The translations under genes and the position numbers were made by a program. From NCBI GenBank assembly GCA_020053305.1, contig JAGVNJ010000063.1:1-47305 (forward strand): a stretch of 47,305 nucleotides of DNA, read 5' to 3'. Positions within the stretch are counted from its first letter, which is position 1; every line of letters begins with the position of its first letter. This DNA is from Candidatus Edwardsiibacteriota bacterium. GTDB lineage: Bacteria > Edwardsbacteria > AC1 > EtOH8. Shown piece after piece: positions 1 through 47,305 of the stretch. The notes under the pieces are model-generated. The model worked only from the letters and a program-made list of their open reading frames with translations. It had not been told where the DNA came from and made no database searches.

Positions 1-200
1 AACTTCTGTACTGTGTTTGCGTGCATCTATTTGTTTCATGCACCAATTATATCACAAACCAGATCATTTTGATATATTTATTTGCCGGGTTAATAATTAA
101 CTGATCTGGTTAACTGCAGAGGTGCTAGGGTAATTGGAGGAGATAAAATTAGTTGGCGAACGAAGCAATCCCTTATATTTATCGAAGCTAATAAGTTACA
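1..200. other. non-coding stretch at the left edge, nothing recognised
   Basis: I see no convincing gene, RNA or repeat here. It is AT-rich and lies downstream of the minus-strand tRNA-Gly. The window edge cuts off whatever lies to the left. Confidence 0.4.
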
Positions 201-216
201 AAACTGGAGCGAGCGA
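201..216. repeat. degenerate copy of the tRNA-Gly 3' end
   Basis: The 16 bases match the start of the repeat that covers the 3' end of tRNA-Gly (458-480) with one change (gagcga for gggcga). It is the most distant of three copies. Confidence 0.55.
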
Positions 217-230
217 CCCCGATCTGCAAT

Positions 231-258
231 AAAAAACGCCCCGGATGTTATCGGGGCG
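231..258 (-). terminator. rho-independent terminator
   Basis: On the minus strand a 7-bp GC stem (CGCCCCG / CGGGGCG, positions 237-243 and 252-258) is followed by six T. It lies just beyond the partial tRNA 3'-end copy at 271-293, as if a tRNA unit with its own terminator had once been there. Confidence 0.65.
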
Positions 259-270
259 CGGAGGTCCTCA

Positions 271-293
271 AAACTGGAGCGGGCGATGGGATT
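271..293. repeat. exact 23-bp copy of the tRNA-Gly 3' end and flank
   Basis: Positions 271-293 are identical to 458-480. The copied segment contains the encoded CCA, the acceptor 3' strand and part of the T arm of tRNA-Gly. The rest of a tRNA is not intact downstream: 294-422 contains only scrambled tRNA-like words such as gaacccacga and gcactctacc. Confidence 0.75.
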
Positions 294-422
294 TTCCGCC
301 TGTAGAAATATATTTGCTTGGGCGGCGGCGGATGCGCCGTCGCTTTGCAGTAAAGTATTACTGCTGGCGCAGAACCCACGAAATGATCCGATGAACTGAG
401 TCGCACTCTACCTGGTGCAAAT

Positions 423-447
423 AAAAAAGCCCTGTTTCCACAAGGCT
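423..447 (-). terminator. rho-independent terminator of tRNA-Gly
   Basis: Read on the minus strand, an 8-bp stem (AGCCTTGT / ACAGGGCT, one G-U pair) with a GGAA loop is followed by six T. It begins about 15 bases after the tRNA 3' end. Confidence 0.8.
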
Positions 448-461
448 GATTTATCATAAAC

Positions 462-537
462 TGGAGCGGGCGATGGGATTCGAACCCACGACGTCTACCT
501 TGGCAAGGTAGCACTCTAGCCACTGAGTTACGCCCGC
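462..537 (-). tRNA. tRNA-Gly (anticodon GCC)
   Basis: The minus strand folds as a full 76-nt tRNA. The 7-bp acceptor stem is GCGGGCG/CGCCCGC, the T loop is of the TTCGAAT type, and the anticodon stem-loop is CTACC-TTGCCAA-GGTAG with anticodon GCC. The discriminator is T and the terminal CCA is encoded in the gene. A terminator follows at 423-447. Confidence 0.95.
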
Positions 538-679
538 AATCAGTGGTAATTATATATAAATATCCAGCGGGTGTCAAGGGTTTTGTTATATACCGCAAAT
601 CACGAAACAGGTTTAGCCATAAACTTTATGGGTTTATTTCCCTTGAAAATATTTCCCGATTCTGATACAATAAAAGGAC

Positions 680-709
680 TTGATACTTGGCCAATCAAAA
701 TCTTAAATA
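680..709 (+). promoter_or_regulatory. putative sigma-70-type promoter of the oxidoreductase operon
   Basis: TTGATA (680-685), an 18-bp spacer and TAAATA (704-709) precede a strong Shine-Dalgarno (aggaggt, about 719-725) and the ATG at 731. The predicted start of transcription is about 716. Confidence 0.5.
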
Positions 710-730
710 TATAAATTCAGGAGGTCCACT

Positions 731-934
731 ATGCCAGAAATCAGGGTCGATGAGACCCGCTGCAAAGGATGTGAGCTGTGCACCAAGGCCTGCCCCAAAA
801 GCTGCATAGAGATGTCCGATACCTTCAGCGTCACCGGCTATTATCCGGCCAAACTGGCCAAAACGGATTGCTGCATAGGCTGCGGCCTGTGCGCCCAGAT
901 ATGCCCCGATCTGGCCATCGCGGTGTGGAAGTAA
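731..934 (+). CDS. korD: 2-oxoacid:ferredoxin oxidoreductase, delta (ferredoxin) subunit
   Basis: This 67-residue protein is a bacterial-type ferredoxin carrying two [4Fe-4S] motifs: CxxCxxxCP near residues 14-25 (CKGCELCTKACP) and a second near 48-58 (CCIGCGLCAQICP). In VOR/KOR enzymes the delta subunit passes electrons from the thiamine diphosphate site to external ferredoxin. The start follows a strong Shine-Dalgarno. It is first of four co-directional genes (delta, alpha, beta, gamma). The cytoplasmic role is inferred from family and context. The substrate (branched-chain 2-oxoacid, 2-oxoglutarate or other) cannot be read from the sequence. Confidence 0.9.
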   Translation: MPEIRVDETRCKGCELCTKACPKSCIEMSDTFSVTGYYPAKLAKTDCCIGCGLCAQICPDLAIAVWK

Positions 935-994
935 AGCCTTGCCGGTCTTTATCCACGCCTTTTTTATTTAAGTTAAACTTTTAGGAGAAAATAA

Positions 995-2215
995 ATGGGT
1001 GAAAAGATCTTAATGAAGGGGAATGAAGCTCTGGCCGAGGGCGCGGTTCTGGCCGGATGCCGTTTCTTTTCCGGGTATCCCATCACTCCGCAGAACGAGG
1101 TGCCGGAGTATATGTCCTGGCGCCTTCCCGAAGCGGGAGGGACCTTTATCCAGGCCGAATCCGAGGTGTCGGCCATCAATATGCTGTACGGGGCGGCGGC
1201 CACCGGAATCCGCACCATGACCTCCTCCTCCAGCCCGGGGATCAGCCTCAAGCAGGAGGGTATCTCCTACTGCGCCGGTGCCGATCTGCCGATATTTTTC
1301 GCCAACGTGGTCCGGGGCGGCCCGGGATTGGGCAACATTGCCGCCTCGCAGGGAGACTACAATCAGTCGGTCAAGGGCGGCGGCCACGGCGATTACCATA
1401 CCATCGTGCTGGCCCCCAACTCGGTGGACGAGATGGGCAACTTTCCCAAGAAATGCTACGAACTGGCCGAGAAGTACCGGATGCCTGCCATGATCCTGGC
1501 CGACGGCATCCTGGGGCAGATGATGGAGCCGGTGGAGTTCAAGTTTCAGCCGGTGGATCCGGCAAATTTAAAGAAGCCCGATTGGTCCCTGGGCAACGCC
1601 GCCGGCAGAAAGAAGAGGATCGTCCGTTCCTACGATCTCCGGGAGGGGGAATTGGAGAAGATGAACTGGGCCCGGGCCAAGAAGTTCCAGGAGATAGAGG
1701 ACCGGGAGGTCCAGTTCGAGGAGAAAAATATCAACGATGCCCAGCTGGTGCTGGTGGCCTACGGCACCTCCTCCCGCATCGCCGCCGCCGCCATGAAAAT
1801 GGCCCGTGACAAGGGGATCAAGGTCGGGCTGTTCCGGCCCATCACCCTGTGGCCCTTCCCCAAAAAACAGCTGGCCAAATTGGCCCAAAGGGTCAAGAAT
1901 TTCCTGGTGGTGGAGATGAGCCAGGGCCAGTTCGTGGATGACGTCCGCCTGGCCATTGGCGGCACCGCCCAGGTCGACCTTTATGCCCGGCCGGCCGGGA
2001 TCCCCTCGGGCGAGGAGGTCTTTGCCGTGGTGGAGAAGCTTTACCAGAGCATCAAGCCTGCGAAGGCGGTTAAAAAAGTTGAAAAGGTCAAACCGGCTAA
2101 AAAAGCCAAATCTCCCAAAAAGGCCAAACCAACAAGGAAGCTCAAGCCGGTCAAAAAGAAAACCGTAAAAATAAAGACTGCTAAAAAAGCGACCAGAAAA
2201 GGAGGGCGTAGATAA
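995..2215 (+). CDS. vorB: 2-oxoacid:ferredoxin oxidoreductase alpha subunit (VorB/KorA type) with Lys-rich C-terminal tail
   Basis: The 406-residue protein begins with the pyrimidine-binding half of the enzyme (GNEALAEGA, then GYPITPQNEVPEYM near residues 27-40, then SSSSPGISL near 75). This closely resembles proteins named 3-methyl-2-oxobutanoate dehydrogenase subunit VorB. A transketolase C-terminal-like domain follows to about residue 350. It pairs with the beta subunit, whose ATG overlaps the last base of its stop. The last ~53 residues are extra: roughly 22 Lys and 4 Arg mixed with Ala, Pro, Val and Thr, like a histone H1 tail. Typical family members end before this. The tail is in frame and runs directly into the Shine-Dalgarno of the next gene, so it is not an assembly artefact of the frame. 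Confidence 0.9.
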   Translation: MGEKILMKGNEALAEGAVLAGCRFFSGYPITPQNEVPEYMSWRLPEAGGTFIQAESEVSAINMLYGAAATGIRTMTSSSSPGISLKQEGISYCAGADLPIFFANVVRGGPGLGNIAASQGDYNQSVKGGGHGDYHTIVLAPNSVDEMGNFPKKCYELAEKYRMPAMILADGILGQMMEPVEFKFQPVDPANLKKPDWSLGNAAGRKKRIVRSYDLREGELEKMNWARAKKFQEIEDREVQFEEKNINDAQLVLVAYGTSSRIAAAAMKMARDKGIKVGLFRPITLWPFPKKQLAKLAQRVKNFLVVEMSQGQFVDDVRLAIGGTAQVDLYARPAGIPSGEEVFAVVEKLYQSIKPAKAVKKVEKVKPAKKAKSPKKAKPTRKLKPVKKKTVKIKTAKKATRKGGRR

Positions 2216-2970
2216 TGGAACTTGTCAATAAAAAGCCATCCGGCCTGGTCGATGTCAAGATGCATTACTGCCCGGGCTGCGGCCACGGTATAGTGCACCG
2301 GCTGATAGCCGAAGTGATGGACGAGCTGGGGATCCGGGAGAGGACCGTGGGCATAGCCCCGGTGGGCTGCGCGGTGTTCGCCGACGATTACTTCAACTGT
2401 GATATGATCCAGGGGCCGCACGGCCGCGGGCCGGCCATCGCCACCGGCATCAAGCGCTCACAGCCGGATTGCATAGTGTTCTCCTACCAGGGCGACGGCG
2501 ACCTGGCCTCCATCGGGATGGCCGAAACTATCCATTCGGCGGCCCGCTCCGAGAACATCACCATCATCTTTATAAACAACGCCATCTACGGCATGACCGG
2601 CGGGCAGATGGCCCCCACTACTTTGCTGGGCCAGCCGGCCTCCACCTGCCCCACGGGGCGCGATGCCAAGGTCAACGGGTATCCCATCAAGGTCTGCGAA
2701 CTGCTAGCGCAACTGGAGGGCGCCAGGTATCTGGAGCGGACCTCGGTCAGCAGCGCCCAAGGGGTGATCAAGACCAAGAGGGCCGTCAAAAAGGCTTTTC
2801 AAAATCAGGTCGAAGGAAAAGGCTTCTCGTTGGTGGAGATACTGTCCATGTGCCCCACCAACTGGGGAATGAACTCCCTGCAGGGCGTAAAATTCGTGGA
2901 CGAGAAAATGATGCCGATATATCCGCTGGGCGTATTCCGCTCGACGGAGCAGGAAGGAGGGCAGAGATAA
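2215..2970 (+). CDS. korB: 2-oxoacid:ferredoxin oxidoreductase beta subunit (thiamine diphosphate-binding)
   Basis: The 251-residue protein shows the TPP-binding beta fold: CPGCGHG near residue 20-26, a GDGD motif with surrounding SYQGDGDLASIG near 90-100, and the family segment NNAIYGMTGGQMAPTT near 121-136. The conserved cysteines of CPGCGH fit the OFOR beta family. The start overlaps the alpha stop by one base (TAATG), and the gamma gene starts the same way at its 3' end, so the subunits are translationally coupled. Reaction: oxidative decarboxylation of a 2-oxoacid with CoA to acyl-CoA, CO2 and reduced ferredoxin, or the reverse. Confidence 0.92.
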   Translation: MELVNKKPSGLVDVKMHYCPGCGHGIVHRLIAEVMDELGIRERTVGIAPVGCAVFADDYFNCDMIQGPHGRGPAIATGIKRSQPDCIVFSYQGDGDLASIGMAETIHSAARSENITIIFINNAIYGMTGGQMAPTTLLGQPASTCPTGRDAKVNGYPIKVCELLAQLEGARYLERTSVSSAQGVIKTKRAVKKAFQNQVEGKGFSLVEILSMCPTNWGMNSLQGVKFVDEKMMPIYPLGVFRSTEQEGGQR

Positions 2971-3506
2971 TGTATCAAGGAATTAGAATCTCGGGTTTCG
3001 GCGGCCAGGGGGTGATCTCGGCCGGCATTCTGCTGGCCCAGGCCGGACTGCTGGAGAACAAGAACGTCTCCTGGTTTCCGGCCTACGGGGCCGAGATGCG
3101 CGGCGGCACCGCCAACTGCTCGGTGGTCATAGCCTCGGAGGAGGTGTCCAGCCCGGTGGTCTCCCGCCCCGACACCGTGATCGTGATGAACGAGCCGTCT
3201 TTGGCCAAGTTCGAGCCGCTGGTTAAGCCGGGCGGGCTGCTGATCATCAACAGCTCGCTGGTCAATTCAAAGCCCAAACGGACCGACATCAAGGTGGCCT
3301 ACGTGCCCTGCAACAAGATCGCCGAGGAGATCGGCACCACCAAGATCGCCAACATGGTGGCCCTGGGCGCTTATGCCGGGCTGACCGGAGCATTATCGGT
3401 CGATACCATTGCCAAGGCCCTGGGCAAGGTCTTCAAACGGGCCAAACCGGAGATGCTGGAACTAAATGTCAAGGCGCTAAAGAGGGGCGCGGAAATAAAG
3501 ATATAG
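2970..3506 (+). CDS. korC: 2-oxoacid:ferredoxin oxidoreductase gamma subunit
   Basis: I place the start at the ATG at 2970, which shares its A with the beta stop (TAATG), giving 178 residues. The same frame is open much further upstream, but that part only shadows the beta gene. The N-terminus (IRISGFGGQGVISAGILLAQA) is the hallmark of the pyruvate/2-oxoacid oxidoreductase catalytic gamma domain, and PAYGAEMRGGTANC near residue 38-52 is also conserved. It completes a four-subunit enzyme. A strong terminator follows at 3521-3548. Confidence 0.92.
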   Translation: MYQGIRISGFGGQGVISAGILLAQAGLLENKNVSWFPAYGAEMRGGTANCSVVIASEEVSSPVVSRPDTVIVMNEPSLAKFEPLVKPGGLLIINSSLVNSKPKRTDIKVAYVPCNKIAEEIGTTKIANMVALGAYAGLTGALSVDTIAKALGKVFKRAKPEMLELNVKALKRGAEIKI

Positions 3507-3520
3507 GTCAATGATATCAG

Positions 3521-3548
3521 GGGACGGGGCACAGCTCCGTCCCTTTTT
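3521..3548 (+). terminator. rho-independent terminator of the oxidoreductase operon
   Basis: A 10-bp stem (GGGACGGGGC / GCTCCGTCCC, one G-U pair) with an ACA loop is followed by five T. Confidence 0.85.
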
Positions 3549-3584
3549 AGTGGCAGCCCCGGCAAACAATGAACAGGAGCTTGC

Positions 3585-4304
3585 ATGGTCGAAAATAAAC
3601 TGCAGAGAAAGCAGATCATCAAGGCCGTGGTTGACGCCTTGGAGCCGTTGAGTTTTGTCCACACCCTGTGGCAGGGCGGGGCGGCGGCATTCAATAGGGT
3701 CGATCAGTGGAGCGATATCGATTTCATGGTCATTGCCGACCGGGATTCTATTCCGATGGTATTTGAAACTGCCGAGAAGGCTCTGGAAAAAACCACCGGC
3801 ATCGAAAAAATATTTGACGTGCCCCAGCCAACCCCCCACGGCTTTTTTCAGAAATTCTACCGGTTGAATAATACCAGTCCGTTCTTGTTGATCGATTTTG
3901 CCGTGGGGGACTTTGAGAAACCTGATAAGTTCCTGGAGCCGGAGATCCACGGCAACCCCATCGTGCATTTTGACCGGAAGAACATGATGCTGGCCCTGGA
4001 ACGGGCCAAGACCCGGTTCGATATTTTTCAATTGTTCTTCGACAAGGAATACAACCGGTGCAATTACCTGGATGCCTTCGATTTCTACTACAACTTCGCC
4101 ATCGGCGGGCTGCTGGCCGTTTTGCGGATGAAGCATTCACCGTATCATTACACCTTCCGGTCCAAATATGCCAATTATGACCTGCCTCCGGAAGTGGTGA
4201 AAAGATTGGAGGATCTCTATTTTGTGAAAGGCCCGAAGGATATGAGGGAGAAGTATCTCCAGGTGAGGGAGTGGTTTGGAACAGCGGTCAAGGAATTGGA
4301 ATGA
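3585..4304 (+). CDS. nucleotidyltransferase-fold protein
   Basis: The 239-residue protein has the polymerase-beta-type nucleotidyltransferase signature: a GG pair at residues 31-32 and the metal-binding WSDIDF motif with Asp44 and Asp46. A third acidic residue may be in the FLLIDFAV stretch near residue 105. The rest is helical and resembles aminoglycoside-adenylyltransferase-like or streptomycin-adenylyltransferase-like proteins. Likely activity is transfer of a nucleotide to a small molecule or protein; the substrate is unknown. It stands between two terminators and so is probably transcribed alone. Confidence 0.7.
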   Translation: MVENKLQRKQIIKAVVDALEPLSFVHTLWQGGAAAFNRVDQWSDIDFMVIADRDSIPMVFETAEKALEKTTGIEKIFDVPQPTPHGFFQKFYRLNNTSPFLLIDFAVGDFEKPDKFLEPEIHGNPIVHFDRKNMMLALERAKTRFDIFQLFFDKEYNRCNYLDAFDFYYNFAIGGLLAVLRMKHSPYHYTFRSKYANYDLPPEVVKRLEDLYFVKGPKDMREKYLQVREWFGTAVKELE

Positions 4305-4305
4305 C

Positions 4306-4335
4306 AAAAAGGGCGCTGAAATCAGCGCCCTTTTT
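4306..4335. terminator. bidirectional terminator between convergent genes
   Basis: The sequence gggcgctg-aaat-cagcgccc (4311-4330), flanked by A5 on the left and T5 on the right, is a perfect 8-bp stem. It can stop transcription from the nucleotidyltransferase gene and from the opposite-strand gene at 4351-4872. Confidence 0.85.
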
Positions 4336-4350
4336 CTGGTCAATCCGAAA

Positions 4351-4872
4351 TTACTTCCGGCCTTTGCCGGATTTTTTATTATCCTTGGCCGGCTTGTCTT
4401 TGTCGTCCTTCTTGTCCTGTTTTTCTTCCTTGATTTCTTTTTTAATTCCCTTCTGGTCCTGTTTCTTATCCCAGCGTTTCTCCTTCTCCCATTGCTTCCA
4501 ATTCTTCTTCATGTCCTGATGTTTGATGCCGGAATGGGCTGTGACCATTTTTCGCCACTCGGGGGAGAGCTTGAAAAACGGCGCCGGAACATACTTGTCC
4601 TTCCGGTATTTCCACGGACCGTTGTAATGGTGGGCCCGGTACCAGCGGTTGTTGTTAAACCTCCACCAGTAGCCGCCATGGAAAAAGAAATCGTGCTCGT
4701 AACCGTAGATGAAATAGATGTAGGTGCCGGGTATGACAGCCATCACCGGCTCGTCCTTGATCTGAACCAAAGGCAGGTTGATGTTGATCTTGACGTCGGT
4801 GTCGGCCATCAGGCGTGGTGTCCAAAGAGAGCTAAGCATCAATAAGGCAATAAGAGTCAATTTTGTTTTCAT
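4351..4872 (-). CDS. secreted protein with aromatic-rich core and Lys-rich C-terminus, function unknown
   Basis: This minus-strand gene encodes 173 residues. A signal peptide (MKTKLTLIALLML... ending LMA) covers about residues 1-23. A Tyr/Trp/His-rich stretch at about 55-90 (HGGYWWRFNNNRWYRA, then YNGPWKY) resembles small exported proteins common in deltaproteobacteria and usually named hypothetical. Residues ~110-173 are almost entirely charged, dominated by Lys with Asp and Glu, and are probably disordered. A Shine-Dalgarno (aaaggag) supports the start. It is the only protein gene on the minus strand in the window. I do not assign a function. Confidence 0.75.
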   Translation of the reverse strand: MKTKLTLIALLMLSSLWTPRLMADTDVKININLPLVQIKDEPVMAVIPGTYIYFIYGYEHDFFFHGGYWWRFNNNRWYRAHHYNGPWKYRKDKYVPAPFFKLSPEWRKMVTAHSGIKHQDMKKNWKQWEKEKRWDKKQDQKGIKKEIKEEKQDKKDDKDKPAKDNKKSGKGRK

Positions 4873-5006
4873 TTCCGTTCTCCTTTCTATTTACAATGAT
4901 AGCCAGCGAATATGCTTTTGTCAAGCTTTTGTTTAATAAACATTAGAGTGCCTGGCCGGGAATCAGGTTCCTGGGCTATCCTTAATAATTAGGCTAACTT
5001 TATTGT

Positions 5007-5035
5007 TTGACATGGCTTGCAAAATCTGTTAAATT
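5007..5035 (+). promoter_or_regulatory. sigma-70-type promoter of pgsA, predicted leaderless
   Basis: TTGACA (5007-5012), a 17-bp spacer and TAAATT (5030-5035) end only 6 bases before the ATG at 5042. Transcription would start at or next to the start codon, and there is no Shine-Dalgarno. Confidence 0.65.
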
Positions 5036-5041
5036 TACAAC

Positions 5042-5644
5042 ATGACGATGAATCTGCCCAATATTCTCACCCTGAGTAGGCTGGTTATCAGCCCGGTCTT
5101 CATGGCCCTGCTGTTGATGGATAATGTTTACTTGCGACTGGGGGCCTTGGGCCTTTTCATCCTGGCCTCGGTCACCGATCTGCTGGACGGGTATCTGGCC
5201 CGCAAGAACGGCCAGCAGACCGATTTCGGCAAGTTCATGGACCCGGTGGCCGATAAATTCCTGATCGCCTTGGCCCTGGTGTCATTCGTAGCCCTAAAAG
5301 CGGCCAGCACCTGGATGGTGATGATCATCATCGGCCGGGAATTTTTAATAATGGGCCTGCGGACCCTGGTGGCCTACCGCCGGGAGGTGATGGAATCCAG
5401 CTTTCTGGCCAAGATCAAGACCTTCAGCCAGATGGCCGCAGTATTCGGGATACTGCTGTACATATGCCTCAACGATTGCGTGGATGCGGGCCTTATTAGC
5501 ATCTCCTGGCAGTTCCTGGCCGATTTGAAATTCGCCTTCGATGCCCTGCTGTTCCTGGCCATGCTGCTGACCCTGCTTTCCGGGCTGGACTATGTGATCA
5601 AGAACCGCTGGCTGATCCTGGGACTTTTCAGGGACAACCTGTAA
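5042..5644 (+). CDS. pgsA: CDP-diacylglycerol--glycerol-3-phosphate 3-phosphatidyltransferase
   Basis: The 200-residue integral membrane protein makes phosphatidylglycerol phosphate from CDP-diacylglycerol and glycerol 3-phosphate. The CDP-alcohol phosphatidyltransferase motif DGxxAR...G...D...D is present as DLLDGYLARKNGQQTDFG followed by KFMDPVADK (residues ~46-72). The N-terminal NLPNILTLSRL is typical of PgsA. Several hydrophobic helices follow. The stop abuts the pgpA start, so the two steps of phosphatidylglycerol synthesis are coupled. No Shine-Dalgarno precedes it; the promoter suggests a leaderless mRNA. Confidence 0.93.
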   Translation: MTMNLPNILTLSRLVISPVFMALLLMDNVYLRLGALGLFILASVTDLLDGYLARKNGQQTDFGKFMDPVADKFLIALALVSFVALKAASTWMVMIIIGREFLIMGLRTLVAYRREVMESSFLAKIKTFSQMAAVFGILLYICLNDCVDAGLISISWQFLADLKFAFDALLFLAMLLTLLSGLDYVIKNRWLILGLFRDNL

Positions 5645-6142
5645 ATGAAGAATATAATCAATAAGATCGCCCTGATATTGGCCTCCGGCTTCGGCTCGGG
5701 ATATTCGCCGGTGGCCCCGGGCACCGCCGGAAGCCTGCTGGCCGTTATCATCTGGTGGCTGGCGCCGCAAGTCTGGTGGCTAAGGGCATCATTGCTGGTC
5801 ATTTCCTTGATTCTGGGGATATGGTCAGCGACTGAAGCGGAGAAAAAATGGGGGCATGATAACGGCCGGATCGTGATAGACGAGGTGGCCGGAATGTGGA
5901 TCACGCTGTTGTTTTTGCCCAAGGTGTTTCTGGTATATCTGATAGCTTTCCTGCTGTTCAGAGCCATGGATATAATAAAGCCGCTGGGAGCCAGGCAGAT
6001 TCAAAACCTCAAGGGCGGCTGGGGTGTGGTGGCCGATGATGTGCTGGCCGGAATCTATGCCAACATACTCGGGCAGATAACGGTGATGATATTTTGGAAG
6101 CAGAATCATGTCCCGCTGAATATTATTTTGAATTTATTTTAG
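5645..6142 (+). CDS. pgpA: phosphatidylglycerophosphatase A
   Basis: The 165-residue membrane protein begins directly after the pgsA stop. Family landmarks are GSGYSPVAPGTAGSL (residues ~18-32), IVIDEVAGMW (~77-86) with the likely catalytic/metal-binding Asp and Glu, and FRAMDIIKP (~106-114). It removes the phosphate from phosphatidylglycerol phosphate to give phosphatidylglycerol. Transcription is with pgsA. Confidence 0.92.
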   Translation: MKNIINKIALILASGFGSGYSPVAPGTAGSLLAVIIWWLAPQVWWLRASLLVISLILGIWSATEAEKKWGHDNGRIVIDEVAGMWITLLFLPKVFLVYLIAFLLFRAMDIIKPLGARQIQNLKGGWGVVADDVLAGIYANILGQITVMIFWKQNHVPLNIILNLF

Positions 6143-6146
6143 CGAG

Positions 6147-6953
6147 TTGAAGATAGTGCCTGAAATCGCTCTATACAGATTCAATGATAATGTGAAGGTA
6201 AATTATACGGGCAGAAGAGTGGTTTTGCCTTCCCAATATGCGGCCGATTGCGAAACCCATTGGCGTTCACTGATGAAAGCTGGTAGAAAACATTTTCGCG
6301 GTGATGTTTTTACGATCAGCGAAGAAGTCATTGGGTCAGATGGAATTGTGCTCTCGGCAGAATTGACAGATTATGCGCATTTTATTTATACAATCCATAG
6401 GAGATCGTTTGGGAGATACGGCTGCCGGATCATTTATGCATCGACATTGATAGTGACATCCGATGGGAAGTTTGTAATTGGGATCATGGGTAAGGATACT
6501 TTTGCGCCGGGAAAGTTGCAATTGGTCGGAGGAGGCGTCGATCAGGGTGACATTGCAGGTCATCAGATCGACCTGAATCGCTGCATCAAGAAAGAAATTG
6601 CAGAGGAGGTCGGCATAGATGTAGGAAATACGTCGGTGGTAAAAAGCTTTGAGCCTTATTTATTGAAAACGGGTGGGCCATCCAATTTCTATTCGGCTAT
6701 CTTTAAGCTTGACCTGACGGCCGACGAGAATGGTTTATCGCTGCTTTACGAACGCCATGTTCAGAATCTGATGCGGCAAGGGAAATCGCCCGAATTCAGC
6801 TCGTTGCTATTTGTTCCTGCGGATGCAGGATCGGTTGATGGGCTTGTAACATTCAATCAGAGAGAGAAAGATGAGAATTTGATCCCGGCATTAAAAGCCG
6901 CGATAGGATTATATCCGGTGAAAACATTAGCAGAGAATAACGGCAGACTATGA
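6147..6953 (+). CDS. Nudix hydrolase domain protein
   Basis: The frame opens with TTG at 6147, five bases after the pgpA stop; a GTG at 6156 is an alternative. About 268 residues. A Nudix-like box is seen at roughly residues 131-160: GGGVDQGD..., then KEIAEEVGID, matching REUXEEXGU with Lys for Arg and with a longer gap than usual after the first Gly. Nudix enzymes hydrolyse nucleoside diphosphates linked to another moiety; the substrate here is unknown. Its stop overlaps the cinA start. It is more AT-rich than its neighbours, which may mean later acquisition. Confidence 0.75.
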   Translation: MKIVPEIALYRFNDNVKVNYTGRRVVLPSQYAADCETHWRSLMKAGRKHFRGDVFTISEEVIGSDGIVLSAELTDYAHFIYTIHRRSFGRYGCRIIYASTLIVTSDGKFVIGIMGKDTFAPGKLQLVGGGVDQGDIAGHQIDLNRCIKKEIAEEVGIDVGNTSVVKSFEPYLLKTGGPSNFYSAIFKLDLTADENGLSLLYERHVQNLMRQGKSPEFSSLLFVPADAGSVDGLVTFNQREKDENLIPALKAAIGLYPVKTLAENNGRL

Positions 6954-8185
6954 AAGCCGCCATAATCACCATAGGCAACGAGATCCTTTCCGGGATGACG
7001 TTAGATACCAATGCCGCATACCTGTCGCAGGAACTGGGGAAGATAGGCATTGAGGTGGTTCTTAAAATCTCCGTCGGGGACAGACCGGCAGATATCGGTC
7101 AGGCTTTTAAGCAGGCATTGGCCGGAACGGATATCGTCCTATGCACCGGGGGGCTGGGGCCGACCAGCGATGATATTACCAAGAGGGTGGCGGTAAAATT
7201 TTTCAAAGCGAAGTTAAAACTGGATAAAGGAACTCTGGAACATATCCACTCCCGGTTTGCCAAACGGGGAATAGAGATGCCGGCCTGCAACCGGGGCCAG
7301 GCAATGGTGCCGAACAAGACCGAAGTGCTGTTCAATCCCGAAGGCACCGCTCCGGGTTTGTTGTTCAAGAAGGCCAAAAAGATATTGGTCCTGATGCCCG
7401 GCGTGCCCCGCGAGATGAAGGCCATCTTTGCCGGATCTTTGAAAGAAAGGCTGACGGCCTTGAGCAAAGGAATGGATATCCGAGTTGTTACATTAAGAAC
7501 CACCGGGATAGCAGAATCGGCTGTCTCTGAAAAATTGTCCGGTTTTGAAAAGGAGCTGGCCAAAGGCGCCCTGGCCTACCTGCCTACGCACCTTGGCGTG
7601 GACTTGAGACTTACTATTTCGGGAAAAAACTTAAGCGTAATAGATAACAAACTGAACGATTTGTCGGAAAAAATCACCGGCGTGTTGGGGCACGTTATAT
7701 ATGGAAAAGACGATCAGACGATGGAAGAGGTGGTCGGCCGCTTGCTGAAGGAAAAGAAACTCACCTTGACCACCGCCGAGTCATGCTCCGGGGGATTGAT
7801 AGCGGATAGGATTACCAATATCTCCGGATCTTCAGATTATTATCTGGGTTCGGCCATCGCCTACAGCAATATCCTTAAAGAGAAGATGCTGGGGGTAAAA
7901 TCCCAGACCCTGCGCTTGCACGGCGCAGTCAGCAAGGAGACGGCGATAGAGATGGCCAACGGGGTGCGGGGAAGGCTGGGCAGCGATTTAGGGCTGGCCA
8001 TTACCGGCATCGCCGGGCCAGGCGGTGGGACGGATAAAAAGCCGGTGGGATTGATATTCATGGCCGTGGCCGGGCCCAAGGGGACGGTGGTTGAGGAACG
8101 AAGGTTCCTGGGCCAGCGCCGGCATATCAAAGAATCGGCCGCCCAGGCGGCGCTCAACATGCTGAGATTATATTTACTGAAATAA
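6950..8185 (+). CDS. cinA: CinA family protein (competence/damage-inducible; NMN deamidase)
   Basis: The 411-residue protein has the two-domain CinA layout. The N-terminal MoCF-like domain begins AAIITIGNEILSGMTLDTNA and contains CTGGLGPTSDD (~64-74). The C-terminal nicotinamide mononucleotide deamidase domain shows TTAESCSGGLIADRIT (~277-292) and ITGIAGPGGG (~348-357). CinA-type enzymes recycle pyridine nucleotides by deamidating NMN. The ATG overlaps the end of the Nudix gene (ATGA-type overlap), linking two nucleotide-handling proteins. Confidence 0.93.
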   Translation: MKAAIITIGNEILSGMTLDTNAAYLSQELGKIGIEVVLKISVGDRPADIGQAFKQALAGTDIVLCTGGLGPTSDDITKRVAVKFFKAKLKLDKGTLEHIHSRFAKRGIEMPACNRGQAMVPNKTEVLFNPEGTAPGLLFKKAKKILVLMPGVPREMKAIFAGSLKERLTALSKGMDIRVVTLRTTGIAESAVSEKLSGFEKELAKGALAYLPTHLGVDLRLTISGKNLSVIDNKLNDLSEKITGVLGHVIYGKDDQTMEEVVGRLLKEKKLTLTTAESCSGGLIADRITNISGSSDYYLGSAIAYSNILKEKMLGVKSQTLRLHGAVSKETAIEMANGVRGRLGSDLGLAITGIAGPGGGTDKKPVGLIFMAVAGPKGTVVEERRFLGQRRHIKESAAQAALNMLRLYLLK

Positions 8186-8248
8186 ATATCATTGCCAACG
8201 TCATTCTGACTTTGGCCGCATGCCGTGGTAACCGAAGAATCCAATGCT

Positions 8249-8344
8249 ACACATTCGGCTTGTAAAATGAATGCAGTTCTCAGTGTGACAGACCTTTATG
8301 TCACCCTGAGCCAAGCAACATGCCCAGCAAGTCGAACGGGTGAC
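8249..8344. repeat. intergenic palindromic repeat cluster, copy 1
   Basis: Two repeat words occur here: acacattcgg...tcagtgtgaca (8250-8290) and gtcaccctgag...gaacgggtgac (8300-8344), each with inverted ends. Related copies lie at 8388-8431 and 35844-35944. The gap between cinA and thpR holds nothing else. Confidence 0.65.
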
Positions 8345-8387
8345 GTTATATATCCAGCAAGGTAAAATTATATTGAATAATCTATTG

Positions 8388-8431
8388 TCACACATTCGAT
8401 TTGTGTGATAAAGGCAATACTCAGTGTGACA
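8388..8431. repeat. intergenic repeat, second copy of the tcacac...gtgtga type
   Basis: The unit starts tcacacattcg and ends ctcagtgtgaca, like 8250-8290 and 35900-35944, while the middle differs. The ends are inverted to each other. Confidence 0.6.
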
Positions 8432-8465
8432 AACCACGATTTCTCGGGAATGACAGGAAGCACAA

Positions 8466-9038
8466 ATGAGCACCACTAAAATAATCCGCTGTTTTATTGC
8501 CCTGGAAATGCCGATTGAGATTCAGATAAAACTGGGGGACATCATCGGGCAATTAAAAAAGACCGGGGCCGACGTCAAATGGGTCGATCCGTCCAACATT
8601 CACCTGACACTGAAGTTTTTGGGCGAGATCCCGGAATCCGCTGTCCTGCGGGCCGGGCTCGGACTCAATACCCTTAAGGGGAAGTTTAAAACCATTCATT
8701 CCGGCTTGGGCGGGCTGGGGGCTTTCCCTTCGTTGGACAGGCCAAAGGTGATCTGGGCCGGGTTGTCGCAGGGCGCAGAAGAGATCAAAGAAATTTATCG
8801 GGAAGTGGAGAGACTGACAGCCGATATCTCTGAAGAAGAGAAGGGCCGGGAATTCAGCCCGCATTTGACTTTGGGGCGGGTACGCTCGAATAAAAATATT
8901 CAGCAGTTGAAGGAAGCGATAAAGAAGGCCGATATTCCTAAAAATGATATTAGGATCACCCGCCTGGCATTGATGAAAAGCACCTTGACCCGCGAAGGGG
9001 CGATATACTCGGTGTTGAACGAGGCTGAGCTGGTCTGA
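8466..9038 (+). CDS. thpR: RNA 2',3'-cyclic phosphodiesterase (2'-5' RNA ligase family)
   Basis: The 190-residue protein carries both 2H-phosphoesterase motifs: HLTLKFLG with His46 and HLTLGRV with His133. The N-terminal RCFIALEMP is typical of ThpR/LigT. These cytoplasmic enzymes open 2',3'-cyclic phosphates and can join 2'-5' RNA ends in vitro. The start is supported by an aggaag Shine-Dalgarno. It stands alone after a repeat-filled gap. Confidence 0.9.
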   Translation: MSTTKIIRCFIALEMPIEIQIKLGDIIGQLKKTGADVKWVDPSNIHLTLKFLGEIPESAVLRAGLGLNTLKGKFKTIHSGLGGLGAFPSLDRPKVIWAGLSQGAEEIKEIYREVERLTADISEEEKGREFSPHLTLGRVRSNKNIQQLKEAIKKADIPKNDIRITRLALMKSTLTREGAIYSVLNEAELV

Positions 9039-9094
9039 GTTCATTAACCACAAAGACAAAGTAATTCTTCATATGCAACCGTATTTTCTCTCTC

Positions 9095-9123
9095 TTGCCA
9101 AACCCCAAGATTAATGTTAGAAT
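9095..9123 (+). promoter_or_regulatory. putative promoter of truA, near-leaderless
   Basis: TTGCCA (9095-9100), a 17-bp spacer and TAGAAT (9118-9123) lie 12 bases before the TTG start at 9136. No Shine-Dalgarno is visible, so a leader of only about 5-6 bases is predicted. Confidence 0.5.
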
Positions 9124-9135
9124 TACAAGTTATCA

Positions 9136-9864
9136 TTGCGTAATATCAAATTAACCATAGAGTACGACGGGACCGATTTTGCCGGCTGGCAGTTCCAGCC
9201 CGGCCAGAGAACGGTCCAAGGCCTGTTGGAAGCAAAGCTTTCCTCCATGCTGGAGGAGAAGATCTCCATCCTCGGCTCCGGACGCACCGACGCCGGGGTG
9301 CATGCCGTCGGGCAGGTGGCCAATTTCAAGACCTCCCGCGATATCCCTCTGCGGGCTTTCGAGGACGGCTTGAATTCATTATTGCCGCATGATGCGGCAG
9401 TCATCAAGGCCGAGGAGGCGGCCGAAAAATTCCACGCCCGGTTTGACGCCAAGAGCCGGCGTTATCGCTATCAGATCATCTTCCGGCGCTCGCCGTTAAA
9501 GGAACGCTTCGCCTGGCGCATGCTTTACAAGGCCGATCCCGCCATTCTGCAATATCTGGCCGCTCAAATTTCAGGGCAGCATGATTTCACCTCGTTCTCC
9601 TCGACCCAGGCCGAGGTCAATAACTTTATATGCCTGATCGAGAAGGCCGGGTGGACTTTTACCGATGATATGTGGACCTTCGAGATAAAAGCCAACCGGT
9701 TTCTGCATAATATGGTCCGCATACTGGTCGGAACGATGATAGACATGGCCCGCGGGCAGATGGATCATAACGATTTCGAAAAGATCCTGACCGTAAAGGA
9801 CCGGACCCTGGCCGGGAAGACCGCCCCGGCCTGCGGTTTGTGCCTGATGGAGGTATTGTACTAA
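9136..9864 (+). CDS. truA: tRNA pseudouridine(38-40) synthase
   Basis: The 242-residue protein modifies U38-U40 in the anticodon arm. The start is TTG at 9136 (RNIKLTIEYDGTDFAGWQ). The catalytic loop LGSGRTDAGVHAVGQV (~residues 47-62) contains the essential Asp. Further landmarks are FHARFDAKSRRYRY (~97-110), HDFTSFSS (~149-156) and the MVRILVGTMID stretch (~195-205). Length is usual for the family. Its stop touches the start of the JAMM-motif gene, so truA, the JAMM gene and prfA form a translation-related operon. Confidence 0.93.
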   Translation: MRNIKLTIEYDGTDFAGWQFQPGQRTVQGLLEAKLSSMLEEKISILGSGRTDAGVHAVGQVANFKTSRDIPLRAFEDGLNSLLPHDAAVIKAEEAAEKFHARFDAKSRRYRYQIIFRRSPLKERFAWRMLYKADPAILQYLAAQISGQHDFTSFSSTQAEVNNFICLIEKAGWTFTDDMWTFEIKANRFLHNMVRILVGTMIDMARGQMDHNDFEKILTVKDRTLAGKTAPACGLCLMEVLY

Positions 9865-10386
9865 ATGCAGGTATTCATCAACGAAGCGGCCTTCTGGGGA
9901 CTGCTGGTCTCGGCCATCGAGGTCTACAAGAAGGAATCCTACGGGCTGCTTTTGGGCCACCGGGACGGCGACATGTTCATGGTGGTCAACGCCATCGCCT
10001 GCCAGAAGGCCGAGCGGCACGCCACCTGGGTCAAGGCCAGGGACAAATCGTATTCCCGTATTGTAAACTTTTTTGAGAACCTGCCCAACCTGTACATAGT
10101 GGGTGATTTTCATTCCCACCCCCGGCACAACACTGCCTTGAGCGAGGACGATCTTTACGGCATGAGCCCGGGCCACGTCTACATCGTGATGGAGATCAAG
10201 GACAAGGGCAAGGAAAAATACTGGAGCTACAACGAGGACGGCACCCTGTCCGGCACCACCGACAACTGGTTCATCAAGATCGCCGCCCATTACATAGATC
10301 CCGACACCGGAAAACACCGGATGGCCGACGTGCTGTGCCCATTTGCCATCGGGTTCAACATAAAAGCGAGAACACCATCGAGATGA
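9865..10386 (+). CDS. JAMM/MPN+ domain putative metalloprotease
   Basis: The 173-residue protein has a full JAMM zinc-protease signature: Glu24 in KKESYGLLLG, then HSHP at residues 83-86 and Asp96 (HxHx10D). It belongs to the Mov34/MPN/PAD-1 group, whose members cut isopeptide bonds of ubiquitin-like tags or process small sulfur-carrier proteins. No ubiquitin-like or ThiS-like partner is in the window. It starts directly after the truA stop, and its stop overlaps the prfA start (ATGA), placing it in a tRNA/translation operon. Its target is unknown. Confidence 0.82.
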   Translation: MQVFINEAAFWGLLVSAIEVYKKESYGLLLGHRDGDMFMVVNAIACQKAERHATWVKARDKSYSRIVNFFENLPNLYIVGDFHSHPRHNTALSEDDLYGMSPGHVYIVMEIKDKGKEKYWSYNEDGTLSGTTDNWFIKIAAHYIDPDTGKHRMADVLCPFAIGFNIKARTPSR

Positions 10387-11462
10387 TAGAGAAGAAACTA
10401 ATAAAGATCGAAGAGCGTCACCGCGAGTTGGAGAAGCTGATCAGCGACCCGGCGATCATATCCGACCAGCAGAAATACCGCGACCTGTCCCGGGAGTATC
10501 GCCAGGCCTCCCCCATAATTGCCAAGTATGCCGAGTATAGGGATATCGCCAAACAATTAAATGACAACAGGGCCATGGTGGCCGAGGGGGGAGACAAGGA
10601 GCTGACCGAGATGGCCCAGGCCGAGATCCCGGAGTTGGAGGCCAGATATCAGAACCTTACCGAGGAGCTTAAAAAACTTCTGGTGCCAAAGGATCCCAGC
10701 GATTTCAAGAACGCCATTGTGGAGATCCGGGCCGGGACCGGCGGCGAGGAGGCGGCCATATTCGCCGGTGACCTGTACCGGATGTATGTTCGCTATGCCG
10801 AGCGCAAGGGATTCAAGATAGACATCATGAACTCCAATCCCACCCAGCTGGGCGGCTTCAAGGAAGTGATCTTCAGCGTGCAGGGGGAGGGAACCTACGG
10901 GCAGTATAAATACGAAAGCGGAGTGCACCGGGTCCAAAGGGTGCCGCGCACCGAGGCTTCGGGACGGCTACACACCTCGGCGGCCACGGTGGCCGTCCTG
11001 CCCGAGGCCGAGGAGGTGGACCTGCAGATAAACCTCAGCGAACTCAGGGTGGACACCTTCTGTTCCTCCGGGGCCGGCGGGCAGTGCGTCAATACCACCT
11101 ATTCGGCGGTGCGGATCACCCATATACCCAGCGGGCTGGTGGTGTCCTGCCAGGATGAGCGATCACAGATCAAGAATCGGGCCAAGGCCATGACGGTGCT
11201 GCGTTCCCGTCTGCTGGAGAAGATGGAGCAGGAGCGCAACGCCAAGCTGGCCCAGGAGCGCAAATCGCAGGTCAAATCGGGCGACCGCAGCGAGAAGATC
11301 AGGACCTACAACTTTCCCCAGAACCGGGTGACCGATCACCGCATCGGGCTGACCCTCTACAATCTGGACGGGGTGATGGACGGCCAGATAGACGAGATCA
11401 TCAGCGGCCTGACCAATGCCGAACAGGCCGAGGGACTGGAAGTGGCGGAAGAGGACATTTAA
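10383..11462 (+). CDS. prfA: peptide chain release factor 1
   Basis: I choose the ATG at 10383 (MIEKKLIKIEERH), which overlaps the preceding stop as ATGA, giving 359 residues. The open frame extends 16 codons further upstream only through the JAMM gene. The peptidyl-tRNA hydrolysis motif GGQ is at residues 232-234. The stop-codon recognition loop reads VPRTE, in place of the common PATE, and keeps the P-x-T spacing of RF1 (RF2 would have SPF). The residue after GGQ is Cys where many RF1s have His. It recognises UAA and UAG. The methylase for its GGQ glutamine is encoded two genes downstream. Confidence 0.95.
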   Translation: MIEKKLIKIEERHRELEKLISDPAIISDQQKYRDLSREYRQASPIIAKYAEYRDIAKQLNDNRAMVAEGGDKELTEMAQAEIPELEARYQNLTEELKKLLVPKDPSDFKNAIVEIRAGTGGEEAAIFAGDLYRMYVRYAERKGFKIDIMNSNPTQLGGFKEVIFSVQGEGTYGQYKYESGVHRVQRVPRTEASGRLHTSAATVAVLPEAEEVDLQINLSELRVDTFCSSGAGGQCVNTTYSAVRITHIPSGLVVSCQDERSQIKNRAKAMTVLRSRLLEKMEQERNAKLAQERKSQVKSGDRSEKIRTYNFPQNRVTDHRIGLTLYNLDGVMDGQIDEIISGLTNAEQAEGLEVAEEDI

Positions 11463-11491
11463 AATATAGGATTGAATACGATTATGAAAAA

Positions 11492-11971
11492 ATGGTATTA
11501 CCAGTGCATATTCTTAGTGTCGGTACTCTAACTTTGCCAACATATATTTTTGCCGACTCCCGGTATATATCCCCGGGTATTAAATTTGGTTATACTTTTG
11601 GCAAAGGAGGTGGGGTCACAGTTGGTGCCGAGGTAAGCTATATCGTATGGTATAAGAATGCCGCTAATGCTGTAGTATTGAACTTTGATATTTGCGGGAA
11701 TGAGGATAAGTTACAGTTCAGCAAACTTCATTTGGGTTACCAGGTCAGTAGCATCGTAGGGGCCGAGGCCGGACCAACGATAATATGGACAGATCAGGAA
11801 ACGCTTTACGGCCTGACCCTGACGCCTTTTGCGGGGTTTGTCATGCCATATGTTTATTGTTCCTACACTATGATCCTAAATAAAGAACGAGATTTTGGGG
11901 AGGCTGGATTCTTGCTTAAATTTCCCATATCCTTGCCAGGCCATCCTCCTCCAAGTATCGGGTTAAACTAA
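11492..11971 (+). CDS. putative exported beta-rich protein, signal peptide apparently out of frame
   Basis: The open frame from ATG 11492 encodes 159 residues, but its N-terminus is odd. Eight bases upstream, ATG 11484 opens another frame (MKKWYYQCIFLVSVL, then stop) that looks like the first half of a signal peptide. The 11492 frame continues with TLPTYIFADS, which looks like its second half with an A-x-A-like cleavage site. A single indel near 11530 would join them. The mature part is rich in Gly, Tyr and alternating hydrophobics (FGYTFGKGGGVTVGAEVSY), suggestive of a small beta-barrel or beta-sandwich. It lies between prfA and prmC. It may be a recent frameshift, a sequencing error or an alternative start. 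Confidence 0.6.
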   Translation: MVLPVHILSVGTLTLPTYIFADSRYISPGIKFGYTFGKGGGVTVGAEVSYIVWYKNAANAVVLNFDICGNEDKLQFSKLHLGYQVSSIVGAEAGPTIIWTDQETLYGLTLTPFAGFVMPYVYCSYTMILNKERDFGEAGFLLKFPISLPGHPPPSIGLN

Positions 11972-12073
11972 ACTATAGCACAATTGCCAAGTTTTTTTTG
12001 CCAACACATAATTGCAGGGCTGAGCATATGAAAGGGTAGTAATCAAGTAATATATGATTGAAAAACAACCTGT

Positions 12074-12916
12074 ATGACCATCGGTGAACTTTTAAATTAC
12101 GGTTTCGACCATCTCTCCCAAGCCGGCATTCCCGACGCGGTGCTGGAGGCCGAATTGCTATTGGAATACGCCATAGGCAAGGAGCGAATATATCTGCACT
12201 TGCATCGTAGTCAAAACGTATCCGAAACCGACCAGGAAAAATATCAGTCATATATCGCCGACCGTTGCCGGCACCAGCCTTTACAATACATCGTCGGGCA
12301 GACGGAATTCTACGGCCTGAAGTTCAAGTCCGACAAACGATCCCTGATCCCCAGACCCGAGACAGAGATCCTGGTGGAGGAGGTGCTGGAGCATTGGCAG
12401 CCGGGGTTCCACTCCATACTCGATATCGGAACAGGCAGCGGCATCATCGCCATCGCTCTGGCCAAGCATCTGGCTTCGGCAAGGATAACTGCGATTGATC
12501 AGAGTTCCGGGGCACTGGAGCTGGCCGGAGAAAATATAAAACTTCACGGCCTGGAGGGCAGGATAATCTTGGCTCAGGAGGATCTTTTCCCTTCGGCGCC
12601 TGATAAATTTGACTGTATCGTATCCAACCCGCCATATATTCCCAGCAATCAGATGGCCGGGTTGCAGCCGGAGGTCAGGCTGTTTGAACCGGCTCTGGCC
12701 CTGGACGGCGGGACGGACGGACTGGACTTTTACCGCAGGATAGCCGGCGGTGTTGCCGGTCGTCTCAATCATCCGGGGTTTGTCGCTCTAGAGGTCGGGA
12801 TGGGGCAGGCGGAGGTGGTGGCCAAGATGATGAGTCAGGCGCTTCCGGAATCCGAAATAATCATTAAAAAGGATCTGGCCGGGATAAATAGGGTGGTGCT
12901 GGTGAAAATGCAATAA
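12074..12916 (+). CDS. prmC: peptide chain release factor N(5)-glutamine methyltransferase
   Basis: The 280-residue enzyme transfers a methyl group from S-adenosylmethionine to the Gln of the release-factor GGQ motif. Motifs: LIPRPETEILVE (~residues 91-102), the SAM-binding DIGTGSGIIAIAL (~117-129) and the catalytic SNPPYIPS (~191-198). It follows prfA, the usual pairing, but is separated from it by the exported-protein gene. No strong Shine-Dalgarno is visible. Confidence 0.94.
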   Translation: MTIGELLNYGFDHLSQAGIPDAVLEAELLLEYAIGKERIYLHLHRSQNVSETDQEKYQSYIADRCRHQPLQYIVGQTEFYGLKFKSDKRSLIPRPETEILVEEVLEHWQPGFHSILDIGTGSGIIAIALAKHLASARITAIDQSSGALELAGENIKLHGLEGRIILAQEDLFPSAPDKFDCIVSNPPYIPSNQMAGLQPEVRLFEPALALDGGTDGLDFYRRIAGGVAGRLNHPGFVALEVGMGQAEVVAKMMSQALPESEIIIKKDLAGINRVVLVKMQ

Positions 12917-12935
12917 CCCCAAGGGATAAAATGTC

Positions 12936-12964
12936 TTGACAATGGTAAAGTTATACAGTATCAT
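12936..12964 (+). promoter_or_regulatory. sigma-70-type promoter of the amino-acid dehydrogenase genes
   Basis: TTGACA (12936-12941), a 17-bp spacer and TATCAT (12959-12964). Expected transcription start is about 12971, some 40 bases before the ATG at 13012. Confidence 0.65.
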
Positions 12965-13011
12965 TACTTCCTATTGTTGATAATCCCCAAATAACAGGCG
13001 ATTTTGATCAG

Positions 13012-13323
13012 ATGAGAATAGACAAACATCCCATCCTTGACTTCAAAAAAGAGACCAGGATAAAGTTCTATTTCGAGGAACAGCCGGTTGAAGGGTACCA
13101 GGGAGAACCCATTGCGGCTGCTTTGCATGCCGCCGGGATCAAGGTGCTGCGCCACAGCGTGAAGCTGGACAGACCCCGGGGCTTTTTTTGTGCGGTGGGA
13201 AAGTGCTCATCCTGCCTGATGGAGGTGGATGGGGTGCCCAATGTCTTCTCGTGCATCACACCCATCAAAGAAGGCATGAAAGTGAGGCGGCAAAAGGGGC
13301 GGGGCCGGATCGCCATAAACTGA
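13012..13323 (+). CDS. [2Fe-2S] ferredoxin-like subunit of an FAD-dependent dehydrogenase (HcnA/LhpF-like)
   Basis: The 103-residue protein matches the small plant-ferredoxin-like subunit found in HCN synthase, D-hydroxyproline dehydrogenase and the N-terminus of sarcosine oxidase alpha. The first part (EEQPVEGYQGEPIAAALHAAGIKVLRHS) is followed by the cluster ligands CAVGKCSSCLMEVDG and a later Cys in VFSCITP. It should carry electrons between flavin subunits. It starts the set completed by 13355-14437, 15189-15689, 22610-22879 and 22882-24018. Confidence 0.85.
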   Translation: MRIDKHPILDFKKETRIKFYFEEQPVEGYQGEPIAAALHAAGIKVLRHSVKLDRPRGFFCAVGKCSSCLMEVDGVPNVFSCITPIKEGMKVRRQKGRGRIAIN

Positions 13324-13354
13324 ATCAATAATACGCTACTGCTTTTAAGAATCC

Positions 13355-14437
13355 ATGACAAACACCGACTTTCTTATCATCGGGGGCGGCCCGGCCGGGC
13401 TGATGGCGGCGCTGTCGGCCTCGGAGTTCGGCTTGGAGCCGTTGATAATTGATGAGAACCAGGCCCTGGGGGGCCAACTGATAAAGCAGACCCACATGTT
13501 CTTCGGCTCCAAGGCCGAGCGGGCCGGGACCAGGGGTTTTGAGATAGGCCTGGAACTGGAGCAGGAGATAGGGAAGCGCCACATTCGGATAGAACGCCAG
13601 GCCTCGGCGGTGGGATATTATCCCGACGGGACGGTGGCGGTGTTGCAGAACGAAAAAGTTACTCCGCTCCAGCCCAAAGCCATTCTGGTGGCCACCGGGG
13701 CCTCGGAGAATTTCGTTTCCTTTCCCGGCAGCGACCTGCCGGGGGTCTACGGAGCCGGTGCGGTGCAGACCCTGATGAACGTCTACGGCATCAAACCGGG
13801 CCGCAGTGTACTGATGGTGGGCTCCGGCAACATCGGGCTGATAGTTTCTTACCAGTTGATGCAGGCTGGGGTTCAGGTCAAAGCCATCATAGAAGGCCTG
13901 CCGAAGATCGGCGGGTATCTGGTGCATGCTTCAAAGATCGCCCGGGCGGGGGTGCCTATACTCACCCGTCATACCATTCTCAATGCTTTAGGAAGCGAAC
14001 AGGTCAGCGGGGCGATTATATCTAAAATTGACGATAAATGGCAGACCATAGAGGGCACCCAGCAGACGCTGGAGGTGGATACCATCTGCCTATCGGTGGG
14101 GCTTTCCCCGCTGACCGAACTTTTATGGCAGGCCGGCTGCCAGATGAATTACATCCCGGAGCTGGGGGGCCAGGTGGCCTGGCATGATGAACTGATGATG
14201 ACCAACGTTCCGGGGATCTTCACCGCCGGCGACGTCAGCGGGATCGAAGAGGCCTCCACCGCCATGCTGGAGGGCGAACTGGCCGGGCTGGGGGCGATCA
14301 AATTTCTCAAGGGCGATTCAAAGGAATTGCAATGCCGGATAGACGATACTAACTGCCGTTTGGCAGGGCTCCGTGCCGGTCCGTTCGGGCAGAAGGCCAG
14401 GGAGGGGAAGTGCAAGCTGGCGGAGTGCCGGAGATAG
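13355..14437 (+). CDS. FAD/NAD(P)-binding oxidoreductase subunit (HcnB / PDH alpha-like)
   Basis: The 360-residue protein has two dinucleotide-binding folds: IIGGGPAGLMAAL near residues 7-19 for FAD and VLMVGSGNIGLIVS near 149-162 for NAD(P). TAGDVSG near 288-294 closes the FAD site. It resembles HcnB, LhpE and the alpha subunit of thermococcal L-proline dehydrogenase. The C-terminal BFD-like [2Fe-2S] domain usual in HcnB is missing here; it is encoded separately at 22610-22879, 8 kb downstream. The tail after ~residue 322 is Cys/Arg-rich and unusual. Likely role: NAD(P)H-linked half of an amino-acid dehydrogenase. Confidence 0.85.
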   Translation: MTNTDFLIIGGGPAGLMAALSASEFGLEPLIIDENQALGGQLIKQTHMFFGSKAERAGTRGFEIGLELEQEIGKRHIRIERQASAVGYYPDGTVAVLQNEKVTPLQPKAILVATGASENFVSFPGSDLPGVYGAGAVQTLMNVYGIKPGRSVLMVGSGNIGLIVSYQLMQAGVQVKAIIEGLPKIGGYLVHASKIARAGVPILTRHTILNALGSEQVSGAIISKIDDKWQTIEGTQQTLEVDTICLSVGLSPLTELLWQAGCQMNYIPELGGQVAWHDELMMTNVPGIFTAGDVSGIEEASTAMLEGELAGLGAIKFLKGDSKELQCRIDDTNCRLAGLRAGPFGQKAREGKCKLAECRR

Positions 14438-14461
14438 ACAACGAATTATCTTAAAATAAAA

Positions 14462-14710
14462 ATGCAAGATGGTTTCATGAGTTGTAAAAAGAGACAAAGC
14501 GAGAAAAAACCGTTGGTTATGGTTCGCCAGGGACATTTAGACGATGTGGAGGGAGCTAGGAACTTCGACCGTTTGTTTTGGCATCGTATAGGCTCAAGCG
14601 GACGGCTTATGGCAATGTGGGATTTGTTGAAAGTTTATTATTTGTTGAAAGGGCGCAATGGAAATATACCAAGATTACGAAGATCTGTTACGCATATTCA
14701 ACACCGGTAG
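14462..14710 (+). CDS. putative antitoxin-like small protein, partner of the nucleotidyltransferase
   Basis: The 82-residue frame contains VMVRQGHLDDVEGARNFDR followed by LFWHRIGSSGRLMAMWDLLK and, at the end, RLRRSVTHIQHR. This pattern resembles the small protein often encoded directly before MNT/DUF6036-like nucleotidyltransferases. An internal ATG at 14477 is an alternative start. It overlaps the next gene by 53 bases in another frame, as is common for such pairs. The region is markedly more AT-rich than its neighbours. The family match is from memory, so the toxin-antitoxin role is an inference. Confidence 0.6.
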   Translation: MQDGFMSCKKRQSEKKPLVMVRQGHLDDVEGARNFDRLFWHRIGSSGRLMAMWDLLKVYYLLKGRNGNIPRLRRSVTHIQHR

Positions 14711-15116
14711 AGTAAGATATCTTCTGATAGGGGCATTTGCTGTATCCTATTACGCTCAACCTCGATACACAAAAGACATTGACATATGGGTAGAACCTAC
14801 TCCGACAAATGCTGAGAAAGTATTTAAATGTCTTGCTGTTTTCGGTGCCCCGCTTAATAAGATCAAGATGTCGGATTTGTCAAAAAAGGGAACGATATTT
14901 CAGATAGGGGTTGAGCCTGTGCGTATCGATCTTATTACTGATATAAACGGAGTTACTTTTAAAAAGGCGTGGAGTAACAGAAAAAAAGGAAGATTTGGGG
15001 AAACAAATACAAATTTCATAGGCCTTAAAGACTTGATTGTTGCCAAACGCTCAGCCAACCGTTTGCAGGACAGGTTGGATCTCGAAAATTTAGTTCCGCT
15101 TTTAAAGAAAAGGTAA
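14658..15116 (+). CDS. nucleotidyltransferase, putative toxin-antitoxin or mobile module component
   Basis: The 152-residue protein shows a minimal nucleotidyltransferase core: YLLIGAFAVSYYAQPRYTKD (residues ~20-39), then IDIWVEP. Asp39 and Asp41 are the likely metal ligands, and a third candidate is in RIDLIT near ~93. FIGLKDLIVAKRSANRLQDR near the end is typical of DUF6036/AbiEii-like small nucleotidyltransferases. It overlaps the preceding small gene. The pair sits between subunit genes of a dehydrogenase and differs in base composition, so it looks inserted. Confidence 0.75.
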   Translation: MEIYQDYEDLLRIFNTGRVRYLLIGAFAVSYYAQPRYTKDIDIWVEPTPTNAEKVFKCLAVFGAPLNKIKMSDLSKKGTIFQIGVEPVRIDLITDINGVTFKKAWSNRKKGRFGETNTNFIGLKDLIVAKRSANRLQDRLDLENLVPLLKKR

Positions 15117-15188
15117 CGACCGCAAACTGGCGGAATGCAAGAGATAAAGAATAGCCTCAATACTGTTGTTTAGAGTTAAAAGTTACAG

Positions 15189-15689
15189 ATGCTCAGCGAA
15201 AAATTGACATCCTGCGGGATTGCAGATACTACCGATATCCAAACCTCTTGGCCATCTGAGGAGCGGCTGAAAAAAGGCCCGGTGGTCATCGTGGAATGCT
15301 TCCAGGAGATACCCTGCAATCCCTGCGAGACCAGCTGTCCCCGCAATGCCATCGTGGTGGGGGTGAATATAAACGACCTGCCCAAGGTGGATCACAACAA
15401 GTGCAATGGCTGCACCGTCTGCGTCTCCCGCTGTCCGGGCCTGGCCATCTTCGTGATAGACCAGAATTACTCCCCGACCGAGAGCACCATTACCATGCCC
15501 TACGAATTCCTGCCGCTGCCCCAGAAGGGCGATATGGTCGATGCCTTGGATCGCGCAGGTGAAAAATGTTGCCGGGCCAAGGCGATCAAAGTGGTTAACA
15601 CCAAGGCCCAGGGCAAGACCCCGCTGGTGACTCTGGCCATACCTCGGGGAATGGAAAAGTCAGTCCGGTTTTTCAAAATGGTTTCCTGA
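15189..15689 (+). CDS. 4Fe-4S ferredoxin-type subunit of the dehydrogenase complex
   Basis: The 166-residue protein has two [4Fe-4S] cysteine clusters: CNPCETSCP (residues ~40-48) with an upstream Cys in ECFQEIPC, and CNGCTVCVSRCPG (~68-80). The C-terminal ~75 residues lack cysteine clusters but are conserved-looking beta-rich sequence. Four-subunit proline dehydrogenase and related clostridial enzymes carry a similar ferredoxin-type subunit. It probably links the flavin subunits of 13355 and 22882 electronically. It is the last dehydrogenase gene before the 6.7-kb duplicated block. Confidence 0.8.
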   Translation: MLSEKLTSCGIADTTDIQTSWPSEERLKKGPVVIVECFQEIPCNPCETSCPRNAIVVGVNINDLPKVDHNKCNGCTVCVSRCPGLAIFVIDQNYSPTESTITMPYEFLPLPQKGDMVDALDRAGEKCCRAKAIKVVNTKAQGKTPLVTLAIPRGMEKSVRFFKMVS

Positions 15690-15825
15690 TTTTTTGCCAC
15701 CAATCCAAATCGTGAATTGTGAATCGTGATTTTGTGTGTCTTAGTGTCACTTCGGCCCTGCTCAGTGCATGCTTTGTGGCTGATAAAAAAATAAAAATAT
15801 ATCATTAATAACCAAAAGGGACGTT

Positions 15826-16965
15826 ATGACCAAGATCAAATCCGCAGTCCTGCTGATGTTGTTCCTGCTTTCGGCCCTGGCCCCGGCCCTGGAGCCGCCG
15901 ACCGATATCAAGCTGACTGACGCTCCCAATGATGACGGCTCCATCGTCATCATGGAATGGCAACCATCCCTCTCGGAGAATGAACCCGGCTTCATGGGCT
16001 ACAATATCGAGCGGTCCGGGCTGCCCAACGACTCCTTCCAGATGATCGCCTGGGTCCCCAAGGGATACGTCGAGCACCAGGATAATTCGGTCGAGGTTAT
16101 GGGTAAAAATTATTATTATAAGGTGGTGGCCGTCAATGAGAGCGGCGACAGCGCTGTCAGCGCCGTAGCCGGGCCGATAGCCACCACCCAGGACTGGTTC
16201 AATACCGGAAAGCTGAACACCCTGTTCGGAACCTTCCTTTTCATCGCCATCACCCTTTTATACATCTACTGGGCCCGCAAGGGCAAGCTGTTCATCCGGC
16301 GCATTGCCGGCCTGGACGCGGTGGAGGAGGCCATCGGCCGGGCCACCGAAATGGGGCGGCCGATACTTTACTGCAACGGCATCGGATGGATAGATTCCAT
16401 CTCCACCGTGGCTTCCCTGAACATCCTGGGGCAGGTGGCCAAGAAGACCGCCAAGTATGACACCCCGCTGACCGTCCCCACCGCCGACCCGGTGGTTCAT
16501 GCGGTGGCCCGGGAGATGGTCAAGGAGGGCTACAAGAGCGCGGGCCGCCCGGATCTGTTCAAGGAGGACTCGGTATATTTTATCACCAGTGATCAGATGG
16601 GATACGCCGCGGCCCTGGCCGGGATAATGGTCCGCGAGAAGCCGGCCACCAACTTCTTCATGGGCTATTATGCGGCCGAATCCCTGGTGCTGGCCGAATC
16701 GGGCGCCGCCACCGGTGCCATCCAGATAGCCGGGACCGATCAGATTTCCCAGCTGCCGTTCTTCATCACCGCCTGCGATTACACCCTGATCGGCGAGGAG
16801 CTGTATGCCGCCTCGGCCTATCTGTCCAAGGAGCCGCTGCTGGTGGGAAGTCTTAAGGGCCAGGACGCTTGCAAGCTGGTGATCATCCTGTTCGTCCTGC
16901 TGGGCACCCTGGCGGCCCTGATCTTCCGTTCCGATCTTATCTACAACCTGTTCAGAATTCACTAA
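15826..16965 (+). CDS. module protein A1: signal peptide, FN3 domain, TM, conserved cytosolic domain (DUF6754-like), TM
   Basis: The protein has 379 residues. A signal sequence spans ~1-22. A fibronectin type III-like domain (~23-120) contains PPTDIKLTDAPNDDGS and a KNYYYKVVAVNESGDS strand pair. A transmembrane helix spans ~131-150 and is followed by basic ARKGKLFIRR, which puts the next domain in the cytoplasm by the positive-inside rule. The conserved domain (~155-345) includes GRATEMGRPILY, LNILGQVAKKTA, REKPATNFFMG and ACDYTLIGEELYAASAYLS (~316-334), ending LKGQD. A last helix spans ~348-368. I believe databases call this domain DUF6754; no function is known to me. It is first of an A-B-C-D set, repeated at 19213-22539. 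Confidence 0.75.
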   Translation: MTKIKSAVLLMLFLLSALAPALEPPTDIKLTDAPNDDGSIVIMEWQPSLSENEPGFMGYNIERSGLPNDSFQMIAWVPKGYVEHQDNSVEVMGKNYYYKVVAVNESGDSAVSAVAGPIATTQDWFNTGKLNTLFGTFLFIAITLLYIYWARKGKLFIRRIAGLDAVEEAIGRATEMGRPILYCNGIGWIDSISTVASLNILGQVAKKTAKYDTPLTVPTADPVVHAVAREMVKEGYKSAGRPDLFKEDSVYFITSDQMGYAAALAGIMVREKPATNFFMGYYAAESLVLAESGAATGAIQIAGTDQISQLPFFITACDYTLIGEELYAASAYLSKEPLLVGSLKGQDACKLVIILFVLLGTLAALIFRSDLIYNLFRIH

Positions 16966-16977
16966 AGGTAAATGAAT

Positions 16978-17598
16978 ATGAAAAAAAATATTCCCTTGGC
17001 CATAGTCTTCGTGCTGGGGGCGGCCTTCATCATCCAGTTCTTCATCCCCAGCCGGCCGTCTCAGATAGCCTTCAATACCATGATTGAATGGGACCTGATC
17101 CTCATTGTCTTCGCCTCGGTGATCGCGGTGGACAGCCTGGTGCGCCACCATATCCTGAAGATCTCCCGCCAGACCAAGGGCTGGGGTTACAGCATCGTCT
17201 ATCTGGGCGCGGCGGTGTTCATGATCCTGGCGGCGGTGTTCAGCGGCACCCGGGAGGGCAGTTTTTATATGAAGCTGTTCAATTACGCCCTGGCCCCCAT
17301 GCAGGCCACCATGTTCGCCATCCTGGCCTTCTACATGGCCTCGGCCAGCTACCGGGCCTTCCGGGCCAAATCCACCGAGGCCACCATGCTGCTGGTCTCG
17401 GCCTTCATCGTGATGCTGGGCCTGATCCCGCAGGGGGCCGCCATCTGGAGCGGCCTGCCCGAATTTTCGGAATGGCTGATGCTGATTCCCAATATGGCTG
17501 CCAAACGGGGCATCACCTTCGGCATCGGGCTGGGCATCACCGCCACCTCCCTGAAGATCATTCTGGGGATAGAACGCAACTGGATGGGGGGCCACTGA
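16978..17598 (+). CDS. module protein B1: six-helix membrane protein of unknown function
   Basis: I use the ATG at 16978: an AAGG sits 9 bases before it, and the protein then starts MKKNIPLAIV, aligning with MKRQIPLIIV of B2. An ATG at 16972 is also possible. The 206 residues form about six hydrophobic helices. Conserved between both copies are AILAFYMAS.YRAFRA, then PNMAAKRGI, GLGITATSLKIILGIER and a Gly-rich end. No catalytic motif is recognised. It starts 12 bases after A1 and ends one base before C1. Confidence 0.75.
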   Translation: MKKNIPLAIVFVLGAAFIIQFFIPSRPSQIAFNTMIEWDLILIVFASVIAVDSLVRHHILKISRQTKGWGYSIVYLGAAVFMILAAVFSGTREGSFYMKLFNYALAPMQATMFAILAFYMASASYRAFRAKSTEATMLLVSAFIVMLGLIPQGAAIWSGLPEFSEWLMLIPNMAAKRGITFGIGLGITATSLKIILGIERNWMGGH

Positions 17599-17599
17599 G

Positions 17600-18451
17600 A
17601 TGCTTAAGTTTTTGGCCAAGTTCGGAAAGCTGGATCGCCGGATCGTATTCGCCCTTCTGCTGGTTTCCATTCTGGTGCCGCTGCTGTTCAACATAAAACC
17701 CCGGTTCTATGTTGATTCCGCCACCAAGGGTATTTATGATTATGTGGATCACATCAAACCCAACGGGCGCCCCCTGCTGGTATCCTTCGATTACGATCCC
17801 CAGGTGGCCGCCGAGCTGGATCCCATGGCCCGGGCGGTGCTGCGGCATTGTTTTGCCCGGGGGGTAAAGGTGGTGGGGATGTCCTTAGCACCTCAGGGCG
17901 ACGCCATCGGCGAGGGGATCATCACCCAGGTGGCCAAAGAGTACGATAAAAAATTGGGCCGTGATTATTGCTATTTTGGCTTCAGGCCCGGGGGCACCAT
18001 TATCATGCTGCAGATGGGGGTCAATGTCAAAAAGGCCCTGCCGCTGGATTATTACCAGACGCCCTACGACAGCCTTCCCATGATGAAAAACATCCACAAC
18101 TACGACGACATCGCCATGGTGCTGTCCCTGGCCGGCTCCACCTATCCGGTACAATGGATGATTTTTGCCGGCACCAAATTCGGTGTTATAATTGGAGCCG
18201 GGCAGACGGCGGTGATGGCCCCGGATAATTATCCCTTCCTGCAGACCAAGCAATTTATCGGACAGCTGGGCGGCATGAAGGGCGGGGCGGAATACGAACA
18301 ACTCATCGTTGATGCGGGGTATTACCATAAACCGGATGTAGCCAGCAAGGCCATGGGGGCCATCGCCTATTCGCACCTGCTGATCATCCTGCTGATCATT
18401 CTGGGGAATATCGGATATTTCATCTCCAAAAAGATCGAACAGAAAAAATAA
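17600..18451 (+). CDS. module protein C1: membrane-anchored extracytoplasmic domain protein, unknown function
   Basis: The 283 residues start with a basic segment and an N-terminal helix (~15-34). A large domain (~40-255) follows, then a C-terminal helix (~258-277) and a basic tail (SKKIEQKK). By the positive-inside rule the domain is outside the cytoplasm. Residues conserved with C2 include ELDPM/ELQPM, AVLRHCFA, YDSLPMM/LDSLPMM, YPFLQ and GMKGGAEYE (~225-233). The domain looks alpha/beta. The segment from GAGQTAV to AEYE resembles the end of the A-protein domain (GAIQIAGTD...PFF...GEE), raising the possibility of a shared fold. Confidence 0.75.
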   Translation: MLKFLAKFGKLDRRIVFALLLVSILVPLLFNIKPRFYVDSATKGIYDYVDHIKPNGRPLLVSFDYDPQVAAELDPMARAVLRHCFARGVKVVGMSLAPQGDAIGEGIITQVAKEYDKKLGRDYCYFGFRPGGTIIMLQMGVNVKKALPLDYYQTPYDSLPMMKNIHNYDDIAMVLSLAGSTYPVQWMIFAGTKFGVIIGAGQTAVMAPDNYPFLQTKQFIGQLGGMKGGAEYEQLIVDAGYYHKPDVASKAMGAIAYSHLLIILLIILGNIGYFISKKIEQKK

Positions 18452-18493
18452 TCCCGTCATTCTCAGAACTTTTTTAAAACTAAGGATATAAAG

Positions 18494-19126
18494 ATGAGCA
18501 CAAATATCTGGATATGGATAGCGGCCCTGCTGAGCCTGGCCATTTTCTCCTATCTCTATAAGGACAACCCGGCCTTCAGATTCGCCGAGCACCTTTTCAC
18601 CGGGCTGTCGGTGGGCTATTTCATCGTTCTCTACTGGAATAATTATACCCTGCCTTATATCGTCACCCCCCTTAAGAATCACCAGTGGATCACCCTGATC
18701 CCCATGGCCATCGGGATGATGTATCTTTTCCGGTTCGTGCCCAAACTGAACCATCTGATCCTGATTCCCATCGCGGTCAGCCTGGGCTTCTGGAACGGGA
18801 TGTCCATCCCGGTCACCTTCGAGGCCGACGTTTTAAAGCAGATCCAGGGGACCATGATCAACACCTCCATGATGAGCAACATCTGGCACCCCCAAAAAGG
18901 GCTGCTGGTGGGCCTGCTGGTGATGGTGGGGGTGATCAGCACCATCACCTATTTCTACTTTTCCCGGGAGCACAAGGGGCCGCTCAAGGTGACCGCCAAC
19001 ATCGGCATCTGGTTCGTGATGATCGGCTTCGGGGCCACCTTCGGCTACACCGTCATGGCCCGGGTATCATTGTTGATCGCCCGGATGCAGTTCCTGTTCA
19101 CCGACTGGATACATCTGATAAAATAA
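18494..19126 (+). CDS. module protein D1: six-helix membrane protein of unknown function
   Basis: The 210-residue hydrophobic protein has roughly six helices (about 5-22, 30-48, 65-82, 86-104, 137-157, 168-200). It carries a soluble amphipathic stretch in the middle (FEADVLKQIQGTM). The C-terminus ANIGIWFVMIGFGATFG, then VMARVSLLI and DWIHLIK, is nearly the same in D2. A Shine-Dalgarno (aagga) lies before the ATG. No known transporter or enzyme motif is seen. Confidence 0.75.
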   Translation: MSTNIWIWIAALLSLAIFSYLYKDNPAFRFAEHLFTGLSVGYFIVLYWNNYTLPYIVTPLKNHQWITLIPMAIGMMYLFRFVPKLNHLILIPIAVSLGFWNGMSIPVTFEADVLKQIQGTMINTSMMSNIWHPQKGLLVGLLVMVGVISTITYFYFSREHKGPLKVTANIGIWFVMIGFGATFGYTVMARVSLLIARMQFLFTDWIHLIK

Positions 19127-19212
19127 GCCAGGCCAGGGGCAGTTTTAAACGTTCGAAAGGTCATAAAGGTTATTAGTGTATATAATCAACAACCAAAAAA
19201 CGGAGAATATTG

Positions 19213-20403
19213 ATGAGGCTTAAAATTTATGCCCTGCTGCTGGCGATGGCGGCGGCCCTGCCGTGTCTGGCAGCGCCTCCCGGGCCGGCGGCCTCGGAGG
19301 CACCGATGGCGGCCGTCACCGTAGCCCCGCCGTCCGGCATCAAAGCCGCCGACACCCCCAACGACGCCGGCAATGCCATTACCGTGAGATGGCAGGCCTC
19401 GCCGGACGAGGCCCGAAAGATGATCGAGGGCTACGAGGTCCTGCGGGCCGAGACCCCGGACGGGGAATTTATCAAGGTGGGTTATGTGCCCTACGGTTTC
19501 ACCAGCTTTGACGATCAGGATGTCCCGGCCAACGGGAAAGAATATTTCTACCGGGTCAAGGCGGTGGGCCGGGAGAGCCAGGCCCTGAGCCTGGCGTCCG
19601 TCTCGGCCAGGTCGGCGGAACAGTGGTTCAATACCATGCGCATCAACGCCCTGGTCAGCTGCCTCCTGTTCACCCTGATCGTGGTGATCTTCATCTCCCG
19701 GGCCAAGAGCGGCCAGAGCCTTTTCATCCGCCGTATCGCCGGCTTGGCGGCGGTGGAGGAGGCGGTGGGCCGGGCCACCGAAATGGGCCGCCCCATTCTT
19801 TATGTGCCGGGGCTGTCCTCCATCTCCGACGTGGCCACCATCGCCGCCCTGAACATTTTGGGGCAGGTGGCTAAGAAGACCGCCGAATACGACACCCCAT
19901 TACTGGTGCCCAACCGCGACCCGGTGGTATTCACCGTGGCCCAGGAGATCGTCAAGGAGGCCTACAACGAGATCGGCCGGCCCGACGCCTACAATCACGA
20001 CTCGGTGTTCTACCTGACCGACAGCCAGATGGGTTTCGCCTCCGGGGTGGACGGCATCATGGCCCGGGAAAAACCGGCCACCAATTTCTTCATGGGCATG
20101 TTCTGGGCCGAAAGTCTGATCCTGGCCGAAACCGGGGCCGAGACTGGGGCCATCCAGATAGCCGGCACCGACGCCATTCACCAGCTGCCGTTCTTCATCA
20201 CCGCCTGCGATTACACCCTGATCGGCGAGGAGCTGTATGCCGCCTCGGCCTACCTTTCCCGCGAACCGATGTTGCTGGGGACCCTTAAAGGCCAGGATTG
20301 GAGCAAGGCCGTCATCGTGCTGCTGCTGATAGCCGGCCTGGCCGTATCGCTGATAAACCCCGGAATCAGGGAAATCATCCTGCAAATGCTAAAGGTAGGG
20401 TAA
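19213..20403 (+). CDS. module protein A2: paralogue of A1 (FN3 plus DUF6754-like domain)
   Basis: The start is ATG 19213 after a GGAG Shine-Dalgarno; a TTG one codon earlier is also in frame. The protein has 396 residues with the same plan as A1: signal peptide (~1-20), a Pro/Ala-rich linker absent from A1, an FN3-like domain (~37-134), a helix (~147-165), the conserved cytosolic domain and a C-terminal helix. The block from REKPATNFFMG to LKGQD is close to identical with A1, including ACDYTLIGEELYAASAYLS (~331-349), while the FN3 part has diverged. This points to stronger constraint on the cytosolic domain. Confidence 0.75.
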   Translation: MRLKIYALLLAMAAALPCLAAPPGPAASEAPMAAVTVAPPSGIKAADTPNDAGNAITVRWQASPDEARKMIEGYEVLRAETPDGEFIKVGYVPYGFTSFDDQDVPANGKEYFYRVKAVGRESQALSLASVSARSAEQWFNTMRINALVSCLLFTLIVVIFISRAKSGQSLFIRRIAGLAAVEEAVGRATEMGRPILYVPGLSSISDVATIAALNILGQVAKKTAEYDTPLLVPNRDPVVFTVAQEIVKEAYNEIGRPDAYNHDSVFYLTDSQMGFASGVDGIMAREKPATNFFMGMFWAESLILAETGAETGAIQIAGTDAIHQLPFFITACDYTLIGEELYAASAYLSREPMLLGTLKGQDWSKAVIVLLLIAGLAVSLINPGIREIILQMLKVG

Positions 20404-20412
20404 GGAGAAAAA

Positions 20413-21051
20413 ATGAAAAGACAGATACCTTTGATAATCGTATTAATCCTGGGGATATTCTTCTTCTTCCAGTTCTTCGTCCCCAGCCGGATTTCAACCA
20501 ACATCTTACAGACCACCCTGCAGTGGACCATCGTCATCAGCGCTTTTGCCATCGTGCTGGCCATCGGCAGCCTGTTCAACCACCACATGCTCAAGATCAG
20601 AAGGCGCAAGCCCCATTGGTGGAACAGCATTGTGACCCTGGCGGCCCTGGTGGTGATGGCACTGCTGGGCATCTTCGGGAGGGTTAAGGGCCTGGAGCCG
20701 TTGGGAGAGTTGTATCGCAAGCTGTTCCATTATGTACAATCGCCTATGGATCAGGCCATGTTCGCCATTTTGGCCTTCTACATGGCCTCGGCCGCCTACC
20801 GGGCCTTCCGGGCCCGTTCCCAGGAGGCGGCCCTGCTGCTGATCTCCGGTTTCATAGTGATGCTGGGGGTGATCCCCTTCGGCTCCATGCTCTGGACCAA
20901 GATCCCCGACATCGCCGAATGGATCATGATGGTCCCCAATATGGCCGCCAAGCGGGGGATCCTGTTCGGAGTGGGCCTGGGGATAACGGCCACCTCGCTG
21001 AAGATAATTCTGGGCATTGAACGCAGCTGGCTGGGAGGAGGCGGCAAATGA
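20413..21051 (+). CDS. module protein B2: paralogue of B1
   Basis: The 212-residue six-helix protein has a good Shine-Dalgarno (aaggag). It shares IPLxIVxxLG at the start, LAFYMASAxYRAFRA in the middle, and AAKRGI plus GITATSLKIILGIER at the end with B1. Its stop overlaps the C2 start (ATGA). Function unknown. Confidence 0.75.
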   Translation: MKRQIPLIIVLILGIFFFFQFFVPSRISTNILQTTLQWTIVISAFAIVLAIGSLFNHHMLKIRRRKPHWWNSIVTLAALVVMALLGIFGRVKGLEPLGELYRKLFHYVQSPMDQAMFAILAFYMASAAYRAFRARSQEAALLLISGFIVMLGVIPFGSMLWTKIPDIAEWIMMVPNMAAKRGILFGVGLGITATSLKIILGIERSWLGGGGK

Positions 21052-21896
21052 AGATATTAGAAAACCTGACCAAGATAAACCGCCGGTATATCTTTTTGCT
21101 GGTGGCCCTGGCGGTGATCTTTCCCCTGGTGATCCCCATGAAACTGCCCACCATCCCGGGGAAATATACCGTCAAGCTTTACGATTTCATAGATCAGATA
21201 CCGCCCCAGAGCCAACCGGTGCTGATCGCAGCCGATTACAGCCCCTCCATGATGCCGGAGCTGCAGCCAATGCTGGAGGCTGTCATCCGGCACTGTTTTG
21301 CCAAGAAGATCCGGGTCATGATCCTGACCCTTGATCCCAACGGCGCGGCCCTTTCGGAGGCGGCCCTAAAAAAGATCGCTCCGGAACACGGCGCCCAGAA
21401 CGGGAAGGATTACGTTTTCCTGGGCTTCAAGCCGGGCAACGCCCTCGTGATTATGTCCATCGGCGAAAATTTCCGGCAGGCCTTTCCCACCGACTTCTAC
21501 GGGGTTCCGTTGGACAGCCTGCCGATGATGGCCGGCGTCCGCAACTATGCCGATGTGCCGTTGGTGGTCTCCATCGCCGGAAGCGCCGTAACCCAGAGCT
21601 GGATCAACTTTGCCCATACCCGCTATCATGCCAATGTCGGCGCCGGCTGCACCGCGGTCAGCACCGCCGACTATTATCCCTTCCTGCAGGCCGAGCAGTT
21701 AGTGGGACTTTTAAACGGCATGAAAGGGGCCAGCGAGTATGAATACCTGAACCAGAAGAACGGCTATTCCAGTGCTGTTCAACTGGCCACCAAGGGCATG
21801 AACGCCGTTTCCATCGTCCACCTGCTGTTGATGCTGTTCATCATCCTGGGCAATATCGGCTATCTGGTGACCCGGCACAATCAGAGCAAGAAGTAA
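21048..21896 (+). CDS. module protein C2: paralogue of C1
   Basis: The 282 residues have the C1 layout: N-terminal helix (~15-32), extracytoplasmic domain and C-terminal helix (~259-276). Conserved with C1: RHCFAKK, GKDYVFLGFKPG, LDSLPMM, VGAGCTAVSTADYYPFLQ and GMKGASEYE. ATG overlaps the B2 stop by four bases, so B2 and C2 are translationally coupled. Function unknown. Confidence 0.75.
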   Translation: MKILENLTKINRRYIFLLVALAVIFPLVIPMKLPTIPGKYTVKLYDFIDQIPPQSQPVLIAADYSPSMMPELQPMLEAVIRHCFAKKIRVMILTLDPNGAALSEAALKKIAPEHGAQNGKDYVFLGFKPGNALVIMSIGENFRQAFPTDFYGVPLDSLPMMAGVRNYADVPLVVSIAGSAVTQSWINFAHTRYHANVGAGCTAVSTADYYPFLQAEQLVGLLNGMKGASEYEYLNQKNGYSSAVQLATKGMNAVSIVHLLLMLFIILGNIGYLVTRHNQSKK

Positions 21897-21906
21897 GGAG
21901 AGCGAA

Positions 21907-22539
21907 ATGATATTTTCAACCAACCCCTGGGTGTGGATTGCGGCAATACTCACGCTGTGCATCTTCTCATTTTTATACAAGGAAAATGCTTTCTACCGTT
22001 TTGCCGAGCATCTTTTCGTGGGCGTCTCGGCCGGATACGGCGTGGCCATCTACTGGAACAACGCCATAGTGCCCAATCTTTATGTGCCGGTTTTTCATCA
22101 GCACAATTACTGGTTCATCATCCCCGGCCTTATCGGAATGATGTTCTTCTTCCGGTTCAGCGCCAAAACCGGCTGGCTGATCCTGATCCCCCTGGCGGTG
22201 CTGCTGGGGACCGGCAGCGGCGTGTACCTGGCGCCCACTTTCCAGGCCGATGTCCTCAAACAGATGCAGAGCGCTATCGCCGATGCCACCAACCTTGAGC
22301 TGGGCGGCTGGGGCTTGGTCTGGGGCTTGGTCGCTTTCGTGGGAGTATTGACCACCTTGAGTTATTTCTTCTTCTCCCGGGAGCAGAAGGGGGCCCTGAA
22401 AATTTCGGCCAACATCGGCATCTGGTTCATCATGATAGGCTTCGGGGCCAGCTTTGGCAACACCGTTATGGCCCGGGTATCATTGCTGATCGGTAGGGTG
22501 CAGTTCCTGTTGACCGACTGGATACACATCATCAAGTAA
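21907..22539 (+). CDS. module protein D2: paralogue of D1
   Basis: The 210 residues are the same length as D1 and share WIWIAA/WVWIAA, FAEHLF, ADVLKQ, ANIGIWF.MIGFGA, TVMARVSLLI and DWIH.IK. The protein is about six helices. A Shine-Dalgarno (aaggag) precedes the ATG, ten bases after the C2 stop. It ends the duplicated block. Confidence 0.75.
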   Translation: MIFSTNPWVWIAAILTLCIFSFLYKENAFYRFAEHLFVGVSAGYGVAIYWNNAIVPNLYVPVFHQHNYWFIIPGLIGMMFFFRFSAKTGWLILIPLAVLLGTGSGVYLAPTFQADVLKQMQSAIADATNLELGGWGLVWGLVAFVGVLTTLSYFFFSREQKGALKISANIGIWFIMIGFGASFGNTVMARVSLLIGRVQFLLTDWIHIIK

Positions 22540-22543
22540 CTGA

Positions 22544-22592
22544 CCTCTCCCTCAATCCCTCTCCTAATGCTTTAGGAGAGGGAAGGGTGAGG
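22544..22592. repeat. intergenic inverted repeat (ccctctccta / taggagaggg)
   Basis: Perfect 10-bp arms (22557-22566 and 22573-22582) with further imperfect outer pairing (cctc...gagg). It may act as a weak terminator or mRNA processing site between D2 and the dehydrogenase gene. A related hairpin lies between recA and recX. Confidence 0.6.
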
Positions 22593-22609
22593 TTGTAATA
22601 TTGAAAAGC

Positions 22610-22879
22610 ATGGCAAATAACGACGATAAAATAATCTGCCGCTGTGAGGACATCACCGAGGCCGAGGTGCTGCGCGCCATAGAGCAGGGCACTGCCACTG
22701 CCGACGAGGTCAAGCGGCTGACCAGGGCCGGCATGGGCCATTGCCAGGGGCGGACCTGCCGCCGGCTGGTCAATCAGATCCTGGCCCGGAAGCTGGGCCA
22801 GAACCCGGAGGATCAAAAGCCCGTCACCCAGCGCTCGCCGTTGCAGCCCATCTCGCTGAAAATTCTGGCGGATTCATAA
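22610..22879 (+). CDS. BFD-like [2Fe-2S] subunit of the dehydrogenase complex
   Basis: I take the ATG at 22610 (MANNDDKIICRCEDIT); a TTG at 22601 is in frame. About 89 residues. Cluster ligands are CRCEDIT and GMGHCQGRTCRRLV, the same pattern found at the C-terminus of HcnB and LhpE. It is the piece missing from the FAD/NAD subunit at 13355. Its position directly before the FAD oxidoreductase at 22882 supports one complex whose genes were separated by insertions. Confidence 0.85.
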   Translation: MANNDDKIICRCEDITEAEVLRAIEQGTATADEVKRLTRAGMGHCQGRTCRRLVNQILARKLGQNPEDQKPVTQRSPLQPISLKILADS

Positions 22880-22881
22880 AA

Positions 22882-24018
22882 ATGCCCAAGAGCACCGACA
22901 TCATAATCATCGGTGGGGGCATCATCGGAGCGGCCACCGGGTACTATCTGTCCCGGGCAGGTTATAGGGTCCAGCTGATCGAGAAGGGTTATCTGTGCGC
23001 CGGATCCACCGGACGCTGCATCGGCGGCATCCGCCAGCAGTTCACATCGGAGGGGTCCATCAAACTTATGCTGGAGAGCGTAAGGCATTTCAGCGACATG
23101 AAGGAGGAGCTGGGGATAGATGTCCACTGGCATCCCGGCGGATACTTGTTTCTGGCCCACAGCCCGGAGAAGCAGGAAGCCTTTTTGGCCAATATCGCCG
23201 TTCAGCAGGGTTTCGGCCTGAAGGATGTCCGCTGGGTGGATGCCTACCAGGCCGGGCAGATTGCGCCAGGCCTGAATATCGACGGCCTGCTGGGCGGATC
23301 CTACTGCCCGTCCGACGGACAGGCCTATCCCTTTGCGGTGGTCAACGGTTATGCCGAGAAGATCAAATCACTGGGTGGGATCGTAAACACTTTTACCGAG
23401 GTAACCGCCATCCTGCAGAGCGGAGGCCGGGTGCAGGGGGTCAAAACCGTCGCTGGGGCCGAATATCAGGCCGATATCGTCATCAACGCCGCCGGGCCCT
23501 GGGCCAGGGAGGTCGGGCTGATGGCCGGCATCGAGGTGCCGGTGGAGCCGGAGCGGCATGAGGCCCTGATAACCGAAGGGGTGGACTACCTGAATATCCC
23601 CATGCTGGTGGATTACCGGGCCGACGGCGGCTATTTCCAGCAGTTCCGCCACAACGGGCAGTTCATCGGCTGCTATTCGCCGATCCCCAATGTGCCCGGA
23701 CATTCCACCGCTTCCAGCTATGAGTTTTTGCAGGAGATGCCCAAGAGGATGCTTAAGCTGGTGCCGGCCCTGGGACCGGTCAAGGTGCTCCGCCAGTGGT
23801 CGGGCAGCTATGAGAACACCCCGGACGGCAATCCCATCCTAGACCGTTCGCCGCTGGATGGTTTCTATGTCATCGCCGGAATGTGCGGGCATGGCTTCAT
23901 GCTGGGTCCGGCCATCGGGCGAATGGCGGCCGATTTCATAAAGAACGGCGCCAAAGAGCCGCCCGTCGCTGAGTTCGCCCTGGAGCGCGATTTTTCCAGC
24001 CAGGAGGCAATGAAGTAA
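22882..24018 (+). CDS. FAD-dependent amino-acid oxidoreductase (DAO family; HcnC / PDH beta / LhpB-like)
   Basis: I set the start at ATG 22882 (MPKSTDIIIIGGGIIGAATG), giving 378 residues; the frame is open further upstream only as a shadow of the BFD-like gene. The N-terminal GGGIIG is the FAD Rossmann motif, followed by GSTGRCIGGIRQQF near residues 36-49. NAAGPWA near 203-209 and the C-terminal CGHGFMLGPAIG (~334-345) are DAO-family marks. It should oxidise the C-N bond of an amino acid (glycine, sarcosine, proline or a D-amino acid) and pass electrons to the Fe-S subunits. The exact substrate cannot be read. Confidence 0.88.
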   Translation: MPKSTDIIIIGGGIIGAATGYYLSRAGYRVQLIEKGYLCAGSTGRCIGGIRQQFTSEGSIKLMLESVRHFSDMKEELGIDVHWHPGGYLFLAHSPEKQEAFLANIAVQQGFGLKDVRWVDAYQAGQIAPGLNIDGLLGGSYCPSDGQAYPFAVVNGYAEKIKSLGGIVNTFTEVTAILQSGGRVQGVKTVAGAEYQADIVINAAGPWAREVGLMAGIEVPVEPERHEALITEGVDYLNIPMLVDYRADGGYFQQFRHNGQFIGCYSPIPNVPGHSTASSYEFLQEMPKRMLKLVPALGPVKVLRQWSGSYENTPDGNPILDRSPLDGFYVIAGMCGHGFMLGPAIGRMAADFIKNGAKEPPVAEFALERDFSSQEAMK

Positions 24019-24056
24019 ATATATAGAAGTTATGGTAATTAAAAGGAGGAGAAAAA

Positions 24057-24422
24057 ATGGACGCTCTTATCAAATTAATCGGGGCCAATGTCCGCAGGCT
24101 CCGCAAGGCCAAGGGCATCTCCCAGCAAAAGCTCGGAGAGAAGGCCGGATTCGATTACCGCTATATCGGCTTTATCGAGCAGGCCCGGGTCAACCCCACC
24201 ATCAAGACCCTGGAGAAGGTGGCCAATGCCCTGAATGTCACGGTGCGCGATCTCTTTCCGGCAAATTCGGAAGTTGAAGCGAATAAAAAAGGGGTGCTGC
24301 CCAAGGTCAGCGACCGGGAGAGGATCACCTCCATCATCATGCGGGACCTGAACAAGGCGGACAATACAAAACTAAAGCAGCTGCGCCGCATCATCAAGAT
24401 CACGGTCGGCACCGAAGATTAA
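24057..24422 (+). CDS. XRE-family transcriptional regulator
   Basis: The 121-residue protein has an N-terminal lambda-Cro/C1-type helix-turn-helix (residues ~8-62: LIGANVRRLRKAKGISQQKL through LEKVANALNVTVRDLF). A short charged C-terminal region may be for dimerisation. An aggagg Shine-Dalgarno supports the start. It directly follows the FAD oxidoreductase gene, 38 bases away, and may regulate that operon. No operator is evident. Confidence 0.85.
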   Translation: MDALIKLIGANVRRLRKAKGISQQKLGEKAGFDYRYIGFIEQARVNPTIKTLEKVANALNVTVRDLFPANSEVEANKKGVLPKVSDRERITSIIMRDLNKADNTKLKQLRRIIKITVGTED

Positions 24423-24578
24423 GCGACCGCCTGGCGGAAGGTTGGAAAATTTTGAGATCCTCAATGATATTAGCCGGGGCCCTGGGAAAATTCAAAACCT
24501 TGTGAGATAGTATCTGTGACCGACCGGGATTATTTCAAACTTTTCGTCCCCTGAAGGGGATCGAAGGAGGACTGAATT

Positions 24579-25013
24579 ATGCCAAATCAACCGATGAAGG
24601 TAATGCGGGTGTACCGTCGGGATCTGAGCGGCCTGCTGCATGACATGACCGACCAGACCCAGCCCTTTTATCTGGTGGAGGAGGAGACCCTGTGGCATCC
24701 CAGCTGCGACGTATACGAGACCGACGAGGAACTGGTCATCAAGCTGGAGCTGGCGGGGATATCCAAGGATGACATCAATATCAGCTTCGTCCCCGGGGCG
24801 ATAGCCATCAGGGGCTCCCGGATGGACAATGCCGGCCAGGACCAGAAACGCTTCTACCATAAGATAGAGATAACCCAGGGCTGGTTCGAGAAGATCATCC
24901 ATCTGCCGGAGACGGTCAGCGACAAGGTCAAGAGCTCGGTCTACAAGGACGGGATGCTGGATATCAGGATCTCCAAGGAAAAAGCCAGGACCGTGGAGAT
25001 AAAGATAGAATAA
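24579..25013 (+). CDS. Hsp20/alpha-crystallin family small heat shock protein
   Basis: The 144-residue protein has an alpha-crystallin domain (~residues 44-140): PSCDVYETDEELVIKLELAG, then DINISFVPGAIAIRG and the C-terminal KDGMLDIRISK. It holds unfolded proteins in the cytoplasm. It lies upstream of lon, pairing a holdase with a protease. A GGAGGAC Shine-Dalgarno precedes it; no CIRCE element is visible. Confidence 0.88.
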   Translation: MPNQPMKVMRVYRRDLSGLLHDMTDQTQPFYLVEEETLWHPSCDVYETDEELVIKLELAGISKDDINISFVPGAIAIRGSRMDNAGQDQKRFYHKIEITQGWFEKIIHLPETVSDKVKSSVYKDGMLDIRISKEKARTVEIKIE

Positions 25014-25341
25014 TCGAGACGACCGGGATCCCCGCCACTGAAGCACGGAAGTTTTTTCACCAAATCTTTACGGGTAAGGCCATGAATGGATTTGATTGCC
25101 TTCTATGGCCATCTTAAACCCAGCCCTTACTTGTCCGCCGCAGCTTAAGCGAAGGAGGAAGGGCTGGGTTAGAAGCAGATACTGTTCTCCAGGGTTAGGC
25201 CGTTCACGCCTGCGTGCTGAAGCTAACTGTGGCGCGCAAGCACGGCCTTTTCCTCAGTCTACCCATAAATACTCAGCGTAGTAAATGTCACCATATTTTC
25301 TGGTTTCCATACATAACTACTAACCATTGAATAGGTATTGA
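25014..25341. other. 328-bp gap between hsp20 and lon with two inverted repeats
   Basis: The gap holds a perfect 12-bp inverted repeat (aacccagccctt 25117-25128, aagggctgggtt 25159-25170). The word ccgccgcagcttaagcgaag lies in its loop and looks like a dispersed short repeat. A second stem (aggccgt 25197-25203, acggcct 25242-25248) is followed by TTTT and could terminate hsp20 transcription. A 61-codon frame across it looks like chance. Confidence 0.6.
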
Positions 25342-27690
<2,349 letters not shown>

Positions 27691-27691
27691 A

Positions 27692-28708
27692 TTGAGCCTG
27701 TTCACCGCCCTGGCCATAAACCTGTCCCGCCGATACGGCCGCCAAAAGCCGGTGGATTTCACCGGGGCTTTGAAAAAGCCCGGCAGGATCCTGTGCTTTC
27801 CGGCCCAGGACGACGGCGAACTGCTGTGCGCCATCCCGGCCATAAGGGCCCTGCGCAAACATTACCGGGATAGCCTGCTGACCCTGCTGATCGATGAGGA
27901 CAAGCGCGGGCTGTGGCATTTTGACAACGAGGTGGACGAGGTGATCGATTTCCGCCCCCGGCTGGTCAAGGGACTGGCTTCCAAGGAATCCCGCCGGCTG
28001 AAGAGGATCTTCCGCCAGCGCCGGTTCGACCTGCTGCTGGATCTGAACTACCGGCCTTTGGAAAACCTGTCGTACCTGTTCTTCCGTTCCGGGATAGAAG
28101 TGCGGTACGGCCAGGAGACCGGGCGGGACTATCCCTTTAAGAATTTTATCATCAAAGCCGGGACTCTTTCGGCCGACGAGCCAACCCGCAGCCTGGATAT
28201 CATCAAGCCTCTGGGGGCGCAGGTGTCCGGCCATCATCCGGCCTGGCCCAAGCTGGTGGGGCTGGAGGGTAAAAGGGAGTTCCGGGAAAGGCTCAAGGAG
28301 GAAGGCCTGAAAAAAGGCCAGGCGGTGCTGGCCCTGGACGGGAGCCATTGGAAGAAGAAGAACTTTGAAAAGACCCTGAGGGCCCTGACTAAAAACCCGC
28401 ACCTCAAGCTGATCGTGATAAACCCCGCTGAAAAGACGCCGGAGCAGGATCTAAGCGGGCAGACGGTGATGAACTCGCCTTCGTCGGCCGAAACGGCCGA
28501 GGCCCTTTCCCAGACCCGGGGTTTCATCGGCTCCAAGAACGACGTCTTTTCCATAGCCTATATGCTCAAGGTTCCCAGCCTGATCACCGCCAAGCCCCAC
28601 AGCCGCGGCCTTCCCCTGGCGGGGGAATTGCTGCAGATACGGCATGATAAGATGCCCTTCGAGATCAGCGATCAGGAGCTGGCTGTTTTCCTGCAAAAAA
28701 TATTTTAA
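27692..28708 (+). CDS. glycosyltransferase family 9 (heptosyltransferase-like) protein
   Basis: I choose TTG 27692, which has AAGG 8 bases upstream and begins one base after the lon stop. The frame is open to 27662 inside lon. 338 residues. It has the GT9 layout: N-terminal Rossmann domain (RILCFPAQDDGELLCAIPAIRALRKHY), a central VRYGQETGRDYPF, and a C-terminal domain with SSAETAEALSQTRGFIGSKND, corresponding to the nucleotide-sugar-binding region. GT9 enzymes add heptose or related sugars to lipopolysaccharide core, which suggests a decorated outer membrane. Confidence 0.75.
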   Translation: MSLFTALAINLSRRYGRQKPVDFTGALKKPGRILCFPAQDDGELLCAIPAIRALRKHYRDSLLTLLIDEDKRGLWHFDNEVDEVIDFRPRLVKGLASKESRRLKRIFRQRRFDLLLDLNYRPLENLSYLFFRSGIEVRYGQETGRDYPFKNFIIKAGTLSADEPTRSLDIIKPLGAQVSGHHPAWPKLVGLEGKREFRERLKEEGLKKGQAVLALDGSHWKKKNFEKTLRALTKNPHLKLIVINPAEKTPEQDLSGQTVMNSPSSAETAEALSQTRGFIGSKNDVFSIAYMLKVPSLITAKPHSRGLPLAGELLQIRHDKMPFEISDQELAVFLQKIF

Positions 28709-28716
28709 AATTCCTA

Positions 28717-28746
28717 TTGACAAACACCGCTCCGAAATTGTATCAT
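28717..28746 (+). promoter_or_regulatory. sigma-70-type promoter of fmdB, predicted leaderless
   Basis: TTGACA (28717-28722), an 18-bp spacer and TATCAT (28741-28746) end six bases before the ATG at 28753. The predicted transcript starts at about the start codon. Confidence 0.65.
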
Positions 28747-28752
28747 AATGCC

Positions 28753-28971
28753 ATGCCAATCTTTGAGTTTGAATGCAGCAGGTGTAATCATAAATTTGAA
28801 CAGCTGATGCGCCTCTCGGAAAGCAAGCCCCCCTGCCCGGATTGCGGCAGCGCCCAGACAGAAAAAATATTTTCCACATTCGGCTGCAGGACCGAGAGAG
28901 GTTTCGTTTCGGCCGGAAAGTCCGGAGGATGCGGCGGTTGTTCATCTCATAACTGTTCCAGTTGTAACTAA
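28753..28971 (+). CDS. FmdB family zinc-ribbon protein
   Basis: Start at ATG 28753 (MPIFEFECSRCNHKFEQL), giving 72 residues; a TTG further up overlaps the promoter and is unlikely. Two CxxC pairs (C8/C11 and C28/C31) form the zinc ribbon. The C-terminus is Gly/Cys/Ser-rich (SGGCGGCSSHNCSSC), common in this family and perhaps metal-binding. The role is unknown; the name comes from a formamidase regulator. HU follows after 13 bases. Confidence 0.85.
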   Translation: MPIFEFECSRCNHKFEQLMRLSESKPPCPDCGSAQTEKIFSTFGCRTERGFVSAGKSGGCGGCSSHNCSSCN

Positions 28972-28984
28972 GGAGGGTTCACAA

Positions 28985-29266
28985 ATGACTAAGGCTGATC
29001 TGGTGAAGTTGGTTTGCGATAAAACCGGGGTTACCCAGCGGGATGCCAAGATCGTGGTTGATTCCTTTCTGGAGGTCATCGCCCTGACATTGAGCGAGGG
29101 CAAGAACATCGAGATCAGGGGATTCGGCCGCTTCAAGGTCAAGGAGCGCAAGCCGCGCCTGGCCCGCAATCCCAGGCGCCCCACCGAGACGGTCCAGATA
29201 CCTGCCAGGTTGGTCCCCATATTCCAGCCTTCCAACGAGCTGAAGGCTCAGGTCTCCAAGAAGTAA
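28985..29266 (+). CDS. HU/IHF family DNA-binding protein
   Basis: The 93-residue histone-like protein has the standard HU fold: MTKADLVKLVCDKTGVTQRD, GFGRFKVKERKPRLARNP with the DNA-intercalating Arg/Pro arm (~residues 54-76), and a C-terminal helix. It bends and compacts DNA. A strong Shine-Dalgarno (aaggaggg) precedes it. Confidence 0.92.
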   Translation: MTKADLVKLVCDKTGVTQRDAKIVVDSFLEVIALTLSEGKNIEIRGFGRFKVKERKPRLARNPRRPTETVQIPARLVPIFQPSNELKAQVSKK

Positions 29267-29310
29267 ATAATAATAAAATATGATAAATCAGAAGGAGGTT
29301 TGCAGTTTAA

Positions 29311-29406
29311 ATGCCTTGCGGTAAGAAAAAAAAGAAACACAAGATAGCGACCCATAAGCGCAAAAAACGATTGAGGGCCAACCGGCACAAGAAGAAGTTG
29401 CGTTAG
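29311..29406 (+). CDS. 31-residue basic protein, AURKAIP1/COX24 (mS38-like) family
   Basis: A short frame encodes MPCGKKKKKHKIATHKRKKR followed by LRANRHKKKLR, then TAG. An excellent Shine-Dalgarno (aaggaggt) sits 11 bases upstream. Very short Lys/Arg-rich proteins with the KIATHKRKKRLRxNRHKK pattern are annotated as AURKAIP1/COX24 domain proteins, related to mitochondrial ribosomal protein mS38, and probably bind the small ribosomal subunit. It follows HU, is easily missed by gene callers, and is followed by a hairpin at 29415-29437. Confidence 0.85.
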   Translation: MPCGKKKKKHKIATHKRKKRLRANRHKKKLR

Positions 29407-29414
29407 AGCTTTAT

Positions 29415-29437
29415 GGCTATTCCCATCGGGAATAGCC
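29415..29437 (+). terminator. hairpin after the COX24-like gene
   Basis: A perfect 10-bp stem (GGCTATTCCC / GGGAATAGCC) with an ATC loop, followed by an imperfect T-rich run (atttctattt). Confidence 0.65.
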
Positions 29438-29523
29438 ATTTCTATTTAAAGCCCCAAGATATAAATTAAGAAAATAGGCCGATACAGAGGATGGTCAAGG
29501 GATAAATTTTGGGGAGCACGGAA

Positions 29524-29745
29524 ATGAATGACCAACCGAAATCATTTCACAAAGGCCCAGAGACCCCAAGGGATTTGTTGGCAAATGGAAACGGATTGCT
29601 TTCCGCCTCAGGCGGACCAGACATACAGTCATTTCGCAATGACATGGCGGGTGCGTCATCGCGAGGAAGACAAAATATATGGCATGCGTGGCGATCCATC
29701 AAACGAAATTGTATAGCGCCTTGGCGGCTTTGTGAGAAAAAATAG
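29524..29745 (+). pseudogene. decayed copy of a GxxExxY cassette (ends kept, coding core lost)
   Basis: The left ~65 bases (29523-29588) match the start of the intact gene at 31083 almost base for base (encoding MNDQPKS). The right end (about 29713-29738, gcgccttggcggctttgtga) matches the sequence just after the intact gene (31520-31545). The middle has no GxxExxY coding sequence and instead holds repeat-like words, a ccgcc-tca-ggcgg hairpin and tcatcgcgagg. The 78-codon frame is therefore not a functional gene. Confidence 0.75.
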
Positions 29746-29770
29746 ATCGCTTCCAATTTATATATAATAC

Positions 29771-29799
29771 TTGACTTTTTGGGTTGGTTGCGATAATAT
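29771..29799 (+). promoter_or_regulatory. sigma-70-type promoter of the beta-barrel gene
   Basis: TTGACT (29771-29776), a 17-bp spacer and TAATAT (29794-29799); a normal leader of about 55 bases with AAGGAG before ATG 29860. Confidence 0.65.
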
Positions 29800-29859
29800 A
29801 TTGTTATTGCATTTACCAAACCAAACAATAACAACAAAACAACATTAAGGAGTTCTGTC

Positions 29860-30465
29860 ATGAAGAAAATGGCTCTGATCCTGGTAGCCCTGGTTGCCTT
29901 GGGTTCCCTGTCTTTCGCTCAGAATAAAATGACCATCGGCGGAGATCTGGGTTTGTTTATGCCTATGGGTGATGCTGGTGATTTTTATTCAATGGGTTTT
30001 GGATTGTGTCCAACCTTCGATTATTCCATGAACGAGAATCTTTCAATAACCGGAACCATTGGTTATGTCAGTTGGAGTGCCAAGGAAGAGTTATTCGGTA
30101 TTGAATACAGCACTTCGGATATTCCTTTGAAAGCTGGGGCAAAATATTATTTCGGCAGCGGTAGCGGTATCAAGCCCTATGGTTTAGGGGAATTAGGATT
30201 TCACATGCTTTCATTTAAAGCCGAGGGAACTTATTCATATACCTACTATAACCCGTATACTATGGCTTACGAGACTATTTCCGAAGATATCGATGAATCA
30301 GACAGCGAAACCAAAATGGGTTTGAGCTTCGGCGCAGGCTTTGAATATCCCATGAACGAAAAGATGGCTTTGAACGTTCTGGGCCAGTACGAGACCATCA
30401 TGACCGAGGGCGATGCTTTTAATAATTTCGTCATAAAGGCCGGCATCAAATACAATCTCAAGTAG
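29860..30465 (+). CDS. outer membrane beta-barrel protein
   Basis: The 201-residue protein has a clear signal peptide (MKKMALILVALVALGSLSFA, cleavage ~20). Alternating hydrophobic strands follow (MTIGGDLGLFMPMG, GFGLCPTFDYSMN, SLTGTIGYVSWS-type), ending in KAGIKYNLK. The pattern fits the OmpA/OmpW-like small porin fold (about 8 strands). Residues ~125-150 form an acidic loop. It stands alone, between its own promoter and a terminator at 30480-30503. Confidence 0.78.
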   Translation: MKKMALILVALVALGSLSFAQNKMTIGGDLGLFMPMGDAGDFYSMGFGLCPTFDYSMNENLSITGTIGYVSWSAKEELFGIEYSTSDIPLKAGAKYYFGSGSGIKPYGLGELGFHMLSFKAEGTYSYTYYNPYTMAYETISEDIDESDSETKMGLSFGAGFEYPMNEKMALNVLGQYETIMTEGDAFNNFVIKAGIKYNLK

Positions 30466-30479
30466 AATACACTGTAAAA

Positions 30480-30503
30480 GCCCCGCATATGCGGGGCTTT
30501 TTT
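30480..30503 (+). terminator. rho-independent terminator
   Basis: Stem GCCCCGC / GCGGGGC around an ATAT loop, followed by six T; lies 14 bases after the beta-barrel gene. Confidence 0.88.
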
Positions 30504-30553
30504 GTTTTAAACCATACGGTATAAGCATAAGTCTAATCTATTGAATATCAACC

Positions 30554-31090
30554 ATGCCTGAATTCTTAATGAATGCCATACAAGAAGTTAAAGACGGGAA
30601 TGCCAGCTCTTTCAATGAGATCATTCGGGCTCATCAGCAGGGCATCTATCGGCTATGCTACCGCCTTGCCGGCAATGTTGAGGATGCCAAGGACCTGACC
30701 CAGGAGGTATTCATCAAGGCTTTAAAAGGCATCGGATCGTTCAGGGGAGAGAGCGACATCAGGACCTGGCTCTACCGGATAGCCATTAATACCGGCTCCA
30801 CCTGGCGCAAGAAAAATCTCAACCAGCCCCTTTCTTTTGAAGTTACCGGAGAGTTGGCCGACAGTAAGACCCGGGACGTTCTTTTACAAAGAAAGATTTC
30901 TGAGGCGGTGGACTCGCTGCCTTACAAACAAAGATCGGTGTTCGTGATGCATCATTACGAGGGATACAAGCACGACGAGATCGCCCGGCTCACCGACCGC
31001 TCCCCGGGAAGCGTCAAGGCCAACTATTTCCAGGCGGTCCAGAAGCTGAAGGGGAAGCTGAAGGATTTCGCGGAGTACGCAAATGAATGA
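30554..31090 (+). CDS. ECF-type RNA polymerase sigma factor
   Basis: The 178-residue protein has sigma region 2 (DAKDLTQEVFIKALKGIGSF, then WLYRIAINT, residues ~45-85) and region 4 (LPYKQRSVFVMHHYEGYKHD followed by EIARLTDRSPGSVK, ~120-160). It belongs to the RpoE-like group. The last codons overlap the start of the GxxExxY gene (ATGAATGA), so the original C-terminus may have been altered by that insertion. The putative anti-sigma gene lies at 31552. Confidence 0.9.
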   Translation: MPEFLMNAIQEVKDGNASSFNEIIRAHQQGIYRLCYRLAGNVEDAKDLTQEVFIKALKGIGSFRGESDIRTWLYRIAINTGSTWRKKNLNQPLSFEVTGELADSKTRDVLLQRKISEAVDSLPYKQRSVFVMHHYEGYKHDEIARLTDRSPGSVKANYFQAVQKLKGKLKDFAEYANE

Positions 31091-31517
31091 CCAACCGAAA
31101 TCATCTCACAAAGACACAGAGACACCAAAGGATTTGTTGGAAAATGAGATTGGGGCAATCATAGTTGATACGGCAGTAAAGTTGCATAAAAAGCTGGGGC
31201 CGGGATTGTTGGAAACGGTATATGAAGTCATATTGGCCTACGAACTTGAGCAACAAAACTTAACGGTCAAACGACAGGTTATAGTACCGATAGAATACAA
31301 CGGCCTTAAGTTTGATGAAGGGTTTCGTGCCGACATGGTAATAAACGACAAAGTCATCATAGAATTAAAATCTGTTGAAATGTTAAACAACGCCCATAAG
31401 AAGCAAGTGCTGACCTATTTGCGGTTAACCGGAAACAAGTTGGGGTACCTTTTAAATTTTGGCGAGGCATTGATGAAAAACGGAATAGTCCGGGTGATAA
31501 ACGGAAACCTGAAATAA
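31083..31517 (+). CDS. GxxExxY family protein (PD-(D/E)XK-like fold)
   Basis: The 144-residue protein carries the name-giving GLLETVY motif (GxxExxY, residues ~41-47). It also has a possible nuclease-fold core DMVINDKVIIELKSVE (~83-98), where D83, E94 and K96 resemble PD-(D/E)XK catalytic residues. The family is widespread, often scattered inside other operons and of unknown function. Here it lies between the sigma and anti-sigma genes, is AT-rich, and is flanked by sequence that is also found at 29524-29745. Confidence 0.85.
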   Translation: MNDQPKSSHKDTETPKDLLENEIGAIIVDTAVKLHKKLGPGLLETVYEVILAYELEQQNLTVKRQVIVPIEYNGLKFDEGFRADMVINDKVIIELKSVEMLNNAHKKQVLTYLRLTGNKLGYLLNFGEALMKNGIVRVINGNLK

Positions 31518-31551
31518 ACTTTGCGCCTTGGTGGCTTAGTGAGAGGAAATT

Positions 31552-32043
31552 ATGGAACAAATAAATAAAATACCAACCGATCTGGGATTGTCCGCAATTC
31601 TGGATAAATGGCAGGTGGAGATGCCCGACCAACAGTTCTTCGCCAATCTGCCGGCTGTGGTCCAGCAGGCCGCCCTGAAACCATCCAGGCCCTGGTGGAG
31701 CGCCGTCCTTGCTCCCCTGCCGGTGACTTCTTTTATTATGGTTGCCGCCCTGGCATTCGGGATAGCGACCATTCAATCCCGGATATCGTCCGACAACAGG
31801 ATCTCCCTGACTGCGGCCCACTGGGCCTCGGAGAACTATGGATGGTCTAACATCGATGAAGCCCTGGAATCGGTGGCCGAGGATGCCCCTGTCACCCGGA
31901 ACAATTCGCATGAGAAATATCTTTCCACCCTGCAGAAGGAAACCTATCTCTACGGGACGGACAATGCCGCCCAGATGCTGGACGAACTGTCCGAAACCGA
32001 AATGGAGTATATCCTTTCGGAACTGCAGAATACAAGGAGCTGA
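31552..32043 (+). CDS. putative anti-sigma factor, single-pass membrane protein
   Basis: The 163-residue protein has a cytoplasmic N-terminal part (~1-50), one transmembrane helix (~55-77, LPVTSFIMVAALAFGIATI) and an extracytoplasmic C-terminal part (~78-163). The position after an ECF sigma gene and before periplasmic Spy-like proteins fits an anti-sigma role. The classical zinc HxxxCxxC motif is absent. The GxxExxY gene now separates it from the sigma gene. Confidence 0.6.
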   Translation: MEQINKIPTDLGLSAILDKWQVEMPDQQFFANLPAVVQQAALKPSRPWWSAVLAPLPVTSFIMVAALAFGIATIQSRISSDNRISLTAAHWASENYGWSNIDEALESVAEDAPVTRNNSHEKYLSTLQKETYLYGTDNAAQMLDELSETEMEYILSELQNTRS

Positions 32044-32045
32044 AA

Positions 32046-32573
32046 ATGAAAAAAACAATGTTGATTCTGTCCCTGCTGCTTACATCCCTGCCGGCCACGG
32101 CCCAGACCCGGATGACGGTCATGCTCCAGGAGTACGACAGCCTTTGCCCCCCGGAATGTCCGCCGCCGCCCGAGCACCGGGAACGCAGGATGCTGGAGGC
32201 GGTGAGGGTCTCCCGAATGACCGAAATGCTTGAACTCTCCAACCAACAGATAGCCAGGTTCTTTCCCATGCTCAAACAGATGGAGGAGAATCAGCGGGAG
32301 GTGCGCAAAAAACATCGGGCGCTGGTGGCCCAGCTTGAAGAGCTGATGATCAGGAAAGCCCGGGACCAGGAGCTGAAAGCCAAGCTGGATTCCCTTGACA
32401 AGCTGCAGAAGGAGACCTTAAAGAGCATGGAGAAGATCCATCAGGAGCTGGATGCCATGCTTACCATCCGGCAGCGGGCCATGTGGAGGATCTTCGACCA
32501 GAACTTTGACGAGGAGATCCGCAAGATGGTGATCCAGGTCAAAGAAAAAAGATACCGCCGGGTGAGGCAGTAA
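32046..32573 (+). CDS. periplasmic Spy/CpxP-like coiled-coil protein
   Basis: The 175-residue protein has a signal peptide (MKKTMLILSLLLTSLPATA, ~1-19), a short segment with CPPECPPPPE, and then a long helical hairpin (~50-170) containing ELSNQQIARFFPML. This last motif resembles the LTxxQ-type turn of CpxP/Spy/ZraP proteins, which act as periplasmic chaperones or stress sensors. It starts two bases after the anti-sigma stop, so it is probably part of the sigma operon. Confidence 0.65.
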   Translation: MKKTMLILSLLLTSLPATAQTRMTVMLQEYDSLCPPECPPPPEHRERRMLEAVRVSRMTEMLELSNQQIARFFPMLKQMEENQREVRKKHRALVAQLEELMIRKARDQELKAKLDSLDKLQKETLKSMEKIHQELDAMLTIRQRAMWRIFDQNFDEEIRKMVIQVKEKRYRRVRQ

Positions 32574-32698
32574 CAAACATTCTCAAAGAGGCGTTGCGCC
32601 GGGAATAAAAAAATTAAAAATTAAACCTTTGGACTGCCGGTGCAGTCCAATCAACAAACAGCAACAGATAACAATAACCATAAACCTAAGGAGAACGA

Positions 32699-33208
32699 AT
32701 GAAAAAAGCAATCCTATTGATGGTGCCGGCCCTGATGCTGGCGGCCAGCGCCATGGCCCAATGCCCCGGCGGGGGAGAGAAGAACATCCGGATAGAGAAG
32801 CGCATCGAGAAGGGCGGTCCCGGAATGGAGCACGAAGGCCGCGGCCAGTGGTGGGAGAATCCGGAGCTGGCCAAGGAGATCGGGCTGAGCGATGAGCAGA
32901 TCAAAAAGATCGACGCCATGGCCACCGCCCACCGCAAGGAGATGATCAAAACCGAGGCCGACCTGAAGATCGCCAATATGGACTTGCAGGACCTGTTTGA
33001 TGAAGCGGGGAACGAAGGGGTCGTCAGAAAGAAGGCGGCCGAGGTATCCAAACTTCAGGAGAAGATGTACAACTCCCGCATCGAGCACCGCCTGGCCATG
33101 AACAAAGTGCTGACCGCCGAACAGCAGAAGAAGATGAAGTCCATGAAGCACCGGCAAATGAAGAAGGTCGTCATCGACAAGGACTGCGACGGCTGCGGCA
33201 ACAAATAA
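32699..33208 (+). CDS. periplasmic Spy/CpxP-like protein with C-terminal Cys motif
   Basis: The 169-residue protein has a signal peptide (~1-20, ending AMA), a charged Gly-rich segment and a helical core with EIGLSDEQIKKIDAMATAHR (~59-78) typical of Spy/ZraP/LTxxQ proteins. VLTAEQQKKMKSM (~138-150) is a second such turn. The end, DKDCDGCGNK, holds a CxxC pair that may bind metal. A good Shine-Dalgarno (aaggag) and a terminator (33225-33254) frame it. Likely role: envelope or metal stress protection. Confidence 0.7.
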   Translation: MKKAILLMVPALMLAASAMAQCPGGGEKNIRIEKRIEKGGPGMEHEGRGQWWENPELAKEIGLSDEQIKKIDAMATAHRKEMIKTEADLKIANMDLQDLFDEAGNEGVVRKKAAEVSKLQEKMYNSRIEHRLAMNKVLTAEQQKKMKSMKHRQMKKVVIDKDCDGCGNK

Positions 33209-33224
33209 AATTCACCCGGTTTAC

Positions 33225-33254
33225 AAATGGGATGCCAAGGCATCCCATTTTTTT
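33225..33254 (+). terminator. rho-independent terminator overlapping the next promoter
   Basis: A 12-bp perfect stem (aaatgggatgcc / ggcatcccattt) with a two-base spacer runs into seven T. The TTGACA of the next gene begins 2 bases later at 33256. Confidence 0.9.
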
Positions 33255-33255
33255 A

Positions 33256-33284
33256 TTGACAGCCGCTGCGGGTTGTGATATTCT
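33256..33284 (+). promoter_or_regulatory. sigma-70-type promoter of the sigma-54 activator gene, predicted leaderless
   Basis: TTGACA (33256-33261), a 17-bp spacer and TATTCT (33279-33284) end 8 bases before ATG 33293, so the leader would be 0-2 bases long. Confidence 0.65.
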
Positions 33285-33292
33285 GTTATCCT

Positions 33293-35545
33293 ATGAAACG
33301 CAAATGGTTAAAATACGAACGGGAGACCCGTTTGACCGGGTTCCTGCTGGTGATGATTTTGTCGGTGGTGAACCTGGCTTCCATTTTAATGTTCAACCAT
33401 TCGGTCCGGCAGTATCGCCGGCAGATGGAGGGGCATTTGGCGGCCTCCGCCCGGCTGGCAGCGGAAAACTACCGGGAAAACACCGGCCTTCCCGCGGACA
33501 GCATCGAGGCCAAGTGGTCGGCTCTGGCAAGCATCTCCGGCATCAGCGCCATCGGCCTGGCCGACAGCAACGGCCGGTGGGTGGCGGCCAGCAACCGGTA
33601 TTTACTGGAAGCCTACCTTTTTCCGGCCGTGACCGACACCGAACAGGCGGCCAGTTGGGGGAAATTAACCCCCGGCAGAATGGCCTACGACCCCAGCCAG
33701 GACTACGGATTTGTCAACTATTCCCTCAGGGAGGGCTTGGCGGGAAACGTCCTGGTTTTGCTGGCCCCGGCCGGTTCGCTGCCTTCGCTGGAATCCGGCG
33801 CCAGGATGCAAAATATCTGGTCGGCCGTAATATTTCTGGCAGTATTGATCGGACTGTTTCTGTATCTGCGGCTGATATTCAATCCATTCCGAAGCATGGC
33901 CCGGCTGGCCCGGGATAATTCCGGGGGAGAGATCCCTTGCGGCTCCGATGTCGAGCTGGTGATGGATAGCTATCAAAGCATGATTACCGAACTGAGGCAG
34001 AAGGGGCGGGACCTGAACGAACTGTATGCCAAGGAGCGGGTGAGGGCCGACGATCTGGAACAGTTCAGCCGGCAGATATTGGACAGCGTGGACAAGGGGA
34101 TAATCAGTATTGACACTGCCGGGAAGGTGCTGGCCTGCAACCCTGCGGCCCGGGACATCTTCGGCCTCGCCGCCATTGAATCCTGCGCCGAAATATTCAG
34201 CCGGGAGGAACTGGAGGCCGTCGGCCGGGGCGCTAGATTGATGACCAAGGAACTGGAAAATCCCTCCGGCCGGGCCAGAACCATCCAGGTGGAGATCAGC
34301 GACCTGAAGAATTCCGGCGGCCAGAGGATGGGAAATAACCTGGTGGTGTCGGACATCACCGACATCAAGAGGATGGAGGAACTGGAGGATATCTCCGAAA
34401 AATCGGCCCTGCTGGAAAACGCCTCCCGGAGCCTGCTGGCCAGGGTAAAGCCGGGCCTGCAGGAGATAAAACAATCCTTGGAAAATTTCCCCGGCGAAAC
34501 TGTCGGTCTGCAGTTGGAAAAGCTGGAGAGACTGATAGCCGAGTACGGCCAGTATTTCAGTTATCGGGACCAAATAAGCGATCAGCCCGGATCGCCGGAT
34601 ATCGTCTTCGCCTCCCCGGCCATGCAGGAAGTTTTGAACCTGGCGGGCAAAGTGGCGCCGGCCGACAGCACGGTGCTGATCACCGGAGACAGCGGCACCG
34701 GAAAGGAGCTGATCGCCAGGGAGATCCACCGGCTGAGCCCCCGGGCGGAAAAACCTTTTGTCACCATCAACTGTGCGGCCCTGCCGGAAAATCTTCTGGA
34801 GTCGGAACTGTTCGGCCATGTCAAGGGCGCCTTTACCGGCGCCGGCCGCGATAAACCCGGCCTTTTTAGGGTGGCCGAGGGCGGCAGTTTCTTTTTGGAC
34901 GAGATCGGGGAACTTCCCCTGGGCCTTCAGGCCAAGATCCTGCGGGCCATCCAGGAGAAGGATATCACACCGGTGGGCGGCATCAAGAGCCTAAAGATCG
35001 ACATCCGGCTGATCGCCGCCAGCAATCAGAACCTGGAAAAGATGGCGGCCCAGGGAAAATTCCGCCAGGATCTTTTCTACCGGCTGAACGTTTTTCCCAT
35101 CAACCTGGCGCCCCTTTCCCAACGGCCGGAGGATATCGAGCCGCTGGTCTATCATTTTATGAAAAAGCACAGCCTAAAAAACAAGAAGAAAATCGAATCC
35201 ATCGAGGCCGGGGCGCTGGCGGCCATGAAGAAGCATTGCTGGCCGGGCAACATCAGGGAACTGGAGAACGCCATCGAAAGAGCCACGCTGGTCGCCCGGA
35301 GTCGAAAGATAAAACTGGAGGATCTGAACATCGTACTGCCGGCCGATGACGAAATTGAAGTAAGCGATGGAGGCGGTGGGTTGATGGCCGTCTCGGCCAA
35401 GGCGGCGGCCAAGGCCGAAGCCGAATTGATCGAAAAGATACTGGCCCAGACCGGCGGCAATAAAAGCCAGGCCGCCCGCCGGCTGCAGATAAGCTACCGG
35501 GTGATGTTGAAGAAGATCAAGGATTACGGCCTGGATAAAGCTTAA
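33293..35545 (+). CDS. membrane-bound sigma-54-dependent transcriptional activator with PAS domain
   Basis: Start at ATG 33293 ([17 protein letters not shown]); a GTG 18 bases up lies inside the promoter. 750 residues. Order: helix ~16-36, extracytoplasmic sensor domain ~37-170, helix ~173-195, linker, PAS domain ~255-355 ([20 protein letters not shown]), AAA+ sigma-54 interaction domain ~436-665 with Walker [15 protein letters not shown] at 512-517 and Walker B-like FFLDEIGEL, and a C-terminal Fis-type helix-turn-helix ([14 protein letters not shown]). There is no histidine kinase or receiver domain, so sensing and activation are in one membrane protein. A sigma-54 promoter lies downstream at 36308 before pilin genes, a likely target. 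Confidence 0.9.
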
Positions 35546-35843
35546 CTTAACTGTGGCAAAAAAAACAGTCGGGTCATTCAGCAGGGCGGCTTGCCCGACA
35601 AGCCGAAGAATCCAGGTTCTTTCCTTACTTTCTCTTGTGACCAAGAGAAAGTAACAAAGAGAAGTCCTGGGGGCGGTCGAGCTGATGTTCATTGACCCCG
35701 AAAACAAAATACCAGGATCTGTTAACTGTGGTATGTCTTTTATCCGATGTCCGATGCCGCCGACCGCCCCCATACCCCGGCCGATCATTTTGGTTTGCCC
35801 AAAATAACCGGCTTGGGTTGGCCGTTCGATAGCATTGTTGCTT

Positions 35844-35944
35844 GTCACCCTGAGAACGCTACCCGCCAGGCAAGTTGAACGGGTGGCAATATTCAATGAT
35901 CACACATTCAGCCAGTCAGGCAAGGCGGCCTTCTCAGTGTGACA
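35844..35944. repeat. intergenic palindromic repeat cluster, further copy
   Basis: gtcaccctgag...gttgaacgggtg (35844-35887) and tcacacattca...tcagtgtgaca (35900-35944) repeat the two words seen between cinA and thpR at 8249-8344. Confidence 0.65.
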
Positions 35945-36197
35945 GGCTTTTATTATTTCAACTTTCGACTTTGAACTTGCATCTATCGTGAAGGGGAAAT
36001 TGAACAACGCCTATTATTAAATGGGGTTATAATAAAGGAAACATGTTGTAATACAAAAGGTTAAGGCTCTATTAGTTATTGATTGATCGTTATAGGTTTT
36101 TAGGAAAAACGGCGATCTGCCGGAAAGGGCAAAATATAATGACGCAGGCGTGGTAAATTTGCCAAAGTTCAGGCTTAAGGTTAGTACCGGGGGGTTC

Positions 36198-36223
36198 ATA
36201 TTGTTACTTTTGGGTAACAATAT
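36198..36223. promoter_or_regulatory. perfect palindrome, likely upstream activator site for the sigma-54 promoter
   Basis: atattgttac (36198-36207), a 6-bp spacer and gtaacaatat (36214-36223) form a perfect inverted repeat. Its centre is about 124 bp upstream of the predicted transcription start, the usual distance for enhancer-binding proteins. Confidence 0.6.
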
Positions 36224-36307
36224 CGAGGCATCAAGTGAAATTGCCGGTCAGACAGTATTATCCATAGTGTCATGCTACCCAGCCTGTTAAGCGATTGGCA
36301 AAGGGAA

Positions 36308-36323
36308 TGGCATTAATATTGCT
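36308..36323 (+). promoter_or_regulatory. sigma-54 promoter of the minor pilin genes
   Basis: TGGCATTAATATTGCT has GG at 36309-36310 and GC at 36321-36322, the exact -24/-12 spacing of TGGCAC-N5-TTGCA promoters. Transcription should start about 36334, just before the GGTGGAGG Shine-Dalgarno of the first pilin gene. Confidence 0.8.
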
Positions 36324-36350
36324 TATTAATATATGGTGGAGGATGGAAAA

Positions 36351-36800
36351 ATGAAAAAGAATGGTTTCTCTCTGATCGAGCTGATGACCGTAATCATCAT
36401 CATAGGCATATTAGTTGGCTTGACTGTTCCCAGCATAGTGCGGAACGTGCCCCAAAGGAAACAGAAGGATGCCCGCAGCCAGTTGTTCGGCGAACTGCAC
36501 CTGATACGCCAAATGGCCATGGGCCAGGACCTTTTTTATTGCCTGGATGTCATCAACAGCACCCAGTACCGGGTATTTGTCGATAACAGCCTGGCGCCCA
36601 ACGGCTCTTATGACAGCGGGGAGCGGGTGCTCAGAACCGTACGGCTGCCATCCGGGATAACTTTCTCCAACACCACTTTTACGGTCGGCTTCCGGCCCAC
36701 CGGAGTGCTGATAAACACCAGCATCAACGCCCTGGCCATCCAGAATACCGCCGGCGCCCGGGATACCATCTACATCATGCAGTCGGGCAGCATATTTTAA
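36351..36800 (+). CDS. type IV minor pilin, GspH/FimT family
   Basis: The ATG at 36351 follows a GGAGG; an in-frame ATG at 36333 coincides with the transcription start. 149 residues. The class III signal KKNGFSLIELMTVIIIIGIL has the prepilin peptidase site G/FSLIE after Gly5, with Glu at +5. Residues ~25-149 form the head, with the GspH/FimT-like stretch ARSQLFGELHLIRQMA. It is exported and built into a pilus or pseudopilus. First gene of a four-pilin operon. Confidence 0.85.
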   Translation: MKKNGFSLIELMTVIIIIGILVGLTVPSIVRNVPQRKQKDARSQLFGELHLIRQMAMGQDLFYCLDVINSTQYRVFVDNSLAPNGSYDSGERVLRTVRLPSGITFSNTTFTVGFRPTGVLINTSINALAIQNTAGARDTIYIMQSGSIF

Positions 36801-36823
36801 TTTCTTAGGGAGGTTCGGAAACC

Positions 36824-37189
36824 ATGAACAAGCACGGCCTGTCACTTGTAGAATTGATGGTCTCCATCACCATACTGGCCATCGTCCTGCTGGGCATAGC
36901 GGCGCTTTTCCCAAGGGGGCTTGGTTATACCACCCAGTCCCGGCTGCTGGCCCAGGCCAACAATCTGGTCCTGCAGAAGTCGGAGGAGTTCGAGAGGATG
37001 CCCTCCGATCACGCCGACCTGGTTTTGGGGGCCCGCCAGGAGACCATCGGCAGGTTCACCCGCAGATGGGAGATCACCAACGTTAATACCGATGCCAGGA
37101 TCAGACGGGCTGTCATCGCGGTTACCTGGGTGGCCAGCGGTGCCACAATGGACAGCGTCGGTACCACGGTCTTTCTTTACAAACCCTAA
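36824..37189 (+). CDS. type IV minor pilin, PilV/GspI-like
   Basis: The 121-residue protein starts MNKHGLSLVELMVSITILAI: the prepilin site is G/LSLVE after Gly5. AALFPRGLGYTTQSRLLAQANNL-type sequence and a small C-terminal beta region follow. Similar to PilV. It is second in the operon, 23 bases after the GspH-like gene, with an aggag Shine-Dalgarno. Confidence 0.8.
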   Translation: MNKHGLSLVELMVSITILAIVLLGIAALFPRGLGYTTQSRLLAQANNLVLQKSEEFERMPSDHADLVLGARQETIGRFTRRWEITNVNTDARIRRAVIAVTWVASGATMDSVGTTVFLYKP

Positions 37190-37212
37190 ATTTTTAAATG
37201 CAGAGGTGCGCC

Positions 37213-40200
37213 ATGAACAGAAAAGGGTTTTCCTTGGTAGAACTGATGGTGGCAGTGACAGTGCTGGGCCTTGTGATGACAGCCGTGGTAGCATTGTTGA
37301 TAAACAGCGACAAGGCCAAGCGCAAGAACGAAATGCTGATCGAGGCCCAACAGCAGGGTTCGGCGGCCATGGAGATGCTGGTTCGGGACATCCGCTCCGC
37401 CGGCTACGGGGTGGCCACCATTAACGATCAGCCGATCATAGCTTTTGCCACACCGTTCGAGATCATATTCAACACCAATCTCAACCCCTTTCCTGATAAC
37501 CAGGGGCTGAGCCAGCCCCGGGCCTACGACCCGGGCATACCCCCCCTGTGCCCCAACTACACCATCGGCAGCACTTTCACCGGAGGGGCCGAGACCTACC
37601 GCTACACCTTCGACTCCAACCACGACGGAGCCATCGCGGCTGGCGACCGCAGCGACGATGCGGTGGAGCTGAAAACCCGCAATCCCGACGATTATGTGCT
37701 GATCCGCCAGACCTACGGCCGGATGGACGACAATACCAACAATGTCTATCCCAGCCGGAACTTCAACATCGCTCTGGTGAGGGGCCCGGCGGCGGCCGAC
37801 GACCAGGACATCATCCCCATGTTCCAGTATTGGTACCGGGATGTTATCAGCAATACCATCCGGCTGTGGGGCGACACCAACCAGGACAGCGTGCTGACCG
37901 GGGCCGAGCGGCTGTTCGCAAACCCGCCCCAGAACATTCTGACGGCCATCGAGATGATAACCATCACCGTCACCACCGAGACCCGGTCTCCGGTGGACGG
38001 CAACCGGTACCGCCGGGTGGTGGTGTCCACCACCACCAACCTGGCCAACGTGCCCAATACCAAGGCCAAATACGCCATCACCGGCAAGCTTAGGGAACAG
38101 GGTTCGGGCACCGGCATCTCCGGCGGCAAGGTCTATCTTAGCACCGGCTCCATTCAGACCTCCACCGGTACGGGGGATTATACCTTTGCGGTGGAGAACG
38201 GCGATTACATAGTGAGCCCGGAAAAATTTATAACCAGCGGCAGCTACTTTTATGTCCTGAAGAACCCCCAGGATTCCGCGGTGACGGTGGCCGACGCCAA
38301 TGCGCCCAATGTGGATTTTCGCTACCTGGGCATAGCCAGCGGCGACATCAGCCGGATAGGGGGCAAGGTTTATGTTGACACTATCCCTCCCATCGGCATG
38401 GCCGTCACACCTCCGGGGCCCACCACCGGCGAGCGGGGGATAGTCGGGGTGGTGGTGGCGGTGAAGGGAAAGCCGACCGACGCCGAATCCACCATTCTGA
38501 ACATCAGCACCACCACCGATGCCAACGGCGACTACCAGTTTACCCTGCCCCGGGGCATCTATACAATTACCCAGATAGATTCCACCGGCTATTATTCCAC
38601 CACCCCCAATGTCGTGGTGGATTCCCTGCCGGCCGGGACCACCCATCAGGTGAACTTCGGGGACTCCCGCACCGGCATGGGCACCATCAACATCAAGGTG
38701 TGGAATAACACCGACAAGGACAGCACCCTGGATGCCGGGGAGGTGGGGCTGGGCAACGTCTTCTGCATGGTGACCAACACCAACAAAGGCGACCTGGCGG
38801 GATCCGGGCGGACCGACGCCAGCGGGGTGCTGACCATCAACCTGCCGGGCGACTCTTTATATACCGTGATAGAGATCGACCCCGACTCCATGATCTCCAC
38901 CTGCGCCCTGATCAAAGCCATGGGATCCTCCAGCTGGAGCGTCGCCAAGAAGCTCAACCAGATAGACAGTCTTTTTGTGCCCAAGGATTCCACCCGTTAT
39001 GTGATGTTCGGCGACGTGGTGGGCTATGTGGCCATAGCCCTGGGGCAGACCGAACGGGTGCTGTCCATGATCCTGCCGGACCTGAAGGAAAACCGTGATC
39101 CTCCGGGGGACAAAGACAATCCATTATCCTATTCGGCCGACGCCGATATCGTGCTGGGAACGGTCAATACCACCGGGGCGGTATCCAACCTGCTGGTATG
39201 GTATAACCGCTATCAGGACGCCGCCACCCAGGCCAGCTCATTGTTCCCCACGGCCTTCGATTTCTCGTATAATCTCAACTACGACATCACCGCCCTGGCC
39301 GGCGGCAATCTGAACGCCGATCTTCCCAGCACCACCGACGACGTCATCTGCGGGCTCAAGGAGAACGTAGGGGCTTTTAATATCTCGGTGGGATTCACCC
39401 ATGATGGGGGGACCGGCAATGCTTTTCATGACAAGGGTTTGATGAGAAGCGGCACCATCCGCACCTATGCCACCACCACGGCGGTGGCCGCCACCTCGGT
39501 AACGGCGCTGGGCACCGGCAACCTCACCAATTCGAATCGTTTGGATTTTGCCGTCGGCACCAAGGTCGCCAACAACCAGGGGAGGGTGGAGATCTGGAAG
39601 AACCGGGGCGGGGGTCCCCCCACCTTTGGCTCGACTGCTGCGGCCGGCACCCCGGATACGGTGATCACAACCGCCGACGGAGCAACCCTTCTGGGCGAGG
39701 TCCGGGCCATGATCCTGATGGACGTGGTGGACAGCACCGGCAGTTTGGGAAGCGACCTGCCCAACAATTACCAGGACCTGATAATAGCCACCAAGACCGG
39801 CAGTTTCCCCAGCTACACCGGACAATTAGTCATCTACCGCCGGGCCGGGTTCAACAGGCGCTTCGTCCATCATGTCACCTACAACATCAGCGACGGATAC
39901 ATAAACGCGCTGGGGTCCTACCGCTCACGGGGCGCCGCCTTTCCCAACGACATCATCTGCGGCTTAAGGACCAACGGGTCCACCTCGGACGATTACAAGG
40001 GCCGGCTGTCCCTGTGGTACAACAACGGCAACGGCAGCTTCGGCTCGTCCGGAGCGCCCAATGTCTCCCGGGTGCCCGAGGGCGAGGTGCTGTGCCTGAC
40101 CGCCAACCAGCTTAACATAGACACCGACATAGACGTGGCGGTGGGGCTCAAATTCGGCGAATATACCGGCGGCACCCGCTTCTATTACAACACCGCCGGC

Positions 40201-40377
40201 GACCTGGCCCTGGCCGGCTCGGATCCCTCCGGCGGAAAGTTCACCGGCGAGGTGGTCACCATCCGGTCGCGGGCTCTCCGGCCCTATACCACCAAGATCG
40301 ACGTGGCGGCCGGCGAGCGGTTCCTGTCGGGCGGCCTAGGCTACGGAAGAGTGGTCATCTATCATCATAAATATTAA
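37213..40377 (+). CDS. giant PilW-like minor pilin fused to B-type repeats and a repeat-rich C-terminal adhesin region
   Basis: Start at ATG 37213 (MNRKGFSLVELMVAVTVLG) with an agaggtg upstream; ATG 37198 lacks a Shine-Dalgarno. 1054 residues. The N-terminal prepilin part (cleavage after Gly5) and the PilW-like region (~1-300, MLVRDIRSAGYGV) are followed by Cna/SdrD B-like domains (~300-610: TTDANGDYQFTLPRGIYT, then VWNNTDKDSTLDAGEVGLG). Residues ~640-1054 contain at least five imperfect repeats that pair a D-x-(I/V)-x-x-G-strand with an aromatic strand (DFAVGTK...VEIWKNRGG; DIICGLR...LSLWYNNGN; DVAVGLK...RFYYNTAG). They suggest an FG-GAP/VCBS-like propeller. PilW proteins are normally ~300 residues. 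Confidence 0.8.
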   Translation: MNRKGFSLVELMVAVTVLGLVMTAVVALLINSDKAKRKNEMLIEAQQQGSAAMEMLVRDIRSAGYGVATINDQPIIAFATPFEIIFNTNLNPFPDNQGLSQPRAYDPGIPPLCPNYTIGSTFTGGAETYRYTFDSNHDGAIAAGDRSDDAVELKTRNPDDYVLIRQTYGRMDDNTNNVYPSRNFNIALVRGPAAADDQDIIPMFQYWYRDVISNTIRLWGDTNQDSVLTGAERLFANPPQNILTAIEMITITVTTETRSPVDGNRYRRVVVSTTTNLANVPNTKAKYAITGKLREQGSGTGISGGKVYLSTGSIQTSTGTGDYTFAVENGDYIVSPEKFITSGSYFYVLKNPQDSAVTVADANAPNVDFRYLGIASGDISRIGGKVYVDTIPPIGMAVTPPGPTTGERGIVGVVVAVKGKPTDAESTILNISTTTDANGDYQFTLPRGIYTITQIDSTGYYSTTPNVVVDSLPAGTTHQVNFGDSRTGMGTINIKVWNNTDKDSTLDAGEVGLGNVFCMVTNTNKGDLAGSGRTDASGVLTINLPGDSLYTVIEIDPDSMISTCALIKAMGSSSWSVAKKLNQIDSLFVPKDSTRYVMFGDVVGYVAIALGQTERVLSMILPDLKENRDPPGDKDNPLSYSADADIVLGTVNTTGAVSNLLVWYNRYQDAATQASSLFPTAFDFSYNLNYDITALAGGNLNADLPSTTDDVICGLKENVGAFNISVGFTHDGGTGNAFHDKGLMRSGTIRTYATTTAVAATSVTALGTGNLTNSNRLDFAVGTKVANNQGRVEIWKNRGGGPPTFGSTAAAGTPDTVITTADGATLLGEVRAMILMDVVDSTGSLGSDLPNNYQDLIIATKTGSFPSYTGQLVIYRRAGFNRRFVHHVTYNISDGYINALGSYRSRGAAFPNDIICGLRTNGSTSDDYKGRLSLWYNNGNGSFGSSGAPNVSRVPEGEVLCLTANQLNIDTDIDVAVGLKFGEYTGGTRFYYNTAGDLALAGSDPSGGKFTGEVVTIRSRALRPYTTKIDVAAGERFLSGGLGYGRVVIYHHKY

Positions 40378-40391
40378 AGAGGATAAAAGCC

Positions 40392-41756
40392 ATGAAACGG
40401 ATAAACAATCAAAAGGGGGTGGCCCTGGCGCTGTCGCTGATGATCATCCTGGTGCTGTCGGTAATGGCCAGCGGGCTGATGTTCAACATCATCAACGAAA
40501 AAACCATCACCGCCCACCGGATGCGCAGTTCCCAGTCCCTGGTGCTGGCCAAGGCCGGCACCGCGGAGGCCATCGCCAGGCTGTCGCTGCTGCCCGGCCA
40601 TATTTATGGCATCGTCCAGGATATCCCCAACAACGTTTTTAATCCCGAGTGGCGCTGTTACATCACCCTGGACGCCCCTCCCAATGACCCCAGCGGAACC
40701 ACGCCCTATATCTACAAACAGACCCTGCAGACCGGGACCTCTCTGCAGTACAGCACCAATTTCGGCGCTTTGGGCGACAGCTTCTCCACCCTGCAGATAC
40801 GCTACAAGCGGATAGACCTGAACGGCGACAATGTTATCACCAACAACGAGGTGTATTATTACGATTACAAGCGGGAGGTGGTGGTGCTGGGCAAGGCGTC
40901 CCCCTGCCCGAACGACGCCTACCCGGTATGGGAGATCATCTCCACCGGGCGGGTGGGCACCTCCCGCCGGACCATGGTGACCGAGGTCAGCGTGCCCAAA
41001 TTCACCGCCCGGACCAGGGCCGGCCTGAGCTCCAAGGCTCCGGTTGTCGGGCACGGCAATGCCGATGTCTGCGGGCACGACCATCCCCAGACCACTCCGT
41101 ATAATCTGACTCCGCCCAACTGTTTTATCACCACCACCGCCCTGCCGCACGGCTGGCATGTGGCGGCCGACGAGGTCCACGGCCTGGCGGCCAACAGTTA
41201 TGCCAATCTCGCCCCCAATGCCAGCTGCACCAAGGCCGGCTGCGTGCCCGGCATCGAGTCCGATTCCATCATCACCGATATCGGGGCCAATAAAAAATCC
41301 TGGGGCAACCCCGATTATTATGAAAAATCCCAAAGGCCCATCTATAAGATATGGGAGATCCTGGGGATGGACTCGGCCGCCTGCTGGAACCTGCCCTGGG
41401 GCAACAATATGTACCCGGTCATGGGACTGGTGCGGGTGGGGACTCCCGGCTCCACCACCATGTATGCCGGGGGCGGCTCCGGACTGCAGCATGACGGCAT
41501 CCTGTGGGTCAGGGGAGACCTGCATTCCGCCTCAAACATATCCTTCAAGGGCCTGATCTACATCGAGGGCAATTATAAGTCCGGCGGCACCACCTGGGTG
41601 CTGGGCGGGATAGTGGTGCGTGGCACCACCGAAACCTGGATCACCGGCAGCATCGATGTGCTATACTCCAGCCAGACCCTGGCCCGGGTGGCCCGGCTGG
41701 CCAATGCCGCCGGGATGGTGGTGCTGAGCCAACGGGAGGTGGACCAGAAATATTGA
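40392..41756 (+). CDS. PilX-like pilus assembly protein
   Basis: The 454-residue protein starts KRINNQKGVALALSLMIILVLS, the N-terminal helix typical of PilX proteins, which have a Gly before a hydrophobic helix. RSSQSLVLAKAGTAEAIARL (~44-64) is the usual PilX-type continuation. The long C-terminal part is Gly/Tyr/Asn-rich, with beta-like strands near the end (GILWVRGDLHSASNISFKGL). It closes the minor-pilin operon, followed by a terminator. No PilY1, major pilin or pilus ATPase gene is in the window. Confidence 0.78.
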   Translation: MKRINNQKGVALALSLMIILVLSVMASGLMFNIINEKTITAHRMRSSQSLVLAKAGTAEAIARLSLLPGHIYGIVQDIPNNVFNPEWRCYITLDAPPNDPSGTTPYIYKQTLQTGTSLQYSTNFGALGDSFSTLQIRYKRIDLNGDNVITNNEVYYYDYKREVVVLGKASPCPNDAYPVWEIISTGRVGTSRRTMVTEVSVPKFTARTRAGLSSKAPVVGHGNADVCGHDHPQTTPYNLTPPNCFITTTALPHGWHVAADEVHGLAANSYANLAPNASCTKAGCVPGIESDSIITDIGANKKSWGNPDYYEKSQRPIYKIWEILGMDSAACWNLPWGNNMYPVMGLVRVGTPGSTTMYAGGGSGLQHDGILWVRGDLHSASNISFKGLIYIEGNYKSGGTTWVLGGIVVRGTTETWITGSIDVLYSSQTLARVARLANAAGMVVLSQREVDQKY

Positions 41757-41772
41757 TCCGAATCAATGGCAG

Positions 41773-41807
41773 GGTGATTTCCATTCAGATGGAAATCACC
41801 TTTTTTT
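41773..41807 (+). terminator. rho-independent terminator of the pilin operon
   Basis: A 12-bp perfect stem (ggtgatttccat / atggaaatcacc) with a tcag loop, followed by seven T. Confidence 0.92.
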
Positions 41808-41809
41808 AT

Positions 41810-41838
41810 TTGACTTTTTATTGATACTGTCTTATACT
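41810..41838 (+). promoter_or_regulatory. sigma-70-type promoter
   Basis: TTGACT (41810-41815), a 17-bp spacer and TATACT (41833-41838). It overlaps the T-run of the preceding terminator. The next gene starts 420 bp downstream at 42261, so a long leader or an unrecognised small RNA is possible. Confidence 0.6.
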
Positions 41839-42260
41839 TAACAAGTTAGTTTTAGCATAACTTACGAAATTCGCATAGCCACTCGCGCCATCCTCCTGAG
41901 GCGGTCAAGAAGGCGGACATGCCGGAACCAAATTAGACAGGATTAACATGATTTACCGGATTTATTAATGGGGACGGTTAATAAATTGCATTTATCACGC
42001 ACGATGTTGACAAAAATGTATCATTGCGGCTTCTTGTCATACCTGCCCCGCATCACTGTGCGGGATAAACTCCAGCAGGTATCCAGAAGGATTACACTGG
42101 ATTCCCGCCTGCGCGGGAATGACATATTGCGTTATTTATTTGCCGGGGTCTACTAATAACTGCTCCGAATAGTAAACACAATTAAGAGAAAATATGATGG
42201 CTGAAATGCGCCTTTGGCGTATGGCCAATCAAGGAAATGACTATACAAGTTAATAGATAG
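41839..42260. other. gene-free region with dispersed repeats
   Basis: It holds a word like gacaggattaacatgattta (41937-41956) and a composite unit at 42036-42123 with inverted ends GTCAT...ATGAC. Inside that unit are hairpins ccccgcatca-ctgtgcgggg-like and gattcccgc-ctg-cgcgggaat. A 62-codon frame across it follows the repeat and is not a convincing gene. Confidence 0.6.
42036..42123. repeat. dispersed repeat, gattcccgc...gcgggaatgac type
   Basis: The end gattcccgcctgcgcgggaa, followed by tgaca, recurs at 43528-43552 (with gcattcgc in the middle). A related unit is at 44543-44653. The unit is bounded by gtcat/atgac. Confidence 0.7.
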
Positions 42261-43490
42261 ATGAAAAAATCCATCACCGGCGGCTGGCATTGGCCGGCCA
42301 AAATGTTCTGCTATAAAAAGCCCATAGAAAATTCCGACCGGCCGGATTTTTTGACCATCCCCCTGTGGCGGGGCGGCAAGGCCTCGGTTTTCCCCGGGGA
42401 CTGGGTCCATGCCTACGACGCCATCGGCTATGATTCAAAGGGCCTGCCGGTCTATGCCCCGCTGGCCGGGCAGGTGGAGAGGGTGGAGGATTTCCCCGAT
42501 CTGGTGGCCCGGCCCAGGAATTTTGATTTTCCCCGGCTGACGATTTATCTGCAGGTGTCCCAGGCCCAGCACCAGCCGAGCGTTGTGCTGGAGGCCTTTC
42601 CCCGCTTCTGGGAGCGGACCCGGGGAGATCTGGGCCATCGGATATGGGAGGCCGGGATCAGGGACCTGCAGGAGCCGCCGGACGCAGAACTGCTGATATT
42701 CAACGGCCTGAACCTGGAGCCGCCGGTGTCGGGCAGCATCCGGCTGCTGCGGGAAACCCCGGAAAGTTTGATCGAAGGAATGCGGATCATGATGCAGGTT
42801 CACCGCTCGGTGCGGGGGAGGGTGGTCATTTCATCCGACATGCCGGATCTGATAGAGCGGATGAGGGCGCTGTTGACCAGCGCGGTGAATATATCGGTGG
42901 ATATCATGGATCCCAAATATCCCCAGGGCCATGACAGCCTGCTGAAGGATAATTTCCCGGGATCCCAAAGCTCCCGGGTCTACGGTCTGGAGGAGGTGTG
43001 GAACATCCGGCAGGCGGTGATCGAAGGCCTGCCGATGGTCTCCAAGCTGTGCACCGTCTGGGACCAGACCTCCGGGCAGTCGGCCAACATCCGCCTGCCG
43101 CTGGGTATAAACATGGAGCAGATATTCAAACGCGACCTGTCGCGCTATCGCAAGATCAAGCTGATCCTGGGCGGGCTGATGACCGGGCAGAGCTACTACA
43201 GCCCGAAGATGCCGGTGACCCCGGACACCGACGGGGTGATCATGATGAAGGACGACGTTTCCTGGGAGAACAACCTGTGCAGCAACTGCGGGGAGTGCGC
43301 CAATATCTGCCCCCGGAACCTAAGCCCCCATTGCCTATATGCCGCGGTGGGCAGCGGCGAAATAAAAAAATATTCCGCCCTGGGCCTGGGGAAATGCTTA
43401 GAGTGCGGGCTGTGCAGTTTCGTCTGCCCGTCGCGGATCCATCTGCTGCACCAGATCAAGGTGGGCAAGACGATGATGAAGGGCGGTTGA
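42261..43490 (+). CDS. RnfC-like electron transport complex subunit
   Basis: The 409-residue protein matches RnfC in order: an N-terminal region (IPLWRGGKASVFPGDWVHAY, ~47-66, then PVYAPLAGQVERVED), a central Rossmann-like domain with KYPQGHDSLL (~219-228, where RnfC usually has YPQGGEKQL), SANIRLPLGINMEQIF (~274-289), and two C-terminal [4Fe-4S] motifs CSNCGECANICPR (~340-352) and CLECGLCSFVCPS (~378-390). In Rnf, RnfC takes or gives electrons from NADH at the membrane. It is followed by an RnfD-like gene but by no rnfG, E, A or B. Confidence 0.8.
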   Translation: MKKSITGGWHWPAKMFCYKKPIENSDRPDFLTIPLWRGGKASVFPGDWVHAYDAIGYDSKGLPVYAPLAGQVERVEDFPDLVARPRNFDFPRLTIYLQVSQAQHQPSVVLEAFPRFWERTRGDLGHRIWEAGIRDLQEPPDAELLIFNGLNLEPPVSGSIRLLRETPESLIEGMRIMMQVHRSVRGRVVISSDMPDLIERMRALLTSAVNISVDIMDPKYPQGHDSLLKDNFPGSQSSRVYGLEEVWNIRQAVIEGLPMVSKLCTVWDQTSGQSANIRLPLGINMEQIFKRDLSRYRKIKLILGGLMTGQSYYSPKMPVTPDTDGVIMMKDDVSWENNLCSNCGECANICPRNLSPHCLYAAVGSGEIKKYSALGLGKCLECGLCSFVCPSRIHLLHQIKVGKTMMKGG

Positions 43491-43527
43491 CGCGGCAGTT
43501 TCTCTCTAGGTGGATTATCCGGTCTTG

Positions 43528-43552
43528 GATTCCCGCATTCGCGGGAATGACA
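43528..43552. repeat. dispersed repeat, gattcccgc...gcgggaatgaca
   Basis: Short copy between the rnfC-like and rnfD-like genes; the arms attcccgc / gcgggaat are perfect inverted repeats. Confidence 0.7.
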
Positions 43553-43601
43553 CATTTCGATATTTATTCGTCGGAGTTATAATCAAAAGGAACTGATTTT
43601 A

Positions 43602-44492
43602 ATGTTCAACGTATCGTTGTGGCCCCATATCCGCACCCGCTTCGACTGGAAACAGCTGGGCTTCCGCAGATTGATTGCCCTGCTGCCGCTGGCCGGGTTC
43701 GGCATCTACCTTTGGGGATGGGGCCTGGCATCATCGCTGTTGTTGTCCCTGTTTCTGGGGCTGGTCTGGCACATCTATGCTTTAAAAAAAGGCCGCCGGA
43801 AAAGAACGGATTTTTGGTTTGTCAACGACGCCATCCTGATCAGCCTGCTGATGCCGGTCGGCATCAGCGGAATCATTCCGGCCGGACTGACGGTGGTCTG
43901 CGGCATGCTGCGAACCTACGTCAGGGATCGGGAGTACGCCTATCCCCTGAACTTCCCCCTGGTGCTGGCGCTGCTGGTCCTGGCGGCGGGCAATTATTTC
44001 GGCGGGGAAACAAGCCTAAACAACTTCATCGGGCGGGGGGCCGTTTTTAGCGGTCGGTTGTATTTCCTTTCCGGGTGGCTACCGGTAGGGTTGACGGTTC
44101 TATTCTCGTTTCTATTCCTCAACCGGCTTTACAAATGGAGAATATTGCTGGCCGGTTTGTTGATGCCCCTGGCCTTTCTTTGTCTGCAATACCGGGCTTA
44201 CGGGGGGCTGGATCTATCCCAATTGTCCTGGATAATTAATCTGTTTCTGTTTTCGCTGGGGGTGCTGGGCACCGACCATATGTCAACCCCGGCCAGGTAC
44301 TGGGGGCAGTATTGGTACGGCATGTTATGCGGGATACTGATATTCCTTTTCTCCATAAAGGGGCTGATGCTGGAGGGGATCCTTTTTGCTCCTTTCATTG
44401 CCGGCCTGGCCACGCCGCTGCTGGACAAGCTGGGCGGGGTGGCTTTGCGCCCGGCCCAGACCTTCAATCTTCCCGTGGATCCCGGGATTTGA
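43602..44492 (+). CDS. RnfD/NqrB-like membrane subunit
   Basis: The 296-residue protein has about nine hydrophobic helices. The C-terminal pattern LGTDHMSTPARYWGQYWYGM, then GILIFLF and LEGILFAPFIAGLATPLLD matches the RnfD family segment in which a TDPxTSP-like motif is followed by GQ.I.G and PEG..FA.L..N...P. The FMN-linking Thr motif expected in the middle (SGAT) is not seen: that region reads GRGAVFSGRLY. It may not bind covalent FMN. It pairs with the RnfC-like gene upstream. Confidence 0.72.
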   Translation: MFNVSLWPHIRTRFDWKQLGFRRLIALLPLAGFGIYLWGWGLASSLLLSLFLGLVWHIYALKKGRRKRTDFWFVNDAILISLLMPVGISGIIPAGLTVVCGMLRTYVRDREYAYPLNFPLVLALLVLAAGNYFGGETSLNNFIGRGAVFSGRLYFLSGWLPVGLTVLFSFLFLNRLYKWRILLAGLLMPLAFLCLQYRAYGGLDLSQLSWIINLFLFSLGVLGTDHMSTPARYWGQYWYGMLCGILIFLFSIKGLMLEGILFAPFIAGLATPLLDKLGGVALRPAQTFNLPVDPGI

Positions 44493-44542
44493 CAGATCCT
44501 ACCGATATGCTATACACAGCGTCATAAATCGTAACATAGCGC

Positions 44543-44653
44543 GTCATTCCCGTCCTTCGGCCTTGCTCAGGATAAACCATGCACTGAGTTAATCGAATGT
44601 GTCCAGCGGGAATCCAGAAATATACTGGATTCCGGGTCAAGCCCGGAATGACA
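44543..44653. repeat. dispersed repeat unit upstream of recA
   Basis: Starts gtcattcccg and ends cccggaatgaca. The middle holds ccagcgggaatccag and ggattccgggtcaagcccgg. The recA frame is open through part of it, but only as a chance extension. Confidence 0.65.
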
Positions 44654-44730
44654 ATCTTCATAAGACTTATGTCGTCGTGTATACAATAAATAAAATAGGT
44701 TCAACGTATCATTTTGAGAGGAGTATGAAA

Positions 44731-45798
44731 ATGGCAGAGGGCGAAAAATCAAAAGCCTTGGATCTGGCGGTATCGCAGATCGAAAAGCAGTTCGGCAAAG
44801 GGGCCATCATGAAATGGGGCAGCCACGACGCCGGGGTCAACGTGGAGGTGATCCCCACCGGCTCCATATCGCTGGACTATGCCCTGGGGGTGGGCGGCGT
44901 GCCCCGCGGCAGGGTGGTGGAGATCTACGGCCCGGAGGCCTCGGGCAAGACCACCCTGGCCCTGTCCATAGTGGCCCAGGCCCAGAAGAAGGGCGGCACC
45001 GCCGCCTATATAGACGCCGAGCACGCCCTGGATTCCAAATACGCCCGAGCCCTGGGGGTGGACGTGGACAACCTGCTGATCTCCCAACCGGACACCGGCG
45101 AGGATGCCCTGGAGATAACCGAGACCCTGGTCCGCAGCAACGCCATGGACGTGATCGTGATCGATTCGGTGGCGGCCCTGGTGCCCAAGGCCGAGATCGA
45201 GGGCGACATGGGCGATTCCCACATGGGTCTGCAGGCCCGGCTGATGTCCCAGGCCCTGCGCAAGCTGACGGCGGTAGCCAACCGCTCCAAGACCTGCATC
45301 GTGTTCATCAACCAGATCCGGATGAAGATCGGGGTGATGTTCGGCAATCCCGAGACCACCCCCGGCGGCCTGGCGTTAAAATTCCACTCCTCGGTGCGGA
45401 TGGACATCCGCCGGATAGAGACCATCAAGCAGGGCGAGCAGATGATCGGCAACCGGGTGCGGGTGAAAGTGGTCAAGAACAAAATGGCCCCGCCCTTCCG
45501 GACCACCGAGTTCGAGATCATCTTCGGCGAGGGCATCTCCTACGTCGGCGACCTGATGGACCTGGCGGTGGAGAACAACGTCATCGAGAAGGCCGGGGCC
45601 TGGTTCTCCTACCAGGGGGAACGGCTGGGCCAGGGCCGGGACAACATCAAGACCATGCTCAAGCAGAATCCCGACCTGCTACAGAAGATAGAGGTCGACC
45701 TTAAAGCCAAGCTCAATCCGCCGGCCGGGCAGAAGGTTGAAGACAAGGATCCGGAGAAAGAGGAGAAGGAAGAGCCCAAGAAGCGGGGGCGGAAATAA
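44731..45798 (+). CDS. recA: recombinase RecA
   Basis: I choose ATG 44731 because GGAG (44720-44723) lies 7 bases upstream; ATG 44725 is too close to it, and the frame further upstream runs through a repeat. 355 residues. Landmarks: [19 protein letters not shown], Walker [10 protein letters not shown] (~69-77), MLV-type [10 protein letters not shown] (~94-103), [10 protein letters not shown] (~141-150), [19 protein letters not shown] (~160-178) and [20 protein letters not shown] (~192-211). The C-terminal tail is acidic and Lys-rich. It pairs homologous DNA and activates the SOS response. recX follows, the usual partner. Confidence 0.97.
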
Positions 45799-45818
45799 AT
45801 CGCGTAACTCAACCCCGG

Positions 45819-45842
45819 CCCTTTCTCTTTGAAAGAGAAGGG
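45819..45842. repeat. hairpin repeat between recA and recX
   Basis: ccctttctcttt / gaaagagaagggg form an imperfect stem; similar in style to the hairpin at 22557-22582. Confidence 0.55.
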
Positions 45843-45852
45843 GAACTAGGGG

Positions 45853-46338
45853 ATGAGTTCAAATATGAGAACATTTAATCCCAAGGCATATGCCCTGCGG
45901 TTGTTGGAGCTGCGCGGCCGCTCGGTCAAGGACGTCAGGGACAAGCTCAAGGTAAAAGGGGCCTCCCCGGCAGACATCAAACTGGTGATAGACGATCTGC
46001 TGTCGCTGGGGCTTTTGGACGATGAGAAATTCGCCCGGGACTGGATCGAGAACCGGCAGCATTTCCGGCCCACCGGCGTGGTTCGTTTGAGACAGGAGCT
46101 TTTTGCCAAGGGGATAGACCGGGAGATAGTTGATCAGGCCATCAGGGAATACAAAAGCAATGCAGACGAGTTCCCGGCGGCCCTGGACCTGGCCCGAAGA
46201 AAGATGAAGCTGTACAGCAAACTGGAGCCCGATACTGCCAGGCGCCGTCTGGCGGGGTTTCTGGCCCGAAGGGGTTACGAGGTTTCGATAGTCTTGAAGG
46301 TTTTAAAGGAACTGCTGAAAGAAAATATTTTAGAATGA
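45853..46338 (+). CDS. recX: regulatory protein RecX
   Basis: The 161-residue (or 157 from ATG 45865) helical protein shows the RecX three-repeat layout: KAYALRLLELRGRSVKDVRDK (~11-31), SLGLLDDEKFARDWIENR (~50-67) and GVVRLRQELFAKGIDREIV (~73-91). It binds RecA filaments and limits their activity. It follows recA after 54 bases. Confidence 0.9.
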   Translation: MSSNMRTFNPKAYALRLLELRGRSVKDVRDKLKVKGASPADIKLVIDDLLSLGLLDDEKFARDWIENRQHFRPTGVVRLRQELFAKGIDREIVDQAIREYKSNADEFPAALDLARRKMKLYSKLEPDTARRRLAGFLARRGYEVSIVLKVLKELLKENILE

Positions 46339-46348
46339 GCTCTTGGCT

Positions 46349-46460
46349 GCGATAGCCTGAAGGCTATCGCTATAAACCATCAAGGCCTCTGGCGAGGCCT
46401 GACAAGGTAGCCCGATTTATCGGGGTTGATGATCAGTAGCGATGTCATTCATGGCATCGC
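46349..46460. repeat. array of four consecutive perfect or near-perfect hairpins
   Basis: In 112 bp there are four stem-loops: gcgatagcct/aggctatcgc (46349-46370), aggcctc/gaggcct (46383-46399), cccgat/atcggg (46411-46424) and gcgatgtcat/atggcatcgc (46439-46460). The first and last share the gcgat...atcgc ends. None is followed by a T-run. Confidence 0.7.
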
Positions 46461-46495
46461 AATGAAGAAAATATTATTTGTAAACATTCAGAGCG

Positions 46496-47194
46496 ATGGT
46501 AACTTCTATCTTAGCCTGGCTCAATAAAATATCCGCAGCGCGTGATGCCGACGCTGATTCTGTCGAACGCTACACGCCGGGCGAGGAGATAACTAACGCC
46601 ATCCTGCACGGGGTGGGACTGGGGCTGGCCATTGCGGCCCTGGCGGTGCTGGTGGTCATGGCCAGCCTGTCCGGGAATGCCTGGCACATTGTCAGTTTCA
46701 GCATTTATGGCGCGACCCTGGTACTGTTGTACTTGTCGTCGACCCTTTACCACGGTTTTTACGCCGGGCGGGTCAAGCAATTTTTCAGGATCTTCGACCA
46801 CTCGGCCATATTTCTGCTGATCGCCGGGACCTACACCCCGATAGCGCTGATAACCCTGCACGGCAGGCTGGGCTGGATGGTTTGTGGCGTGGTGTGGGGC
46901 ATAGCCGCGGCAGGCATCGTGGGCAAGGCTTTTTGGGCAAACCGCTTCGCGGTGCTGTCGACGTTACTGTACCTGGCGATGGGGTGGATCGTGGTGATCG
47001 TGGCCAAGCCCCTGCTGGCGCACCTCAATACCGCCAGCCTGGTGTTCCTGGGTCTGGGCGGGCTGTTCTACACGCTGGGGACGGTGTTCTACCTGTGGCG
47101 CAAATTGAAATTCCACCACGCCATCTGGCACCTGTTCGTGCTGGCCGGGAGCATCTGCCATTTTTTTACGGTGTTGTTTATGTTGCCGAGGTGA
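46496..47194 (+). CDS. hemolysin III / TrhA family membrane protein
   Basis: The 232-residue protein has seven hydrophobic helices. Family motifs are YTPGEEITNAILHGVGLGLA (~23-42), SSTLYHGF (~82-89), FDHSAIFLLIAGTYTP (~100-115) and HHAIWHLFVLAGSICHF (~203-219). The Ser, His and Asp residues of these motifs match the PAQR superfamily metal site. TrhA-type proteins affect membrane energetics and fluidity; the hemolysin name is historical. It stands alone after the hairpin array. Confidence 0.88.
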   Translation: MVTSILAWLNKISAARDADADSVERYTPGEEITNAILHGVGLGLAIAALAVLVVMASLSGNAWHIVSFSIYGATLVLLYLSSTLYHGFYAGRVKQFFRIFDHSAIFLLIAGTYTPIALITLHGRLGWMVCGVVWGIAAAGIVGKAFWANRFAVLSTLLYLAMGWIVVIVAKPLLAHLNTASLVFLGLGGLFYTLGTVFYLWRKLKFHHAIWHLFVLAGSICHFFTVLFMLPR

Positions 47195-47305
47195 ATAGAT
47201 TTTGTATTATCCTCAAAAATGCACGAAAAGCGGTACAAAGCTTCTGAAACCATTGTAAACACTGACACTATGTTTGCACTTCACTTACATAACCACCAAA
47301 ATCAT

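Follow-up and report, generated by a model that had tools for sequence, protein, structure and literature searches.

A tandemly duplicated four-gene membrane module with DUF6754 proteins in Candidatus Edwardsiibacteriota and its candidate MutL-type partner

The tandem module and its neighbourhood

The analysed window is the whole stretch of 47,305 nucleotides (positions 1 to 47,305 of the forward strand) of contig JAGVNJ010000063.1, assembly GCA_020053305.1, from a Candidatus Edwardsiibacteriota bacterium. Between positions 15826 and 22539, eight open reading frames on the same strand form two copies of one gene set in the order A-B-C-D-A'-B'-C'-D'. The module genes and their neighbours are as follows:

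13355..14437, + strand: Pyr_redox_2 flavoprotein, alpha-subunit-like (PF07992, 8.1e-33)
15189..15689, + strand: 4Fe-4S ferredoxin-like gene, directly upstream of A1 (PF00037, 1.9e-06)
15826..16965, + strand: A1, 379 aa; signal peptide, FN3-like ectodomain, helix, conserved cytosolic DUF6754 core and C-terminal helix (PF20539, 1.8e-113; FN3 fold by model)
16972..17598, + strand: B1, 208 aa, multi-helix membrane protein (own profile family over 161 loci)
17600..18451, + strand: C1, 283 aa; N-terminal helix, predicted periplasmic Rossmann-like domain and C-terminal helix (model; basic residues)
18494..19126, + strand: D1, 210 aa, multi-helix membrane protein (profile family)
19210..20403, + strand: A2 (= A'), second DUF6754 protein (PF20539, 2.9e-122; 55% identity to A1)
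20413..21051, + strand: B2, 212 aa (56% identity to B1)
21048..21896, + strand: C2, 282 aa (41% identity to C1)
21907..22539, + strand: D2, 210 aa (57% identity to D1)
22601..22879, + strand: BFD-like [2Fe-2S] protein, directly downstream of D2 (PF04324, 3.6e-15)
22879..24018, + strand: DAO-family FAD dehydrogenase, sarcosine-oxidase-beta-like (PF01266, 3.2e-75)

The tandem duplication described in the first-pass annotation is real. Gene order is kept, and the identities between the copies extend over 349 (A), 209 (B), 282 (C) and 211 (D) aa, a similarity far beyond what chance would give. The gaps between consecutive frames from A1 to D2 are 6, 1, 42, 83, 9, -4 and 10 nt, and the dN/dS values against three relatives (0.06-0.19) indicate purifying selection on all eight genes. 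Two of the lengths reported earlier need correction: B has 208 aa from the first ATG (206 aa corresponds to a later Met start) and A' has 397 aa from TTG (396 aa from the next ATG). A tree comparison, proposed as a way to date the duplication, showed that the pair is not a recent duplication, because each copy clusters with its counterpart in other genera. A third DUF6754 copy lies elsewhere in the source genome. The earlier description captures only part of the system, which also includes other copies, V/A-ATPase and redox contexts and a MutL-c1 gene pair outside 15826-22539.

The window's module pair resides in a conserved redox-enzyme cluster. The DAO gene, which scored 1.6e-50 against the soxB subfamily, under its cut-off, was found downstream of the modules in all nine loci of the window's family whose sequence covers that flank, and the ferredoxin and flavoprotein upstream in 7/8 such loci. 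This link is confined to the window's family, except for one solitary A near such genes in another genome (G267, locus L169).

Families, folds and topology of the four proteins

Proteins A and A' matched PF20539 (DUF6754) with 378.4 and 407.2 bits against a gathering cut-off of 27, while Pfam and NCBIfam searches with both copies of B, C and D gave no family over cut-off. Only A has a family name, a DUF number. The FN3 domain that the first-pass annotation ascribed to A is clear by model: residues 20-123 adopt an FN3 fold (best Z 13.6, rmsd 2.2, 97 aligned), and the sequence profile searched against the PDB matched FN3 only (titin FN3 domains, best 5.4e-18). The Pfam fn3 score of A is, however, under cut-off (14.2 bits against 25), and none was listed for A' at E <= 1. 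The core of A was poorly modelled (mean pLDDT 65.7), and the fold search with the A model returned FN3 matches only, none for the core. A conserved C-D-Y-T-L-I-G-E-E motif is present in the core. Ahead of the core motif, the ectodomain of A varies from 44 to 767 residues.

The helices of A1 span residues 1-19, 130-148 and 349-367. A thus runs signal peptide, FN3, helix, domain and helix, and C runs helix, domain and helix; together with the basic residues, which lie where they are expected, this layout fits domains on both faces of the membrane. A plain hydropathy scan gave 4-5 helices for B and 3-4 for D, against the six each of the first-pass annotation.

The C1 model was of better quality (pLDDT 85.2, pTM 0.81). 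Foldseek searches against the PDB and viral models gave nothing under E 0.001, and the best match on a second look was the CODH epsilon subunit (Z 9.8, rmsd 3.0, 145 aligned), a likeness that we read as the common Rossmann-like arrangement and from which no function was drawn. Sequence profiles searched against the PDB gave no match for B and D and one for C at E 0.77. B showed weak matches to Na+/H+ antiporter G (E 0.3-0.6), and none of the eight proteins matched the V/A-ATPase subunit models of Pfam and NCBIfam. A paralogous relation between A and C was not supported (hhalign 0.7%, or 1.6% with larger alignments, the helices alone aligning).

Distribution, V/A-ATPase site and partner genes

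In three bacterial groups, 10/10, 113/120 and 114/117 of the sampled genomes contained DUF6754, compared with 0/14 control genomes. At this prevalence, and often in several copies, the module probably belongs to the core physiology of those groups. In one set of 193 genomes, 56 contained A, 57 B, 57 C and 58 D, and all 56 genomes with A carried B, C and D, at 1 to 7 A-B-C-D copies per genome. The A-B-C-D order was kept in 94/101 and 55/60 loci, both sets being chosen by A and the larger counting some regions twice. Moreover, the distance matrices of the four proteins correlate (r 0.78-0.87, 180 modules). Ordered co-occurrence in other genomes was thus confirmed; the four families were not found mostly apart, nor did one prove to have a well-known function. 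Judged by genomics, the view that A, B, C and D act as one unit is supported. On plasmids, tblastn with A' gave no match, and PADLOC defence-system models at E <= 0.01 gave none for A1, B1, C1, D1, MutL and c1. A MazG-like neighbour occurs at 24 loci and is taken as local synteny, since every such locus is in the WOR-3 group.

The open-licence PMC literature yielded no description of the four-gene module, although it is near-universal in the sampled genomes of three groups. No mention of 'DUF6754' or 'PF20539' was found there, and broader searches returned nothing relevant beyond a paper on a WOR-3 isolate (PMC12285271).

In the window's family, a module copy also lies within the V/A-ATPase operon, in the order VatC-ABCD-VatF (9 loci from 9/10 genomes). 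The copies at this site fall in two lineages, which occur in sister genera; a single clade was rejected (AU p 5.7e-97) in a test set up after the first tree had been seen. V/A-ATPase subunits adjoin the module in 9/161 loci overall, and in none outside the window's family.

A fifth family, c1, was strongly detected in 53/193 genomes, every one of which carries A. In 36 of these 53, c1 lies within 1.5 kb of a MutL gene (c4), the other 17 having no listed MutL in that range, and in 21/53 a listed DUF6754 core lies <=2.5 kb from c1. At four places, spread over three genomes, MutL and c1 matches share a single open frame (978-1033 aa); in two of the four, the c1 match contains a stop that the frame reads through. 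MutL was present in 53/56 genomes with A and 13/137 others. Among genomes with A, G191 and G210 gave no c1 match and G163 a weak one, and MutL was not found in G140, G191 and G210. While A-B-C-D reaches seven copies, c1 is single-copy in most genomes.

MutL of this type is distinct from the DNA-repair MutL, and such proteins are known mainly as partners of cofactor enzymes. The c4 protein matched PF13941 with 419.6 bits (cut-off 27), scored under cut-off for the NCBIfam GlmL equivalog (221.5 against 475) and ornithine Or-4 (219.3 against 600) models, and had nothing in the PDB at E <= 1. The N terminus of c1 resembled RnfC_N in 15/20 members at E <= 0.1 (best 2.2e-5) and NqrA_N in 3/20, while the RnfC_N scores of two c1 proteins, 17.3 and 20.7 bits, lie under the cut-off of 25.6. 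Against the PDB, c1 gave weak matches to KOW of SPT5 (best E 0.05) and RNA polymerase beta' barrel regions (0.07-0.08). It is predicted to combine a barrel-sandwich hybrid N terminus with a KOW-like C terminus.

Interpretation and comparison with known systems

The reading that we prefer, with a probability of roughly 0.5, is that A, B, C and D are subunits of a single complex in the inner membrane, that this complex exposes domains on either side and is served by a MutL-c1 ATPase, and that different paralogues are dedicated to different client machines. The first-pass annotation had proposed a membrane complex with domains on both faces, and the unit behaviour and topology of the four proteins fit it at the genomic level; its further suggestion of a hetero-complex or of two ligands is speculative. 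A would expose a variable ectodomain, of FN3 or other type, to the periplasm and keep its alpha/beta core, which is nearly invariant, in the cytosol; C would hold its Rossmann-like domain on the periplasmic side, and B and D would form the helical core. The cytosolic pair would consist of a MutL/GlmL-type ASKHA ATPase and its adaptor c1, usually with a small protein, c5, and would dock on the A core. ATP use by this pair may bring about, or reset, a conformational change relayed by the helical core to the periplasmic domains. A single pair would serve several A-B-C-D paralogues, the clients in the window's family being the V/A-ATPase for one paralogue and a flavin/Fe-S amino-acid-type dehydrogenase for the window's two. 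We infer the complex and the MutL-c1 partnership from the genomic pattern; the client step is weaker than either, and the proposed client roles may be specific to this lineage or reflect synteny by chance, because the ATPase and redox links are nearly limited to one family.

In a rival reading, A-B-C-D is an autonomous housekeeping complex that landed neutrally at its V/A-ATPase and redox positions. The confinement of the V/A-ATPase linkage to one family and the many WOR-3 modules that adjoin unrelated genes agree with this, but two separate module lineages share the VatC-VatF position in sister genera, and we regard it as rather unlikely. Slightly less probable is a transporter or exporter, powered by the MutL-type ATPase, that moves a lipid, cofactor, peptide or protein over the inner membrane, the ectodomains acting as periplasmic receivers and the paralogues differing in substrate. 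The multi-helix B and D, the ATPase partner, the domains on both faces, the wide range of ectodomain lengths and the variable copy number would suit such a device. B, C and D nevertheless match no transporter family, the neighbourhoods share no common substrate gene, and MutL-type proteins are not known to act as transport motors.

An envelope scaffold for force or polarity, connecting cytosolic DUF4388 and Roadblock-like regulators and ExbB/ExbD motors with the periplasm in gliding, adhesion or the organisation of the envelope, appears improbable. Such genes do occur near the module (in 161 loci: ExbB 10, ExbD 8, DUF4388 11, Roadblock-like proteins 17), with neighbour matches at 6.3e-26 for MotA_ExbB, 1.6e-20 for ExbD and 8.1e-16 for DUF4388, and FN3-type ectodomains would fit. 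These neighbours are, however, mostly found in WOR-3 and the window's own groups, and Roadblock was called weakly (E 0.0019 for one member, under cut-off; nothing at E <= 0.05 for the 100-aa relatives). Also, no movement was observed in the WOR-3 isolate sy37 (PMC12285271), which may or may not carry the module. Still less probable is an Rnf/Nqr-like ion-translocating redox complex with B and D as paired helical core and c1 in place of RnfC/NqrA. The c1 N terminus and the V/A-ATPase and redox contexts point that way, as does the match of B helices 1-3 to D helices 4-6 (hhalign 69%, E 4e-5; its score was 30.6, and the 60 controls, reversed and shifted, reached 15.3 at most; 30-35% at full length; no match for the other halves). 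This match, however, falls to 3.3% in larger alignments of 110 randomly drawn sequences each, the two scored c1 proteins stay under the RnfC_N cut-off, Pfam families of the RnfA/E-NqrD/E type are absent among the matches of B, B', D and D' at E <= 1, and B, C and D have no conserved cysteine (largest column fractions 0.17, 0.41 and 0.28 in 180 modules).

In its widest form, the preferred reading makes c5-MutL-c1-A-B-C-D an energised machine of the inner membrane, conserved and near-universal across several bacterial groups but absent from the usual model organisms. Its role would be to assemble, couple or regulate energy complexes of the membrane, with separate paralogues for the V/A-ATPase and for a flavin/Fe-S dehydrogenase; this extension is speculative and, as a whole, rather unlikely. 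The genes define a full candidate system that includes a putative ATPase and two or more putative clients, so that its function is directly testable. If the V/A-ATPase link is true, these bacteria may run the ATPase with a partner complex unknown elsewhere.

Compared with known systems, A and A' match PF20539 over the whole core, but that entry covers the A core alone, without a function, and leaves B, C, D, c1 and c5 outside. The c4 protein shares the PF13941 match with MutL/GlmL but differs in falling under the GlmL and Or-4 cut-offs and in adjoining c1 and A-B-C-D. Rnf and Na+-NQR complexes have several membrane subunits, and cysteine ligands hold their membrane Fe-S centre; the module resembles them in its several membrane subunits and perhaps in the c1 N terminus, a putative barrel-sandwich domain like that of RnfC/NqrA, but not in family matches or cysteines of B, C and D. 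With V/A-type ATPase operons it shares the position between the subunit C and F genes in 9/10 family genomes, although A-B-C-D match no subunit model and were not seen beside such genes at the other 137 loci. Several envelope-spanning assemblies, among them PilMNOP and Tol/Exb, combine a cytosolic partner with inner-membrane proteins that bear periplasmic domains. A to D differ from PilMNOP and Tol/Exb in having no family match to them in Pfam or NCBIfam, but by analogy the module shares their general plan of a cytosolic partner and membrane proteins with periplasmic domains.

Organisation of the tandem module

The tandem duplication of a four-gene membrane module proposed in the first-pass annotation was confirmed by a sequence check, which showed eight same-strand open reading frames arranged as A-B-C-D-A'-B'-C'-D'.

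15826-22539, plus strand: two tandem copies of the four-gene module

The copies are 55% (A), 56% (B), 41% (C) and 57% (D) identical, and dN/dS is 0.06-0.19 for each of the eight genes in comparison with loci L004, L035 and L040. The Pfam search identified A and A' as DUF6754 (PF20539) proteins (1.8e-113 and 2.9e-122), and no match over the cut-off to any Pfam or NCBIfam family was obtained for B, C or D. In the predicted topologies, which hydropathy and basic residues fit, A has a signal peptide and an ectodomain followed by a cytosolic core between two helices, and C has two helices flanking a periplasmic domain. The outer side is probably the periplasm, because isolate sy37 of WOR-3, another bacterial group with the module, has two membranes according to an excerpt of PMC12285271; a two-membrane envelope is assumed for the window's own organism.

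The model of C (mean pLDDT 85.2, pTM 0.81) presents a Rossmann-type alternation of helices and strands, with no confident relative in the structure search, while in the model of A the FN3 part is good and the core is poor. Among 180 modules, conservation reaches 98-99% at C317, D318, E324 and E325 of A, 100% at E72 and N270 of C, 100% at E32 and 99% at R190 of D, and 99% at R128 of B. The segment ahead of the A core motif varies from 44 to 767 residues (178 of 180 modules). Long A frames (about 900-1075 aa), whose extended ectodomain is barely recognised by Pfam, are common in loci L144, L168 and L172 and in the phylum of genome G273, where shorter A copies accompany them. The D protein at L185:11142-13268 has 708 aa, and its D matches are broken up by long insertions.

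Co-occurrence, distribution and history of the copies

Each of the four families was searched in one set of 193 related genomes, 10 from the window's own family and 183 from outside it. A was detected in 56, B in 57, C in 57 and D in 58 of them, and all 56 A genomes contained B, C and D; in this search G226 carried weak B, C and D with no detected A, and G220 D only. The chance probability of the A/C overlap in the 183 outside genomes is 1e-42, assuming independent genomes, which they are not. The four families also co-occur in order elsewhere, as the first-pass annotation had proposed to check: among loci chosen by the presence of A, at least one complete ordered A-B-C-D was found at 94 of 101 (one with B split into two ORFs; some regions enter this set twice, e.g., L004/L055 and L005/L067) and at 55 of 60 in a wider sample. 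Of the exceptions among the 60, L145, L148 and L169 have only A, L183 lacks D, and L196 lies at a contig end. Across 180 modules, the four proteins' distance matrices are correlated with one another (r 0.78-0.87). At L157:3263-8237, three extra C-type ORFs lie downstream of the module (A-B-C-D-C-C-C).

DUF6754 was present in 10/10 sampled genomes of the window's phylum, 113/120 from the phylum to which a WOR-3 genome belongs, 114/117 from that of G273, 46/183 outside the family in a wide draw and 0/14 control genomes; Fermentibacteria and Aegiribacteria are further carriers. The copy number is 1 to 7 per genome, and double and triple tandem arrays recur in other groups.

The tree of copies comprised 58 rows, 31 family modules and 27 others hand-chosen from the 180. 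Window copy 1 clusters with its counterparts from other genera, as does window copy 2 (support 100 in both cases), and the two lineages are sisters (support 99), which dates the duplication before the split of the family's genera.

Genomic contexts and candidate partners

The window's tandem pair is located within a redox cluster. Among family loci, flavoprotein and ferredoxin genes lie upstream of the pair in 7 of the 8 whose upstream flank is covered (the exception is L061), and a DAO dehydrogenase gene lies downstream in 9 of the 9 whose downstream flank is covered. At L169:5109-9746 in the distant G267, a solitary A has as divergent neighbours a DAO gene and a gene that fuses flavoprotein and ferredoxin. 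Two further features of the window are:

14658-15116: DUF2204 nucleotidyltransferase-like gene within this redox cluster (PF09970, 2.9e-4, a match barely above the cut-off)
462-537, minus strand: tRNA-Gly (gcc)

Another module copy is placed between the V/A-ATPase subunit C and F genes at 9 loci (9/10 family genomes). These copies belong to two lineages, seven together and L039 and L062 beside MutL-linked copies; a single clade was rejected (AU p 5.7e-97, on a quick tree and for a group picked after an earlier tree was seen). The occupation of one site by two lineages suggests selective retention of a module, or gene conversion that replaced it.

A MazG-like gene occurs near the module in 24/62 WOR-3-group loci, often 10 nt upstream of A (e.g., L080:8505-8813, PF03819, 2.7e-10), and a lipoate-protein-ligase-like gene in 10/161 loci, including L036:13133-13909 (LplA-B_cat, 6.5e-33).

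Neighbour annotation revealed a recurring upstream set of c5 (~110 aa), a MutL/GlmL-type protein (PF13941, 419.6 bits; hereafter MutL) and c1 (~375 aa), found near the module at 19, 21 and 24 of 161 loci, respectively, from the window's family, Fermentibacteria, WOR-3 and other genomes. MutL is present in 53/56 A genomes versus 13/137 others. Strong c1 matches, single copy in most genomes, occurred in 53 of the 193 genomes, all of them A genomes; of the remaining A genomes, G163 gave a weak match and G191 and G210 none in the genome-wide search. Of the 53 c1 genes, 36 have MutL no more than 1.5 kb away, and 21 have a listed DUF6754 core no more than 2.5 kb away. At four sites, two in G214 and one each in G248 and G281, the MutL and c1 matches fall within a single open frame (978-1033 aa); two of these c1 matches read through a stop. 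One module copy follows MutL-c1 in G001-G004. In the window's own genome both genes lie on contig C68 (L204) with no module next to them; the downstream membrane gene is, by eye, the same as in G001, with no module in between, and L204, unlike G001-G003, appears to have lost it.

Proposed complex and known systems

Most likely, A-B-C-D form one inner-membrane complex; from the genomics, the probability that they assemble together is about 0.85. The same kind of evidence makes MutL-c1 a probable partner, which would drive or reset the complex from the cytosolic face, and we infer from the MutL/GlmL family that this candidate ATPase may use ATP. The complex would act on the periplasmic side, with separate paralogues for different clients; such dedication to putative clients is a tentative suggestion from conserved positions in one family.

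Alternatively, A-B-C-D could be a transporter or an envelope scaffold, or the gene contexts could be without meaning. An Rnf/Nqr-like pump is a further rival to the proposed complex, on which the comparison below bears. 'DUF6754' and 'PF20539' are not mentioned in the open-licence PMC papers searched. Membership tests were negative for the module proteins as V/A-ATPase subunits and for module and partner proteins in known defence systems. No known system has the module as a fitting member; for Rnf/Nqr, the criteria on the membrane subunits likewise did not place it there. The partner c1 resembles RnfC_N in 15/20 members and KOW in 3/20, weakly in both cases.

Follow-up and report, generated by a model that had tools for sequence, protein, structure and literature searches.

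The PilS-PilR system of Pseudomonas aeruginosa and other bacteria controls pilA through a six-TM kinase, PilS, and a cytoplasmic response regulator, PilR, whose reported sites consist of TGTN11AGA together with GTCT elements; mutants of pilA and of pilR alike show altered minor-pilin genes (PMC6058289). Upstream activating sequences at distances of at least 100 bp from the promoter, together with DNA looping, are standard (PMC4641369). Sigma-54 has been linked to flagella and pili, and a PAS domain is present in about 12% of the sigma-54 activators covered by one survey, whose main text does not contain the word 'transmembrane' (PMC3162934).

The locus analysed here lies in a 47,305-nucleotide stretch of DNA (the window) from a genome of the phylum Candidatus Edwardsbacteria. 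Like PilS-PilR/pilA, it combines an NtrC-type activator and RpoN with upstream sites and pilin genes (PMC6058289), but its sensor and activator are parts of a single membrane protein that has no receiver domain, its operator reads TRTTACN6GTAAYA rather than the PilR pattern, and the adjoining target is a minor-pilin operon. The unit would thus work like PilSR and yet falls outside PilR, because it has no receiver domain. Like the one-component PAS sigma-54 enhancer-binding proteins (type Ib, PMC3162934), the activator unites sensor, AAA+ and HTH in a single chain; the two TM helices that enclose its periplasmic part and its kinase-derived hairpin without a histidine set it apart. Histidine kinases of the WalK/VicK type have the same order of TM, periplasmic part, TM, linker, PAS and helical hairpin; unlike them, the activator has no phospho-accepting histidine or kinase ATPase domain and carries AAA+ and HTH instead. 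We found no description of this activator, of its operator or of Edwardsbacteria pilus regulation in the open-licence literature, assessed chiefly from titles and abstracts. Pilin promoters of the sigma-54 type are ordinary; the variant part is the activator, which appears to be dedicated, membrane-bound and kinase-derived and whose single operator is phylum-wide. We read the region, with a probability of roughly 85%, as controlling an operon of four minor-pilin genes, which is predicted to be run by the adjoining activator through a palindrome and an RpoN promoter. Its features are as follows.

33256-33292, + strand: sigma-70-type promoter of the activator gene (TTGACA at 33256-33261, 17-bp spacer, TATTCT at 33279-33284)
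33293-35545, + strand: membrane-bound sigma-54 activator, 750 aa (Pfam, hydropathy, ten-orthologue alignment, AlphaFold2, Foldseek)
35546-36175, no strand: interspersed repeat DNA of about 630 bp behind the activator stop codon (approximate limits, with GCTTAA at each)
36198-36223, no strand: operator/enhancer palindrome, ATATTGTTAC-TTTTGG-GTAACAATAT, predicted binding site of an activator dimer
36308-36323, + strand: -24/-12 sigma-54 promoter, TGGCATTAATATTGCT (exact motif match; -24 and -12 kept in relatives)
36338-36342, + strand: Shine-Dalgarno GGAGG of the first pilin gene, read from the sequence, inside a predicted leader of about 17 nt
36351-36800, + strand: minor (pseudo)pilin 1, GspH/FimT-like, N-terminus MKKNGFSLIELM (PF07963; weak TIGR01708 GspH)
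36824-37189, + strand: minor pilin 2, PilV-like (PF07963; weak TIGR02523 PilV)
37213-40377, + strand: minor pilin 3, in the PilW position, about 1054 aa, with an SdrD-B-like segment (PF07963, PF17210)
40392-41756, + strand: minor pilin 4, in the PilX position (sub-threshold PF14341 PilX_N, E = 0.0064)

All four genes of the operon encode prepilin-type or PilX-like N-termini, and the third product is a possible tip adhesin. The element at 36308-36323 was the only exact match to TGGCAYN5TTGCW in the window (five in the 2.59-Mb genome), with the GG and GC dinucleotides of -24 and -12 at their fixed spacing. Counting C36322 as -12, +1 is predicted near 36334, just 5′ of the GGAGG that precedes the first pilin ATG at 36351. 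The original prediction had proposed an exact -24/-12 spacing and a start at about 36334 directly before a Shine-Dalgarno sequence, and our reading of the region agrees with it on both. This pilin does not really begin at the mechanically called ORF start, 36333, because a TAG closes the frame there in one relative (G001). An rpoN gene, whose presence had been put forward as something to check, was found on contig C62 of the window's genome (483-aa frame; Sigma54_DBD, E = 1.7e-55). Since one-mismatch versions of the -24/-12 motif occur in the window at chance level, the promoter motif by itself proves little and its conservation carries the weight.

Upstream of the promoter, the predicted 10-6-10 palindrome was indeed perfect, with its core TRTTAC-N6-GTAAYA at 36202-36219, and 100 shuffles of the window yielded no such palindrome, even with 3 mismatches allowed. 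Its centre lies 111 bp from the C of -12 and about 122-123 bp from the predicted +1, compared with about 100 bp or more for the enhancers of the NtrC family; the distance originally given was ~124 bp.

The locus was compared across 10 genomes of Candidatus Edwardsbacteria, that of the window included. In 10/10 genomes the gene next to the pilin gene on its upstream side encodes an activator orthologue, and every activator-pilin gap contains both TRTTACN6GTAAYA (with 0-2 other copies per genome) and a -24/-12 element, whose predicted leader begins 16-24 nt before the pilin ATG. Measured from the operator centre, the GG of -24 lies 99 bp away in the window's genus (four genomes), 98 bp away in genus g4 (three genomes), 105-106 bp away in two others and 117 bp away in one; the offset of G004, G005 and G007 from the other genomes does not correspond to whole helical turns, which counts against the proposed arrangement. 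Ten of the 12 columns of the operator arms are invariant across the ten genomes (5/6 per arm) versus 3/88 between operator and promoter, and among the six divergent genomes mean identity is about 0.9 in the arms versus 0.36 in between. Because of shared ancestry, ten genomes are not ten independent trials. The conservation of the arms is the phylogenetic footprint of a putative DNA-binding site, and the predicted on-switch of the pilin genes is very probably real: the comparison supports the original reading of an activator, palindrome and pilin switch, as order and near-fixed spacing were kept in 10/10 genomes while the intervening DNA diverged.

Exact copies of TRTTACN6GTAAYA number 1-3 per genome across the ten and only one in the window's genome, so the expectation of further palindromes before other sigma-54 promoters of this genome was not borne out. 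One-mismatch copies (17 per strand) match the background given by a reversed control (18), and for this reason we claim no regulon for the palindrome. A single-site operator fits a dedicated regulator, and the activator seems, from this distribution, to have one target operon. Further exact copies in G002 and G008 (loci L099, L100 and L101) were set aside, as they lie in or near unrelated genes.

We then considered which protein would use the site. The recognition helix of the activator's HTH is nearly invariant in the ten orthologues. A paralogue on contig C8 of the window's genome has a different recognition helix, LGIHYATLYRKLKSY, and its pilin locus has no such operator. In the three genomes of genus g4, a second operator, TATTACCCATGAGTAACA, lies over the activator start codon (G006:C11:65570-65587; G009:C133:2416-2433; G008:C83:10355-10372). 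It reads TATTACCC-ATG-AGTAACA and also spans the activator's predicted transcription start. A site at a regulator's own start and another at the adjoining operon are the usual sign of self-control, and the g4 copy ties the activator to the operator. This arrangement suggests autoregulation in genus g4, where the activator probably represses itself.

The activator gene would be transcribed from its own promoter. TTGACA was present upstream in 10/10 orthologous loci, and a 17-bp spacer, a recognisable -10 and an ATG 6-8 nt behind it were present in 9/10 (G005 was less clear). Orthologue alignment and promoter geometry place the start at ATG 33293, 8 nt after TATTCT, rather than at GTG 33275. Since the -10 lies so close to the ATG in nine loci, the mRNA is predicted to be leaderless or near-leaderless.

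The encoded protein bears out the expected membrane-bound sigma-54 activator directly upstream of the pilin genes: hydropathy predicted two TM helices (with a split profile in the G004 orthologue), and the layout runs TM, periplasmic sensor, TM, PAS, degenerate kinase-type helical hairpin, AAA+ and Fis-type HTH. The AAA+ domain (PF00158, E = 2.8e-69) has an intact Walker A motif, GDSGTGKE, and an intact GAFTGA, as in enhancer-binding proteins, and the HTH (PF02954 HTH_8, E = 8.3e-11) is of the NtrC-family kind. Pfam gave only a weak, sub-threshold Cache-like match in the periplasmic segment (E = 0.007) and no receiver domain, the N-terminus being TM, sensor, TM and PAS. PAS-containing kinases from Edwardsbacteria, among them one encoded in the window's own genome, have an H-box with which the hairpin aligned in register (AVMAHEIRNPLNSI in that hairpin/H-box pair). 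At the position of the H-box histidine the orthologues carry A, E, Q or R, and the hairpin leads into AAA+ in place of a kinase ATPase domain. An AlphaFold2 model of the sensor was of moderate quality (pLDDT 71, pTM 0.40), and the histidine kinases WalK and VicK were among the PDB entries ranked highest in a Foldseek search with this model. Among 290 genomes (ten of them Edwardsbacteria) the sensor had no match of comparable strength outside the phylum, and the best outside matches examined (loci L155-L163) had kinase-type C-termini and no GAFTGA; within this sample the predicted fusion of sensor and sigma-54 activator was seen only in Edwardsbacteria. The Foldseek matches, the H-box register and the kinase-like relatives outside the phylum indicate that the sensor is most likely derived from a histidine kinase and, since the phospho-accepting histidine is missing, the activator probably signals without a phosphorelay.

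The comparison shows the conserved module and its spacing, the single-site operator, rpoN and the domain layout; from these we infer that the activator binds the palindrome, where transcription starts, what kind of signal is used and in which direction control runs. The activator would be produced, probably at a low steady level, from its leaderless sigma-70-type promoter, and a dimer would bind 36198-36223 through the Fis-type HTH. Once the periplasmic/PAS sensor is triggered, the AAA+ domains would assemble and be brought to the promoter by looping over about 100 bp, where ATP would be used to open the RpoN-polymerase complex at 36308-36323 and give an mRNA from near 36334. The signal would travel within one protein, from a kinase-like sensor without catalytic domain or phosphorylatable histidine to the AAA+ domain joined to it. 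Genus g4 would probably add self-repression, through the operator copy at the activator start codon.

Other accounts of the palindrome have to be weighed against this one. A 10-bp hairpin could form in RNA, and in most relatives the palindrome sits about 20-40 bp 3′ of the activator stop codon, where a terminator or a 3′-end stabiliser of the activator mRNA might be expected in place of a DNA operator. We consider such a role very unlikely. Read directly, 36198-36240 has an AT-rich stem with no T-run behind it, rather than the G+C-rich stem and T-run of an intrinsic terminator; the letters of the arms are conserved, with no paired changes; and a copy overlies the activator start codon in genus g4. 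On these grounds we rejected termination. In addition, activator and pilin genes are separated by about 170-300 bp in relatives and by 800 bp in the window, where repeat DNA, pieces of which recur dozens of times in G000-G003, follows the activator stop. This insertion parts the palindrome from the 3′ end of the activator gene and leaves its distance to the pilin promoter unchanged, which argues against a terminator.

Operator and promoter might both be real and the palindrome be occupied by another regulator, with the activator using a different site or not binding DNA at all, a reading that draws on the fact that binding by the adjoining activator is deduced. It appears improbable to us, as all ten genomes pair this activator gene with an operator that is nearly single-copy, the recognition helix is conserved, and a second operator marks the activator's own start in g4; a global factor would have many sites, whereas one-mismatch copies are at background. 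That a chance palindrome and a -24/-12 look-alike have met in an AT-rich gap is scarcely credible: chance would suit the frequency of one-mismatch promoter motifs in the window, but not the outcome of the shuffles, and conservation of the operator-promoter pair in 10/10 genomes at near-fixed spacing already contradicts it. Our preferred reading remains that of an operator for the adjoining activator.

The neighbourhood of the paralogue, which is the main type IV pilus locus of this genome, offers a comparison. At about 50500-57400 of contig C8 (G000:C8, locus L102) lie a PilT-like protein, a PilC-like protein, a PilA-like pilin and another membrane protein, all named by resemblance only, together with a protein that joins a multi-TM, PilS-like sensor to a sigma-54 activator, and a -24/-12-like site, AGGCACGATAATTGCT, between. 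The label 'minor-pilin operon' fits the window's operon because PilT-, PilC- and PilA-like proteins and a second activator sit at this other locus. The fused protein (about 53134-55308) resembles the window's activator in being membrane-bound, in its PAS, degenerate hairpin, AAA+ and HTH, and in the -24/-12-like site after it, but it has several N-terminal TM helices, as in PilS, and no TRTTACN6GTAAYA. We tentatively propose, at somewhat less than even odds, that the phylum controls its pili without a phosphorelay, both pilin loci being under membrane-bound fusions of a kinase-type sensor and a sigma-54 activator, each serving a single operon, and that in one genus the fusion at the minor-pilin locus represses its own leaderless gene.

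The locus presents a complete, testable regulatory unit of activator, operator, promoter and target, in a phylum represented among the matching records by metagenome assemblies. On this reading, a minor-pilin operon would be under sigma-54 control through a dedicated membrane protein that signals without phosphorylation. The single-site, phylum-wide operator would make this a simple case in which to study how an activator held in the membrane gets to its enhancer, and the module is a case for asking how kinase sensors get rewired to other outputs.

Several further observations were made in this genome. Another sigma-54 activator at G000:C68:747-1831 (locus L090) is directly followed by an exact -24/-12 site, TGGCACGCTATTTGCA, in the same layout. 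A 27-bp sequence at 36139-36165 of the window repeats elsewhere in the genome, on contigs C4, C21, C32 and C48. Upstream of the activator, 30554-33208 of the window encodes an ECF sigma factor along with a small unknown protein and a Spy/CpxP-like (LTXXQ) periplasmic protein, a possible envelope-stress unit, and a terminator-like hairpin divides these genes from the activator.
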